Of a DNA stretch of 64,000 nucleotides, positions 1-64,000 are shown in pieces. A program made the translations under genes and the position numbers. The notes beneath the pieces are model-generated. The model ran no database searches. It was not told where the DNA came from and saw nothing but the letters and a program-made list of their open reading frames with translations. Every line of letters begins with the position of its first letter. The first letter of the stretch is position 1. Origin of the DNA: Sinonovacula constricta (Eukaryota; Mollusca; Bivalvia; Cardiida; Solecurtidae); NCBI GenBank assembly GCA_007844125.1, contig CM017571.1, forward strand, positions 688,077 to 752,076, written 5' to 3'.

Positions 1-345
1 ACTATTCTTACCACCATGACACTGCCTTTTACCTGATCACCACTATTTAACGCATCTTAACTGGTAACAGGTGTGAATGTTAAGATGTGAACAATAACCA
101 TTTAAGCAAGAAACAGTATGGCCTTCGTCGTTTTTTGTTATATGATTTCAGTTTTGTCAAAACAAATTTGTTAAAGCTTTCTTTGGAAAAGAATTTTATT
201 TTGTTTACCAAATGTTAAAATGCTAAAAATACATTGGAACAGTTGGTAACTATCCGAATCAAATTTTTGTTAACATCCCTACAATAAAGATTTCTGTTTT
301 GTATAATATAGTAATAACTTTGCTAGGTTTTTTTCCTTTTTTCAG

Positions 346-403
346 CGATTAGGCATGGTAATGTTACGTAACAAACACAGGGCAAAGAGAGGAACATCCA
401 GAG
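346..403 (+). CDS. host gene exon 1 of those visible
   Basis: The acceptor is a T-rich tract ending ttcag and the donor is gtatgtg. It encodes a short basic segment (MLRNKHRAKRGTSR) and ends one base into a codon that the exon at 1736 completes. Confidence 0.8.
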
Positions 404-3400
404 GTATGTGTTAATATGTTTCTTTTCTGATATCCCTTTGTACGTTGTGAGGTGTACGGCATCAACTTTTTGAATGTGAGCACGCTAGAAGCAACAATTT
501 TTATCCAATCTTTACCAAAATTGGTTAGAATGTTTGTCCGCATAAAATCTTGGATGAGTTTGCAACTGGTCGACGTTGGGTTAAAAATTGGTGAACAAGG
601 TCAAATCCTAGAAAATATTGTGAACACCCAGGAGGCCACACTTATAGTCCAGTCTTCACCCAAAGTTTCTTAAGTAAATAACTCTTAATTACTTCTGGAG
701 CTCTAGTTTTCAATTCTGTTAATTGTCCTGTTTTTCTATCTTAAAACTTATTTTCTTTCTTTAGCTTAATGTTAGGCCAACAATTTTTCAGTTATCCTGA
801 GGCATGAAGATGATATAATGCTGCCTGTATTGTGATAGTATGCTTTAAACTTGTGACATGATACACCCAGTTGTATAGTACCATTTTCCTAACACAAGGC
901 CTATCAGCGTTGAAACTGTTTATTTAACTGACCAAAAGAGCCATGTTACTAAACTTCATTTAGATTTTGGTTGATCACTGTCAATGATATAACCTATAGA
1001 GGAGGTCTTCCAGCTGATTTGATGCAATGTTTTCTGCCAGGTATTTTGTTAGTGGTCTTCCTCACGCAATAATATACGGCCACAATAGCTCAAGCGGTAG
1101 AACGTCAGCTTGCGAATCTGGAGGTCAAAGGGTTAAACGGGTTAAACCAAAGACTTTAAAGTTGGTAGTAGTGGCTTCCCTCCTAACGCTCAGGGCTAAG
1201 GGGACAGCATTACGCCTGACTTGTCGGTGTCAGTATAATGGACCAGCTAGGTTCAGTCCCTGGGCACCTCATAACTGCCCCTGTGCTATAATGTCGCTGC
1301 ACAGTATCGGCAAAAATGCTGGCTAATCCCATTCCATCCCAGCAGATGTGAAGATTATTTTACCGGCAGATGTGAAGAACATGGAGCCAATAAAATGAAA
1401 GCATTACGCCTGACTCGTCGGTGTCATAATGGACCGGCCGGGTTCAGTCCCTGGATGCCTCATAAGTGCCTCTGTGCTATAATGATAGAAATGTCTCTGC
1501 ACAATATTGGCAAAATGCCGGCAAATTCCATCCTATCCAAAGCAATAATAGCTGGATATCTGGAACATGACCATATTTGTCTTTATGTGATGTGACCTGA
1601 AAAAATAACAAAAAACCCTAGGACTTATGTACTGGTATATTGAGCCATTATGCTGTAGCTTCCTTTAGCCCAAACTAGCATAAATCTGTGTAATTCTGTA
1701 TACATCTCAGACAAGCGACTTACAAATATTTTCAGATTCTGGTAGTGCTGTGGAAATTAATGGCGCATCTAGTCGTAAATCTCAGTATGGTCAGGGTGAC
1801 CACCCTACTGTTGGTGGGTCGGAGATTGAAATTGAGCGATCAGGCGGGGAGAGTGACTCAGACATGTCAGAGGTAGGGAATCTTATTAAAGTAGTGTTTA
1901 AAATTTCCTTATTCTTTAGAAAGGCATTAATGTACCATAAAAAAATTACTAAGGTGCCATAAATTTTTTATCTTAGGAGTAATGTTAATTATTTTGATAT
2001 TGTAAAAGTTATATTTTAAAATCAACAACAGTAAGGACAACAGACCTCTGAAACCATTAGATTAACTGAACTTGGTGAAACAAATTTTTTGTTGAATTAT
2101 GCCAGCAGCAGTGATATAGTCTGCATATTTAACACATTTGTAGACTTGCTTTTCACTCTATAAGCTACAGTTTCACTCTCCCTATAAGCTACAGTTTCAC
2201 TCTCCCTAGAAGCTACAGTTTCAGTTTCACTCTCTTAGAAGCTACAGTTTCAATCACCATCCAATGTCCTTAGTAAGTTTCTTGCTCTTTTCAGGTGATT
2301 GATAGCAGTACTCCCATGCAATAATTATATATTTTTATGTGCAGGATTTGAGTGAACGAGAATCTCTTTCCTTCATGCCATCAGAAGATGAACTGGAAGA
2401 ATTTTCTATTGAGGAGAATGATGTGGATGAAGAGAACATGTAAGTACAGTAACTCACAGGACTGAGTGAGAATATACTGTGAAAGCATTTTATTTCGTGG
2501 GGCAGAAATTTCGTCGTTTGAAGAGGACGGGCATATTCGTGGGTACTTGACTTCGTGGATTGCCCTACCCATGAAATTAAAAAAAATTACCTTCGATTTT
2601 TGACAGATGCGAAACTGAGGCCTAACACTGAAACAGGGTTAATTGCGAAACTACGGATTATCGAGTGACTCTGCCTATTGTCTTACGTCACGCCTGATAA
2701 TATTGATCCACAGCAGCCGGTCAATGTTTTCACAGCCGAGTCTCATCAGACGACTTTTATGACACCAACTGTCACTTAGCTTGTCATTTAAGTGATTATA
2801 TTCATAAAGAGTTTAGGGGGGCGCGGGGTCTTTTAAGGGTCTAATTTAACGAAGCCATCGACTGTCAATTAACGCCAATTAGCGTACTATGCAAACTGAC
2901 ACAAAACAGACCCATGAGTAAACAACCTACACCTATAAAGTTGATCACCTTATTGAAAGCAAAAAGGTGTGATATTAAATTGTACAGGCCAATGATTTGT
3001 AATAGCCATTAGTTACAGAGAATCTGATGAATTAAACCATCGTTTAATTAACGTGTTACATACTTGCAATATACGTGGCTCATACCAAATGTTGACATGA
3101 TTTACAAGTAAATTTAGTATTCGAAATTCTAACCGCGGGAATTCTATATTGTTGGTACTTAAATTCGTGGATTGTCTTGCCCATGAACTCCACGTAATTA
3201 AATGCCCCACGAAATAAAATGCTTTCACAGTATGTGCCTAAGGCAAATAGTGCTGATCTATATTTTCATGTTGAAAGTGTTTGGTTTTGTTTTTTCAATG
3301 TCCCAACGACAGTCTTCATATTGTATTTAGGTAAGGTTTACTTCAGACAGATATACTGTTGCTTTGACTGTGAAGTTTGAGAACATGATACATAACACAC

Positions 3401-6400
3401 CACCCAAAATTGACCTGGAAGCACAGTCGACGAGCGCCAGCTCCAGGTACGGGAAACATGGGTCGAGACATATCAAGGTTGTTAAAAATGGTAGTGGTAT
3501 AGCTTTCTTGCTAATGCTCAAGCAAATATAAGGGTAGTTCCACAACTGTTTGGAATGTGACTAGATGTGGTATCCATGTTTGCGGCATGCTATACATAGT
3601 GAAGGCAGCACTATATCTGCTTTATGTGGACACCATCTCCAAATAACTTAAATATTTTGGTATTACGATAAACACAATAAACAAACAAATATCACCCAAC
3701 ATGCAGTGCCTAAATAAATACTTTGTTGGCTTTAATGTTAATGAAGAACACTCTAAGGTCCAGTAGTTGATAATAAGTTTATCATCCTGATATAAGAATA
3801 TAACCCAGTTGATATTCTTAATATCATCGGACTCGGAGAACATTTTCAAGTCGTTTATTTTTCTAAGCTTTATTAAACAGTTGAGAAACTGATAAACCTT
3901 ATAACTTGCTTTTGACTTTTTACCAAAGAATAAAAAAAAAAGCTAGTATCAGCTACTATAGCTGACACTAGCCAAGGTTTTGTTGTTTTGGTATTATAGA
4001 AAAAATGGATTCATGGCTGTCAGGGTGATAGTGGATATTGTCAACCCTTAAACTGGAATATTACTCTTAATTGCACACCATTTAATATTCCAGTTCTTGG
4101 GTTGATATTATCAACTATCACCCTTACAGGCTTGAGCCATGTTTTATTTATGTATTATATATTTCTAGATATTGATTTGATTGTATTGGCATCAATCTCC
4201 CACAGAAACCAATGATATAATTACCACCAGTTAGATCACTGCTGTTCCTTGTAAAAAAAAATCTGTTTTTGTGTTTCGTGTTTCAAAGCTGTATGATGGA
4301 TGAGAGACATAAATGAATAGTCTCCCCTGAATATTCCCTGAATGCAAGTAGGTCCTTTCATTTGTTTTACTCGGTTTTTATGCTTATGCTCTTTGGAGTG
4401 TATGCTAACTTTTCTGTCTTTCTTGTGATACCCAGGTAAACCATCAACAACAGACACTTCGTTTTTCTTTTTGAAATAACAAATCTCTAATTGTTTTTAA
4501 GCTTATATTTATGCAAAAGTAAGAAATTTCACTATTTGTAAATGCAATATCTATAAAAGAACAGGCGATAAAGTCCAAGAATTTCAACTGAAAGGACCTA
4601 CCTACTGTTTGGAATGCCTCGGATATTAACTAACAAGGGAGACAATTTCCATTTCACCAATGTACCCCATTGTCAGTTCATGACTCAAAGTTCTTGCTTA
4701 TGGGCACCTCCCACAAGATTTTTAATCTTGTTTTTGTTTATTTGTTACATCCCACTGACATAATTATGATTATATTGGAAACCTCCAGCCACTTATGGGT
4801 TGGTGGAGGGAGACCCCGGACTTACATCTGGGTAGAATCAACGTCACAATGCAGGGTAGTTGCACAAAATTTCCACATGAAAGTTCTCAGAGACTTGAAC
4901 CAATGTTCTGAGAGTCTGAGGAGTTACAAGTCAGCGACACTAAATGCTCGGCCACAGGTGACCCCCAATATTTAATTGTACTGTTCATTATCACTATATC
5001 TTGATTGGCTCATCATTTTGTCAGGTCCTTAGACAATGATGTTGAGGCAGATGATGGGAATAATCTGGATCGCGAGTCAGGAGAGAGGAACCGACCTCGG
5101 TCATCCAGCCTTCTCAACATACGACTCAACAACAAGTAGGTTACCGTAGTAACTGTCTGCGTTAGTGTCTTTGCATAAAAGTCAACTTTTCATTCATACC
5201 CAAAAGTTGTGTTTTTAATGCAATCATGGATATTTATATTTTTCATTGCAACTGTATATGTTACTATAGCAACAGCATTTGAAATGTTGTATTGAAGAAA
5301 TTATGTTATCTTGTATGTGTGGATTGAGGTGACATAGTTGTTTTTGTCAATTGTAATTTTCAATTATTTATATGCTTCCTGAATTGTAAATTTTAGTGTA
5401 TTTTTTATTCCTGAGTGATATTTGAGACAATCTGATCTTGTAGTGTGGAAGATGAAGCAGCTTTGTCGCATTTCCTTCACAATGAGGGTGAGGATGAAGA
5501 AGAGGAGACAGACAGTGACTCTACTCATTCACGGAACTTCTGGAAAACCCCTAAACTAGGTAGGCTTTTGATAGGTCAAAGTAATATAAAGGATTATTGT
5601 TACAATGTTGTTGTTTTTTTTTTTATAAAGGATCAGTACCGGCCGAAATAGCTCAGGTGGTAGAGCGTCAGCTTGATTGGGAGGTCGTGGGTTCGAACCC
5701 CGGCCGGGTCAAACCAAAGACTATAAAGCTGGTAGTAGTGGCTTCCCTCCTAACGCTCGGGGCTAAGGGGACAGCATTGCGCCTGACTCGTTGATGTCAG
5801 TATAATGGACCAGCCGGGTTCAGTCCTTGGGCACCTCATAAGTGCCCCTGTGCTATAATGATAGAAATGTCACTGCGCAGTATCGGCAAAAATGCCGGCT
5901 AATCCCACTAATCCCATCCCAATCCCAATCCCTATAAAGAATCAATATGCAGTTTCTTAATTATGAACTCTCTAGCTCTAGAGGTTATTTAAGAAGCTTC
6001 AAATGTTATCAGATTGTTATAACTAAAACCCGTTGGAGTGGGGTGGATGAAGGGTCCTTGGTCCCCCCCCCCAGTTGGCCCGTAAATTCAAGTTTTCTTG
6101 GCCTTATTTCTTCAGCAATGGCCTTATCGCACAAATTTTGTAGACCGTGTAGAGATAATCACTGGTATCTAAGGCCCCCAGATTGTCATATGCTTATCGA
6201 CTTATAGCCAGACCACTGAGGCCATCTGGCTCGTGTACAACGTCTGCTGTGTGTACATCATTCGTTCTCACCTCCCCCACTACAATCGGAACTCCTTGGG
6301 TAATTCCATCTTCGGGAAAATCTTATCAGAGGTGTTCCAATTTCCCCCACAAATGATCTTTATCGGCACTCCCCAGCCGTGACGCTGATGGCATTAGCCG

Positions 6401-9400
6401 AGGTGTTTTGATTGTCTGTCCCCTTGCATGCCAATCAAGGTACACAGAAGATTTTCAGTATACTTTAAGCTAACCTTTTAAGGTCATGACAAAATTGTTA
6501 AAAATGCGAAGAAGAATTTGGTAGCTTTTATAATAAAAGAATTTTTTGACTTCTGAAAATATATTGTGGTCACCCTTCAATTTTAAGTTACATCCAATCA
6601 AAATAAAAACACTTGTTGCAATAGTTGCAATAGTTGTTTGCAATTGTATGACAAAAACCCTTCCATTCCTTGTAGCAAAGGCAGACAAAATTTTAACAAA
6701 ATCAAGACAAAATCACACCCATAAAGTGATTAAAAAAGATATATCTCAAAATTGGAATTTTATAACATAAAAACATAAAAACTGGAAAGTGCACATATTT
6801 GGAAATATTTAATTATATTTTGTGTTGCCCAATGTATAAAGTATATATGTATGCTTCTTTGTTAATATCATTACTGTAGTTATATTTTCCTTTGCTAATA
6901 CTCTACTGGAACACGATGGTAGTTTGAAGATGTGTAAACAAACACTTTGCTTGGTTGATGTGCCGAAAATGCACTGTAAAGTTTAGAGAAGCCATCTTGA
7001 CAATGCTTAGTTAAATTTGGTTTGTTCTACAGTATTTACTGATAGAAGTATATATATCTTATGGTCCAACATCCAATAAAACCTTCTCAGCAAATCAATA
7101 CTATTTTGTTTGTCATGCCATTTATTGAAGGCTCCAATGTAAATTCTTTCTTTTTTTTTTATAAGAAGAGTTTTAATTGTAACTTCCATAAATAACTACA
7201 TCAAAATTATGCACAGCACATTCTTGAAAACCCAACTAAAATCTCAATTGAGGCAATATCAATGTATATTTGTTATCCAACAAAACTGCAATAATTGTTT
7301 GCTGACAAACTAAGATAGCAAGACTGTTTTTTTTTATATTAATTTCCTTTCAATTATATGCAATCGGCCATCGTTGAGAAAACAGAGGTACAAATGTAAT
7401 CTAGCTGCATTTTATAATTCAACTAGAAGGGAAGTATGTGTTTGCCTGTTTTGGCATATTTTTGTGAAGAATTTGAACCATTTTTTAACATCAAAGTTAT
7501 GTTGCTAAAGTTTTTGTCTTTGCATTTTTACAGACTTTCACTCAGTTCAATATATTCATTAAAATGAGCAACTTTTTGTCCAGAGACACTTCAGAATGCA
7601 TCTTATCCATTTTGGAAACTTTTTTTTTCAGGGGGAGCAAACCCATGGAACCACCTCCCTCCTCCGAACACCCCCCCCGTCCCCACCCCCCCAGAACGAA
7701 TGTCAAATTTAAATTTAGTTTTCGACCCCCCACCCCACCTCTCCAGCTGAAAAGTTCTGGATCTGGGCCAGTTAGCTGCATAATGTTGTGAAATCCAAAA
7801 ACAGTGATGATGGACGTTGACAATTGAAATAGTGACAGCTTCAAGTGTTTTTTCTTAGCCTTGGGGAATTTGAGTGGATCAAAAGGCTCCAACTTATATC
7901 TGCCTGTTATCTGTGCAGAGAGGGTTTGATGTTGAACCAGTTGTACCTTATAATGCTATTTCATTCTTATATCCAACCCCATAGAAGTCTGTATAAAGCA
8001 ATAACTCTTTCTGAAGAATTGGAAAAAGAAATGTGGCCTTTTCTGGCTTCACTGTAGGAGGTTAATGGCTTGACGGGGGAAGGTAATGGGGGTGTTGGGT
8101 GTTTTGACACAACCTGCAGGGGTATCAGGAATGGGTGGGGATTAGTCCGATTAGGGTCTTGCTGACCAATGGCAGTGCAGAAAACCCATATATCAAGTGT
8201 GACTAATTGTTTTCTATTATTGTTTATGCCTTCCAGCTGTTATCTCACAGCATAGTGTTATATTGGATAATGGTGTTGGGGGACATCAAAATCTGAATCA
8301 CACCCATCATTCTTATCACCTTTGCATATAATCTCTTAAAGCTAAACACCATGTGTATTTTGTCTGTTGTTGTTTTCAGAACTGCTGTCCGACTTGAACA
8401 TGATACTTCAGATGCCCTTTCCATCATCAATCAGCGGGTCCACCCCATCATCATCATCTGCACCTACTATGTCAGTGTCAGTTCCTCATATGTCATCATC
8501 GGGGGCTACAGGAAACTCCGAAGATACCGTTGGTAGGTGATTCAAAATGAAACTAAAACTTGTTTGTTTTGAACAACAAAGTTACGTTGCTAAAGGTTTA
8601 TGTCCTTGCATTTTTCAGACTTTCACTCAGTTCGATAAATAATATGTATAGGTTACTAATACTAGATTATGGAATTTATCCAGTGCCTAGGCAGTGAAGC
8701 TTTAAAGACTGCTAAATAATCGTTGGCTTAGAAGCCAGAACATTTTGTTAACAGGTTCAACGAAAATCCTGGGTATGGCGGGCGGGCATGCAGGCATCGT
8801 CAAACAGAGGGTTTCCAGTCAGTAACTTCAGGTCAAATAAACCAATCTTGCTGAAACTTTGGATATAACAAACTTGCATGAAGACCTAGCTTGGGATTGG
8901 ATTTGGGGCCAGTCAGGTCAAGGTCACAGTTACTAAAAATTGAAAGAAAGATTCCGGCCAGTAACTTCAGTTCGAATAAACCAATCTTGTTGAAACTTTG
9001 GATATAACAAACTTGCATGAAGACCTAGGTTGGGATTAGATTTGGGGCCTGTCAGGTCAAGGTCACTGTTCATAAAAATAGAAAAACAGTTTCAGCCTAA
9101 TAATTAGTGTTAACTTGTTGAAAACGTGGTTTCAAGGCATGGCCATGATTCTTGTTTTATCTTGGATTCCTCAACAAAGAACTAGAAACCTTTCCTCTGC
9201 AGATTTCATATGATATAAAAAGATAATATATAAATTGTATTTTGTTACTTTCATCTTGCCCTCATCAGGAGGCAAAATCAGCAAGACCAGTTCTGCCCCA
9301 GTCTGCAGCTCTGACCCCCTAGAACACATTCAGGCAAGGTTTCATGAGTTAGCCGCCACAACCTTTACCACTCTTGCGGCTGCAAGTTCCGCCGTGTCGA

Positions 9401-12400
9401 GCGAGTGTGAGGCTAGAGCCCGTGCCAATGCAGCCAAATCAGGTAGTTATTGTGTTTAGCATCAATTTATAAGAATGTACGAGGCCTGCTTGTAGGGTTT
9501 TAAAATTCTCAAGCTGATGCTAACTGTTGTATTTTAAATGGAACCAAAAGAAATTTACTCGTTTTAGAAATTTTCTGCAGAGTTGGCCCTATTTCGCTTA
9601 AATTATATCTAAGCGTTACAAATGTTAATCTTATTTATGTTCACTTAATTTTGCAAAATGTGAAAAGTGCATTTTGCATTTATTTTTTCATGTTAAAGTG
9701 TTAATTAGAACTCATGGAGAAAAAAGTAAACAATATGATTATTCAATAAGTCTTTTCAAACGCTACATTGTTTATGTTGATAAGCAAATTAACAGTAACT
9801 CTAAAAGTAGTCCTATTACAACGGATTAGAAAAAACACTACTTTGCTGAAGTAAAAAATACAGCATTTCAACTTGATTTCTTGTGTATTGTTCTGAAACT
9901 AAAATAGCTGAATATGGATAAAAAATATAAGAAAAGCTCTCCTAAATTTATCAAATATAAGTGATAAAAAGTTTAAGCTCAATGTAAAAATGATATGTAA
10001 GTCATGTTTTTCTCTTTTGCGATTTGTATTTTTTCTGTATATATTTTAAAAGAAAGTAATGATAAGCATTGCTTAAAAAAATAACTATGTTAGTAACATA
10101 TTAATTTTTTTTTTGATTGTCAAATATTAATTTAAAAAAGCAACAGTAAAATCCAGTATGGTCTGTTTAAAGGTTTCTTAGAGAAGTAGTTGGTATATCT
10201 TTCAAAATTTCTCATTCTCCATACACCTCTCTTAGTTGATGTTCTCTTTTACCAAATAAATGTTGAATAAATGTTGCAAATAATTTACTTCTCTTTAAAT
10301 CTTTGGTTTTTTATCTACAGAAAAAAGCAGCACCACCTCAAAGAAGTCAACATCGGCAGCAACTAAAGGAGAGTCGTCAGATCTGAGAGATCTTGCCACA
10401 GACAAAAATCCTTCCAGCAAGCCTTTCTCTAGCAGAGGTATGTTGTAAGACAGGATTTAAAGACAGGAAACATTTTCAAACGACATCTCCTCTAAAACTG
10501 CAAGGCCACATTCAGCCAAACTTTCTCAGATGCTTAAACAGGCAGTGGGAATGAAAAGTTGTTTAAAGAATTTTGATCTTTCAGACAACTTGGCCATCCA
10601 GGACTTGGCCATTTTCCATATATGGAAATATTGTCAGAAACTGCAAGAGCTAGGGGATTGATTTTTGGTATTCATGTTCTTTTGGTAGTCCAGTTTCAAG
10701 ACTGTTCAAATAATTCTGATTCATCAAATATCACCAGGGGCTTGGCCATTTTCCATATGTGGCTATATATAAAAACTGCAAGATAGAGCTTTGATATTTT
10801 ATAACATATTCTTTTGGTGGTCCTGTATTGTTAAAATAAATCAGATCCATCAAAACACATGACCACAAGGGCTTAATGTCTACAGCATTCGTATGAGAGA
10901 TATAGGGCCATCTTGGCCCTGTTGTTGTTACTTGTTTTAATCATTTACTCTCATATTTGGCTTTGCATATTAGTGCTGGTCATTTTCACTCATTTTTGTT
11001 TTGTTACACACTTTTTGGTCATTAACACTCATTATGGTCATAAATACTCATTTTTGTCACTTATATCATGGCCATTAACATGGAGTTTGGTCATTAACAC
11101 TCCATTTTCACCGTTATACATTTTTAGACCATTTAAAATATTAACCTTTTTCCAATTATAGTTCACATTATTTTAACCTTATAGATTTTTTATATTTTTT
11201 CTATATTTTACTAAACATAGTTTACTTTTTACCTGATTATTCTCTTTTCTCATTAAACTTCTTTGAATGACCTGTTAAGTATCAGTGTGCCATAAAACCC
11301 AAATAAATAAACACTCCATTTTCAACTTGTCATGAAGAATGATTTTAATGAGGTAAAATGTTGGAAGTATTATATTTCATATTAAATTCTGGTCTTAAGG
11401 GGCGCCCATGGTGTAGTGGTAGAATCAAGTTGGTTTTTTTGTAACTGCTTATCATATCATTGTATGGGTTCACATCCCAATCGGGTCAAGGGACCTAATG
11501 TTGGGAGGTCGTCCAGCTGACATGGGGTGCGTCAGTGGTTCTACCTAGAAATTTGACGGGTCTTTCTACCTAGAAATTGGACAGGTCTTTCTAAATAGCG
11601 GTACTTCGCTTTGATGGCCATAATTGGTCGCTTTGATGTATGTAAAATAAAATTCTGATTTATTGTCTAACCAATCACATGTGGGCATTTTTATTGACAT
11701 TCTGATCACTGGAAAATAAGTGTTGTCTTGCGGTAAAAATTCACATTATGTTTACTCTTCAAGGGGGGTAATCACGCATGTGAACTCTCCCACTTTTGGA
11801 GGGAGACTCCCACTTTAAGGTTGAAAATTATTTAAAAATGTGGGGTGTTTTACACATTTTCAGAAATCTCCCTACTTGGAAACAGATACCTTCCTTCTTT
11901 GTTTCTATAAAAATAACAAATCTCCCACTTTGCAAGTGAAAATCTCCCACTTTGGCCTCAAAAGAAGTTCACATGTATGGGGTAATATCTGGCAAAAGAT
12001 TTTCAGAGCTCTGATCACTGTTGCTCCATCCCTTGCCTTACTAAAAAAAATCTTACATCTTAATAACTTAACCTATTTTTAATTATAATTCACATTTTTT
12101 TAACCTGAAAGATTTTTAGATTTAACTATTTGTTACATAGTTTAGTTTAAACTTGATTATGCTCTGTTCACATTAAACTTCTTTGTATTCGGCGCGTGTG
12201 ACCTGTTTAGTGTCGGTGTGCCGTAAAACCTAAAATACAAAAATACATCTTAATGAACTAGTAACATGAATAAAGCTTGAATTTAAAATAAGAAGTTGTT
12301 ATTTGATATTTCCACCACTTCTTTTCAGGACCACGATTGAGTGATGTGAGTTGCCAAAATGCCACTGGTACAGACAGATTTCCAAGAAGAACATGGAAGG

Positions 12401-15400
12401 ACAGTCTTGGTGAGAATTCTTTTGAAATTATACTCATTTTGAATATATATTTAAAATTATCCTGGTCAGTTTTCTATATGTAATGATGTGTAGAATAATG
12501 AATTAAACCAATGTTCCACACTTAATAGTAATTTTAATCAAAGTGTTACTATTTATCAAACCAGACCTAGTATCGCAATCGGCAGAGCATCAGCTCCAGG
12601 TATGGGAGGCCCCGGCTTAGATCCCGGGCTGCTATATACCAAAGTCGTTAAAAATGGTAGTGGTATAGCTCCCTTGCTAACGCTCAAGCAAATATGAGGA
12701 TAGTTCCACGACTGGTAGGCCCGGTGCCAGGATAATGTAACTGGGTGTCGTATCATGCCGGGTGTTCATGACATGCTATGTGTTTACACATTGAAGACAG
12801 CACTATGTCTGCTTCAAGTGGACACCGTCTCGAAATAACTTAAATACTGTTGGTGGATAAACCAAATAAACTTATGGGCAAATTGCATTGCTGCTTATGA
12901 CTGATGTATACCCAAGATGCATATTCCTGCATGAAATTCTTCTTGATCTTCATATCTATAATTATATATTTTTATTCTGTGGCAATGTTTCTTTATATTC
13001 TCTCAAAACTAAATAAAACAATTTCAGAACAGTATTTTTACATACAATGATTTTCAGAGATACTATTTGAAATCATAATTCAATGTGGTGAAACAGATAT
13101 GTTGTTTTTTTTTAGCCAAAAATAACCCCCCCAAAAAAGCAGAAAACTTTATCAACTGTGACTAAGCTGCTTTAAAGTTATTCTTGTACATTTGTAGTCA
13201 ATCATTTCATACAGAATATCTGGGATTGGAATTTCCTCGCGGTAACGAAGGATAATGATGACAACCATGTGCATTTTTGGTCTCATGACTTTCTGAGATT
13301 TAACTCTTTGAGTCAAAGTTTTGGGGTAACAAGTACTTTGAAGAAGGCACTTTTCAATGACTTTGAGGGAATTGGGTTGGGGAGGGGGATTGAGGGGTTA
13401 GGGGGGGTTTGGGGCGGTATTTATGGGGAGTTTCTCTAACTTTGAATTCAAGGGGTAGTCAATGTTTTGCAACAGTCCCTCATAAACCTGTATTATCTAA
13501 TTGTGTGATCAGTAAATATTGGCCAGTAGTAAAATTATGTTCAGAACATTTTTTTGATTCTTATTTCTTTTATGATTGTTGAGTGTTGTTAATTTACTCG
13601 ATGTATAGGAAGAATTTGTAAAAAAATATATATATTTATGAAATATGAACAATATTGAACATTGTTATAAGTTGATAAAAAGTGTTATTTAGTTACATTA
13701 AAAATACTAGTATAATATTGTGTATACATGTACTTATGCCCCAGCAACTGCATTATATTCAATATCATCAAAAGCAGTTTTGAATGGGGTGCCTGTGGCT
13801 TACTGTTAGAGTCACAGACTTGTAACTAATCAACCAGTCACCGAATGGGTTTGAGTCCTGGTCGGGGTGAGAACTTTTATGTGGGGAGGTTTTCTAACTA
13901 ACCTGCGGTGTGCTCTGGTTATACCCAGACATGAGTCTGGGGTCTTCCTTCACCAATGATTAGCTGGACATGGCCAATATGACCATAAAAATAAACAATC
14001 AATTTATAAAAATTTATGTACGATTTTTAAAAAATTCAAGCTAGATCAGCTTTTTTCTTAAAACTTAAAAAAACATATTTCATAATTATCATTTTTCTTT
14101 GCAACAGGGATGGCTGAGCTGTCATTGGAAGAGGGTCCACTATCTGAACTTGAACAGTTACAGCAGCAGCAGCAGCAGAATTCAAATGGCACCAAGCCAA
14201 GGTCTACTGCATCGCTAGAGAATTTCTTTCAACGTGCTACTCGTCCTGCCCAGGATGCTCATTCCAGCTCTGCAGCAACTAATAAAGGTTAATTTATTAT
14301 ACAGTGTGGGGAACCTGTGGCATAGTGGTAGACTTGTTACTCCTCTAGCAGCTAATTTCACAGCGTGGGGACCCGGCGCAATAGCTCAATTGGTAGAGCA
14401 TCGGCTTGTGGATTGGGAGGTTGCGGGTTCAAACCCAGTCCGGGTTAAACCAAAGACTTTAAAGTTGATAGTAGTGGCTTCCCTCCTAACACTCGGGGCT
14501 AAGGGGACAGCGATAACGCCTGACTCGTCGTCAGTATAATGGACTGACCGGGTTCAGTCCCTGGGCACCTCATAAGTGCCCCTGTGCTATAATGATAGGA
14601 ATGTTGCTGCACAGTATCGGCAAAAATGCCGGCTAATCCCATCCCATCCCAAACTATTTGGCCTCATTATTTAATGAGAAACCTGACCACATTAACAGGT
14701 AATATGCTAATCTGGCATAACAACCAGTTCTGCCAGAATATTGTGCATATCTAAAGTAAACAATGTCCACAGTTGCAAACATCTCGACTTGAACAACAAG
14801 TTACCTGTGCTGAGATTTGCACTATTCAGCAAAATAATGCCCTTCAATGTATTTTGCAATTTACAATCTATGACATTGGGTCACACGAAGTCATGATCTT
14901 AGTCAATTAATCATTTTGGAACTTATTGACTAGTATAGAGAAACATATAAGCACTTAACAATTCAGATCAATCAAAGAATGTTCTAAAAACAATTTACAT
15001 CTGCAATACATGATACATTGTGGACACAAGAAATTTTATTTAATCAATGATTTATATGAGTTAAAATATTTCATATTCACCTACTCTATTTAAATAATAA
15101 ATCATAATTTTTTTAACAACAATTTAAAAAAGAAATGTCGTTTTTTGTTTTACATCCCTTTTTAGTGGTCAGATACTTATGAGGATGACACTTTCATGTG
15201 CTCACCTAAACTCACTATAAAGACCAACCCACTATTAAGACCAACCCACTATTAAGACCAACCCACTACTAAGACCACTTTGAGTCACAACAGAAGGTGG
15301 TCTTAATAAAGGGATTTTACTGTTTAAATTTCCAGAAGATAAACCGTCCATCAAGAAACAGGATAAAGAAGGCAGCAATATTCGACGGAGGGAGCAGAGA

Positions 15401-16853
15401 GAGGCTCGATCAGAACCAGTGATGGTTCCCAATGTGACGGAATCTGACGATGATAACACAAACAGGGAACCGTCTGAAGGTTCACATGATGACTCAAACG
15501 ACCTGGAGAATGCAACCATTGTGGAGTTCAACATTCAGTCAAACATGAACAGTCAAAGGTAAGAGATAAAAAATTGAAAATAATATCATCTTGTAGAAAT
15601 TTTGTCTGTGATCAAAAAATAAAAGTCACACAACAAGTACATTATTTATATGTTTATAATATTGAACTATGGTATTTGTTGGCTTTGAAAGTTTGAAATT
15701 AAGACCATCTTAGTGGTCAAAGAATGCACAACACCTTAATTATTTATTTAGTTGTTTGTAATACTGAATTATTTGTTAATGTTACATTTCAGTTATTTTT
15801 TAATTTAACAAAACTTTCAGGTTTGCTGAAAGTAAAAAAATTAAAACAGCTTTGTTGGTTTATTGTCATAAAAGTGGTATTCTTGCTAAATGGCACTTAT
15901 TTTCAAGTGATTTTGCAACAGCTTTGTGTGAGGGAATGCCACATAGAACCACACTCCATATATCTGTTGCTGTTTAGCATTTCAACAATACGGGAGGCCC
16001 CGGGTTCGATCTCAGGCCACAACATACCAAAGTCGTTAAAAATGGTAGTGGTATAGCTCCCTTGCTAAGGCTCAAGCAAATATAAGGGTATTTCCACGAC
16101 TGGTTGGCTCGGTGTCAGGTAATGTGACTGGGTGTGGTATCATGCCAGGTGTTCACGGCATGCTATACACAATGAAGGCAGCACTGTTTGCTTCAAGTGG
16201 ACACCGTCTCCGGATAACTGAAATACTATTGGTGGTACGATAAACCCAATAAAACAAATAAAACAAATCATATTCTAAGCTTCTGTGTATATAACTAAAT
16301 ACAAATACCTGACAATTGTGTGAGTTGACTATTTAACTTAATGTCCGAAACATTTTAGCTCAGAGTTAGGTATTTGCTTATCACTGCTCGGACCAAGGTT
16401 CAATTCCCACTTTGTGTAGGGTTTATTCTCTGACTTTGCTTTCATTTACTCATGTAAGTCAATCACTTTATGTGGATTATTTTAATTAAATTATATTTTA
16501 TTAAGTTGTTAAGTTTTATTAAGTTGTTGAGTTTTATTAAGTTGTTACGTTTATTAAGTTGTTATGTTTTATTAAGTTGTTATTTTTATTAAGTTTTAAG
16601 TTTTATTAAGTTGTTATTTTTATTAAGTTTTAAGTTTTATTAAGTTGTTGAGTTTTATTAAGTTGTTACGTTTATTAAGTTGTTAAGTTTTATTAAGTTG
16701 TTGAGTTTATTAAGTTGTTATGTTTTATTAAGTTGTTAAGTTTTATTAAGTTGTTGAGTTTATTAAGTTGTTATTTTTATTAAGTTTTAAGTTTTATTAA
16801 GTTGTTATTTTTATTCCAGGGCTGACAGTGATGAAGACTCGTCGTTGGTGTAG
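346..16853 (+). CDS. C-terminal part of an acidic, Ser-rich host protein (12 exons, family not recognised)
   Basis: Twelve GT-AG exons join in phase: 346-403, 1736-1872, 2345-2439, 5025-5135, 5444-5559, 8380-8532, 9269-9442, 10321-10437, 12329-12409, 14108-14287, 15336-15558, 16820-16853. They total 1479 nt, giving 492 codons plus TAG at 16851-16853. The first coding exon lies before the window. The product starts basic (RNKHRAKRGTSR), becomes very acidic (EGEDEEEETDSDS), then carries Ser-rich stretches, an Ala-rich probable helix (FHELAATTFTTLAAASS), a short poly-Gln run and a Ser/Asp-rich end. No enzyme domain or membrane segment is visible. It ends in DEDSSLV, which fits a class I PDZ ligand. 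It looks like the disordered tail of a larger regulatory or scaffold protein. I tried several large E3 ligases from memory and could not match it. Phase continuity across eleven introns is strong evidence that this is a real gene. Confidence 0.9.
1078..1340 (+). repeat. SINE family 1 (tRNA-derived), full-length copy
   Basis: The head resembles a tRNA gene (A-box-like AATAGCTCAAGCGGTAGA, damaged B box). A body shared with six other copies follows (gtggcttccctcctaac; gcacctcataa) and then a tail of repeated ATCCC-like units. It lies in an intron. Confidence 0.85.
1398..1538 (+). repeat. SINE family 1, 5'-truncated copy
   Basis: It shares the 3' half of the family (agcattacgcctgactcg through caaattccatcctatcc) and lacks the tRNA head. 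It follows the preceding copy by about 57 bp, a spacer in which CAGATGTGAAGA occurs twice. Confidence 0.8.
1736..1872 (+). CDS. host gene exon 2
   Basis: The acceptor is ttttcag and the donor gtaggg. It encodes a polar stretch that becomes acidic (SEIEIERSGGESDSDMSE). It ends in phase 0, matching the next exon, which starts with GAT. Confidence 0.85.
2140..2263 (+). repeat. minisatellite, about 24-bp unit
   Basis: About four imperfect copies of a unit containing AAGCTACAGTTTCACTCTC lie 80 bp upstream of a host exon. Confidence 0.8.
2345..2439 (+). CDS. host gene exon 3
   Basis: The acceptor is gcag and the donor gtaagt. It encodes an acidic segment (MPSEDELEEFSIEENDVD). A MITE with 31-bp inverted repeats begins only 34 bp after its donor site. 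Confidence 0.85.
2474..3233. mobile_element. MITE with perfect 31-bp terminal inverted repeats
   Basis: Positions 2474-2504 and 3203-3233 are exact reverse complements over 31 bp, starting ATACTGTGAAAGC. There is no coding capacity. The outermost AT/TA could be a 2-bp target duplication. This is a non-autonomous DNA transposon in the intron after host exon 3; its superfamily is not assigned. Confidence 0.88.
3412..3690 (+). repeat. SINE family 2, degraded copy
   Basis: It shares the body of the second SINE family (aaaaatggtagtggtatagc; ggacaccatctccaaataac) and the 3' end with an ACAATAAACAAACAAA tail. The tRNA-like head is badly eroded. Confidence 0.78.
3942..3972. repeat. near-perfect palindrome
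   Basis: GCTAGTATCAGCTA and TAGCTGACACTAGC form a hairpin stem with almost no loop, directly after a poly-A run. Its function is unknown. Confidence 0.6.
4012..4141. mobile_element. fold-back (hairpin) element
   Basis: Arms at 4012-4063 and 4083-4141 are imperfect reverse complements (for example AGGGTGATAGTGGATA against TATCAACTATCACCCT) around a loop of about 20 bp. It looks like a small fold-back MITE. Confidence 0.8.
4412..4672 (+). repeat. dispersed repeat, also at 23125-23394 inverted
   Basis: The block from ACCCAGGTAAACCATCA through CAATGTACCCCATTG recurs as its reverse complement at 23125-23394, where it abuts the broken end of a LINE2 copy. It has no coding potential. Confidence 0.75.
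5025..5135 (+). CDS. host gene exon 4
   Basis: The acceptor is tgtcag and the donor gtaggt, which overlaps an apparent TAG codon that is spliced away. It encodes an Asp/Glu/Asn-rich segment followed by RNRPRSSSLLNIRLNN. The phase (two bases left over) is completed by the first base of the next exon. Confidence 0.82.
5444..5559 (+). CDS. host gene exon 5, strongly acidic
   Basis: The acceptor is cttgtag and the donor gtaggc. It encodes an acidic run (EGEDEEEETDSDS) followed by RNFWKTPKL. A SINE lies about 80 bp downstream in the following intron. Confidence 0.87.
5639..5932 (+). repeat. SINE family 1, best-preserved copy, with target duplication
   Basis: It has an intact tRNA-like head with A box (TAGCTCAGGTGGTAGAGCG) and B box (GGTTCGAACCC), the family body, and a long tail of AATCCC/ATCCC units. 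It is flanked by 15-bp direct repeats, TATAAAGGATCAGTA (5624-5638) and TATAAAGAATCAATA (5933-5947), a target duplication with two differences. Confidence 0.9.
5948..8379 (+). other. host intron, mostly unannotated
   Basis: I see no exon or gene here. It contains one half of a direct repeat (7488-7562), a C-rich tract (7634-7757) and AT-rich unique sequence. Confidence 0.6.
7488..7562 (+). repeat. direct repeat copy 1 (partner 8571-8645)
   Basis: TTGCTAAAG, then TTTGTCTTTGCATTTTT and CAGACTTTCACTCAGTTC recur 1.08 kb downstream, one copy on each side of the host exon at 8380. Both contain a pyrimidine tract plus CAG, like a splice acceptor, but no phase-compatible exon follows. Confidence 0.75.
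8380..8532 (+). CDS. host gene exon 6, Ser/Pro-rich
   Basis: The acceptor is ttttcag and the donor gtaggt. It starts with a short hydrophobic helix-like motif (LLSDLNMILQMPFP), possibly a protein-docking segment, and continues into a Ser-rich linker. Confidence 0.85.
8571..8645 (+). repeat. direct repeat copy 2 (partner 7488-7562)
   Basis: Same block as at 7488, with a few substitutions (TTACGTTGCTAAAG; GCATTTTTCAGACTTTCAC). It lies 38 bp after a host donor site. Confidence 0.75.
8818..9090 (+). repeat. 141-bp tandem duplication
   Basis: Two adjacent copies share AACCAATCTTG, AACTTTGGATATAACAAAC and GTCAGGTCAAGGTCAC with few differences. They are intronic and non-coding. Confidence 0.88.
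9269..9442 (+). CDS. host gene exon 7, Ala-rich helix
   Basis: The acceptor is catcag and the donor gtagtt. It encodes the most structured-looking part of the fragment, an amphipathic Ala/Thr-rich helix of about 40 residues (HIQARFHELAATTFTTLAAA). This is the best stretch for a homology search. Confidence 0.87.
9443..10320 (+). other. host intron, AT-rich, nothing recognised
   Basis: I see no gene, SINE or inverted repeat in this 878-bp intron, only AT-rich sequence ending in a normal polypyrimidine tract. Confidence 0.6.
10321..10437 (+). CDS. host gene exon 8, Lys/Ser-rich
   Basis: The acceptor is tctacag and the donor gtatgt. It encodes a Ser/Thr/Lys-rich polar segment (KSSTTSKKSTSAATKG) typical of a disordered linker. 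Confidence 0.85.
11143..11312 (+). repeat. LINE2 3'-end fragment
   Basis: It matches the LINE2 3' UTR and terminus (TGACCTGTTAAGTATCAG, then ATAAAACCCAAATAAATAAA). It is strongly 5'-truncated and diverged. Confidence 0.75.
11398..11560 (+). repeat. SINE family 3 (tRNA-like head), degraded
   Basis: A head like GCCCATGGTGTAGTGGTAGA and a B-box-like GGGTTCACATCCC are followed by a block (GGGAGGTCGTCCAGCTGAC) resembling the copies near 13.8 and 20.9 kb. Confidence 0.6.
11777..11975. mobile_element. MITE ('CATGTGAAC' family), copy 1
   Basis: It is about 199 bp, begins CATGTGAAC and ends GTTCACATG, with internal CTCCCACTTT motifs at both ends. The same element lies inverted at 21846-22037. Confidence 0.82.
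12049..12243 (+). repeat. LINE2 3'-end fragment
   Basis: It matches the LINE2 3' UTR and ends with GTGTCGGTGTGCCGTAAAAC and an A-rich tail. The palindromic GGCGCCG box of the family is partly lost. Confidence 0.8.
12329..12409 (+). CDS. host gene exon 9
   Basis: The acceptor is ttttcag and the donor gtgaga. At 81 bp it is one of the shortest exons here. It encodes a polar segment ending FPRRTWKDSL. Phase is kept on both sides. Confidence 0.8.
12564..12870 (+). repeat. SINE family 2, full-length
   Basis: It has a tRNA-like head (TCGCAATCGGCAGAGCATC), a body shared with other copies (GTCGTTAAAAATGGTAGTGG) and a 3' end resembling the LINE2 3' end. Confidence 0.85.
13374..13432 (+). other. G-rich tract with G-quadruplex potential
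   Basis: At least four runs of four or more G within 60 bp (GGGGAGGGGG, GAGGGG, GGGGGGG, TTTGGGGCGG) on the coding strand of a host intron. Confidence 0.65.
13790..13998 (+). repeat. SINE family 3
   Basis: A tRNA-like head (GGTGCCTGTGGCTTACTG) with B-box-like GGGTTTGAGTCCTGG is followed by a body ending TGGCCAATATGACCATAAAA. The body is shared with 20850-20962. Confidence 0.7.
14108..14287 (+). CDS. host gene exon 10 with a short poly-Gln run
   Basis: The acceptor is caacag and the donor gttaat. It contains a pure coding CAG run (six consecutive Gln) inside LEQLQQQQQQNSN, then STASLENFFQRAT, a possible short helix. Confidence 0.85.
14311..14372 (+). repeat. SINE family 3 head, cut by a family 1 SINE
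   Basis: GGGGAACCTGTGGCATAG and following bases resemble the start of the copy at 13790. Similarity stops where the family 1 SINE begins at about 14373. Confidence 0.55.
14373..14652 (+). repeat. SINE family 1, full-length
   Basis: The tRNA-like head (AATAGCTCAATTGGTAGAG and GGTTCAAACCC), family body and ATCCC tail are all present. Confidence 0.88.
14653..15213 (+). other. host intron, nothing recognised
   Basis: AT-rich unique-looking sequence without exon, repeat or hairpin that I can support. Confidence 0.55.
15214..15278 (+). repeat. 17-bp tandem repeat
   Basis: About three to four copies of AAGACCAACCCACTATT lie just upstream of host exon 11. Confidence 0.85.
15336..15558 (+). CDS. 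host gene exon 11
   Basis: The acceptor is tttccag and the donor gtaaga. It encodes a charged segment (RRREQREARSE) and then an acidic Asp/Asn/Ser-rich tract. A 17-bp tandem repeat lies less than 60 bp upstream of the acceptor. Confidence 0.87.
15989..16267 (+). repeat. SINE family 2, 5'-truncated
   Basis: It starts inside the head (GGGAGGCCCCGGGTTCGAT), then the family body and an ACCCAATAAAACAAATAAAA tail. Confidence 0.85.
16496..16812 (+). repeat. AT-rich minisatellite, unit about 20 bp
   Basis: Sixteen or so copies of variants of TTTATTAAGTTGTTAAG run right up to the acceptor of the last host exon at 16820. Confidence 0.92.
16820..16853 (+). CDS. host gene terminal exon, PDZ-ligand-like C-terminus
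   Basis: The acceptor is ttattccag and the stop is TAG at 16851-16853. Eleven residues ending DSDEDSSLV are encoded. The upstream intron end is entirely an AT-rich minisatellite, so the acceptor sits directly on repeat DNA. The 3' UTR follows; I could not place the polyadenylation site with confidence. Confidence 0.85.
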
Positions 16854-17206
16854 AGCATTTTCTTACAACTATGGAAAAGCTTTGTGGACAATGAAAATAC
16901 AACGTTGCTGTCAATTACAACCTTTTGTTTCATAAATTGGACCAACAAATTGATGTGGATACCTAAGTTTTGTCAAAATTCTAACACTAAAATAACTTTT
17001 TTTTTTTTAAAGGTGGTATCTAGCTGTGTATTCCTCCTTGCATCTTATACATGTAACAACATCTTCCCCCTGCATAAATTTTAAACTTTTTAGCTTAACC
17101 TTTATTGTCATACAGTTTAAACCCCGGAATATATATCGCTGTAAATATGATAATTCCTATAATCATATAAGATGATCTCAGATGTAAGTGACCAATTGTT
17201 TCTTGT
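16854..17206 (+). other. probable 3' UTR of the host gene
   Basis: Downstream of the TAG stop, AT-rich, no other gene. I could not identify a convincing polyadenylation site, so its end is open. Confidence 0.5.
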
Positions 17207-17591
17207 TATGCCCCCCGGCATCTAGCAAATGAACTGTCCATTCGTACATCTGTCCGGTTAACCTTTCTCGGCAAGTTGGATATTTCTCAGTTTCTAAAAA
17301 AAGAGCAGTGGCATGAAAATTTTTACCCTTAACAGTGCACGAGTCATGACCCTGACGAGTTACATAACTCTGGCTACCTTATTCCTTGGTTTATCTCCCC
17401 CTTTTTCCACTTTGAGATTATGATTAACCTGTTTCGGCAAGTTGGATATTTCTCAATTTATACAAAGAGCAGTGGATTAAAAGTTTACACACTTACTTAA
17501 CAGTGCTCAAGTCATGACCCTGACAAGTTACATAACTCTGGCTACCCTTATTTCTTTTATCATGACAAACTATGCTACCGGGGGGGACATA
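17207..17591. mobile_element. MITE with C/G-run inverted ends and an internal duplication
   Basis: It begins TATGCCCCCCGGCA and ends TACCGGGGGGGACATA, imperfect inverted repeats. Inside, a segment of about 180 bp is duplicated (GGCAAGTTGGATATTTCTCA and GTCATGACCCTGACGAGTTA). Confidence 0.68.
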
Positions 17592-17734
17592 TGTGTTTTC
17601 ACACATATCAACACAGCGTCTTGTTTAGTTTGAAAATATTTAACTGTGCAGTGATTGCTCTGATATTTTTGTAATGACAAGTGGGGCGTTACCCTCGACT
17701 GTCACAGAGATGTAGAGCATCAAAACACTTCAAC

Positions 17735-18005
17735 GACCGCATAAGTTCATGTCGGCTTGCAGATCGAGAGGTTGTGGGTTCAAACCCTGGCCCGGTCAAA
17801 TCAAAGACTTTATAGTTGTTGGTAGTGGCTGCTCTCATAACGCATGGGGCCAAGGGGACAGCATTACGCCTGACTGGTTGGTGACAGTATAATGGACTCA
17901 CGGGGTTCAGTCCCTAGGCACCTCATAAGTGCCCATGTGCTATAATGATAGAAATATTGCTGCACAGTATCTGCAAAAATACCGGCAAATCCCAATCCGA
18001 TCCCA
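17735..18005 (+). repeat. SINE family 1, degraded
   Basis: The A box is lost, the B box is readable (GGTTCAAACCC), and the family body and AATCCCAATCC tail are present. Confidence 0.82.
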
Positions 18006-20150
18006 AAACCTTTCACAAGATCTTTTCAGGTTACAGTTATTTATTTGTTTGCATGAGATACCACCTTTACAACTAAGAAATACATTTATTAAAATTGCCA
18101 TTATGAACAATTTTTTTTTTTATAAAACCTTGCAATTTGATTGGCTGATGTCACCATTAAACTATTATAGTTCATATTACAACTCGGTTGAAGACCAAAA
18201 ACAAATAAATGTGTGCGAGAAAGAAACAGAGAAAAATTGATGTTTTATTGGAAAGAAAAAAATAATGTATTCTATGTCGTAGCAGTCTTACCTAACTTTT
18301 CTCCTACTTCAAAATGCTGACCTACGCACAAGCTAAATGAATATCAAAGTGTTTCTCAGTTTTAGAAATTCCCTATACTCATCGAAATATGTAACACACC
18401 ACTTCACCAATGATGTGAGTTCCGTATTTCAAACTAGTCTGCACCTGTTTGGTTATAGTTGGCTACAAAGTTGTCCTTAAATTGTAAATCATGGTATTTG
18501 CCAAATGTAACAGTTGGAACAAGGGAATTAAAAAAATTACAAATGTTCTTGGTTGGGTGCAGATTCTTTAATAAGGGTAAACAAATGCCCAGCCAAGCTG
18601 ATCTGTCTTGTAAAAGTTTCAATGTAAATCTATTTGGAATTATTAGTAATGATGTTTCAAGCATGGGATTCATGCACAGAATGAATGGAGATTGGAAAAG
18701 GGTAGAAAGAGGGGCGGGAAATCCGTTGTTAGTAAAACAACTCACTCACCAGACAAACCTGTTTAAAACCATCTCACTCTCTAACAATGATGCTTTAAAG
18801 GTACTTATATACAAGAAGCCACAGGGGAGAATGATGTACGTGGACAACATGAAACATGCAGACAAAATATGACACAATAACACACAGTCACGCCCTGGTT
18901 ACATTACACAAAATGTCTTACATAGGCAACTGTAATCAGCATACAAGATTGTACCCCAGAATTAATGGTACTTAACACTTAATGCTTCTTAGGGTTTTTT
19001 TTAGCTTTAATATTATATATGTTGCATGTCAGGGTTAATATACTTATAAACAGAGACTGAGCAGCAAATAGTGTAAATAATGATCAGACAGCTAACAGCA
19101 GGGGTATATATATATGTTACATGTCAGGGTTAATATACTTATAAACAGAGACTGGGAAGCTAATAGCAGGGAGCTGGCTGATCTGGATTTACAATATATT
19201 CGCCTAAAACCTTATAAATACATGAATAGCAGGCTAAGAGTCAAATGGTGTCAAATACAATTGGTTTTGTGTAAATATGTTCTCTTTCTGTGCCTTTTGG
19301 TCTCGCATATTTTTTTTGAATCTTGAAAATCAGTAAGTTTTTTTTTTTTTTTAGTTAAAACTCTTCCAAGGCCATATATATTTTTTTCCTTTTTTAGATT
19401 TTTCTTCTTATTTTACAAGATTATGCATTTGACATCAATCTTCAATAACTCCTGTACTGCCACTTGTATTTATTTAGCATTTTCTTCATGTAAAAAATCA
19501 TATCAAGGGCTTGATTTGTTTGTCATGATTCATGGCTGGATATATTAGGAGATTGTTTTGAGTAGTATATGTTTATAAATTCTTCCGTTAAAGAGCAATG
19601 CTTTTGAAAGCAAATGGAAGTAAAAGCAAATAGACATGTTTGCTTTCACAATGATAAGATATTTGTTTCACTTCATAAATGTTTGTGTATTATTATAATT
19701 TGTATTAGTTTGTGTATTATTATAATTTGTATTAGTTGTTGCTTTTTCTATTATTATTATTATTATTATTATTAGAAATTATATAAATGTTCTGGTATGT
19801 TTTCTGTATTTGTTCAACTTTAAATTTCCATTGTTCTTGCATATATTATAATTATTCTGTGATATAAGTACATATGAGCAGATTGCATATTGTTTTGCAG
19901 ATAAACTGTATTATTTAATGAATTTTTTATTGGTTAATTAATTGGACTAATTAAGAATTTACTATCACATAACATTTGACAGGATATGAAACCACTAGAC
20001 TACATAAAATCTTATTTATAGTTGGTTTTGTACAAAAGCAAACATAAGTTATTTTCCAACTGTTAGAAGGACTATGTGGGTAGAACTTCAAGCTGTCCTG
20101 GGTTGTGCCAATGGGTCTAGCATTAGTTTGGTGTCTACTTTTACCAACCA
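18006..20150. other. non-coding stretch with local duplications
   Basis: Overlapping open frames on both strands near 18434-18872 have no recognisable domain. A block of about 50 bp (CAGGGTTAATATACTTATAA) occurs at about 19028 and 19122. A 27-bp unit is doubled at 19681-19737 and an ATT microsatellite lies at 19749-19775. No gene is supported. Confidence 0.6.
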
Positions 20151-20442
20151 GCCGCAATAGCTCAGGTGGTCGAGCATCGGCTTGCAAATCGGGAGGTCGT
20201 GGGTTCAAATCCCGGCCGCGTCAACCAAAAGACTTTAAAGTTGGTAGTAGTGGCTTCCTTCCTAATGCTCGGGGCTAAGGGGACAGCATTATGCCTGACT
20301 TGTTGGTGTCAGTATAATGGACTGGCCGGGTTCAGTACCTGGGCTCCTCATTAGTGCCCCTGTGCTACATTTGTATAATGGTAGAAATGTTGCTGCACAG
20401 TATCGGCAGAAAAGATGGCTAATTCCATTCCATCCCATCCCT
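20151..20442 (+). repeat. SINE family 1, full-length
   Basis: Intact tRNA-like head (AATAGCTCAGGTGGTCGAGC, GGTTCAAATCC), family body and CATCCCATCCC tail. Confidence 0.88.
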
Positions 20443-20849
20443 ACTTCCACCAAAATAGTGGAATATCACTTTTAAGGTGGTAGCCTACAGTTTAGACAAA
20501 AACATTTTTTCTCAAATAACCATAAAGTCATTTTTACCTGAAAAAGTCCTGCAAAATGCTGCTCAGTGTGAACAGTCAAACATAAACCCCGTTCCTCTTT
20601 GCAGACATGTATTTCCTATCTGAGCCATTTCAGAGATAGCAATTTTTAACTAAGAAAATCTTGGACAGCTCACTTTTGAGGTTATGTTACATCATCATCC
20701 AGGTAATCTGCCCTGACATCGATATCTTTTTTTAACTGAGATCAGTATCGTGCATTTTTATAGATTTGCATTTAGGCATTATTCAGGGGAGACTATTCAT
20801 TAATGTCTCTAATTAATTTCTGAAAACATAAGTATCTGTAAGATGTCTT

Positions 20850-20962
20850 AGTGTGGGGAGGTTTTCCAGCTAACCTGTGGTGCGCCGGTGGTTCTGCCCA
20901 GGCATTAGTCTTGGGTGTTCCTCCACCACTTATTAGCTGGAAGTTGCCAGTATGACCATAAT
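20850..20962 (+). repeat. SINE family 3, 3' part
   Basis: It shares GTGGGGAGGTTTTC, CTAACCTG and CAGTATGACCATAA with the copy at 13790 and lacks the head. Confidence 0.65.
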
Positions 20963-21594
20963 TGTGTTGGTGCAATGTATCGAATAGAACAAATCAAATA
21001 AGATATCCTCGTGAACAAGATAACCTTGATGGTCAAAGATATATGATGGGTTTTTTTCACTTCATTGTATGCCCCTGGAGGGCTGTATACAGCAGTTGTG
21101 CTGTTTTTCTGTTCGTTGGTAGGTTTGTTTGTCCATTAATCTATTTTATTAAATAACTTTACGTTATTAGTCCTCTAAAAAAAACACTGCCACTTTCAGT
21201 AACATGACTGCGATTGCCTGCTTTAAAACAGTGCCAGTGCGGAAAAGTGATATTGATATAAAGCCCACATTTAAGTGATTTGATTGGCTAATAAGGCAGG
21301 GCCAAAAATTTATATAGATTTCAGCAAGAAGCACTGGAAAATGGCAGCCATATTGGTTTTACTCAGTCTATGTAGTTAGACGCTGACAGATTGTATAAAT
21401 TATGAAACAAAATATTCTCAGTTTTCAAACACCCACAGCATGAATTGGTAATGTTTAACCGAATGTGTTATAAATTTACAATGTGTAGATTTCACAAAAA
21501 TACGAACAAGCATTGTCTGACTTAGATTAATGCAAAAACTAAGTATTAAATCTGAAATGTTATAAGTACATGTAGTTATTTAATAAAATTGTCA

Positions 21595-21719
21595 ATGAAT
21601 AAGTGATTTGATATTGGCCCTGTTATTTGTCCTCGGGTCTGTCATGTTGGCCCACGACCTTTGGCCAGCACAACTGCCCTCGGACAAATAACAAGGCCAG
21701 TATCAAATCACTTATTGAT
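21595..21719. mobile_element. fold-back element with long arms
   Basis: AATAAGTGATTTGATATTGG on the left is mirrored by CCAGTATCAAATCACTTATT on the right. The arms are over 50 bp with a short centre, so the whole element is almost one palindrome. Confidence 0.85.
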
Positions 21720-21845
21720 TAACATATAATCATCAGTCATAATTTCCATTTTCAAGTGCATCCCTAAAGGTCAAGGTCATAACCAAGGTCATATTTTGAT
21801 CATATAAATATAAATATCTTATAAACGGCTACACATGCCATCATA

Positions 21846-22037
21846 CATGTGAACTTTTTCTAAGGCCAAAGTGGGAGATTTTCAATTGCAAAGAATGAGA
21901 TTTGATAGTTTCCTATAAACCAGTTATCTGTTTCGAAATAGGGAGGTTTCTGAAAATGTGTAAACCACACCTCATTTTAAAATTAGTTTGCACCTTAAAA
22001 GTGGGAGTTTCCCTACAAAAGTGGGAGAGTTCACATG
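21846..22037. mobile_element. MITE ('CATGTGAAC' family), copy 2, inverted
   Basis: It begins CATGTGAAC and ends GTTCACATG. The interior is the reverse complement of the copy at 11777-11975 (AAGTGGGAGATTTTCA; AAATAGGGAGGTTTCTGAAA). Confidence 0.82.
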
Positions 22038-23124
22038 CATGTGCTAAAAAAGTAGTGTCTCAGCCTTAACTGACTTTCCTGCAAGTTCCTTCCTTGAAAG
22101 TGTGACCCATTTGTATATGTTATCACTTAGGTCAAGGTCATTTTTAAGGGCATTGCATCTTGTGGGGCATGTGTCAATTCTAGTGGCATTCACTGTCTTG
22201 TTATTTATCTAATGATTTTTGGTAATATCCTTCTATCTTCATTTTCTCTCCATCTATTTTAATGCTTGTTTTCATTTTACATGTTCACATTGTGTGCTTT
22301 ATGTTTATTTCATCAATTAAGTATTCATCATTGATGATTAGACATTCCATTTACAAAACAAACTTTGTTAATTACTTCAAAAAGGAAAATAGCATAAATA
22401 CCATAATAGTCTTTGTTTTTTCTTCCTATTTATTTATTGTTGATTTTTAGAAAGATTTTTTCCACAATTATTACTACAGAGAATGCTTCTGACTGCAATG
22501 TGCAAATAATATGTGTATGTTGAATGGGTGATTGGGCATTATGATGAAAGTAAGCTAATCAAAAATAAAATTAAGACATTACAAAAAAAATTAGGAATAG
22601 ATTTATATCAAGTTTATAAAATTACTTATCCACAAGAGAGGGAATTTATCTTACTCAAGAATACTTTATTATGAGTGACAGAATCGAATCTTGGATTCAT
22701 CTGGAAACCATGGTCTTTCTGCTCATGGATATGCTAGGCAAATTTGGCAAATGATACAATTTAATATGACAGGGAAACTTGTGGAAGCTATCCAGTATTT
22801 TCTTAATAATAGATATATTCTTTTAGCTTTAATTAAGTCAAAATAACCTGTATTTATTGATCCATTTAGATTGTGCTTCATCTCATTTTTTTTTCCATTT
22901 CATTTGTTTAGATCACATATTTTTGCAGAAACTGTTTAACATTGTTTATTGCATTTATCACCATTTTCTTCAATTTATTCTACAATTATACATTTAACTT
23001 CATATGTTATTGTAGAATTAAATTTTAAAAGTTAATCATTGTGCATACTTTTATGTTTTGTTACCATTTCCTTTTTTCTTACTATTTCTTTCTGCCCTGT
23101 TATTAGTTTGAATAACCCAAATGT
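22038..23124. other. non-coding AT-rich stretch
   Basis: Only short AT-biased open frames without domains. It includes GGTCAAGGTCA motifs near 22130, which recur in other repeats here. No gene is supported. Confidence 0.6.
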
Positions 23125-23394
23125 TCAATGGGGTACACTGGTCAAATGGAAATTGTCTCCCTTGTTTGTTAATGTCCGCGGTATTCAAAACAGTATGTAG
23201 GTCCTTTTTGTTGGAATTCTTGGACCTTATCGCCTGTACTTTTTGTAGATGTTGCAATTATTAACAGTGAAATGTCTTACTTTTGCATAAATATGAGCTT
23301 AAAATCCATTTAAATACTTATATCTTTGTTATTTAAAAAAAGAAAAAGGAAGTGTCTGTTGATGATGGTTAACCTGGGTAGCACAAGAAAGTCC
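23125..23394 (-). repeat. dispersed repeat, inverted partner of 4412-4672
   Basis: Reverse complement of the 4.4-kb repeat (GGGTACACTGG, TGTCTCCCTTGTT, GTTAACCTGGGTA). Its edge coincides with the point where the LINE2 reverse transcriptase frame stops. Confidence 0.75.
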
Positions 23395-23400
23395 GGAAAA

Positions 23401-24831
23401 TCAAATGTCATTATAAATTGACAAAAATAAATTTAATGATGTATCCGGCAGATGTTTCAAAAATTGGTAGGGAATATCATCTGGTCCAGCAGCGGTATTA
23501 TCAGATTTTTTTAATGCTTCCCTAAGTTCTCTTAGAGAAAAGGGTTGGTTGTAATCTTCATTATTGTTTGAATTAAAGTTCATTTTACTTTTCTCAACCT
23601 GATTCTTTATATTTTAAAATTCTTTCGAGTAACTTTTGGAAGACGAATTTTGTGCAAAACTTTTAGCAAGGGTGTCTGAAATTTCTTTTTTGTTTATTAT
23701 TATCGAGTTATTAGATTTTAAATGGTTTACTGTTGCTGAGGAAGATTTGCCGCTGATTTTTCTTATGGCTGACCAGACGTTTTTGACTGAAGTGTTACTG
23801 CTTATACCAGAAACAAATTTCTGCCAAGATGTTCTTTTGGCTTGTTTAATGATTCGCCTACTCTTTGCCCTTTTAATTTTGACATTATTTAAATTAACAG
23901 TGGTACAATGAATAATAATTTTTTTAAGTGCAGCTCTACGTTTTCTAATGGATTTTTTGCATTCATCATTAAACCAATGTTTGTTACGCTTTGACTTTGT
24001 CAAGGTCTTAGGTATACACTTTTCTGCTGTGCTATGAAGAATTGTTGAGAATGAATGTATTTTATCATCAGCATTCTCAAATGTTGAAGTAGTCAATTCT
24101 TCAGAACAGAACATTGAGAATAACTCCCAATTTGCTCTGTTCATCCTCCAGTAAGTATTATCATCACTAAGGTTTACAGATTCGTTGTTTAAAATTACTG
24201 GAAAGTGATCACTTTCACATAAATCATCATATAAATCCCAACTATAATCGAGATAAATTGATGGATGACATAAAGAAAGGTCAAGAGATGAATAATGTCC
24301 TAAAGCAGGATGTAAGTAAGTTGCCTTTTTATTATTCATTAGGCATATATCATTTGGGGCAATGAAGTCCTCTAACGTTTTACCCATACTATTATAATCA
24401 GAACATTCCCATAAGGGGTTATGTCCATCAAAGTCCACTACAAGAATAGAAGGGGAAGGTAGTTGATTGATTAAGTCATCTAATTTTGATTTTGGAATAT
24501 CTGAATTAGGTAGAAGATAAACAGAGTAAACTGTAATGACTTTATGGGCTGTTAATCGAATGGCAACAGCCTGTAAATCAGTATTAAGGTTAATCTTTGA
24601 ATGTGGCAGTTTGGAGTTGACAAGTATTGTCGATCCTCCAGACGCCCTATCACACATTGTATGAATGTGATTGTAAATAGAATAACCTTTGAAGTCAATA
24701 TTGTCACTTTCCTTCAGGAATGTCTCCTGAAGGCACAGCACAGAAGGGTTTAAAGTGGTCAATAAAAGTAAAACTTCGTTAAAATTAGCTCTAAGGCCTC
24801 GACAATTCCAGTGAATGATTTTGTTATTCAT
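23401..24831 (-). pseudogene. LINE2 copy A ORF2: endonuclease and start of reverse transcriptase, truncated
   Basis: Read on the minus strand, it begins MNNKIIHWNCRGLRANFNEV and contains an apurinic-type endonuclease domain: CLQETFLKE near residue 33, a DFDGHNPLW version of the usual GDFNGHNPLW site, LDLSLCHPS, and SDHFPVIL near residue 210. A Lys/Arg-rich linker follows and then, after a frameshift near 23600, the start of the reverse transcriptase (TAAGPDDIPYQFLKHLP). The catalytic palm, RNase H and 3' end are missing; the frame stops at a junction with a dispersed repeat. It belongs to the Jockey/I group of non-LTR retrotransposons. The Asn-to-Asp change in the endonuclease site and the truncation make activity unlikely. 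Its ORF1 lies just upstream, itself split by a hAT element. Confidence 0.9.
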
Positions 24832-24861
24832 GGGATTTTTTTGAAATGATTAAAATATTAT

Positions 24862-25520
24862 GTTGGTGCTTTTACGGGTGACCTCGGCTTTTTTTCTGGT
24901 GAACTTTTTTTTTCGACTTTTTTTGGTCAGATATGGAAGGCTCACTAGATGAACAATCCATATCATCCTCGCCAATCAAGGAGCTAAACTTATTAGCCAC
25001 CTTGATTGGGTCCTTGGATCCTTTTTTGCTGTCGTCCAGAAGGTGGACCTGTATTTATTGTTGGTTTGGTTTGTTTTTGTTGTGATGTTGACTGTGTTGT
25101 TGGAAGTGTCTGCTTTGGTATAGGTTTGTTGTTTTGTTTCTCGTGTACCGACTCTGAAACTGTCTGGGTTTGTGCGTCTTTCATGGTTACTGATTTTGTA
25201 TTTGTTTGATTACAGAGGAGTAGGATTTTGTTGGGGTTTCGACTAATTTCCTTGCTTCAGGATATGTAATTCTGTTAATAGTTTTGATGCGTACAATTTC
25301 CTTTTCTTTTTTCCAAATTTCACATGTGTTTGAAAATGATGGGTGTTCTTTGCCGCAATTTGTACATTTAAATGTGGTGCATGCAAATTCGTTGTGTTCA
25401 TTTCCAGAAGAGCAGCACTTGCCACAGACTTAAGTATTTTTGCAATTACATTCATGATGTCCGAACGTTTGGCATTTAAAACGCATTGGATTTGGGATGT
25501 ATAGTTCGACTTAAATAAGG
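24862..25520 (-). pseudogene. LINE2 copy A ORF1, 3' half (gag-like, zinc knuckles)
   Basis: On the minus strand an interrupted frame reads YIPNPMR, FGHHECNCKN, CGKCCSS and CTNCGKEHPSFSNTC, the series of CCHC knuckles typical of Jockey-group ORF1 proteins that bind element RNA, followed by a YPEARKLVE motif characteristic of these proteins. Frameshifts and stops are present. The 5' half lies at 40472-41059, because a hAT transposon inserted between the two halves. ORF2 begins about 30 bp downstream. Confidence 0.82.
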
Positions 25521-25528
25521 CTATAAAG
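25521..25528 (+). repeat. hAT target-site duplication, left copy
   Basis: CTATAAAG, identical to 40464-40471, at the outer edge of the hAT terminus. Confidence 0.9.
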
Positions 25529-26696
25529 CAGGGTTGGGAGGTAAATACCACCCCCGGTATTTGCCGTCGGTATTTACCGGCCTGGAAAATACTCCCCAAT
25601 GTGGCAAATACTTGCAAATAATACAAAGATGAGTTTTTTTGCCTTAAAATACTACAGAAATCTCAATTTAGTTGACAGTTATTAATGTATAATCATAATA
25701 ATAATTCAATTACTCAGACATTTTATTTAAATATCATATCAGGTGATCATTATAAGCACAAGTAAAAATAATTTTTAAATAATTGTCGTTGTTGTTGGTG
25801 TTGTTGGAACTAGTTTAATAAGGGTCTACTCGCCCTGTTGAGGGCATTTTCATGACCCCGCAATGTTGCCCATGCATGGCTTAAATGTGTATATTCCGAA
25901 AAATATCGCCTAAAGTGGGCCCTAATTAGGTACCTAGTTTATGTACCCATTTACTGGAAAGATGGTATAATTTTGGTAATTTTTTGGATCTTAAAGGGGA
26001 TTGAGCATGTTTTGAGTGAATTCCACTCCCTAATTCCTGGCTCTTTCCCCTGACACTAGGTTCTAATTGGTATTTGTTTATTAATTTTTCACCATAAGAA
26101 GGTTCCCTGTTTTCGGCTTACCTCTTCCCCTAACGAAATTGTGAAATAGTGGGGAAGGGGTGCACCTTTTTAGGGACCTGTGTAGCTAATAAGCTTAGTA
26201 TTTAATGAGTAGTTGCGGTAGCTCGTTTAGACCCTAGTGTTAGTTAAGTTTTGATGTCTGGACGCCCGGGGCCCGACCGCCCACTAAACCATCTTTCTTG
26301 TCTTACATATGTAATGTATATGCCAAGAAAGAAGTCCCCGGCTGGTGGTATAAGATAATGCTCGCCTTTGTTTACTACTTAATTCTATTACTATTTATAC
26401 AGGTATAAAGTATATTCAGCGGCCATTATCTTTTGGTTTTCCCTATTCTACCACACACTCGATTCACGCTCTCAGGGTCTCATACATCCAAGCATTCTTC
26501 TAACTACTTAGTCTACTTAATCTATACTACGCATTTCTCTACTATATACAGTAGTGGAAGGTGTTTTTTTTCCACTGTCCTACTAGTGCAAAAACATTTG
26601 TTAGAAGGGGGGAGCCATGCATGTTATAACATAGTAATATATTACACAAAGATATGTTGTTAGGCTTGGTGAACCTTAAATGGGTAGCCTTTGTTT

Positions 26697-27000
26697 ATAT
26701 GGACCCCCTAGTGGGCTTCCGTTTATTCAGCATACCCTGGTTCTACTTAGAGTTAATATGTATGGAGTCTATTGAATCCTATGTGGGTGTCGTAGTAATG
26801 AGCCAGGGTTGCCGTTGTTTTTACGGGGCCCTTAGGGGGCACCCGTTTATTTGGCAATCCAGTATACTTTATTATTGGATTAATGTTGAAGGGTGTTATT
26901 GTGGGTTTTTCTAGGTGACTTTTATAGATGGGGGTGTTCAGGTGCCTTTGTTTTTACGGGGTCTTTAAGAGTCCACCGTTTATTCAGCGACCTGCCATCT
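26697..27000 (-). repeat. imperfect repeats in the LINE1 3' UTR
   Basis: A unit containing a GGGGCCC/GGGTC-like box followed by CCCGTTTATT(T/C) and GGCAAT/CAGC occurs near 26703, 26824 and 26962, spaced 121-138 bp. It lies downstream of ORF2 on the minus strand and could be RNA structure used in retrotransposition. Confidence 0.6.
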
Positions 27001-27153
27001 ATTTATAGAAGTGTGCTGTCTTACTTATATATTGTCCTTTTTGTTTATTATTTTGGCCATACTGGGCATGCGAGCGGATTGACCTACTTTATGTTCGTTT
27101 TTTTGCTTGATTCTAATTGGCTGGTTTGTACGCACCACATCGAACGCATGTTT

Positions 27154-30100
27154 TTACATGTTGTTAGTGTAGTTGATTTTTTCTAAATATTCGAATAACG
27201 CCGCTTTAATTTGTTCTGCTTTGTCGGCGGGCGGAAACAGTAGGACTTTTCTATTTATGATGTTTAAACCTAATTTAATACTTAGCTTGTACTCTAGTTT
27301 GGTTCGCTCAGTTGCGTGCTGCCCACACTGGAATATTACGTGTTCGAGGGTTTCTGTATCTGCGCAGTGAGGGCAGTTTCTAGGTCGAGCTTTATTTTCC
27401 GCACCTAAGTAGCTTGAGCCGATCCTAAGTCTTGTGTATATTTTATCGTACTTGGTATTTGGGTGATGTATTTTGATCCTAGTATTTCGTTCACCGTATT
27501 CGTAGTTATGTGTTAACTTAAATTCAGTAAATCTCGCTTCCGCTTTCTGTTTGTAGTGGTTAGTGATGTAACTATAAGCCTCTGTTTTGCTTAGTTTTAT
27601 AGGTAGTAGATTTCCATTAAGAGCACCTTTTTTGGCCAAAGAGTCTGCTAATTCGTTTCCTGTGATTCCTATAGGGCTTGGTATCCAGACAAGATTTATC
27701 GTAGTACTAAGGTTGGTTTTAATGTCAGTGTTGAGCCTATATATGTGGTTAATTATTTCTTGTCTGTTCCTTTTATTTGTTGTAGAGCTTGTAATGCGCT
27801 GAGTGAATCGGTGTAAATATCTATGGTGCTATTGGTTATTTTATTTTTGTGTACCCACGTAGTGGCTTCCTTGATGGCTAATAATTCGCAGGAGAATATT
27901 GAAACTCTATGGTCTAATTTAATTTTTGCCTTTGCTTTGATGGTTTCTCCTTTGTATATAACTATGCCTGCCCCTGCTATCTTTTTAAGCGGATCTTTGC
28001 TACCGTCTGTATAAATCTTGAAATTTGCTACAAAATTATTTAAGTAGTTTTCTGCGGTTTTCTTTATTGAGAGTGGGTTGTCTGTTTTGCGTATTTTATT
28101 GCTTAGGCCTATATCTATGGACATAGGTTCGATTCCTATGAAGTTTAGATATGAGGGGGGTGTTAAATGTCCTGTTTCGAGTTGTGTTTCATCTAATAGA
28201 TTTAAAATGCGTTGCGTGTATGTTTTTTTCGGGAATTTGGGCCATTTTCCTACGCGCTTAAATATCTCCTTATTGGTGCTTAATGTAGAGCCTAATGTGG
28301 TGGAGCGGGCCCAATACTTCAAACTTAGTATATTGATTTGTTCGGTGATCGGTAGTTCCCCTACTTCGGCGTGGATTGCTTCGGTTCTCGAGTAGCTAGG
28401 GACTCCTATTATAGTTTTTATCGCTCTATTTTGTAATTTTTGAAGTTTATCTAGTATAGACTTGTTTGCCGAACCATACGCTACCATTCCATATTGGATT
28501 TTTGATTTGATTAAGGCCTGGTATATTGTATAAAGGCATTTTTTACTCGATCCCCACTCCTTTCCTCTTATTGATCTTATTAAGTTTATATCTTTTTCGC
28601 ACCTACCTATTACCGTTTTTATGTGTTCCTCCCATGTAAGATATTTATCGAATGTGAGTCCTAGGAATTTGATGCTATCTTTGTAGTCAATGTTTTTATC
28701 GCATAATGTTAATTTAGTTAGTGATGCGTCATCAATCGGTGTCTTTTTGTTACGAAAAACTATTGTTTGCATTTTATCGGGGTTGATGACGAACCCGTAA
28801 TTTGACGCCCACTTTTCTACATCTCTTAGCATTTTCTGTATTTTATCGATTCCTTCCTTTGGAGTTTTACAACATACCCATATGGCGCTATCATCTACGA
28901 ATTGCGATACTTTAATTTGATTACTTGTGGTAGTGTATTTATTTTGGGTGTTGTGTTTTTGTACCACATCATTGAATGTGTTCATGAAAATTGAAAATAG
29001 TATTGGTGATAGAACACTACCTTGCGGACAGCCATTTAGCATGGTTCTTGGCGTTGATGTATTGTTTTGATATTTTACTTTAATAATCCTTTTTGATAAG
29101 AAAGTGGAAAGCCATTTAATCATCCTACCCCGGATACCATATTTTAGTAATATAGAAATAGCCCCTTCTGACCACATTTTATCAAAGGCAGCGGATAGGT
29201 CCAAAAATGCTGCTGTTATAAATTTTTTTCTAACTTGAGCTACTCTTATATCTGATTCTAGTCTTACTAAGTTATCGTCACATGAGTGCTTGGCTCGGCA
29301 CCCTGATTGGTTTTCAGAATATAAATTTTTGTTTCTAAAATCGAGCATAATCTTGATTTGATCATTTTTTGCATTATCTTGGTAAAACAGGATGTTAGAG
29401 ATATGGGCCGATATGACGCTGGTTCATTAGAGGGTTTATTTGGTTTAAGTATCGGTATGATGGTTGATTCGTGCCATGAGTCAGGGATTAAACCTTGGTC
29501 CCAGGAGTTGTTGAACATGTTTAAGAGGGCCAATTTTGAGTCATGGGGGAGTTGCTTTATAATGTCGTAATTGATACCGTCTTCTCCTGGGGCCCCTGTC
29601 CCACATGTAGATAAGGCTATATTAAAATCTGTTAATGTGAAGGGCTGATTATATTTTAGATTCGTGTGAGGCTGTTCGTTAGCAATGATAATATTGATCG
29701 TAAGTGAAAAGTCATGTTTTTTGGTTATGAACTGTTGTCTGTACCCCTCGTTGCTACTGATTTTGGCATAGTTGTCTACTAGAATTTCTGCTATGTCTAA
29801 AGGGTCAATAATAGGATTTCCATTTACAATAAAGGGACAGGTTTGAGTAGGCGTGTGTCCATTAATTCTTTGGATTAAGTTCCATAGATCCTTACTAGAC
29901 GTCTTAATAGTAATTTTACTACAGAATGTTTCCCAGCTGTCCTTCCGGGCCTTTTTGAATATTTTTTTTGCATCTCTTCTAGCGTCATGCCATAATTTAA
30001 GTTTGATGGTTGATTTCTTATCTTTTTTATAATTTTTCCTGCAGTTTTCCCTTTTTTTCGCCTCGGCCGTGCATTTCTCTGTCCACCATGGTACTGTTTT

Positions 30101-31113
30101 TGTATTTCTTTTGTTAGTGTGGGAGTATTTAGGCATTGTTTTGTTTAGTATTGTTGTTAGTTGTGTGTAGATTTCGTTGAAATTTTTGTTGACTTCTGTT
30201 TCTGTGATATTAATTAGGCTGTTTGAGCATTCATGTTTAAATGATGTCCAGTTTTCATTGGATGCTCTGTTCACATTCCATTTCTTATTATTTTTGGGAG
30301 GGTTTCTATTAATGCTTAATTTGGTGTTGGTTAGAATGGGAAAGTGGTCACTTCCGCATGTGTTATCTATGACATTAAATTCAAAGGAATCGAACATGCT
30401 GGTAGAGGCCATAACAAGGTCAATTGCACTGTCTGCTTTGTTTCGTTTGAGATCCTGGTTATCTGACCATCATTTAATATGCAAAGATTTTCGTCATTAA
30501 GGAATGTGAGCAGATCATCGGCCTCGCCGTCGTACCTAATGTCGTTCTCTGGGTTCCAACATGGGTGTTTAATATTAAAGTCTCATACTATTAGAGTACA
30601 GTTATCTTTGTTATCGAAAACTTGTCTATAATTATGTAGTGTATAGTCTGTTTTCTGCGCATAGGTATTGTATATCGTTAACCTTTCCTTATCGTTATAT
30701 ACTGTTACTGAGGTTATATCCATGGGGGTGGTGTTGTTGATGTTGTTTACTATGACTTGTAGACCTAACCTTACATATATGCAGGTGCCACCCCCTATGT
30801 CATTATTTTTGCTTTTGTTGGAGATAGGGTTTTGTTTTTGTTTTTTGGGTTTTACGGCACACCGACACTTGACAGGTCATACGGCGCCGATAGGGTTTTG
30901 AAATCCTCTAATTTTGGGAAGTTTAGACTTATCTGATTCCCAAGTTTCCTGGATGCAAAGTATATCTACTTCATGTTTGGTTTGGGCCAAAAATGACATG
31001 AGTTCACCTATTTTTGAGGAGTCTTTCCCTACTATACTTCTTGCATTCCAGCTGACGACGACGAGGCCATTTTTACTTTTGTTGGTGTTCAAATTTTTAT
31101 TGGCAGTCATCAT
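27154..31113 (-). pseudogene. LINE1 ORF2: endonuclease, reverse transcriptase, RNase H
   Basis: Minus strand. It starts near 31113 with an endonuclease (VVVSWNARSIVGK; ILCIQETW; NTCGSDHFPIL). The reverse transcriptase follows: PGEDGINYDIIKQLP, ASYRPISLTSCF, LDLSAAFDKMWSEGA, NGCPQGSVLSPILFS and the catalytic FVDD at about 28890. RNase H comes next, with TDGSKD, CELLAIKEA, TDSLSALQ and GNELADSLAKKGA, and the C-terminal finger is CPHCADTETLEHVIFQC. Frameshifts or stops lie near 30480-30600, 29270-29350 and 27640-27753, and a 54-bp LINE2 tail interrupts the endonuclease at 30835. RNase H plus an apurinic-type endonuclease places it in the I group (I/Nimb/Ingi-like). All catalytic motifs are readable, so decay is recent or slow. 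Confidence 0.93.
30835..30888 (-). repeat. 54-bp LINE2 3' tail inserted in LINE1, with target duplication
   Basis: The body carries GGGTTTTACGGCACACCG and CATACGGCGCC, the reverse complement of the LINE2 terminus. It is flanked by perfect 12-bp repeats GATAGGGTTTTG at 30823-30834 and 30889-30900. Confidence 0.92.
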
Positions 31114-31139
31114 GTTGAATGTGATAATTAATTAATTAT

Positions 31140-32833
31140 CTTTGGCTGTAAGCCGTGCGTTAATTGGTTTGCTAATTGTGTAAATTTAGTACGGGTAATA
31201 GCCCATAGGGGGGCCATACCACTCACCTCGAGGCCCCCAGTGACTAGGTGCGACCCATTGATTGGGTCCGTACCATTGTCCCTGATTGTCCCTCGGGAAA
31301 TATTGTGCTTGGGGGTGATAATTGTCCTGTGTTTGTCGGTTATTGTTGTTTTGTGTGTTGTGGCGATGTTGTTTATTGTGTCGGCGCTTGTTATTGTGAT
31401 TGTTAGGTCTGTTGTTATTGTTGTTGTTATTGTGTTTCCTGGGTTGGCTTTGTTGTGTAGGGTTTGGAGGGGTGTTTTGTTTTTGTTTTGTTTGTTTTGT
31501 TTTTTAGGGTTCGGTGCTTGTGTGTTAGTTTGTGGTGTTTGTTGTGTGGGTATTGTTTTTGGCTTAACATTTAGAGTGTCAGCCAGTATTTTTTCGATTT
31601 CTGATTGGTCTTTCCCTACAAATCTGGCAGCTAGTTCTGATACTTCTTTTTAGGAAAGCTTGTTTGTTGGTTTTATAGCTATTGTAGGTGGTTTAATACC
31701 CTTGTCCTGGCATTTTGTATTGAATTCTTTTTGTTTGATTGAGTTGGATATCTTTAGTTTCTCAGAGTATTTTAAGTACGCTGGGCATCCCTTTTATGCT
31801 GCTGAGTGGCCCTGACTGCAGTTAGCACAGCGCTTGTTATTTCTGTTTTGGCAGTCTTTTGATGAGTGGTTGCCCACACCGTGAGGGCAAGCTGTGTCTT
31901 TGGTGCATTGTGTGGCGAAGTGTTCATATCCTTGACAGTTATGACACCTGGATTCCTTGCGTAGGGCTGTGGTTACCAGGTTTCCCATAACTGTTAAGGG
32001 GAGGGATGGTTGGTTAAACTTTATAGCAAGTGCATTCTTATTTCTTGTCAATTTGACTTCTTCCACGTTGGATAATTTCTTTAGTGATTCAACTGTTTTT
32101 GTGATTGGTTGATCAGTCCTTATTTTGATAATGCCCGTTATTCGTTTGCGTTGTTCTTTGATTGACCAGTCGTATGAGCCAAAGTTAAAGTTAGCTGCCT
32201 TGTTAATTAGATCTTTTCTCAATTTAAAAGTGATGCCATTTTGGAGCCTGTTGAGGGGGACACAGCACTCCGCCCCTATAAAGGATCGGAATGCTGCTGC
32301 CACCTCAGCTGCCTTTCCTTTAGGAAAAGCGCTGCCCACCGTTGTTAGCAGTATGGTTATCCATACTGCAACATCAGGGGGCAGCAGGCTGGAGGATCTA
32401 ACCTCCTCCATTACTACCTCCTCGTAGGCTGTGGATGGCGTAGGAGGGGGTAGCTTGGGATCTTGAGTTTGCTGGTTTGTGCTTTTGTGTTTAAGAGCGT
32501 TAGCGTAGGATATTGGCCCTCCTTTGTCCACCCACTGGTCTTGAGATCCAGATGGGGTGGCTGGAGGAGGGTCAATGCTTCCGTGAGAAGTCTTAGATTT
32601 ATTACCGGTGTGGAAGACTGAATGGGCTGGGGTGCCTCCTCAATCACCTGGTTTAGAAGCCAGGAGGTGCTAGGCATGGACAACACTGCCTTTGGTGAGG
32701 CAGGTTGGCTATCCACACTGTCGTCGTTTGATCTAAGCACCTTAGCTAGGTGCGATTCCTCCAATGACCCGGATGTATTGTTGCTCCTGTTTCTTTTTCC
32801 CTTTGGGGTATTCAGAAACTCCATCTTTGTCAA
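31140..32833 (-). pseudogene. LINE1 ORF1: gag-like RNA-binding protein
   Basis: Minus strand. The N-terminal 140 residues (start MTKMEFLNTPKGKRNRS) are Ser/Pro-rich. A frameshift between 32414 and 32531 leads into a conserved core (GAECCVPLNRLQNGITFKL; TKTVESLKKLSNVEEVKL) and CCHC knuckles (CHNCQGYEHFATQC; a damaged CPHGVGNHSSKDC). A stop at 31794 ends the open frame, but an Asn/Thr-rich C-terminus appears to continue to about 31140. It would package element RNA in an RNP. Confidence 0.85.
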
Positions 32834-33397
32834 GTGCTAAATACAAGTTAATAAACTAAAATACAATAAAATGATGTGACAAAAAGTGAGGGGGTGGGGG
32901 CGTGCAGAAAAGTGATTGTTTATGTAATTGTACTTAACACTGTCTTCTGTTCTTGACTTTCTGTGCTATTCTTTAGATTTCTTGTTCTTTTCCGAGATCT
33001 AAATCTCCGAGCGATTGAATCACTAAACAGAACTAGAGTAGCACAATCTGATCAAATAAACACTTTATATTTCCAATCTAGGGCTTTATCGCAAGCGATG
33101 AGCGATCTAGATGTGATCAGTACGAGAGCAGAGAGCAGAATGGAATCAAATAACTGTCTATTTTTGTTTCAAACATGGGGCTGTAATAGCTAGGGGCAAC
33201 AAAGATAACAGTAAAGTGTCATGAATTACCTAGACAATTTGTTTAGGTGCAAGCAAGTGGTTGTATATTGGTATGGCATGAGCTACAGTGTCATCTGTAT
33301 GGCTTATTCTTGAGTTACATTTATAACAGACAGAAATTCTCTTGTCATCATCATTTCTATAACTGCACTCCACACTATTACCAAGCTACCATTCACT

Positions 33398-34170
33398 ATG
33401 AAGCCAAAGGATCCAGTCTGGAACCTTTTTGCCATTGTAGACCAAGACAACAAGACTAATGCTAGATGCATTAACTGCAAGACAGTGGTTAGTGCCAAAG
33501 CCTGTCGACTTCGTGCCCACAGAGAGAAATGTCCAGCCAACAAGCCCTCCCAGAAAAGACCACGGCCCGAAGATGATACTCCAGTGGAGCCATCTCCACA
33601 CACTCCTATACCTGCAACACATGAGCCTGCAGTCAAAAAGCCAAGAATGCTCCAGTCCAGCATGAATTCCTACAGTCTGTCTACAGGCCAGCCTAGGTCC
33701 AGGCAACTAGATGAACAAATAGCCAAGCTATTCTTCACATGCAATCTGCCATTTAACATTGCTGACCATCCAGTTTGGAAAGAGACCATTCAGATGCTTC
33801 GACCAAGATACCAACCACCAAATCGCAAGGACATTGGCGGCCACCTACTTGACCAAGTTCACAAGAAGATCACCACCAAAGTATCCGAAGAACTGATGGG
33901 TAAAGATGTTGTTCTGATCCAAGATGGGTGGAGAGACATACACAACACGCCGGTAATTGCCACCAGCATACAGTGTGATGGCAATGCCTACTTCATGTCT
34001 GCCATGGACACTGGTACCAACAAGAAGACAGCTGATTACTGCACTTATGTCGCCCAAGATGCCATGAAAGAAGCTGCTGAACAGTATAAGTGTAATGTGA
34101 TGGGTGTCCTAACGGACAACGAAAAGAAAATGGTGGCCATGAAGCGAAACCTAGTTGAGATTGATCCAAA
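33398..34170 (+). pseudogene. hAT transposase, 5' half with BED zinc finger
   Basis: The frame starts MKPKDPVWNLFAIVDQDN. A BED-type zinc finger is visible at residues 5-45 (C24, C27, H41, C45), binding DNA at transposon ends. A basic, Pro-rich linker follows, then the hAT catalytic core: VLIQDGW (first catalytic Asp), FMSAMDTG, and VLTDNEKKM (second Asp). The frame runs to NLVEIDPN and then into LINE2 DNA, so everything after about residue 257 here is not hAT. The missing part resumes at 39475; roughly ten codons seem lost at the junction. Confidence 0.9.
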
Positions 34171-35360
34171 TTTATTTATTTATTTGGGTTTTACGGCACA
34201 CCGACACTTAATAGGTCATACGGCGCCGAATACAAAGTTGAATGTGAATAAAGCGTAATCAGGTTAAAACCAAACTACGCATGTAAAATATAGAAAAATA
34301 TAAAAAACTATTAGGTAAAAAATAAATAATAATTGAAAACAGGTCAACACATAAAACGGTTTAAAAACTATGACGATTGGTAAATAAACAGTTTAAAAAA
34401 TTATAACTTACTAAGAATACCAATCTCGATCAAGAAGCAAACAAGTTTAGAATCCGACACTGTCCTAAATAGTTCGTACATGTTATGGACATAAAATATT
34501 TCGACCGTATGTGGTCTGTGTCGATACACTGTAATAAAATATGGTTGACTGTCAGTGGTTCCTGGCAAGGAACACATACAGGTTGAACTTCTCTTTTCAA
34601 GAGATATGAATGAGTCAATCTAGTATGTCCAATGCGACAGCGGGTAAGAGCTACGTCTTCTCGTCGACTTTCTCTGCAAGCAGAGACATTGGCACCGACG
34701 TTAGGTTTAATTACGTGTAATTTGTTACAAACAATACTGTCCCAACTTGTTTGCCACTTGGCTAAAATATGTCGGTAAATAAGTGGTTTAAAATCAGTGT
34801 GTGGGATGCAAAGATCTGTCTCAGTGAGGGCTGAGGCAGATTTTGCACCCCTGTCAGCATCTTCGTTTCCTCGGATGCCTACATGACTAGGAAGCCAACA
34901 GAAGGAGATTTCGTTAGTGTCGTATAAACTTTGAAGTTTGACAAGAACAGTGCGAACATGTGGATTTGAATAATTTAGTGAATTTATGCTTTGTAATACA
35001 GATAATGAGTCTGAAAATATACCATATTTTTCACCGGAATGTTCTGAAATTAAATCAAGGCTTAGATTTATAGCCTGGATTTCAGCGGTGAAGATAGACG
35101 AGTTGTTAGGAAGTCTTTGTTTAATGCAGTGGCTATTACTTACGGAAGCACAGCCAACATGAGTGTCCGTCTTTGAACCATCAGTATATATATGAAGGTG
35201 ATCAGAGTACTTGTCAAGGAGTTCGAGAAATTCAGATCGTAAAATCAAAGGATCTGTGTTCGACTTTTTATTTTTACAGAGTTCTAAATTCACATCAGGA
35301 GAACGGAGTTGCCATGGTGGATGTTCCATTGTGGGGTTTTCAGAAATGTTTTCGAGTTTT
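34171..35360 (-). pseudogene. LINE2 copy B: RNase H and C-terminal finger plus 3' UTR
   Basis: Minus strand. The 3' terminus at about 34171 has the AAATAAATAAA tail and the TTCGGCGCCGTATGACC box. Coding runs from about 35360 down to 34430: HIYTDGSKTD (first Asp), FTAEIQAINLSL (Glu), FSDSLSVLQS (Asp), CWLPSHVGIRGNEDADRGA (His/Asp region), so a complete RNase H. The C-terminal finger CVPCQEPLTVNHILLQC comes next. The reverse transcriptase is absent; upstream sequence is replaced by the MULE region. The endonuclease piece at 38945-39469, same strand, is probably the same insertion. Confidence 0.9.
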
Positions 35361-35366
35361 AGAATT

Positions 35367-35458
35367 AGGGACATCCCGGACCAGACAACCCGGACCATAT
35401 TTAGGGACATCCCGGACCATGTATAAGGACATCCCATGTTTGAGGATATCCCGGACCA
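35367..35458. repeat. short tandem repeat, GGACATCCCGGACCA
   Basis: Four imperfect copies of GGACATCCCGGACCA lie at the left edge of the MULE region, exactly where LINE2 homology stops. They may be part of the MULE terminus; no inverted partner is visible near 38940. Confidence 0.8.
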
Positions 35459-35469
35459 CTAGGAATATA

Positions 35470-36011
35470 AAAATAATAATAAAAATACTAAAAATTATGT
35501 ATATTGAACAAATCATATTGTTGTTGTTGTTTCATTTCCATCTTAAGCGAGTGTTTATTAATGCTTAATGCTGACTAAAATGTTAAAACAGAAATCACAT
35601 TAACAATATCAATATGGCCCTGATATGAAAATAAGTTTTAATAAATATATTACCTTTCAAAATGCCTAATTCCATTTCAATATTTAACAGAAGTATTTTC
35701 CTGTTACTAAGTAACTAATTCAGTTCATTATAATTCAATGTATAACACACAAAATTACAAAGGAAAGAGATTTCAATAATTTGTATTTGTTTTTCACACC
35801 AATTAAAGAAGTCACTCAATGAGTTCATTCCATCCGATTAACTAATTTTATTATTCACTCAAAAAAATAAATGAGTTAATTACCGTTTTGATTAAAAAAC
35901 AAAGGGTAGTTAATGTCAACAGTTTGATTTATCCAAGCCTTGATTTTGCTATAAATCCGAGGAGGAAAAAACTCATCCTCACAACTTTTTCAGCTTAAAA
36001 ACTGAAAAGTA
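35470..36011 (+). other. upstream region of the MULE gene
   Basis: AT-rich, no coding signal. It probably holds the MULE gene promoter and left terminal sequence. Confidence 0.4.
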
Positions 36012-38238
36012 ATGCCTGCTAATCCTTGTATTCACTGCGGCAAAGGTGTGTTTTCTAACCACCGCGCCTTAGAGTGTGATATATGTCGTCGCTGGCAGCA
36101 TTTATTATGCGGAAATACTGGTAAGCATTTTAATATAATTCACTCAATATTAAAGAATGAAATAAGTTATTGAATAAAAAAAATATAATAAATATTTGAG
36201 TATAAAATTGTGTTAATTGCGAAATTCAAAACCATGTCAATACAAATTTTTATTGTTTTCTAAATTCAGGTGTCAGTGTGAACCAGTACAGAGCGGCTGT
36301 CAGAGATGGGACAGACCTTCCATTCGTATGCTCCTCGTGTGCTGATCTGCAAGATACAAATGACATGGATGTGACAGAGAACTACAGCGAAACCACAGAC
36401 ACATCATCACGTATAGTCTTGACAGTACCTGCGGCGAATCCACCAGAAAGTACACGACTTTCTGCCGGTTTAATTGAAGAATTTTCATTTAGGTATGTTA
36501 GATAAATATACTGTGTGAAATAAATACTATATTATGTTTCGTATTTAACATTTAATAAAAAAATTATATGGACATTTTATCCGGTAAACACAATAAATCA
36601 TTATAAAGTAACAAATCATATGTTGTGTGGTAAACTGTCCGATTAATAAATAAGATTATTTTATTTCAGATCTGAGTCAGAAATGGAAGTTTCTGAAGAG
36701 AACTCCGAGTTTGACGTCACCAGGCCGATACGAGACATGCCAGTTGAGGAACAAGAAAAGTAAGTTCGATTGTCAGTTTTATTTGATTTGATGCTTGATT
36801 TATAATACTAAAAAATTAGATACTTTTCTATGACTTGTTAATTCTTAATAATACATTTCTTTGTAACTTATAATTATCCTATATTTAAACATTGCTTAAA
36901 TTCTTTTTTCAGCTCCATAGCTGACAACACGGTACATGATGTGCCTGAAGCAGCACCAGTAACCTACAAGATAATCGAACGCGGCTCGGAACAGGGGTAC
37001 AAGAAACTAGTGTCGTCTGCCGGCTACGCTTTTGTGAAGAAGCGTACGTTGGCGAATGGAATGATCGACTGGCGATGTAGCGTCCGGGATAAAGGAAGCG
37101 GATGTCCCGCAACCATAAAACAACGTGGTGAAGAATTCAAAGTGACAGGCAGCGCGCACACTCATCCAGCAAAACCCGGTCTTCTGACATCAGTCGAAAT
37201 AAAATCTGCGGTATGTACATATGTTATTTATACGAGTTTGCGTTTTTTTTATTTATTTGGTGGCAGGATCTATATTATGGGTGTTTCAATAGTTAAATAC
37301 TCGACGCCTATTAGTGTAGTTTATCTAATAATTTTATTATTATTATTATTATTGTCTTTTCGGGTCAAGGATGTCGCCCGAACACAGCTGTTTGAGACAG
37401 CAGAAGTATTAGTAAAACAGGTGACTGACAACATGCAGCGGCCCGAACAACCAGAAGGTGCCCGTCCAAGCCACGAGGCGTTGTTAAAGATGTGTAATCG
37501 GACAAGAAAAGATCTCCGGCCAGAGGATCCTAAAACGCTCGACTTCGAGGTAAGCAAAACTAAAAAGCTTGTTTTAACAAGTAATTTATTAAATTTATTA
37601 AATATGTAACTAGAAATATCCTCCGTCCAGATAATGCTTTATCACTGCTCAACAAACTTTAACTATAAGAAAAAATGATGAATCTAGTTAAACTATAACT
37701 ATTCATAATAAAAATAATCATGTCTATTTTTTCAAGCACCCATCTGTTTTTCTTTGTAGATCGATGAGGACTTCTTACGAGGACTCGGTGAGGAGTTCTA
37801 CCGGACAACTGTGCCAGCTAAAGAGCGCCGCCACGTGGTGTTCGCCACCAAATCCCAGCTAGACCTGCTTGCGAAGGCGAAGACATGGTATATTGACGGC
37901 ACGTTTAAGGTCGTCAAGGCACCATTCACCCAGCTACTATCCATTCATGCCTTTGTGAAGGCAGATGGGCATATGAAGCAGCTGCCCTTTGCTTCATCCT
38001 CATGTCAGGAAAGGGGAATCTGTCGTTTTATTTGTTGCTAGATTTATTGTACAGGGAAGCCAAAGACATACCTTTACAATGTAAGCTTGTAAAAGAGAAA
38101 AAACTAAAGCGCCACCAGTCTAAACAATCAAAGCAGACACAATGCAGACTAATGAAACTCTGGGCTGAGTACGCGCAAAACGAGCGGTCAACCAGCCAGC
38201 TGCTTGATGCATGTTCTGCGCTGTATGGACCCGTTTAA
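36012..38238 (+). pseudogene. PHD-FLYWCH-MULE transposase-like gene, with introns, broken
   Basis: Exons 36012-36120, 36270-36492, 36670-36759, 36913-37210, 37370-37549 and 37760-38238 join in phase with GT-AG borders. The N-terminus is a PHD-like zinc finger (CIHC, CDIC, HLLC, CSSC). A FLYWCH-like finger follows (WRCSVRDKGSGCPATI with HTHP), then the start of a Mutator-like (MULE) transposase core with its first catalytic Asp in WYIDGTFKV. A one-base deletion near 37990 shifts the frame; in the other frame the text continues (FILMSGKG) but soon jumps to a C-terminal segment ending STSQLLDACSALYGPV. The middle of the catalytic domain, with the other acidic residues, is deleted. It sits between the two LINE2 copy B pieces. 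FLYWCH-MULE genes are abundant in lophotrochozoans, from general knowledge. Confidence 0.85.
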
Positions 38239-38944
38239 ATAGTGTGTAAACATATGTCATATGTATATGATGATTGCCTATTATCATTTGTGTTCTCTAG
38301 AACTATCGATATAATGATGAATATAAACATTAAACTGGTATGCAAGTTCTAAATTTATTATTGCATTCTTGTATTTCGTTTCGACAAGAACGGTAATTTA
38401 ATATAGACTTGCGATCTTTAAATCTTAATATTACCATTTCTGTATTCTTGTATATTTCGTTTCGATAAGGATGCAGTTTGGTTTTTATTTTCTATGAAAT
38501 TCTTAATCCAATAAATAAAATGTGAAATGATTGTCATTTATCGATTGTTCGATTATTTTATATCTGATATAACCATGTTCTTTTTTCCATTTTCTATTAT
38601 GTAAAAACAATTATCATGTCAACATTTTGTTACTTTGTTAATTTGTAAATTTGTTACCTATAATTCAGTTAATACAATCTCATGTTGTATTGTTTTACTT
38701 CTTTTTGCTTTCATTTCTGTATGTATTCATTTTGAGTCATGTTTGTTTAAAAAAAAATCTGAAATAAAAATATCTAATAAAATAAAATACAATTTCGTAA
38801 GTTTATTTCATAAACATCGATTCGTTTCCTAGTTAATACTCTTGAGGATTTACAGAACTGCATTATTCCAAAAAGGACTAGAAAATAATAACATTGGCTT
38901 ATTTTCAAAAGTCTGTACATTATTAAATTTATAAATCATCAATG
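38239..38944. other. AT-rich 3' flank of the MULE gene
   Basis: No coding signal. It shows a near-duplication of TGTATTTCGTTTCGA (about 38370 and 38451). Probably the MULE 3' UTR and right end, without a recognisable inverted repeat. Confidence 0.45.
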
Positions 38945-39469
38945 TAAAAATTGCCTTACAAATTTTTGTTTAATAGTCCGGCGACTTTGAGCCCGTTCTT
39001 TTTTAAGGTTATTAAGATTTGTATCGGTAGGTCGAACATCAAATTGCTTTAATGCCGCCCTACGTTTACGAATAGATTTTTTACACTCTTCGTTAAACCA
39101 AGGCTTATTACGTTTTGATTTAGTCGAGGTCTTAGGTATACACCTTTCTGCAATATTGTGCAAAGTGTTTGAAAATGCGACAATTTTGTCATCTACATTT
39201 TCTACTGAAGTTGGGACAAGTTCTGCAGAACAAAGTGCTGAGAACAGGTCCCAGTTTGCTCTGTCCATCTTCCAACGAGGATTATCGTCGCCTATTGGCG
39301 AAGTACAGTTTGTAAGTATTATAGGAAAGTGATCACTTCCACAAAGGTCATCGTGTACATCCCAAGTGTAATCTAAATACACAGAGGGGTGACACAATGT
39401 TAAGTCTAACGATGAATAATGCCCAGTTGCGGGGTGCAAATATAGACTGTGTATGGCTGTTCTGCTCAT
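38945..39469 (-). pseudogene. LINE2 endonuclease fragment (probably copy B)
   Basis: Minus strand: YLHPATGHYSSLDLTLCHPS, CGSDHFPIILTN and KPWFNEECKKSIRKRRAALK align closely with the endonuclease C-terminal half of copy A. It is cut on both sides. Same strand as 34171-35360, so together they look like one LINE2 insertion later split by the MULE region. Confidence 0.87.
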
Positions 39470-39474
39470 TAGTT

Positions 39475-40010
39475 AAACCTGCTTGGCCAAGATGTCACAC
39501 CACCCCAAGTCACCAATCAAGTTGTAGAGGTCAACAAATACTTTAGGAATCATCATGTCCCAAGTGCTATACTATCTGAGATTCCCGATCTGTTAAGTCA
39601 CAGTTACCAGCTGAAACCAGATGGAATAGCCAGCTGACCTGTATTGATACATACATCAGGAACAGACCCTACCTACTGCTGATCTGTGCCAAAAATGAGG
39701 ATGCCATCGACTTGAGAATTCGCAACTTGATCAACAACATTGGTCTCTTTAATGAAGTTAAGAACCTGCAGACACAGCTGGAGCCTATTTCCAGTGCCCT
39801 AAACCGCCTACAGTCTGACAGCTCCACCATAGCAGATGCCTGTGAGGTTTGGCTCGAATTACTTCAGAATCCAGACCTTCAGCCATACCATGTGAAGGTC
39901 AGAACAGATTTAACCAGGCCATGACAAATAGCCACTACTTAGAGAAAGCTGCCAAACTGGTGTTCTGCTACAGATACCTTAGGGGGAATCAAGAGATTGA
40001 CTGGTAGAAA
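39475..40010 (+). pseudogene. hAT transposase, 3' half
   Basis: Resumes the hAT coding sequence on the + strand: LLGQDVTPPQVTNQVVEVNK, HHVPSAILSEIP, QLPAETRWNSQLTC and IDTYIRNRPYLLLICAKNED, with frameshifts near 39590 and 39900. It ends shortly after QAMTNSHYLEKAA; the usual hAT C-terminal dimerisation domain is not seen. The right hAT terminus is 450 bp downstream. Confidence 0.88.
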
Positions 40011-40463
40011 GAGACTTCTTTGTATCTAACCTTGTTTGTTATTGTAGTCATGTATACATGTATTTGTTATAAGTTGTGTACATTACTTGTAAATGATTAA
40101 AATTAACCCTCTAAAATGATGACTTATTATTTATAATTACATTTTGAAGTTGTCCACATGCTGACTATAGGGGATTTATATTGTATTGTATAAATTCCAT
40201 TGATGGCAAATTCAACTGACCATTTTTTCAGTACTTAAATATTTATTTATTATAAAAAAAAGTGATAAAAGTTTAAAACTTAAGTATAAATAAAATGGCA
40301 GTTGATGGGTAAACTTGAAATTATCCATACGAATGAAGATAATAGGAAATATTGTATATATTCCAGACTGGTCAATTCAATCGACCAGTATTTGCTGATA
40401 AATACCAGTAAATACCGCCAGCAATGGAAAATACTCATATTTGCCGGCATTTTGCCAACACTG

Positions 40464-40471
40464 CTATAAAG
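40464..40471 (+). repeat. hAT target-site duplication, right copy
   Basis: CTATAAAG, identical to 25521-25528. Confidence 0.9.
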
Positions 40472-41059
40472 TATTTTCATGTTCGATGGTGCCTGGGTTA
40501 CATTGAATGTAAGAATAACTGTATTTGTTTCAATTGAAACACCATTTTTGTAATTTTGATACGTTTATATAGCTGCTTTTACTCCTTGACTGTCTAAGAT
40601 TTGTAACAATTTCTTCTTCGGAAAACCGTCTCCAGATAACTGAAATACTGTTGGTGGGACGATAAACCCAATAAACAAACAAACAAACTTCTTTGGAAAC
40701 TCCGGCAAGTATTGGGTTTTTGATGACGCCTTTGGAAAAGTTTAGTGATTTGTGGGGGGATGATGTTATATCTGTGGTGAATAGTTTTCTAAGTTTTAAA
40801 AGTTGATCGGATTGGGTTTTTTTTTGTAACTTCAACGAGTAAAGAGTTTTTTTGTTGTTTTTTTTTTGACTGATTTGGGGTCTTCTATTACTCCTTTAAG
40901 TGCTTTCTCAATTATAAAAGGTGACATGGTTGAGAGTGGATCAAAATCTTTGTCTGCAGTCAGCACAATGAATTTTGGAAATTGTTCAGTTATTCTTTCT
41001 TCGTCAGAGTCGGTATTGAGTATGTTCGGTCGGGGTCTTTTAAGAATGTTGGAAGCCAT
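40472..41059 (-). pseudogene. LINE2 copy A ORF1, 5' half
   Basis: Minus strand, probable start MASNILKRPRPNILNTDSDE at 41059. It continues FPKFIVLTADKDFDPLSTMS and SPHKSLNFSKGVIKNPI, a gag-like N-terminus of the Jockey group, with frameshifts. A 63-bp SINE2 tail interrupts it at 40625. It stops at the hAT target duplication (40464) and continues at 25520. Confidence 0.85.
40625..40687 (+). repeat. 63-bp SINE family 2 tail with target duplication
   Basis: It carries only the 3' end of the family (CCGTCTCCAGATAACTGAAA to ACAAACAAA). It is flanked by CTTCTTCGGAAA (40613-40624) and CTTCTTTGGAAA (40688-40699), an 11/12 match. Confidence 0.9.
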
Positions 41060-41351
41060 GAGAGGAAGAAGAAAATATTCAGCACCTGTGGTCCCCACCC
41101 GCCCCAGAGTCCAACAAGGGGACGCTTATCTGGAGTGGATTTCCGACTGCAAGCGCCAGGGCTACACAGGTGCTATACTCGAAAGGGTAAAGTATGAAGA
41201 GACTTTAAGACCTCTCGATTAACCAATAAGCCTCCGCCTTCTAGGTTATGTAGAGAATAAAGTTTAGAAGAATCAAACCCGGTTTGTATCTGAAGAATTG
41301 ATACGTATGGATAGAGAAAGGGGTGAGAGTATGTTAACCTACGGCTCATCG

Positions 41352-42140
41352 TGACCAGCCGATTGATCGTACCGGGTCCATACGACCACCCGTCTACACC
41401 AAATACGGGGTCAAAACGGTGTTACATCCCACAGGTGACTACGGATATACCGTTCGCGATCCCGTGGGTGCTCAACCGCCAGAATCCCCATCTCCGGTTT
41501 CACGGGTTGCCATGCACGGCAAACGCATGGTCCATTTTCGGCGGAGTTTTACCGCTCTGCATGAATACAGCTGGCGTATTCTAGGCCCCAGCCGGGGCTA
41601 AACCCCATTTTCGGCGGAGTTTAACCGCTTTGCATGAATACATCCGGCGTATTCAAGGCCCCAGCCGGCAGGGCCGGCTATACTCTGACATGAAATACAA
41701 AATGTAAATGATGCCAGATTGATCTGTATAGCCGGTTGTCCATTAGATCCATGTCTCCATGGAGACAATTAGAGGGAGGGGTTGCATTGCATGGTATACA
41801 ATAAAGGAAAAAGCAGAAATAAGAGTGGATAGTAGGACTTCGTGTGTACAATAGGGAAATAGTAGCAATCTAACAACGCGGCCAGCCGATTGGGGATACC
41901 GGACCAATATAACCGCCCGTCTACCCCGCAAATAAGGGCCAAAGTAGTGCGTTGGTCAGTGTCGACTTATGCCTCAATATCCTGACAAGCCAACAAAGAC
42001 CTCAACCACCAGGATCCCCTCGACGTAGAGATACTGGGTCGCCACCCCTGGCAAACAGATGGGCTACCTTTGGAGGGTTCTTACCCCGCTACAGGTAGCT
42101 GCAGCCGGAGAATTCTAAGGCCCCTATCGGCAGGGCCGAC
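41352..42140 (-). repeat. GC-rich direct repeats upstream of LINE2 ORF1, possible 5' UTR promoter monomers
   Basis: Two units of about 250 bp (41352-41600 and 41879-42140) share CCAGCCGATTG, ACCGGG/ACCGGA, CCCGTCTAC and AGGCCCC..CGGC. Inside the first, a 68-bp block (TTTTCGGCGGAGTTTTACCG) is duplicated at about 41537 and 41610. They are far more GC-rich than the surroundings and lie just 5' of ORF1 on the minus strand. Confidence 0.6.
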
Positions 42141-42517
42141 ATATACAGTTGCTATCGAGAATAGTGTATGATTAGAAAAGCAAACACGGTCACAAGCTGT
42201 GGTTTCAGCATAGGCGGGCCGTATTACGGGTTCTAAAGCCCATGACGTTTTAGTTCGACAGAATAATACAGACCCACAAATTCTAGTTCAGACTTTAATG
42301 GGCTATCAAACTTAAAATCTCACTAGAAGAAAGGCCAAAAAGTGGGGCATTGAAAATCAATTGACCATGAACACTCTTAATGGGGTGCATCCCCAGATAG
42401 TATGTGCAAATTTGACTGTTGTGGAACTGGGTGTGTATAAATAAAATGCCCCTTTAGCGCTAAGGACAACAAGATCGCAGAAGCATTGAGTGATCCTAAA
42501 TTCTGCTTAGATAAAAT

Positions 42518-42750
42518 ATGAACTTAAAACAAAACCATAGGTACTTCTCCCAAGTACAGTTTCAAATGAAAGTTACAAGTGTGAAGTATTGTGATTTTGT
42601 TGTTTACACAAGCAAAGAGATGGCCATCGTACGAATTCCGCTGGATGAAAACTCTATTGCTAACATCTACGCAAAGTGTGAAGTATTCTTGAAGAGCTTT
42701 CTACTCTACCAGAAATTATAATGCGAAATTTGGAGAAAGTTGTTTCGGAC
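42518..42750 (+). pseudogene. YqaJ-type nuclease, C-terminal piece
   Basis: HRYFSQVQFQMKVTSVKYCD followed by FVVYTSKEMAIVRIPLDE matches the C-terminal part of YqaJ (lambda-exonuclease-like) proteins carried by some eukaryotic DNA transposons. It ends in a frame-shifted LPEIIMRNLEKV-type stretch. The N-terminal catalytic part is absent here but present in a second copy at 44272. Confidence 0.75.
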
Positions 42751-42973
42751 GACGGCCTAATGCCTATAAAGGAGTTGGTATCTTTTTATCTACAGATAAT
42801 TTCTGGAATATACAAAGTTATGTTCATTTTTGATAGTTGTATGATTCTCCTTGTAATGTCTCTTCTTTCCATAAAGTGTTGTTTTTTTTTTTAAAAAAAA
42901 TACCTACCTACCTACCCACCTCAAAAAATGTGGGTAGGGTAACTCCAAACATAGAATTTTTTAAGGTCAGCCC

Positions 42974-43200
42974 AAATAGATGGCCATCGTACGAATTCCG
43001 CTGGATGAAAACTCTATTGCTAACATCTACGCAAAGTGTAAAGCATTCTTCAAGAGCTTTCCACTCTACCAGAAATTATAATGCGAAATTTGGAGAAACC
43101 TGTTTCAGACGACGGTCTTGAGCCTGTAAAGGAGTTGATGTGCATCTGCCAGCAACCAGCATATGGTAAAATATTCGAATGCCAAAAGGATTATGAATAT
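42974..43200 (+). pseudogene. second copy of the YqaJ C-terminus, then a PHD-like finger
   Basis: About 165 bp (ATGGCCATCGTACGAATTCC onward) repeat the sequence at 42618 almost exactly, followed by CICQQPAYGKIFECQ, a PHD-finger start, then stops. Confidence 0.7.
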
Positions 43201-44271
43201 ATCAAAATATATATTAAACGTTGGGTTATCAGGGGTCGACATTAGTTTAATTTTATACTGCAAAGAAAGTTTCTCGCGACGCAAGTATAACGATGGTTCA
43301 TTGGCTTCAACGTAAAGGCCCTGCACTGGTGAGGTCCTTATTGACCATACTTAATTAACAATACAAACTCATTCACGAGTCTTTTTTAATTTCTTCACTG
43401 TTATTATTTAGTTGCAGGTATATAAACAATGCAAAAAACAACTATAAGATTGGCTCTATATGTTTTGTGTTGTCCTAATTTGTGATGTACATCATAGTTT
43501 ATCCCAATTATCCTTACTACTTTAGGTTGGGAGAAACATACAGTCAGGTTTCAGCCATACGCTTCAAGGCGGAGAGAGCAAGCAGTCTTCAACTGACGTG
43601 GTCCGAATGTGCAATCAACATTTTTAAGAGCAGGTAAGCTACTCTCTTTTTCGGACTGTCAGATGTATAAACACTCAATGTTCCTCACGCCAATTCTTGG
43701 AACTATGCTTGTGAACTTATGAGTATTTTCAATTGATAAATGCTGAATTTATTCTTTGTGCAAGTATTATTAAAATACCTTTTGTTACATTTTAATATAT
43801 TATATTTGTAATAACATAACTATTACATAAATTAGTGGGGAATAAGCATACAACATCATGTTGAAACAACCAAGAATTGATAGCTTTTGTCATTCTTTTG
43901 TTCAGAGAAATACTTAAAAAGCCTGTCACAATCATACCCTCATTGTCATATATACATGCATTTTACTTTCTGTAGATGTTAGTCATGAGCCTGAAATACC
44001 TTTTATTGTTTTAGGCTGATCCTAGTCCAGTTACCGAAATGCAGCAGCTGTTTGGAAACAGACAAAAATAGTTGAGTCAGTGACGCCAACCAGTAAGGTC
44101 CTCTGCCATCTTGTGACGACCTGAAGGAACTGTTTGCTGTCTGTCCTGATGGGTTATTCTTCGACATTAATTCCTCCACTTTGTCCAGAACAACAACAGA
44201 AGAAACAACACATCACAGAAGAACCCCTGCCTGTTCTGCCATAACGCTTATTTGAAGAAGAAAACAAAGAA

Positions 44272-44890
44272 GTGTGTGAAAAGGACTTGAAACATAAGGT
44301 AGAGAGTGTACTAAGTTTAACAGAAGTCACATCACAACAGATCATTATACTTTTCAACAAAACATATGCACAGAACATATCACCTCTTTGGTATAATCAC
44401 AGAGATGGCAGAAAAACAATATCAAAGGCGCATGACATAATAACAAGAAAAGAAACAACATGTCGCGACAACCTGGTGATGCGTGTAGTATGCCACAAGT
44501 TATATGAACTTAGCAAGAAAGGCGGTGTTATGTGGGGACTTGAGAATGAAGCTAGTTTGAGAGACATGTATGCAAAACATGTCGATGTCCAACACAACAC
44601 AAAAGGTTCCGCGGTGACACATCTGGCCTTCTGGTTAGTGACGAAAACCATTTTTGGAAGCAACAGCTGATGGCGTCATCAGATGTACTTGCTGTAGGGT
44701 TGAACACTAGAGATAGTGTCGCTTTAGGAACAGATCTGCGATGACACAAGATGCTGCAAAAGCAGACAAGGATTTGTCTTGATGAACCTCCAGCGTACTC
44801 ACAGATATTATACGCAAGTGCAGTTCCAAATGATAGTGTTTGGTGTGTTGTATTGTGACTTTGTTGTTATGACACAGCCATCAGGTACAC
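44272..44890 (+). pseudogene. YqaJ-type nuclease, catalytic part, decayed
   Basis: LWYNHRDGRKTISKAHDIIT followed by DNLVMRVVCHKLYELSKKGG and VMWGLENEASLRDMYAK matches the start of the YqaJ nuclease fold (W-x-x-x-R-x-G-R-I-T-A-S pattern, here altered, and the W-G-x-x-x-E acidic motif). After stops at about 44670, HRYYTQVQFQMIV and YCDFVV (about 44800-44870) continue the protein. The enzyme would be a DNA exonuclease; several stops make this copy dead. Confidence 0.8.
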
Positions 44891-45035
44891 TTAATAAATA
44901 ACAGTTTGCGTTGGTCTGGAACATGGCTTCTTGACGAAGCTGCGGAGAATGTGTTCTGTATTTCTAAAGGATTATCTGCTTCTTGAGCTGCTTACTTCCA
45001 GGCTGAAAGATAAGCATATGTCAAAACCAACTTAT

Positions 45036-45125
45036 GAACAATTGCAGCATTGGTGCATCTGCAAGGAACCAGAATATGGAAAGACAATCATGTGTTCACA
45101 CAGGGGCTGGCAGTTTGGTTGTATT
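45036..45125 (+). pseudogene. PHD-like finger of the YqaJ protein, cut by LINE2
   Basis: QHWCICKEPEYGKTIMCS is the first half of a PHD finger like the one at 43145. The reading continues straight into a LINE2 tail. Confidence 0.65.
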
Positions 45126-45126
45126 T

Positions 45127-45250
45127 TTATGGTATTTTGGGGTTTTACGGCACACGGACACTTGATAGGTCATACGGCGCCGAATACATTGAAGTTTAAC
45201 GACAATACAATATAATATAATCAGATTTAAACTTCCCGCATCCTTTCTCT
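45127..45250 (-). repeat. LINE2 3'-end fragment
   Basis: GGGGTTTTACGGCACACGG and CATACGGCGCCGAATAC mark the reverse-complement LINE2 end; the 5' limit is approximate. Confidence 0.8.
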
Positions 45251-45401
45251 GTACTATAACAATACTTACAACTTTAACACAGGACAGCCAAGTAATGGAA
45301 GTTTTTTCACCGCTAAGCTCCTCGTTTGGAGACTCAAAAAAAACAACATACTGAGCAAGTCCAGAAGTTTATCAGTACACTGATGTAGCTGAGGTTAGAC
45401 C

Positions 45402-45720
45402 TTCGTGTTCAGGATCTGAAGATATCAGGGGACATTATTCTTGCAGATCGTGGGTTTGACATTAAGGACAATGTTGGTGCAATGAGAGCAGAGGCTAAAA
45501 CTTCTGCATTTACAAAAGGCAAGTCACAATTAAATCCTATTAAACTCGAGTCGGCAAGAAAAATTGCCAGGTTACGAATTCATGTGGAACGAGTAATCGG
45601 AATTCTCCGAAACAAGTACTTCAAAGCACACAACCAATTGATTGTATTTTCAGAGGGCGAGTCCAGTAATGGACAAACTAGTGACTGTGTGTGCTGCACT
45701 TATAAATTTCAATGAGTTTT
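45402..45720 (+). pseudogene. DDE transposase C-terminus (DDE_Tnp_4 type, ISL2EU-like)
   Basis: GDIILADRGFDIKDNVGA (catalytic Asp in LADRGF), TKGKSQLNPIKLESARKIAR and LRIHVERVIGILRNKYF (catalytic Glu in HVERVIG) are characteristic of DDE_Tnp_4 transposases found in ISL2EU/Harbinger-like elements. From memory, ISL2EU elements also carry a YqaJ nuclease, which fits the neighbouring fragments. The N-terminal half is missing. Confidence 0.82.
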
Positions 45721-46466
45721 TTGTTCCAATGAACTAAAACGAAAGGACAACATTTCTTCTATATATGACATTTCTGTATATGAATTTCCAGCTGAGGACA
45801 TAGTTTCAGCCAGATGGCCCATATGAAGTAAATAAATGTTGGGTTAAATATAACTGTCAGTTTTTATTAACATTGTTTTTCTTTCCAAAATACACACCGT
45901 TGTAGTTTTTAACAACTAGATCTAGATATAGTGAGTAACTTTCGACCGCTGTGGAACATGGCGGCGACCTTTAACCTGCGCGTCGCTCTCTTAGATTAGC
46001 TGACCATGTAAATTTCCATAATGAAGAGACACCCTAAACCTGCTTAAAATTTGACGAATTTAGTATCAAATGAAAGCTAAACAAATGACGTAAGAATACA
46101 TAAATTGTCAAACTTTGCTTACTTTGGGGAATCGCCAGCCGGTGATTTTTAATCGGAGAACAAAAGGGAAAATAACGAAAGTAAGCTCATTCTGTCCTTT
46201 TTCTAAATACAGGAACTCAAATATCCACGCCAACCTTACTGATTATAATATCCACTCATAAAATCATGATTAACTAACAAAATTTATATCATTGTAAATA
46301 TTATTAAGATATGTTTTTTATGAAGATTGGTAAAGAATACACCTAGTAAGACTGGTTTAAAGACAAGCACCCTGTTGATTTTCACACTATTCTTAAGGTT
46401 GATAAGGCTTGTGACTTCTAAGCAGGTGCCAGTAATCACCTTCAACTTGTAAGCAGGAAGTGATTC
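45721..46466. other. non-coding stretch
   Basis: I see no gene or recognisable repeat in this stretch. Confidence 0.5.
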
Positions 46467-46477
46467 ACAATTGGACA

Positions 46478-47063
46478 GTGTGTTTGTTTGTTGGGTTTAT
46501 CGTCCCACCAACAGTATTTCAGTCATCTGGAGACGGTGTTCATTTGAAGCAGATATAGTGCTGCCTTCACTGTGTATAGCATGCTGTGAACACCCAGTAT
46601 GGGATGGGATGGGATTAGCCGGCATTTTTGCCGATACTGCGCAGCGACATTTCTATCATTATAGCACAGGGGCACTTATGAGATGCCCAGGGACTGAACC
46701 CGGCCGGTCCATTATACTGACACCGACGAGTCAGGCGTAATGCTGTCCCCGTAGCCCCGAGCGTTAGGAGGGAAGCCACTACTACCAACTTTAAAGTCTT
46801 TGGTATGACCCGGCCGGGGTTCGAACCCACGACCTCCCGATCCGCAAGCCGACGCTCACACCCAGTATGATACCACACCCAATCACATAATCCTGACACC
46901 GGGCCAACCAGTCGTGGAACTACCCTTATATTTGCTGGAGCCTTAGCAAGGGAGCTATACCACTACCATTTTTATAGACTTTGGTATGTCGCGGCCCGGG
47001 ATCGAGCCCGGGGCCTCCCGTTCCTGGAGCCGACGCTCTACCGATTGCGCTACCAGGTCCGGT
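46478..47063 (-). repeat. SINE family 2, split by a family 1 SINE, with perfect target duplication
   Basis: Minus strand, full-length with a tRNA-like head (CGCAATCGGTAGAGCGTC on the minus strand) and AAACAAACAAAC tail. It is flanked by ACAATTGGACA at 46467-46477 and 47064-47074. Confidence 0.93.
46601..46857 (-). repeat. SINE family 1 nested inside SINE family 2, perfect target duplication
   Basis: 5'-truncated (the A box is lost, starting at GAGCGTCGGCTTGCGGATC), tail ATCCCATCCC. It is flanked by ACACCCAGTAT at 46590-46600 and 46858-46868, which is SINE2 sequence. Confidence 0.94.
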
Positions 47064-47074
47064 ACAATTGGACA

Positions 47075-47814
47075 AAGAGGAAGACAAGCTAGTGCATGCT
47101 AGGCATGAAAGGTAGGATGAACTAAATATAAATCACACCTCTTTGTGGGATAACATTGTAAATGAAACGAAATACAACCTAAACTGCAATATCTATGTTA
47201 CACAAGCTATACATGTTGTGTATTGACCACACGGCAATGTCTAAGACGATGTTGAATATATGGGAAATGTTTTATACATGTAGTTGAGTTGAGTTGTCAC
47301 CCTTGGAACAAAAAAAATCGCTTTTGTTAGCACGTTTTTGTTTATAAAGCAATTCCCACTTTAATTAAAGATAAATAACAGAACCCAACTAAAGAGTAAC
47401 AATACATAAGTAAAACAACTTACAAAATGGTGAAAAGAAATAATTTACTCAGCTTATGCAGAAGGCTCTAGGTCAGAGGCAAAGTAATTTAGTCATTTGA
47501 CCAGATGTTGTGTACAAAATTCTCCACTAAACTAAAGTTTACGATTGGCAGTGGTGCTTATAATGTAGATGTAAAAACCTTGACAGTGATTCTCAAAATG
47601 CAAATGAAAACCTTGACAGTGATGCTCACAATGCAAATGAAAACATTGACACTGGTAAACTGTCGAATGTAGTAAAGAGTTTTGGAAAATATCAGCGCAG
47701 GCAGTAAGAGGTTTTGAAGAGATCAGCGCATGAAGTGAGCGGTTCACAAAATACCACGTTGCGTCAACACACGGTCAAAATGACCTGTGTGAATGCACTC
47801 GGTGTATTGTGGAT
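47075..47814. other. non-coding stretch with a short minisatellite
   Basis: No gene. A unit containing CTTGACAGTGATGCTCACAA-like sequence is repeated two to three times near 47578-47655. Confidence 0.5.
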
Positions 47815-49019
47815 AAGGCCAAAAAAATATAATATGTCTGGTTACTGGGACATGTTAAACAAAAATAGGGTAGGTAGATAGGCATTTTTTTTTTTTTTTT
47901 TTTTTTTTAGTTTTGCTTGTTCGACAGCATATCACTCTTTTCATTGTAGCTAAATGTATTCACCAATAATTGCTTGCGTGTGTTTATTAAACCCAATATT
48001 GTGTGTGTATTAAACACAATATAACAGCTTTTTATGTACCTTTTGGCTTTTTAGTCATCCTCTGTCTGCTAACCTGCCATGTAACATAGCTGCACGGTGA
48101 AGGGTATGCACAATATTAATGAGTTATTAATGAGGCCGTTAATGAGGCTCCCTTAGTGCAAAGGACCTCAGGGTTCAGGTTAGAAAAGTGTTTCAGATTG
48201 CAAAATGAACAATTAACACAATATGATTGTTTTAAGTTCGAGCCTTTCCAATATGTAAATTTATCTGGCACTGACACCCCAGCAAAATATTGTATATAAT
48301 ATTAAATATATGATTTTACAGTGGATAGAATCTAGTTAAGCAGACCCCGCATGTTGAAGACACAAAAAGACCAGAGACGTTTGGGCGAGAGAAGCAGGGG
48401 TTTGGGGCAGTAGCACCCATTTAAAATTAATATCATTGTAATTTGTTTGGCACATCATCCTTTATATAAATATTTATAAAAACATCTTGGCCAGTACAAG
48501 TCGATTAATTTTTATAATAAAATTTGGCCAGTACAAGTGGCCAGCTTTTTAAAATATTAATTGAGAACCAGGCATTTATATCTTTAAAAAAAATGCCCGG
48601 CAACAGCCAGTTTATTTTATTTTTTACTGACACAATATCGCAATATATGTATAAAAATAAAAACCCCGTAAGAATTTTCTCCATTCATCATGCTGGATGG
48701 CTTTGTTGACAACTGGTTGAATATGAAATGAACGAAAAACATCCTCGAACGTATATTTTAGGGGGAAAGATGACATTTTTCTGTACGCCTCATGGCGATG
48801 AATACATTTATCGGCAAACACGGCTAAAATGCACGCGGGTTCGTCCGCCATCTCTGTTTGTAGTGTAGACGATTGCACCGCTTCCTTTCGTTCGTACCCA
48901 GTAATGTTCGTACCTATGCTGCTATTTTTTTACCAAAATCGGGAAAAAAGTTTAGGGTCGGCGGAAAAAAATAGGGTCGGTCGGGTCACCGTAACCAGAC
49001 ATATAATCTTTTTTGGCCT
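47815..49019. mobile_element. non-autonomous DNA transposon, about 1.2 kb, with inverted repeats
   Basis: The left end (AAGGCCAAAAAAATATAATA, TGTCTGGTTAC) is the reverse complement of the right end (GTAACCAGACATATAATCTT, TTTTGGCCT), about 33 bp each side. A T-run lies near the left end and GGGTCGG repeats near the right. No transposase. A related end fragment (TACCTACCTACCTACCCACC) lies near 42900. Confidence 0.8.
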
Positions 49020-49482
49020 AAAGTAGTTCTTCAACATGGCTGTTATGAATACGGAAGTGATTGCTAAAATGAACAAAACAAGTACGAGAGGTATACAACA
49101 GATTACTTTGGCATTTTTTTATACATTCGCTGAATTGCATGTTTTAAGCATTCGATTTGCGAGTCTTTAAAAGTGATATAAAGCCCAGGTCCTTTATTAC
49201 GTCGTTGATCAGTTTATCATCCATTTTGTCTTGTTGACATATTACTGTTTAGCGAAAGTAGCAAAACTTGCTCATCGTATTTTTTCCACTTATCTATAAA
49301 TATCAAGACTTTAAAAGTTTCTGGACATAGAATAAGGCCTTAGAATATGGTTGTTTAGTCATTTATCTTAATTCAATGAATATTATAATCGAACGTATTT
49401 CCTACGCGGAACTATTTTTTATGTAGGCACAAATATCAAATTTTGGGTGAGTTACGAGTCGTAGTATAGACCAGTTCACGCG

Positions 49483-49490
49483 TGACGTCA
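49483..49490 (+). promoter_or_regulatory. CRE-like site upstream of the THAP gene
   Basis: TGACGTCA, the consensus for CREB/ATF factors, 124 bp upstream of the THAP start codon and inside a locally GC-richer stretch. Function is inferred from the motif only. Confidence 0.45.
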
Positions 49491-49613
49491 CAGCAGGTGC
49501 GTGTTTGCGTCAGATTTGTTACGGTTGGCAGAAAGCGACAGCCATTATTGATAAACAAATAGAGCGTAAATGAACTAGTCAGCTATTTTTAGGTTGTAAA
49601 CAAACTACGAAGC

Positions 49614-51258
49614 ATGCCTGTCAGTTGTAGTACACCAGGATGCACGCAACGGTTTTCCAAAGATTCTGGCGTACGTTTCTTTCGGTTTCCAAGCGATGCA
49701 GACAGAAAATTACGGTGGCAATTGGCCATGAAGCGGGTGCAGATCGACGATCAAAACAAACTATGGGAGCCTTCAGAAGATGACCGACTGTGCAGCTTAC
49801 ATTTCGTGACAGGTAAAATTAGACACATTAGAACATTTTCAAAATATTTGGTAACTGTTTTCATGCAAGTGACTCAGTCGTTTCTACATATTTATAAAAT
49901 TAACATAATCTATTTTAAGCTTGAAGTAGCATAAAAGGGTACAGCTGCCCTAGGCAGAACATAAAGCTTTCTGCAATATGTTGAATGTGAAATACTGTAA
50001 AAAGGCTAAAACATTGTATATCAAGTGTCCTTATTAACTGTAATAAAGATTTATTTTTGTTATTCACAGGAAAGCCATCAAAACCCAGACTATGCTCTAA
50101 GCATATTTCACTTAACACCTGGTCCAGTCCGTTGCAAAACACCAAAGAGTGTGGACCGCTTTGAGAGGTTGAAAGAAAGGAGACGTCGACTAATACTTGA
50201 ACCAAATGTAAATAGTGAAGATGAACAAGCTGCTGCGGAGGCTCTGTTAGAATTGTTGTCAACCACCAACAACAAGCCATGTAAAGAAGGTATTAATATT
50301 AAGCATTTTCAGTTGGTTACCACATTCATTGAATTAAATTGTGTAATTCCAAGTTATACATTGTGGAACATTCTCAAGTAGCTATATACAATACTATAAA
50401 TGATAGAGCCGGTAAAAATGTGCCTTGACCGGGACTTGAACATAGGGCCTTCTGTCTACAGGGCTGACACTACAACCAGAGCTACCAAGCTACACCGTTA
50501 AGTACTCAGCTATAGTAAGACCATCCCTCCTTTTTGCAGAAGTATAATAGATAAGATAAAATTAATCAGTATCAGAAATAAACTATCAGCTCTGTGTTTT
50601 ATGTTTCAGTTGTAAATTTGTTATATATATATATATATAATATATGCATTCAGGAAATAACTTTGTGAAATAATACTAAGAAAGCCTGTCTTAAATGTAC
50701 ATTTAACTTTAGTGTATGGATTCTTAATGTTGAGTTTTGGTTCCCTTTCCTTCAGCACAAACTCAGACAGAAGATCAGTTGCAGATGAAGTATGAACAAC
50801 TACAGCAAGAGCACAAGACACTGAAAGATGAATACCAAAGGCTTTTGAATGAGAACAGAGAACTGAAAGAGCACATTGGTAAAACTAAGTTCACATTTAC
50901 AAACTTAAGCAACTCACAAATCTCACAAATTTCATCATTGACAGGACTTCCATCCCTTAGCGGTGCCAATGTCTCTGCTTGCAGAGAAAGTCGACGAGAA
51001 GACGTAGCTCTTACCCGCTGTCGCATTGGACATACTAGGTTAACTCATTCATATCTTTTAAAAAGAGAAGTTCAGCCTGTATGTGTTCCTTGTCAGGAAC
51101 CACTGACAGTCAGCCATATTTTATTACAGTGTATCGACACAGACCACATACGGCTAAAGTATTTTAATGTCCATAACATGTTCGAACTATTTAGGACAGT
51201 GTCGGATTCTAAACTTGTTTGCTTCTTGAACGAGATTGGTAGTCTTAATAAGTTATAA
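49614..51258 (+). pseudogene. THAP-domain gene with a frameshift; last exon fused to LINE2
   Basis: Exon 49614-49812 encodes a THAP zinc finger: MPVSCSTPGCTQRFSKDSG start, then FFRFPSDADRKLRWQLAMKR and CSLHFVTG, giving the C-x4-C ... C-x2-H pattern. Exon 50070-50289 carries the usual HFVTGKPS / NPDYALSIF continuation, but one extra base near 50080 puts them in different frames. Exon 50756-51258 is a coiled coil (EQLQQEHKTLKDEYQRLLNE), then SLTGLPSLS, the start of a DDE_4-type transposase region, which is replaced in frame at 50961 by the LINE2 C-terminal finger to a stop at 51258. It probably came from a THAP-type DNA transposon. The frameshift argues it is not translated as one protein unless RNA processing avoids it. 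Confidence 0.8.
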
Positions 51259-51502
51259 TTTTTTAAACTGTTTATTAACCAATCGTCCTACTTTTTAAAC
51301 CGTTTTATGTGTTGACCTGTTTTCAATTATAATTTATTTTTTATACCTGATAGTTTTTATATTTTTCAATTCTATTTTCATATTTTACATGCGTAGTTTG
51401 GTTTTGACCTGATTACGCTTTATTCATTTAACTTTGTATTCGGCGCCGTATGACCTGTTAAGTGTCTCTGTGCCGTAAAACCCAAATAAATAAATAAATA
51501 AA
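50961..51502 (+). repeat. LINE2 3' end, 5'-truncated, inside the THAP gene
   Basis: Starts CGGTGCCAATGTCTCTGC in ORF2, includes the finger CVPCQEPLTVSHILLQC and an intact stop, the 3' UTR, GTATTCGGCGCCGTATGACC and the AAATAAATAAA tail. A short AATAAACAAACAAAC segment follows. No target duplication is evident. Confidence 0.92.
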
Positions 51503-51519
51503 CCCAATAAACAAACAAA

Positions 51520-52021
51520 CATATTCTTACTATAGATCATCTTTTTCTCAAATGATCCATCTGATTTACCCTCCAGAACTTACCCTAAATAAAGCAAATA
51601 ACTGACATTTAAATGCAGCATTTCTAGACATTGAGATCGCTATTTCCAATGACAACGTCTTAACTTTAGTTTTGTGAATTATACATACCTTGACGGTGAT
51701 TCACCTCGTGCTACCTCTTATGGCATTAACATATCACAACTTACAAGGTTTGCACGAGTTTGTACTAAAGTAGAAGATTTCAATGCTAGAACTACAATCC
51801 CGTCGGTTTGGAGGCAATGAGTCATCGTTAACCCCAGCTCCTTTGTGAATAAATTATCGTGTCACGCGCGTGTCAGTTCCATTATATCAGCTTCAAAATA
51901 AATAAGGTTTCGCGTCTTTTGTGTGTCATAGCGACCCCACCCCTCTATGACGTTATCGAAACGATAACGATATAAAGTCGAAAATACACGGTGGTGGAAT
52001 CATATCACCACAATCGTCAGA
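51520..52021 (+). other. non-coding spacer with a possible promoter for the PC4-TBP frame
   Basis: No gene. ATCGAAACGATAACGATATA followed by AAAGTCG near 51957-51980 contains a TATA-like box about 50 bp before the start codon at 52022, and an inverted TATCG/CGATA motif. Confidence 0.4.
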
Positions 52022-52429
52022 ATGGAGAACAGCTTGGGAAATCAACGGTACGTTAAAATAAGCGAATGGAAAGGCGAAAAGAGAGTGGATCTGAGAGAGT
52101 GGGTAAATGATAGACATACGAAAAAAGGAATCAGTTTGTCGTTAAGCCGTTGGAAAACTTTCGTCGACAGTTCGGATTTTATGGACGAAGCTTTGACCAA
52201 TGGGACCGCTTACAGTTATCATTTGGGCGGCAATGTATATTGTATCATTAAAGAAGGTAACACCTGCGTAGATATCAGACAGTTCTGGAAACCGGCGGAG
52301 GAAGTTGTGCCCACCAGAAAAGGATTGTGTTTGAGACCCGTGGAATCCATTCGTTTGAAAGAGTTATTGTCAAACATAGCAGAAACAGTTCCGGAACCAG
52401 CAGGGATTTTTGAGGTGTTCCGAGTGTAA
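52022..52429 (+). CDS. tandem PC4-like (transcriptional coactivator p15) domain protein
   Basis: A frame of 135 residues. Residues 8-50 (RYVKISEWKGEKRVDLREW, then KKGISLSLSRWK) fit the PC4 single-stranded-DNA-binding domain pattern, including the V-D-x-R-E-W strand and the K-G-I-S-L motif. Residues 66-122 repeat it (YCIIKEGNTCVDIRQFW, then TRKGLCLRPVESIRLKELL). PC4 domains bind melted DNA and assist promoter opening. The start is the first ATG after a TATA-like box. The TAA stop at 52427 is followed in the same frame by a TBP-like domain, so this may be the front of a longer protein. No intron is seen. It lies outside the inverted repeats that bound the Polinton-like genes. Confidence 0.85.
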   Translation: MENSLGNQRYVKISEWKGEKRVDLREWVNDRHTKKGISLSLSRWKTFVDSSDFMDEALTNGTAYSYHLGGNVYCIIKEGNTCVDIRQFWKPAEEVVPTRKGLCLRPVESIRLKELLSNIAETVPEPAGIFEVFRV

Positions 52430-52900
52430 TCCCAACGACTTTATGAATTGGTAAAAAAATCATTACCAACGTCGTGTGCTAGTTTAAATTGTGACATCGA
52501 TTTGAGAACTTTGGCGAATAAAACGACAAACATCATTTACCATCCAGCCAGATACTCGGGCGTTCAGTGGAAACATCCCAATATCTGTGGACATTGTATG
52601 GTGTATTTTACCGGAAAGCTTATGGTGAACGGCAAATCGAACTCTATTTCTGAAGCTAAATTGAGACTCAGACGCTACACCAGACTCATTCAACGTCTCG
52701 GATGTTCCGTAACTTTAAAAAGGATATAAGTGGTGACTGTATCGGCTTCTTTTAAAACGGGAGGACCTTTGGATTTATGTAAAGCTGTACGTTACTTCGG
52801 AGGCCATTACGAACCGGAATTATTTCCCGCCGCTATGTTCGTTAAAGACTGTACATTTTACTTGTTTTCATACTGGTTCCGTGTTAATGACCGGAGTTAG
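52430..52900 (+). pseudogene. TBP-like (TATA-binding protein fold) frame with one in-frame stop
   Basis: The frame follows PC4 without a shift; a possible own start is ATG 52448. Lobe 1: CASLNCDIDLRTLANKTTNI, YHPARYSGVQW, HCMVYFTGKLMVNGKS and LRRYTRLIQRLG, matching the order of the TBP repeat (N-x-x-Y-x-P-x-R-F, F-x-S-G-K-x-V-x-T-G, A-R-K-Y-A). After TAA at 52727, lobe 2 begins VVTVSASFKTGG and contains HYEPELFPAAMF, very close to the conserved Y-E-P-E-L-F-P-G motif of TBP. It ends at TAG 52898 before the second strand of lobe 2 is complete. Highly diverged from eukaryotic TBP as I know it. It would bind promoter DNA; whether it is viral or host-derived is open. Confidence 0.82.
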
Positions 52901-52950
52901 ACGTACGAATCAAATACGAGATGTGTGCATGCCCGTATAAATCGAACTTT

Positions 52951-53161
52951 CACTACTGTGAACCATTATCTCCTAGATATTATGTTCAGTTGAGAGTGTG
53001 AATAAAATGTTAGTTTTGTTGTGATTTTCCCCCTGTCATATTTACATCTTTTTTTAGTTATTGTATTGGTTTTTAAATTATTAGTAATCTAAAACAAAAC
53101 AAACCATACGTGTTTACTATTTATTTGATTATAGTAGACATATACACAACATACAGAACAT
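52951..53161 (+). repeat. inverted repeat, left copy (partner 61361-61585)
   Basis: Long blocks are reverse-complementary to 61361-61585, for example TTATGTTCAGTTGAGAGTGT and GTAGACATATACACAACATA. It starts 51 bp after the TBP-like stop and ends about 117 bp before the first polymerase exon. It contains an AATAAA that could end the PC4-TBP transcript. Confidence 0.92.
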
Positions 53162-54328
53162 TATTTAGTTTTTTAATCAATAACGAAATAATTCTGTAAG
53201 TAAACGAGATAAATATGTAACCTTCTGTTTTTGTTATATAAAACAACTAATAATACACATATCATTTATTGTTTCAGGACCGGAAGGACATTTTATTGTA
53301 CCCGTTGCGATACCAAATTCTTGGGTTATAACAATTTGCAAGACACCGGGACACCCACATCGTGGTTCGACCGTAAGAGTCCGGACCGTCGGGACTGCAA
53401 CAAAGCCTGAATACCTTACACGTAGATACACCTAACGACCAAGTAGGCGGCGGGGAGGATCCTTACAGGATCGACCTCTCGGGCACCCGGCAATTTAAAA
53501 AGAATGCGGCCATCGAAAAGACGTACACGGTTAAATTTAATGATCTGTGGCAAGGTAGAAGACCCCATTTATCTGCGCCAACGTCTATTCGAAAACTTGT
53601 AAGTCGGAGCCCGGGAAGGTTTATATGAAAACGATCTGCTTAGAGTCTAGCTATACGACACGACGGCCTCAAGCACGCCATAGTGATCCCTCTAATGGCT
53701 GCGGGGGACCTAAACGTGGAGCAGATATTGTCCAAGATAGAAAACGTGCTGCAGAGTCTGGAAATTCTATCAATAGGCGACTATTTCCAGGTAATGTAAT
53801 TTTCATGTATCATATAGACGTTAATTTCTGTTGTTGAATAAAAAAGGAATTAAATTATCATTTTTATGTAGCATAACCTGATCTTCGTTATACAATGATG
53901 GCCGGTGATTTATTTACATACGTGTACATACTATTCTCGCTGTATGTCATAATATTGAACCTTACTTAACATACAAAATGTAATGGAAAATATATATTTT
54001 ATATCGTCATAACAAGTACAAATACGTTTAATTATGTTCCAGTCATCATCGGGGCTCTTCACATTCCGCGAGGAGCCGGGGCAGGACGCATACGTCTGAC
54101 CAAACTCATCGGACCGGATAATTCTATCCACAAAAAAACATCGATGGTACAGATCGTTAATGACGACAAACTCTGCATGGCCAAACAATGAATAGCCTAT
54201 TTAGCGCACAACAAAAAGATGCCGCCGTTTTGGCTCATAACATGAAGGTAAGTTAGACTTTTCGCAGTTAAAATAGATCATTTTGGCATATATATGTATA
54301 TACAATCTTTTTATAAAGTAGCACAATT

Positions 54329-54346
54329 CCCCCCCCCCCCCCCCCC
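54329..54346 (+). repeat. poly-C tract in a polymerase intron
   Basis: An uninterrupted run of about 18 C within the intron 54248-54388, which still has good GT and AG borders. Confidence 0.85.
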
Positions 54347-55393
54347 TCGCCCCCGATAAACAACAAAATATTATTTTTATCCTTTCAGGGCTACGACGGC
54401 GTTTTTCTTCTGGAGTACATTGTCAATAACAGTATGAGGCCATCTAAGGTCATCCAAGATTATGTACATGTAGGTGGCAAAAGGACTCAACATACGGATC
54501 TTGGAATCCCTGAATTTTATCCCTATGAAGTTGGCAGCCCTCCCTAAAACGTTCGGTCTTACGGAACTGTGCAAAGGTTACTTCCCTCACTTTTTTAATA
54601 AGCGGGAAAATCAGCAGTACGTAAGACCCGGAACCTAAATGCTACGGGGCGGATTACATGTCCACGGAAGACAAAAAGACATTTCTTCGCTGGCACGAGG
54701 AATCGACTGAAAGCAGCGCAGTCTTCGACTTTCTCGCCGAAATGGAGGCCTACTGTCGATCCGATGTAGACATATTAAGGAGGATGTTCGACGCGACGGA
54801 GGTGGACCCATTCCAAAACGTCACCGTAGCAAGTGTCTGTATGGGAATCTACAAGACTAGGTAAGCGCAATTTTTTTTAATCGCAACCATTTTTTAACCT
54901 AAAAGTGATATTTAACTTTTGAGTCACCATTTTTTTGTTGAATATAAATAATATCCGGCACTCTTGTTGTTTTTTTGAATTCCTAGAAGCTGAGTACGAC
55001 GCGGCGCTGACTCAACCTGTAGGTGTCCCTCATTATTCCAAAGATCTCGTTCGAAAAACTCCGAGTGGCTGGCAGCTGTTGGACGGACGAACCGCCTCCT
55101 GGAAATAGCTTCCTGAGGGTCTCGAAGTGACAGATAAGAAGGCTGTTCGTTCCGACATCGCCCAGATACCCTCCGAAGGTTATGTACAGAGAGACAATTA
55201 TAGTAAGGCTTCCATTCAATGGCTGGAGTACCAAATGGAACTCGCCAAACGAAACGGAGGCACCCTTCGGATCCAGCATGTTCTCAACGGCGGCGAAGAA
55301 TACATCTTCGGGACTTGATACAAAGTGGACGGGCGAGCTGGTAGAACCGTCTTCGAATATCACGGTATGATTTTTAAAAGAAAATGTGTGATA

Positions 55394-55620
55394 CTTCTCA
55401 TGAAATAGACTAAGTAAAAATATGTGCGGCTGTCATAGTGTACGAATGATACGTTGTAATTGTGATTCGTATTTAGGTTTTCATGTTGTTTGTGGCACGA
55501 CTTTCTCATAAAATAGACTAAGTAAAAATATATATTCTTCTGTCTTAGTGTACGCATGATACGTTGTAAATGAGTTTCGTACTTATGTTTTCAGGTTGTT
55601 TGTGGCACAGCTGTCCCGAG
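55394..55620 (+). repeat. tandem duplication of an intron-exon junction in the polymerase gene
   Basis: About 113 bp are duplicated (AAATAGACTAAGTAAAAATAT in both). The upstream copy reads TTTTCATGTTGTTTGTGGCA, the downstream TTTTCAGGTTGTTTGTGGCA. Only the downstream copy keeps the AG acceptor. Confidence 0.88.
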
Positions 55621-57764
55621 TGTTACCCTAACCTGACAGTTAAAAACCCCAAGACGGGTCAGACCATGGACCAATTGTATGCCCTTACACAAATCAAACA
55701 GAAGGTGCTGACTCGGGATATGCGCTTCGAGTACGTGTGTATCTGGGAACATGATTGGGTCAGAATGATCCGCGAAGATCCCGACGTTAGAAACTTTGTT
55801 GCCGAGCTCGACATCTAGGATCGTTTGGACCAACGGGATTCCTTTTTCGGAGAAAGGACTAACGCCGCCAAACTGCGATACGTCGTAAGGGAGGATGAGA
55901 AGATAAAATACATCGATTTCACAAGGTAATCCTCTATTCATAGACTATCTGTAACCATTATTTTTTAAAAATGCAACGTTTATGACATCAAATAACACGC
56001 TTATTTGTCTTTTATTCAGCCTTTATCCTTACGTCAACAAATACGGACGCTATCCCGTCGGTCATCCCGAGCTCATAACGAACAACTTTGGTGACATCGA
56101 GAGCTACTTCGGAATCGCCAAAGTCAAGGTTTCGGCTCCTCGAGGTCTTTATCACCCTGTGTTGCCGTACCGTCCAACGGCAAACTTAAGTTCCCCCAGT
56201 GTCGCACCTGTGCCAACACCGAATCTCGAGATACGTGTACCCACGAGAATGAGCAAAGGGCGTTCGTGGGAACTTGGTGCACCCTTGAACTGCAAAAAGC
56301 CATCGAGAAGGGGTATCGTCTTCTCAAGATATACGAGGTATATCACTGGGACGCCTCTACCCAGTACGACCGAACGTCTGGAGAAGGGGGCCTGTTCACG
56401 ACCTACGTGAATTACCTTTCTAAAATTTAAACAAGAAGCGTCTGGCTGGCCCGAATGGTGTCATTCCATGGAGGAAAAAGAAAGGTACGTCCGGGACTAT
56501 CTGGAGAAGGAGGGCGTACATTTGGACCCGAACAACGTGAAAAAGAACCCCGGACTCAGGGCTCTGGCCAAACTCTGTCTGAACAGGTAAATATGACGAT
56601 TATTTTATGCAAGCACATTCGATATAACTCTTCATGTTGTCACATACGCTTAAACAACCCTGCATCTCCATATCGTCTACTGAAAATCCGTTTTTATTAC
56701 TATTTTTCAGCTTCTGTGGTAAATTCGGTCAGCGCCTAAACCAAGGGGGGTGTGAATGTATTCACGCTTCTCAGCTGGATAAATTCTACAAACTGCTGAC
56801 AGACCGTACAAAAAAGATGAAGGACTTCCATATTATCAACGAGGAGCACCTTCACCTCGAGTACGAAAACCAGTCCGGGTTCGTGCCGGAAGACACGAAG
56901 ACAAACATCTTCCTTGCCACCTTCACGACCTGCTGGGCCCGGCTCAAGTTGTACGGAGTGCTGGACCAGCTGAAAGAACGGGTCCTGTAATACGACACTG
57001 ACTCGGTCATATACGTCAGCCTTCCCGGACATTACGACCCTCCACTCGGAGATTATTTAGGTAAATGCCGTTTAAGCAAAATATTCACATAATCCCTTTC
57101 TTCGTACTATGTATCGCCATTATAATAAATATTTCTATTTATCTGTTAATTCAATCAATAATCAATTTGTTACGATCTTTTTTTTGCAGGTGAACTGACA
57201 GATGAATTGGACCAGGGCGATTATATAACAGTTTGTGAGCAGCGGTCCCAAAAACTACGCCTACACCACGGCCAAGGGCAAGCGAACCTGCAAGATCCGA
57301 GGGTTCAGCTTGAACTACACTAATGCACAATTACTAAACTTTAACAGCGTTCGGGATACGGTCAGTCACGTGAATCCCTCGCGTCCTTCGACCAACAAGA
57401 AAATGAAGTTTGAAGACGATAATCAACAGGCCTCCAAGGTGATCATCGTCACAAACCCTTCTAAAATATCCAGGGACAAGTTTAGCAACTTGCTGTTTAA
57501 TAAGAAGGAAAGTAAACAGTATCGCGTTGTCTACGACAAAAGGGTCATTATGGACAACAACGACACCCTTGCCTACGGATACTAAATTATAAGAGACGAG
57601 TAAGAACCTGGCAACAACAACGGCAGCCAAAGAGTAAAAAGGCGTCTACTGGAGTGATCACTACTACCGACAGCCTACCGATCTTATGACCCGAACGATA
57701 CATCGTAGAACAACCAGAAAACAATAATAAGAGAAATTGATGCTGAGCGCCTTACAAAAAAAAA

Positions 57765-57984
57765 ATGAATACCTGTCCCGAATGTCGCAGAATCTTTTCC
57801 AGAAGGGAAATGATGGACATGAAAAACTTGGCCAGCGATAATGACGGTTATAGATACGTGCTGGTAGCCATCGACGTGTTTTCGAGATTCGCCCTATGCG
57901 CCCCGACAAAAAGCAAAGCGGCCAAAGACGTACTTGTCTTGTTAGAAACGTTACTATCGGGACCCAGAGTACCGAAAGTAATAT
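57765..57984 (+). pseudogene. Polinton-type integrase, N-terminal part of the catalytic core
   Basis: The MDMKNLASDNDGYRYVLVAI stretch followed by DVFSRFALC matches the start of the retroviral-type integrase core (rve), with the first catalytic Asp in MDMK. KSKAAKDVLVLLETLL follows. The frame then runs into a LINE2 tail at about 57981, so the second Asp and the Glu are missing. It would insert the element DNA into the genome. It lies 180 bp after the polymerase. Confidence 0.82.
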
Positions 57985-58024
57985 GTATTTATGTATTTTG
58001 GGTTTTAACGGCACACCGACACTA
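57981..58024 (-). repeat. very short LINE2 3' tail
   Basis: TTGGGTTTTAACGGCACACC plus an A/T tail: a 5'-truncated LINE2 end between integrase and penton-like genes. It probably marks a deletion or insertion that removed the rest of the integrase. Confidence 0.75.
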
Positions 58025-58059
58025 TGGATTAGTTTGCTGTGTAGTGCCATCGGATACGC

Positions 58060-58486
58060 ATTAACGTCTCCATCACTTAGCCATGAACGATCACTGTTTC
58101 TGAACAGCGGTTTGTCAAAAGATCGATATCCGTCTAACAGACCTGAAGATTTTACCGTAGAGTTCCCCCACCCCTACGATCTACGAGGTCAGTGGGTGTG
58201 CGGCCTAAAGGAAATAGGAATATCGCTGAGTGAAGAGATTGTATACGTGTGTTCGGACGCGTGCGGGGAATCATACGCCAAAAATACCATGTTGCCCGAA
58301 TTGAGGACGTTGCAGAAAGACAAAAGCGTACTGACTTACTTTCACTTTGATAACCCCGTGTACGTCAAAATAACGCCGACGACTTTAAATAGAATCCGAA
58401 TCTTTATAAGAGGAGTTCAGCTTAGAGACCTTCATGATACGGATCATATCGTTCGGTGTACACTTCATTTGAAACGATGGATGTAG
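58060..58486 (+). CDS. penton-like minor capsid protein of the Polinton-like element
   Basis: The open frame contains FLNSGLSKDRYPSNRPEDFT, VEFPHPYDLRGQWVCGLKEI and GISLSEEIVYVCSD, the N-terminal pattern of Polinton minor capsid (penton-like) proteins, in which a P-x-N-x-x-x-D-F strand is followed by L-x-G-x-W-x-V-G-L-x-E-I. A second strand set (VYVKITPTTLNRIRIFIRG) is present. The length, about 140 residues, fits a single jelly-roll. It would form capsid vertices. The true start is uncertain because a LINE2 tail precedes it; no internal stop is seen. Confidence 0.68.
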
Positions 58487-58513
58487 GGAAAGTGGAGACG
58501 ACATTTTCAACGG

Positions 58514-58723
58514 ATGGCGGAAGGCAGTGTCAAGCCTAATCATAGGGGTCATTACATCGTGGAAGACGGACAATCGGGCGGAGACACTGCGGCACCGGAA
58601 ATAAAATTCGTCACTCCCGTGGCTCAAGACGTCGAGTTGGCCAAGTCGGAAATCGAAGCTAATAAGAGGTTAGCACCGTCACATTCTGCGATAAGTTATA
58701 AGAGGGCGAGGATTATCCCCTAA
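58514..58723 (+). CDS. small ORF in the capsid gene cluster, function unknown
   Basis: 69 residues starting MAEGSVKPNHRGHYIVEDGQ, Ser/Lys/Ala-rich at the end (SAISYKRARIIP). It lies 28 bp after the penton-like stop and 54 bp before the capsid start, on the same strand. I do not recognise it. By position it could be a minor virion or DNA-condensing protein. Confidence 0.5.
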   Translation: MAEGSVKPNHRGHYIVEDGQSGGDTAAPEIKFVTPVAQDVELAKSEIEANKRLAPSHSAISYKRARIIP

Positions 58724-58776
58724 AATGCTAAAAAGACATCGAACTACGTAGATCACGTGTTTCCCTATTAAAAAAC

Positions 58777-60317
58777 ATGGGTACCAACAAACACGATAAC
58801 GAGCTCGCCTTGTTCGAACAACCGGAAATGGATTCTAAACTTGTTTGCTTCTTGAACGAGATTGATGTTCTAAGTAAGTTATAATTTTTAAACTGTTTAT
58901 TTACCAATCGTCATTCTTTCTAAACCGTTTTATGTGTTGACCTGTTTTCAATTATTATTTATTTTTTTACCTGATAGTTTTTATATTTTTCTATATTTTA
59001 CATGCGTAGTTTGGTTTTAACCTGTTTACGGTTTATTCACATTTAACTTTGTATTCGGCGCCGTATGACCTATTAAGTGTCGGTGTGCCGTAAAACCCAA
59101 ATAAATAAAAATAAATGAATAAGCTACACAAAAAGAGAAAGGATCACCGTGAGACCCATCAATCAATTCTCGGATGGATCCGCCATCGTATTCAACATAC
59201 CCGGTACCTCCATGACCTACATCGATCTCAAAAATATACTACTCAGAGTAAAAGTAAAGATTGTCAAAGCAGACGGGTCTAATCTCGAGGTCGCGGACTC
59301 GGTGGGATTGACGAATAATGTTCTACACAGTATTTTTTCTCAAGTGGACGTCAACATTCAGCAGCAACACACCAGCGAAGTAGGCGCCAACTATGCCTAC
59401 AAAGCGTACCTGGACACGTTACTAGAATGCAAAAGTCAGCACGATTTAGACTGCCAGATGTTTATCAAAGACGATAGCGGCATTGATATGGATGACACGG
59501 ATCCGGTCGGTAGAAATAACGGATTGTATACGAGAGTAATCCGTACGATGCAAAGTAAAGAATTAGACCTCATCGGTCGTCTTTACGTAGACGTTTTTCA
59601 ACAGGACAGATTATTAGTCAACGGCGTTCCCATCAACATCAAGTTATGTCAGAATTGGGACAGATTCAGATTACTGGCGAAGGAAGGCTTGGAGCCGTAT
59701 ACCGTTCGTATCACGGAAGCTGCTTCGAACGTGGCATCGGTTAAAGTCAAACTGACGTCATCGTTGGACAGAATGACGTCATTAAGAAATCCAGCGCCCT
59801 GTATCCTTACAGTCGTTCCGTGATCAAGACGTACGCGGTACCCCAGGGACATTTTTCGTTCATCGTCGATGACGTATTTCAAGGCGAAGTACCCAAGCAA
59901 CTAGTAGTGGGTATAGTAGGGTCGACGGCCGTTCATGGATCTTACGTCAAGAATCCATTCAACTTTCAACACTTTCACTGTAACTACGCAGGTTTCTTCG
60001 TCGACGGCCAATCAACGCCATCCGAGCTTCTACAGCCTAATGATAAGAGCAATTTATTTATCGAAGCGTACCAACGGCTGTATTGGTGTGCATCAGAGAG
60101 AGCCATCTGCGTGACCAGAGACGACTTCAAAGACGGTTACTGTTTGTACGTGTTTAGACCACAAGGGGATACCAAAGACAGACCAGACGAGAGAGCTCAT
60201 ACCCGTTTGGAACTGAAATTTTCCAAAGCTTTACCCACCACTTGCACGGTGATTGTGTACGCCAAATGTCCGGCCCTGATGACCATCGACGGCACCAGGC
60301 GCGTAACCTTGGAATAA
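58777..60317 (+). pseudogene. Polinton-like major capsid protein, cut by LINE2 and frameshifted
   Basis: The start is at 58777 (MGTNKHDNELALFEQPEM). Coding is interrupted by a LINE2 fragment (58831-59116) and resumes at about 59119 with RPINQFSDGSAIVFNIPGTS and MTYIDLKNILLRVKVKI. The order of motifs (SD.xxIxFxxPG..xYIDL, later NPFNFQHFHCNYAGFFVDGQ and VYAKCPALMTID) is that of the double jelly-roll capsid proteins widely annotated in invertebrates as F54H12.2-like. A frameshift near 59795 divides the rest into two frames (to 59823 and from 59820). The stop is TAA at 60315. It would form the icosahedral shell. Confidence 0.88.
58831..59116 (+). repeat. LINE2 3' end inserted in the capsid gene
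   Basis: Starts GATTCTAAACTTGTTTGC, includes the 3' UTR, GTATTCGGCGCCGTATGACC and an AAATAAATAAAAATAAAT tail. AAATG occurs on both sides and may be a short target duplication. Confidence 0.92.
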
Positions 60318-60398
60318 TAAATTCGAGCCAAATATCGACGTTCCTGTCGGCGGATCCAATAACACGCCCTTGATTTGGTGGCGTACTCTCCGCCGACT

Positions 60399-60730
60399 AA
60401 CTATCCTTGACAATCGGACGACGTCCCAGAATGAACGTGGTCAATACCGACGAGAGAGGACTACCCGGTACTCATTGGACAGCGTTTTACTTTCAACAGA
60501 AGGGTCCGGCGGAATTTTTTGACTCCTGCGGAAACGTGCCTGAACATAATCATCGACGATTCAAGAAGGTATTAATTTGGAACGGTCCTCGTTACGTGTA
60601 CAATAATGAACGTATATATCCATACGGCATGAGCATCTGCGGACAATATTGTGTCTTTTACCTGAAACTACGATGTCGCGGTTGGACGATGAAGCGAATC
60701 GCACGTGTGTTGCGGAAAATAAACATTTAA
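60399..60730 (+). CDS. adenain-like cysteine protease of the Polinton-like element (N-terminus uncertain)
   Basis: The open frame (first ATG 60407) contains NVVNTDERGLPGTHWTAFYF with the catalytic His in GTHW, AEFFDSCGNVP with the acidic residue, and YPYGMSICGQYCVFYLKLRC with the Gln and catalytic Cys of GQYC. This is the adenovirus-protease (Ulp1-fold) triad order. It ends TAA at 60728. Such enzymes cleave capsid precursors during assembly. About 90 bp between the capsid stop and this frame probably encode the start in a damaged frame. The catalytic residues are all readable, so the core could be intact. Confidence 0.85.
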
Positions 60731-61006
60731 AAAGAGCTGTGTCCTATTTGAGTTGTCATTTAAGCTTACCGACATGAATGTTTATAACAATTTTAAATCG
60801 TGATTATGTAATATAATACAGACAAAACAGCTCGGCTGTTTCAATATCGAAAATGAACATTTAAAAAGAGTTGTTCGAGTTGTGCTGTTCTTCTAGAAAT
60901 GTAATGCATATAATATGTTTGGTGCGTGTGCACCTTTGTTTATTTACACATGTTTAAGATTTCTTTGCAGTTGTACTTTGTGAAGTTTATAAAAAATGTT
61001 GTTTTT
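60731..61006 (+). other. short intergenic stretch after the protease
   Basis: AT-rich. A 3'-end-like segment AAAATAAACATTTAAAAAGAG (first at about 60715, again near 60850 as GAACATTTAAAAAGAG) is repeated. No gene. Confidence 0.5.
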
Positions 61007-61019
61007 GTTATGGTTTATT

Positions 61020-61264
61020 AGGATTAGGATTAGCCGGCATTTTTGCCGATACTGCGCAGCGACATTTCTATCATTATAGCACAGGGGCACTTATGAGGTG
61101 CCCAAGGACTGAACCCGGCCGGTCCATTATACTGACACCGACGAGTCAGGCGTAATGCTGTCCCCGTAGCCCCGAGCGTTAGGAGGGAAGCCACTACTAC
61201 CAACTTTAAAGTCTTTGGTATGACCCGGCCGGGATTCGAACCCACGACCTCCCGATCCGCAAGC
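61020..61264 (-). repeat. SINE family 1, 5'-truncated, with perfect 13-bp target duplication
   Basis: Minus strand; lacks the A box (starts GCTTGCGGATCGGGAGG). It is flanked by GTTATGGTTTATT at 61007-61019 and 61265-61277. It inserted between the protease and the right inverted repeat. Confidence 0.94.
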
Positions 61265-61360
61265 GTTATGGTTTATTGTTACCGAACTTGTTCGTATGTT
61301 TGCCAATATATCATCGTTTTATATATCTGTCTTGTATGTTTTGATTAAAATTTTTAATAA

Positions 61361-61585
61361 ATGTTCTGTATGTTGTGTATATGTCTACTATAATCAAATA
61401 AATAGTAAACACGTATGCTTTGTTTTGTTTTAGATTACTAATAATTTAAAAAAACCTATACAATAACTAAAAATAATGTAAATATGACACGGGAAAAAAC
61501 ACAACAAAACATGTTATAGGTAACAACATTTTATTCACACTCTCAACTGAACATAATATCTATGAGATAATGGTTCACAGTAATG
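61361..61585 (-). repeat. inverted repeat, right copy (partner 52951-53161)
   Basis: Reverse complement of the left copy (TATGTTGTGTATATGTCTAC; ACACTCTCAACTGAACATAA). It ends 12 bp before a DIRS-like direct repeat, so its outer part may have been lost. Confidence 0.92.
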
Positions 61586-61596
61586 TAATGTAATTT

Positions 61597-61695
61597 TCGC
61601 CGCTAATGGCCGTAGTAGTTTTACACGAGGTGTGATGTGCTTGGCTGACCAGTGGTCATGTAGCGCTAGTTACTCGCAGGTGAAACACAGTTTTT
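61597..61695 (+). repeat. direct repeat 1 flanking the DIRS-like fragment
   Basis: GCCGCTAATGGCCGTAGTAG, then GTGCTTGGCTGACCAGTGGT and ACTCGCAGGTGAAACACAGT; recurs at 63133-63226 in the same orientation. Confidence 0.88.
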
Positions 61696-62132
61696 CTGGC
61701 TAGCCACAGATATGGAAGAAAACGCCAATACCACGTGCTCTGCAACCGACATAAATAATAATTTGAAGGAAATTCTGTTTGAAGTGAAAAAAACAGCAAA
61801 TGGAAATTTACGAAATTAAAAACACTAGGCAGTGTTCTGTTAAAACTGAGAGTATTAGTAAGGACATAAAATGGAGATTTGAAGGAAATAAACAACAGTT
61901 TGTGTTCAATTCTGAAATTGAGGAGAGTATTAAACAGTTTATGTGGGCGTTGCAAAATCAAAAATACGACCATTCTCAGGAAAATTGCAGTGACGCTTTG
62001 CAAAAAATTCACGTAAGGAACAAACATATTCGTATAACTTTTGACGAAAGAAGATTTACGTGTGACTATTTTATTTATAAACAAGGTCAAAAAGACATTA
62101 TTGTTCGGAAAAGATTAAAAGAACATATTTAG
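61696..62132 (+). pseudogene. DIRS-like ORF, region upstream of the reverse transcriptase
   Basis: An open frame (ATG 61800) with KWRFEGNKQQFVFNSEIEES and ITFDERRFTCDYF, a Lys/Gln-rich protein in the position of the DIRS gag-like ORF. It ends at TAG 62130 and the reading continues in frame into reverse transcriptase motifs. Confidence 0.65.
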
Positions 62133-62672
62133 TTTTGGAAAGATATTGGAGCAAATCAATTTATTCTTGACTCTATTGAGTATGGTTATAAAATTCCATT
62201 TTACTCCTTGCCTGGAAGTGCAATGCTCAGAAACAATAAGTCTGCACGAGATCATTCATCGTTTGTTTTAGAGGTTATTACTGATTTACTAGACAGGGGA
62301 TTAATAGATCAATTAGACTTACCTCCTAAAGTTGTTAATCCTTTGTCTGTATCAATTCAAAGTAGTGGTAAGAAACGTCTTATTTTAGACTTAAGATGGG
62401 TTAATAAACATGTGTGGAAACAATCGGTCAAATATGAAGATTTGAGATTGGCACTAACTTATGTTAGGCAAGGAGGGTTTATGATAAAGTTTGACATTCA
62501 TTCCGCATATCATTTTGTTGACATTTTTCCCCAGCACGCGACATATCTTGGTTTTTCGTTTCCTGATAAAAATGGAATTATTTGTTATTACAAGTTCAGA
62601 GTCCTTGCTTTTGGTTTAGGGGTCGCCCCTTATTTTTACACTAAGCTTATGCAGCTTTTAATTGCAAAATAG
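62133..62672 (+). pseudogene. DIRS-type reverse transcriptase, N-terminal two thirds
   Basis: WKDIGANQFILDSIEYGYKI, then KKRLILDLRWVNKHVWK, LRLALTYVRQGGFMIKFDIH and SAYHFVDIFPQHATYLGFSF, YYKFRVLAFGLGVAPYFYTK: the order and wording of DIRS-family reverse transcriptases (tyrosine-recombinase retroelements), with the motif A Asp in KFDIHSAYH. The frame stops at 62670. The catalytic Y-x-D-D motif expected just afterwards is deleted, because the next frame at 62690 already belongs to the later connection region. Confidence 0.88.
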
Positions 62673-62689
62673 AGTGAAGGAAACAAACT

Positions 62690-62875
62690 GTGCAACTAGC
62701 ATTAGAGGTGAAATGTGATTTGTTGAAATCTGGTCTCATCCCAAAAGTAGATAAGTGTATCTGGGATCCAGTACAAGAAATGGAATGGTTGGGAGCGTGC
62801 TTAAATACACATCAGTTTTCTATTTCAATTCCTGAAAGAAGAATAAACAAGGTACTTGAGTCGATAGGTTTGTAG
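62690..62875 (+). pseudogene. DIRS-type connection / RNase H start
   Basis: QLALEVKCDLLKSGLIPKVD and WDPVQEMEWLGACLNT match the segment that follows the reverse transcriptase palm in DIRS elements. It stops at 62873. The rest of RNase H, the methyltransferase-like domain and the recombinase are absent. Confidence 0.8.
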
Positions 62876-63132
62876 ATATATAGTAATATGTCAAGTTACT
62901 ATTTATGTTTTACACATTATATATTTTTTGTTTGTTTGTTTGTTCTGATATCTCTTGAGAGCCCGTTCTTTTAATTCAGCCGGTATGTGGGTGCTAGCGG
63001 CTCTACCAAAAAAAAAAACAGTTTTGTTTTTGTTATTAATGATGAGATAATGCAAAGATGGAAGGGAAATGTAATTTTCGGCGTTTAAATGTAATGAATT
63101 AGTCGAAAATTAATTTCCTTTTAGTATGTGCA

Positions 63133-63226
63133 ATTGCCGCTAGAGGGCGTATTAGATGACCAGTGGTGTGCTTGGCTGACCAGTGGTCATTCAGCACTAG
63201 TTACTCGCAGGTGAAACACAGTTTTT
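63133..63226 (+). repeat. direct repeat 2 flanking the DIRS-like fragment
   Basis: Partner of 61597-61695. GACCAGTGGT is present twice here. Confidence 0.88.
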
Positions 63227-63239
63227 TAATTTAACTATT

Positions 63240-64000
63240 GAGAAAAAATATGCAAAGTCTTTAACTCATTATCTGTATTGCAAAGCATAAATTCACTGAA
63301 TTATTCAAATCCACATGTTCGCACTGTTCTTGTCAAACTTCAAAGTTTATACGACACTAACGAAATCTCCTTCTGTTGGCTTCCTAGTCATGTAGGCATC
63401 CGAGGAAACGAAGATGCTGACAGGGGTGCAAAATCTGCCTCAGCCCTCACTGAGACAGATCTTTGCATTCCACACACTGATTTTAAACCGCTTATTTACC
63501 GACATATTTTAACCAAGTGGCAAACAAGTTGGGACAGTATTGTTTGTAACAAATTACACGTAATTAAACCTAACGTCGGTGCCAATGTCTCTGCTTGCAG
63601 AGAAAGTCGACGAGAAGACGTAGCTCTTACCCGCTGTCGCATTGGACATACTAGATTGACTCATTCATATCTCTTGAAAAGAGAAGTTCAGCCTGTATGA
63701 CTTCCTTGCCAGGAACCACTGACAGTCAACCATATTTTATTACAGTGTATCGACACAGACCACATACGGTCGAAATATTTTAATGTCCCTAACATGTACG
63801 AACTATTTAGGACAGTGTCGGATTCTAAACTTGTTTGCTTCTTGAACGAGATTGGTATTCTTAGTAAGTTATAATTTTTTAAACTGTTTATTTACCAATC
63901 GTCATACTTTTTAAACCGTTTTATGTGTTGACCTGTTTTCAATTATTATTTTTTTTTTTACCTGATAGTTTTTATATTTTTCTATATTGTACATGCGTAG
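63240..64000 (+). pseudogene. LINE2 copy D: RNase H end, C-terminal finger and 3' UTR, runs off the window
   Basis: From about 63240 the sequence matches copy B on the opposite strand: LQSLYDTNEISFCWLPSHVG, IRGNEDADRGAKSA and DTDHIRSKYF. A TGA at 63698 replaces the Cys codon of the C-terminal finger (V-C-V-P-C in other copies), so the frame is broken there, then continues to the family stop near 63870. The 3' UTR is cut by the window end. 5'-truncated inside RNase H, next to the DIRS repeat. Confidence 0.9.

Follow-up and report, generated by a model that had tools for sequence, protein, structure and literature searches.

What does a frame of 293 codons that resembles PC4 and then TBP encode at this locus of Sinonovacula constricta, and what might such genes be doing among those of a Polinton? 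The frame lies at 52022-52900 of the window (the whole stretch of 64,000 nucleotides analysed here, C17:688077-752076), and the genome that we searched for further copies comprises 1.22 Gb in 177 contigs. The initial annotation had proposed that two PC4-like domains and a TBP-like domain are fused in a single reading frame. Translation bears out the 293-codon frame with its two internal TAA codons, at 52427 and 52727, and the domain order is also as described: piece 52022-52426 (135 residues) contains two PC4 stretches (Pfam, 9.9e-22), piece 52430-52726 matches TBP (Pfam, 1.4e-9), and piece 52730-52897, searched alone, gives a weak TBP match (Pfam, 0.095). A search of solved structures leads from the TBP piece to TBPs (2e-10) and from the PC4 piece to human PC4 (5e-6). 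With 46 relatives of the PC4 piece in the protein collection (identity 39-74%) and nine database relatives of the TBP part, searched with an X at its one stop (identity 65-76%), both domain matches are, by sequence similarity, real and far beyond chance.

The fusion, by contrast, is not borne out. Among the 23 loci of the same genome that were inspected (8 + 15), both genes are open in nine (L003, L004, L008, L017, L019, L020, L026, L027, and L029, the first two being duplicates of each other), and at all nine a stop separates two ORFs, each having its own start and its own stop (158-177 codons for PC4 and 169-174 codons for TBP). The spacing between the two genes is 1 or 4 bases in one group of open loci (lineage A) as against 351-380 bases in the other (lineage B). 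Copies of this kind, free of the two TAA codons and beside PolB or capsid-type genes, are what the initial annotation had advised looking for. In the window itself, the PC4 gene closes in another frame, with the C-terminal tail of its family and a stop at 52454, and the TAA at 52427 is thus a product of decay; the TBP gene is likewise out of frame with its own middle at both ends, in the first residues (from 52462) and in the last (up to 52961). Since the open loci have two separate ORFs, the 293-codon frame arose by chance as the copy decayed, and comparison of the copies shows the window stretch to be the degraded remains of two neighbouring genes, one for a double PC4 and one for a stand-alone TBP. 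Coupled translation is thinkable across the 1 or 4 bases of lineage A, but the separate starts and stops at the nine open loci, the 351-380 bases of lineage B, and six of the nine database TBPs, which are complete at 169 residues and begin with their own Met, make a fused or read-through product highly improbable, and we reject the fusion protein.

The decayed pair and its surroundings in the window are as follows, with C6 denoting a complete element on that contig.

51785-51790, no strand: left target-site duplication, GCTAGA; its right partner, GCTTGA, is outside the window (5/6 match)
51791-53180, plus strand: left terminal inverted repeat, 1.39 kb, starting ACTACA and containing the whole PC4-TBP pair
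52022-52454, plus strand: double PC4 gene, decayed; two Pfam PC4 stretches (9.9e-22), frame changes before the end, tail at 52422-52454
52456-52961 (start approximate), plus strand: stand-alone TBP gene, decayed; Pfam TBP match (1.4e-9) to the first repeat, an internal stop and frame changes
53970-57585, plus strand: pieces of a PolB gene with GT-AG introns; DNA_pol_B_2 0.0013 and 0.019, 59-86% to the C6 PolB pieces
57747-58061, plus strand: integrase piece; rve match of 1.3e-5, short of the curated cut-off, and 73% to its C6 counterpart
58094-58483, plus strand: penton-like (minor capsid) piece, provisionally named by position; 56-70% to the C6 copy
59149-60317, plus strand: major-capsid-like (MCP-like) gene in two overlapping frames, provisionally named by position; 70% to the C6 copy
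60401-60730, plus strand: adenain-type protease; Peptidase_C5 0.039 (weak), 62% to the C6 protease
61341-61588, minus strand: inner portion of the right-hand terminal inverted repeat, covering the end of its TBP gene and the DNA downstream; 87.6% to 52948-53180
61589-64000, no strand: later insertions splitting the right repeat (a reverse-transcriptase element, RVT_1 4.2e-5, then a LINE piece); the right pair lies beyond

The pair had been described as abutting an inverted repeat that bounds the neighbouring genes. It sits instead within the repeat at 51791-53180, and the inverted repeat once taken as a boundary beside the gene is, for the part in the window, the inner portion of a longer repeat split by insertions. 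The left arm (51788-52954) is 91.7% identical, in inverted orientation, to the window-equivalent positions 65746-64540, just beyond the window on its right side. The inner stretch 52948-53180 is paired with 61588-61341. ACTACA starts both arms, at 51791 and at about 65743, where they are flanked by GCTAGA and GCTTGA, respectively. The right arm is broken by about 2.95 kb, which includes a reverse-transcriptase piece and a LINE piece, and it carries a second PC4-TBP pair (L005), partly broken and on the other strand, just past the right end of the window. Because the pair is inside the 1.39-kb terminal repeat, the window element has it at both ends, pointing inward.

The complete element on C6 spans 16,340 bp, its ends being ACTACA at 34598760 and TGTAGT at 34615099. 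It has an exact 6-bp duplication (TCTGCC) on both flanks and inverted repeats of about 0.2 kb (86%), and it holds a single PC4-TBP pair whose start is about 0.1 kb inside one of the repeats. One of its PolB exons matches DNA_pol_B_2 (1.7e-17) and its integrase rve (3.5e-14) and Chromo (2.5e-8). The matches of its ATPase (AAA_22 1.7e-4, Pox_A32 0.007) and its protease (Peptidase_C5 0.017, weak) are below the curated cut-offs, and both genes are conserved ORFs in many element copies. Conserved ORFs also stand in the expected places for penton and MCP, which we provisionally take them to be from position; neither the capsid-type ORFs of C6 nor the penton-like and MCP-like pieces of the window had a Pfam match, and a PDB search with the C6 MCP returned nothing credible. 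On the sequence of PolB, integrase, repeats, and target duplication, the window and C6 elements are Polintons (Mavericks). In both the window (54190-57260) and C6 (L015, 1400-4400), PolB has GT-AG introns whose positions correspond, as judged by eye from the genomic sequence; this implies nuclear transcription and host splicing.

Of the other copies, those on C11, C6 (29.5 Mb), and C8 match the C6 element right to the terminal ACTACA, and those on C16 (1.49 Mb) and C13 match it to within 28 bases of ACTACA; the flanks beyond are unmatched, except for one stretch in common with C13 (243 bases, 86%). The C11 copy is 99.8% identical to the C6 element over 7.1 kb. These copies are separate, partly recent insertions (the check for a 6-bp duplication covered the C6 element and the window element). 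The copies at 0.74 and 9.73 Mb of C17 and at 27.9 and 29.05 Mb of C19 (the last three being L034, L035, and L036) are better read as duplications because their flanks are shared, and they probably spread by duplication of host DNA and not by insertion.

The association with Polinton-type polymerase and capsid genes, also part of the original description, extends well past the window. The genome has 37 TBP matches, and in the 9.3 kb around the 20 best of them PC4 is directly upstream of TBP on the same strand in 20/20, at least one further Polinton gene is present in 18/20, and three or more are present in 13/20. Two of these loci have no further Polinton gene (L044 and L045), three have one weak or short match (L038, L047, and L048), and two have two (L037 and L051). 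The 20 loci are not all independent, since L033 and L037 are the two ends of one element and duplications are counted twice. As a control, five pieces of the window from 1-46250 gave no Polinton gene matches.

These observations bear on whether the locus is simply a decayed host TBP or PC4 gene that came to lie beside a Polinton by chance. In its favour are a family that clearly belongs with eukaryotic TBPs (human TBP is 28% identical) and the broken state of the window copy. Against it stand the Polinton genes at 18 of the 20 loci, the separate insertions in which the pair recurs and the match continues to the terminal ACTACA or stops no more than 28 bases short of it, and relatives that are TBPs of about 170 residues in 170 database proteins. 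Ordinary host TBP pseudogenes unlinked to viral genes, a case that the initial annotation had named as refuting its proposal, are not what was found, as the copies adjoin viral-type genes. As far as sequence can do so, linkage and shared element ends rule out a host pseudogene, and we hold that explanation to be improbable in the extreme.

The pair is retained within two gene orders. In lineage A it converges on protease-MCP-penton-integrase-ATPase, and in lineage B it is co-directional with integrase-penton-MCP-protease-ATPase. Among open copies, which alone were entered and whose pairs share sequences, dN/dS (NG86) for TBP is 0.033-0.232, from 12 usable pairs of 28 (15 others were saturated and one was identical). 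For PC4 it is 0.077-0.273, from 10 usable pairs of 15, most of them near saturation (dS >2 in seven). Such low values are consistent with purifying selection while the elements were active. Database matches of PC4 and TBP fall on contigs of the same size (e.g. 1136, 2110, 1409, and 3466), which is suggestive at most. IMG/VR, scanned with PC4, TBP, and MCP queries, yielded no relative, and a scan of it with yeast TBP returned no giant-virus TBP; tblastn against phages yielded none. Since the IMG/VR and phage searches found no relatives, there is no sign in them of a free-virus form.

A profile built from the nine TBP relatives retrieved 170 proteins, and 118 of the 120 listed have a TBP domain only, the other two being without a precomputed domain. 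The named members are from Pinctada imbricata, Mytilus edulis, and Mytilus galloprovincialis (considered as proteins), and some database members were already automatically named TATA-box-binding protein. Open TBP copies match PF00352 in two stretches each (5.8e-24, 4.9e-30, and 3.5e-22). An AlphaFold2 model of the family, made from 83 of the 120 listed members after 37 short or odd rows were left out, has a pLDDT of 96.9 and the TBP saddle (an earlier model from a 9-row alignment, with a pLDDT of 37, was not used). Structure prediction thus agrees with the original identification of TBP, while the identity of PC4 rests on its Pfam matches. The best PDB matches of the model are TBPs, cellular ones reaching a TM of 0.91 and human TBP (1cdw) a TM of 0.89 at 28% identity. 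The TBP fold also occurs in DNA viruses, in the TBP-like proteins of giant viruses and asfarviruses; the best BFVD viral TBP by E-value has a TM of 0.76, and among the 50 BFVD matches listed TM goes no higher than 0.78 and identity no higher than 21%. Genomes of giant viruses and asfarviruses are far larger than Polintons. That the family model is nearer to cellular TBPs than to the BFVD-listed giant-virus TBPs bears on the origin of viral TBPs. A TRF2/TBPL1 origin was considered and set aside: eight members scored fewer bits against human TBPL1 than against cellular TBPs, which is not decisive.

Residue counts in the 83 members, given in the numbering of yeast TBP, separate what is kept from what has changed. 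The phenylalanines that kink DNA are present at F99 in 66/83 (with Tyr in a further 12), F116 in 78/83, F190 in 79/83, and F207 in 54/83 (His in 25), and column counts of this kind suggest that most members retain all or three of the four positions. The glutamates that face TFIIB are kept at E186 in 68/83 (Asp in 13 more) and at E188 in 77/83, and N69 is retained in 77/83. Among the base-reading residues, N159 is Thr in 81/83, V161 is Ser in 81/83, T124 is Asn in 74/83, and V122 is Asn in 34/83 and Met in 20/83. By their sequence, then, the Polinton TBPs largely retain the kinking and TFIIB-facing sets and have an altered base-reading set. The Polinton TBP is like cellular TBP in having two repeats in a saddle and unlike it in its identity of about 30% and these changed base-reading residues. 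DNA binding by the protein is uncertain because F207 is His in 25/83 and N159 is lost in 81/83.

Open copies of the PC4 partner match PF02229 in two stretches (1.9e-24, 3.1e-23, and 1.7e-12), and an alignment of the window piece with 25 of its 46 relatives was made. PC4 domains bind ssDNA, also in replication and repair, and the tryptophan of the domain is a DNA-stacking residue. The tryptophan motif of domain 2 is kept in 46/46 relatives. A C-terminal tail of the form C-x-H-x-C-x2-C followed by N/Y-P is found by pattern in 37/46; several of the remaining nine are cut short before the tail, and P0017 and P0046 carry a variant. The protein resembles cellular PC4/Sub1 in its tryptophan-bearing PC4 domain and differs from it in having two domains per chain and the Cys-His-Cys-x2-Cys tail. 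A genome search with PC4 gave 94 match rows, some of them pieces of one gene, so the family is a large, mobile one.

In light of these features, what might the pair do? Two gene families occur in a fixed PC4-then-TBP order, on the same strand and at the end of a Polinton, with low dN/dS and a TBP saddle in the model. The best reading, as the initial annotation had also supposed, is a predicted role in transcription initiation. In particular, we propose, with a probability of about 0.6, that the pair supplies Polinton-coded factors for promoter recognition and promoter melting that retarget host RNA polymerase II. TBP would bind a TATA-like element in Polinton promoters and bend it by means of its phenylalanines, and its glutamate stirrup would recruit host TFIIB. 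The double PC4, perhaps a pseudo-dimer within one chain, would bind the melted DNA strands, and loading of host RNA polymerase II on element promoters would follow. The polar residues that replace others at base-contact positions suggest that the promoter code has changed, so that element genes might be read when little host TFIID is available. Host factors could start the pair first, at an early stage, from a TATA-like box upstream of PC4.

Promoter words lend themselves to description here, being too few for any claim. The window has a TATA-like box near 51968 (51960-51980), upstream of PC4; the copies on C19 and C2 have a TATA-type word in that place and those on C6 and C11 have TATTAA, such words standing 50-85 bases upstream of the PC4 start in the window, L035, L040, and L050. 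TATAAG is found upstream of MCP. Upstream of integrase, penton, and protease, none of the six promoter words tested was present and no shared late-promoter sequence was seen, so the promoter-code part of the proposal is weakened.

One other option is that the pair serves mainly DNA replication or packaging, with PC4 coating the ssDNA of PolB replication and TBP marking or bending the terminal repeats. The binding of ssDNA by PC4 domains and the location of the pair beside or inside terminal repeats agree with such a role, and no other ssDNA-binding gene was recognised among the annotated element genes (none was specifically sought). The retained TFIIB-facing glutamates (E186 and E188), however, fit transcription better, and the genes stay paired in two lineages with different gene orders; we therefore regard a mainly replicative role as unlikely. 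Less probable again is that TBP acts as a decoy which ties up host TFIIB or occupies host promoters, shutting host transcription down. A retained TFIIB stirrup together with changed base-reading residues is what a decoy might have, but the constant pairing with PC4 (20/20) points to a positive role and, from the column counts, most members retain all or three kinking Phe positions.

Returning to the retargeting of host RNA polymerase II, a wider proposal is possible, which we offer tentatively: that animal Polintons evolved a minimal viral pre-initiation complex, made of a bare TBP, its promoter code rewritten, and a one-chain double PC4, the two coded next to each other at the terminal repeats (inside them in one element), and that this complex redirects host RNA polymerase II as an independent counterpart, in an element of about 16 kb, of the herpesvirus vTBP. 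KSHV ORF24 retains the phenylalanines, has asparagines at four hydrophobic contacts, and lacks both E184 and E188 (PMC12529657). As a viral TBP whose DNA face is polar, ORF24 offers a precedent (PMC12529657). The Polinton TBP is like it in its largely retained Phe positions, its polar replacements of DNA contacts, and, as predicted, its use of host Pol II, and unlike it in retaining E188 in 77/83, the residue on which the glutamate comparison rests (PMC12529657). At about 170 residues it is also no more than the TBP core, lacking the additional C-terminal DNA-binding domain of the ORF24/UL87 type, and its partner is PC4, whereas ORF24 is described as working with five other viral factors (PMC12529657).

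The element as a whole compares closely with vertebrate Mavericks. As far as the accessible text of the source goes, the two share PolB, integrase, inverted repeats, and a 6-bp duplication, with the ATPase, protease, and capsid-type genes as probable further counterparts, and they differ in the PC4-TBP pair, which is absent from the eight core genes listed there (PMC8097293). The termini are ACTACA..TGTAGT compared with the (AG)3 or (AGT)2 ends of vertebrate Mavericks, and PolB has introns compared with none in intact vertebrate Mavericks, according to the same portion of that source (PMC8097293). TATA and PC4 were not found for Mavericks in the available text of PMC8097293, nor TATA and TBP in that of PMC13037468. 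In the portions available of PMC11071296, PMC11071308, PMC10120064, and PMC12220804, neither TBP nor PC4 was found in a Polinton or adintovirus. TBP genes are described, in the accessible part of one study, in algal elements of putative mirusvirus origin, which are without DNA polymerase and double jelly-roll genes (PMC10675990). Full-text literature searches, with most subscription journals outside their scope, gave no report of TBP or PC4 in Polintons or adintoviruses. To our knowledge, virus-coded TBPs are known only from large DNA viruses, and the named BFVD matches are of that kind. TBP and PC4 in 16-kb Polintons, with low dN/dS and in several insertions, suggest that small integrating animal viruses seize promoter recognition itself. 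As these are small proteins with clear DNA-facing and TFIIB-facing residues, the timing and direction of Polinton genes become open to direct test.

Some minor observations concern the surrounding DNA. The reverse-transcriptase element in the right terminal repeat (61589-63226) has flanking 78-base direct repeats and is perhaps DIRS-like. A LINE-type 3' end is present in four copies that are 89-95% alike (50961-51508, 58830-59115, 63577-64000, and 34170-34697), the second of which is inside the Polinton, between penton and MCP. At 33398-34258, an ORF of 286 residues resembles, on visual inspection, the beginning of a hAT-type transposase with a BED finger. Elsewhere in the genome, some matches cover just the final 29 residues of PC4 (C2:24000966, C19:12730526, C2:47774980, and C12:20890563). 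They lie 13-14 kb from a lineage-B PC4 and in inverted orientation, as if the opposite end of those elements coded for a small protein that has this Cys/His tail too.
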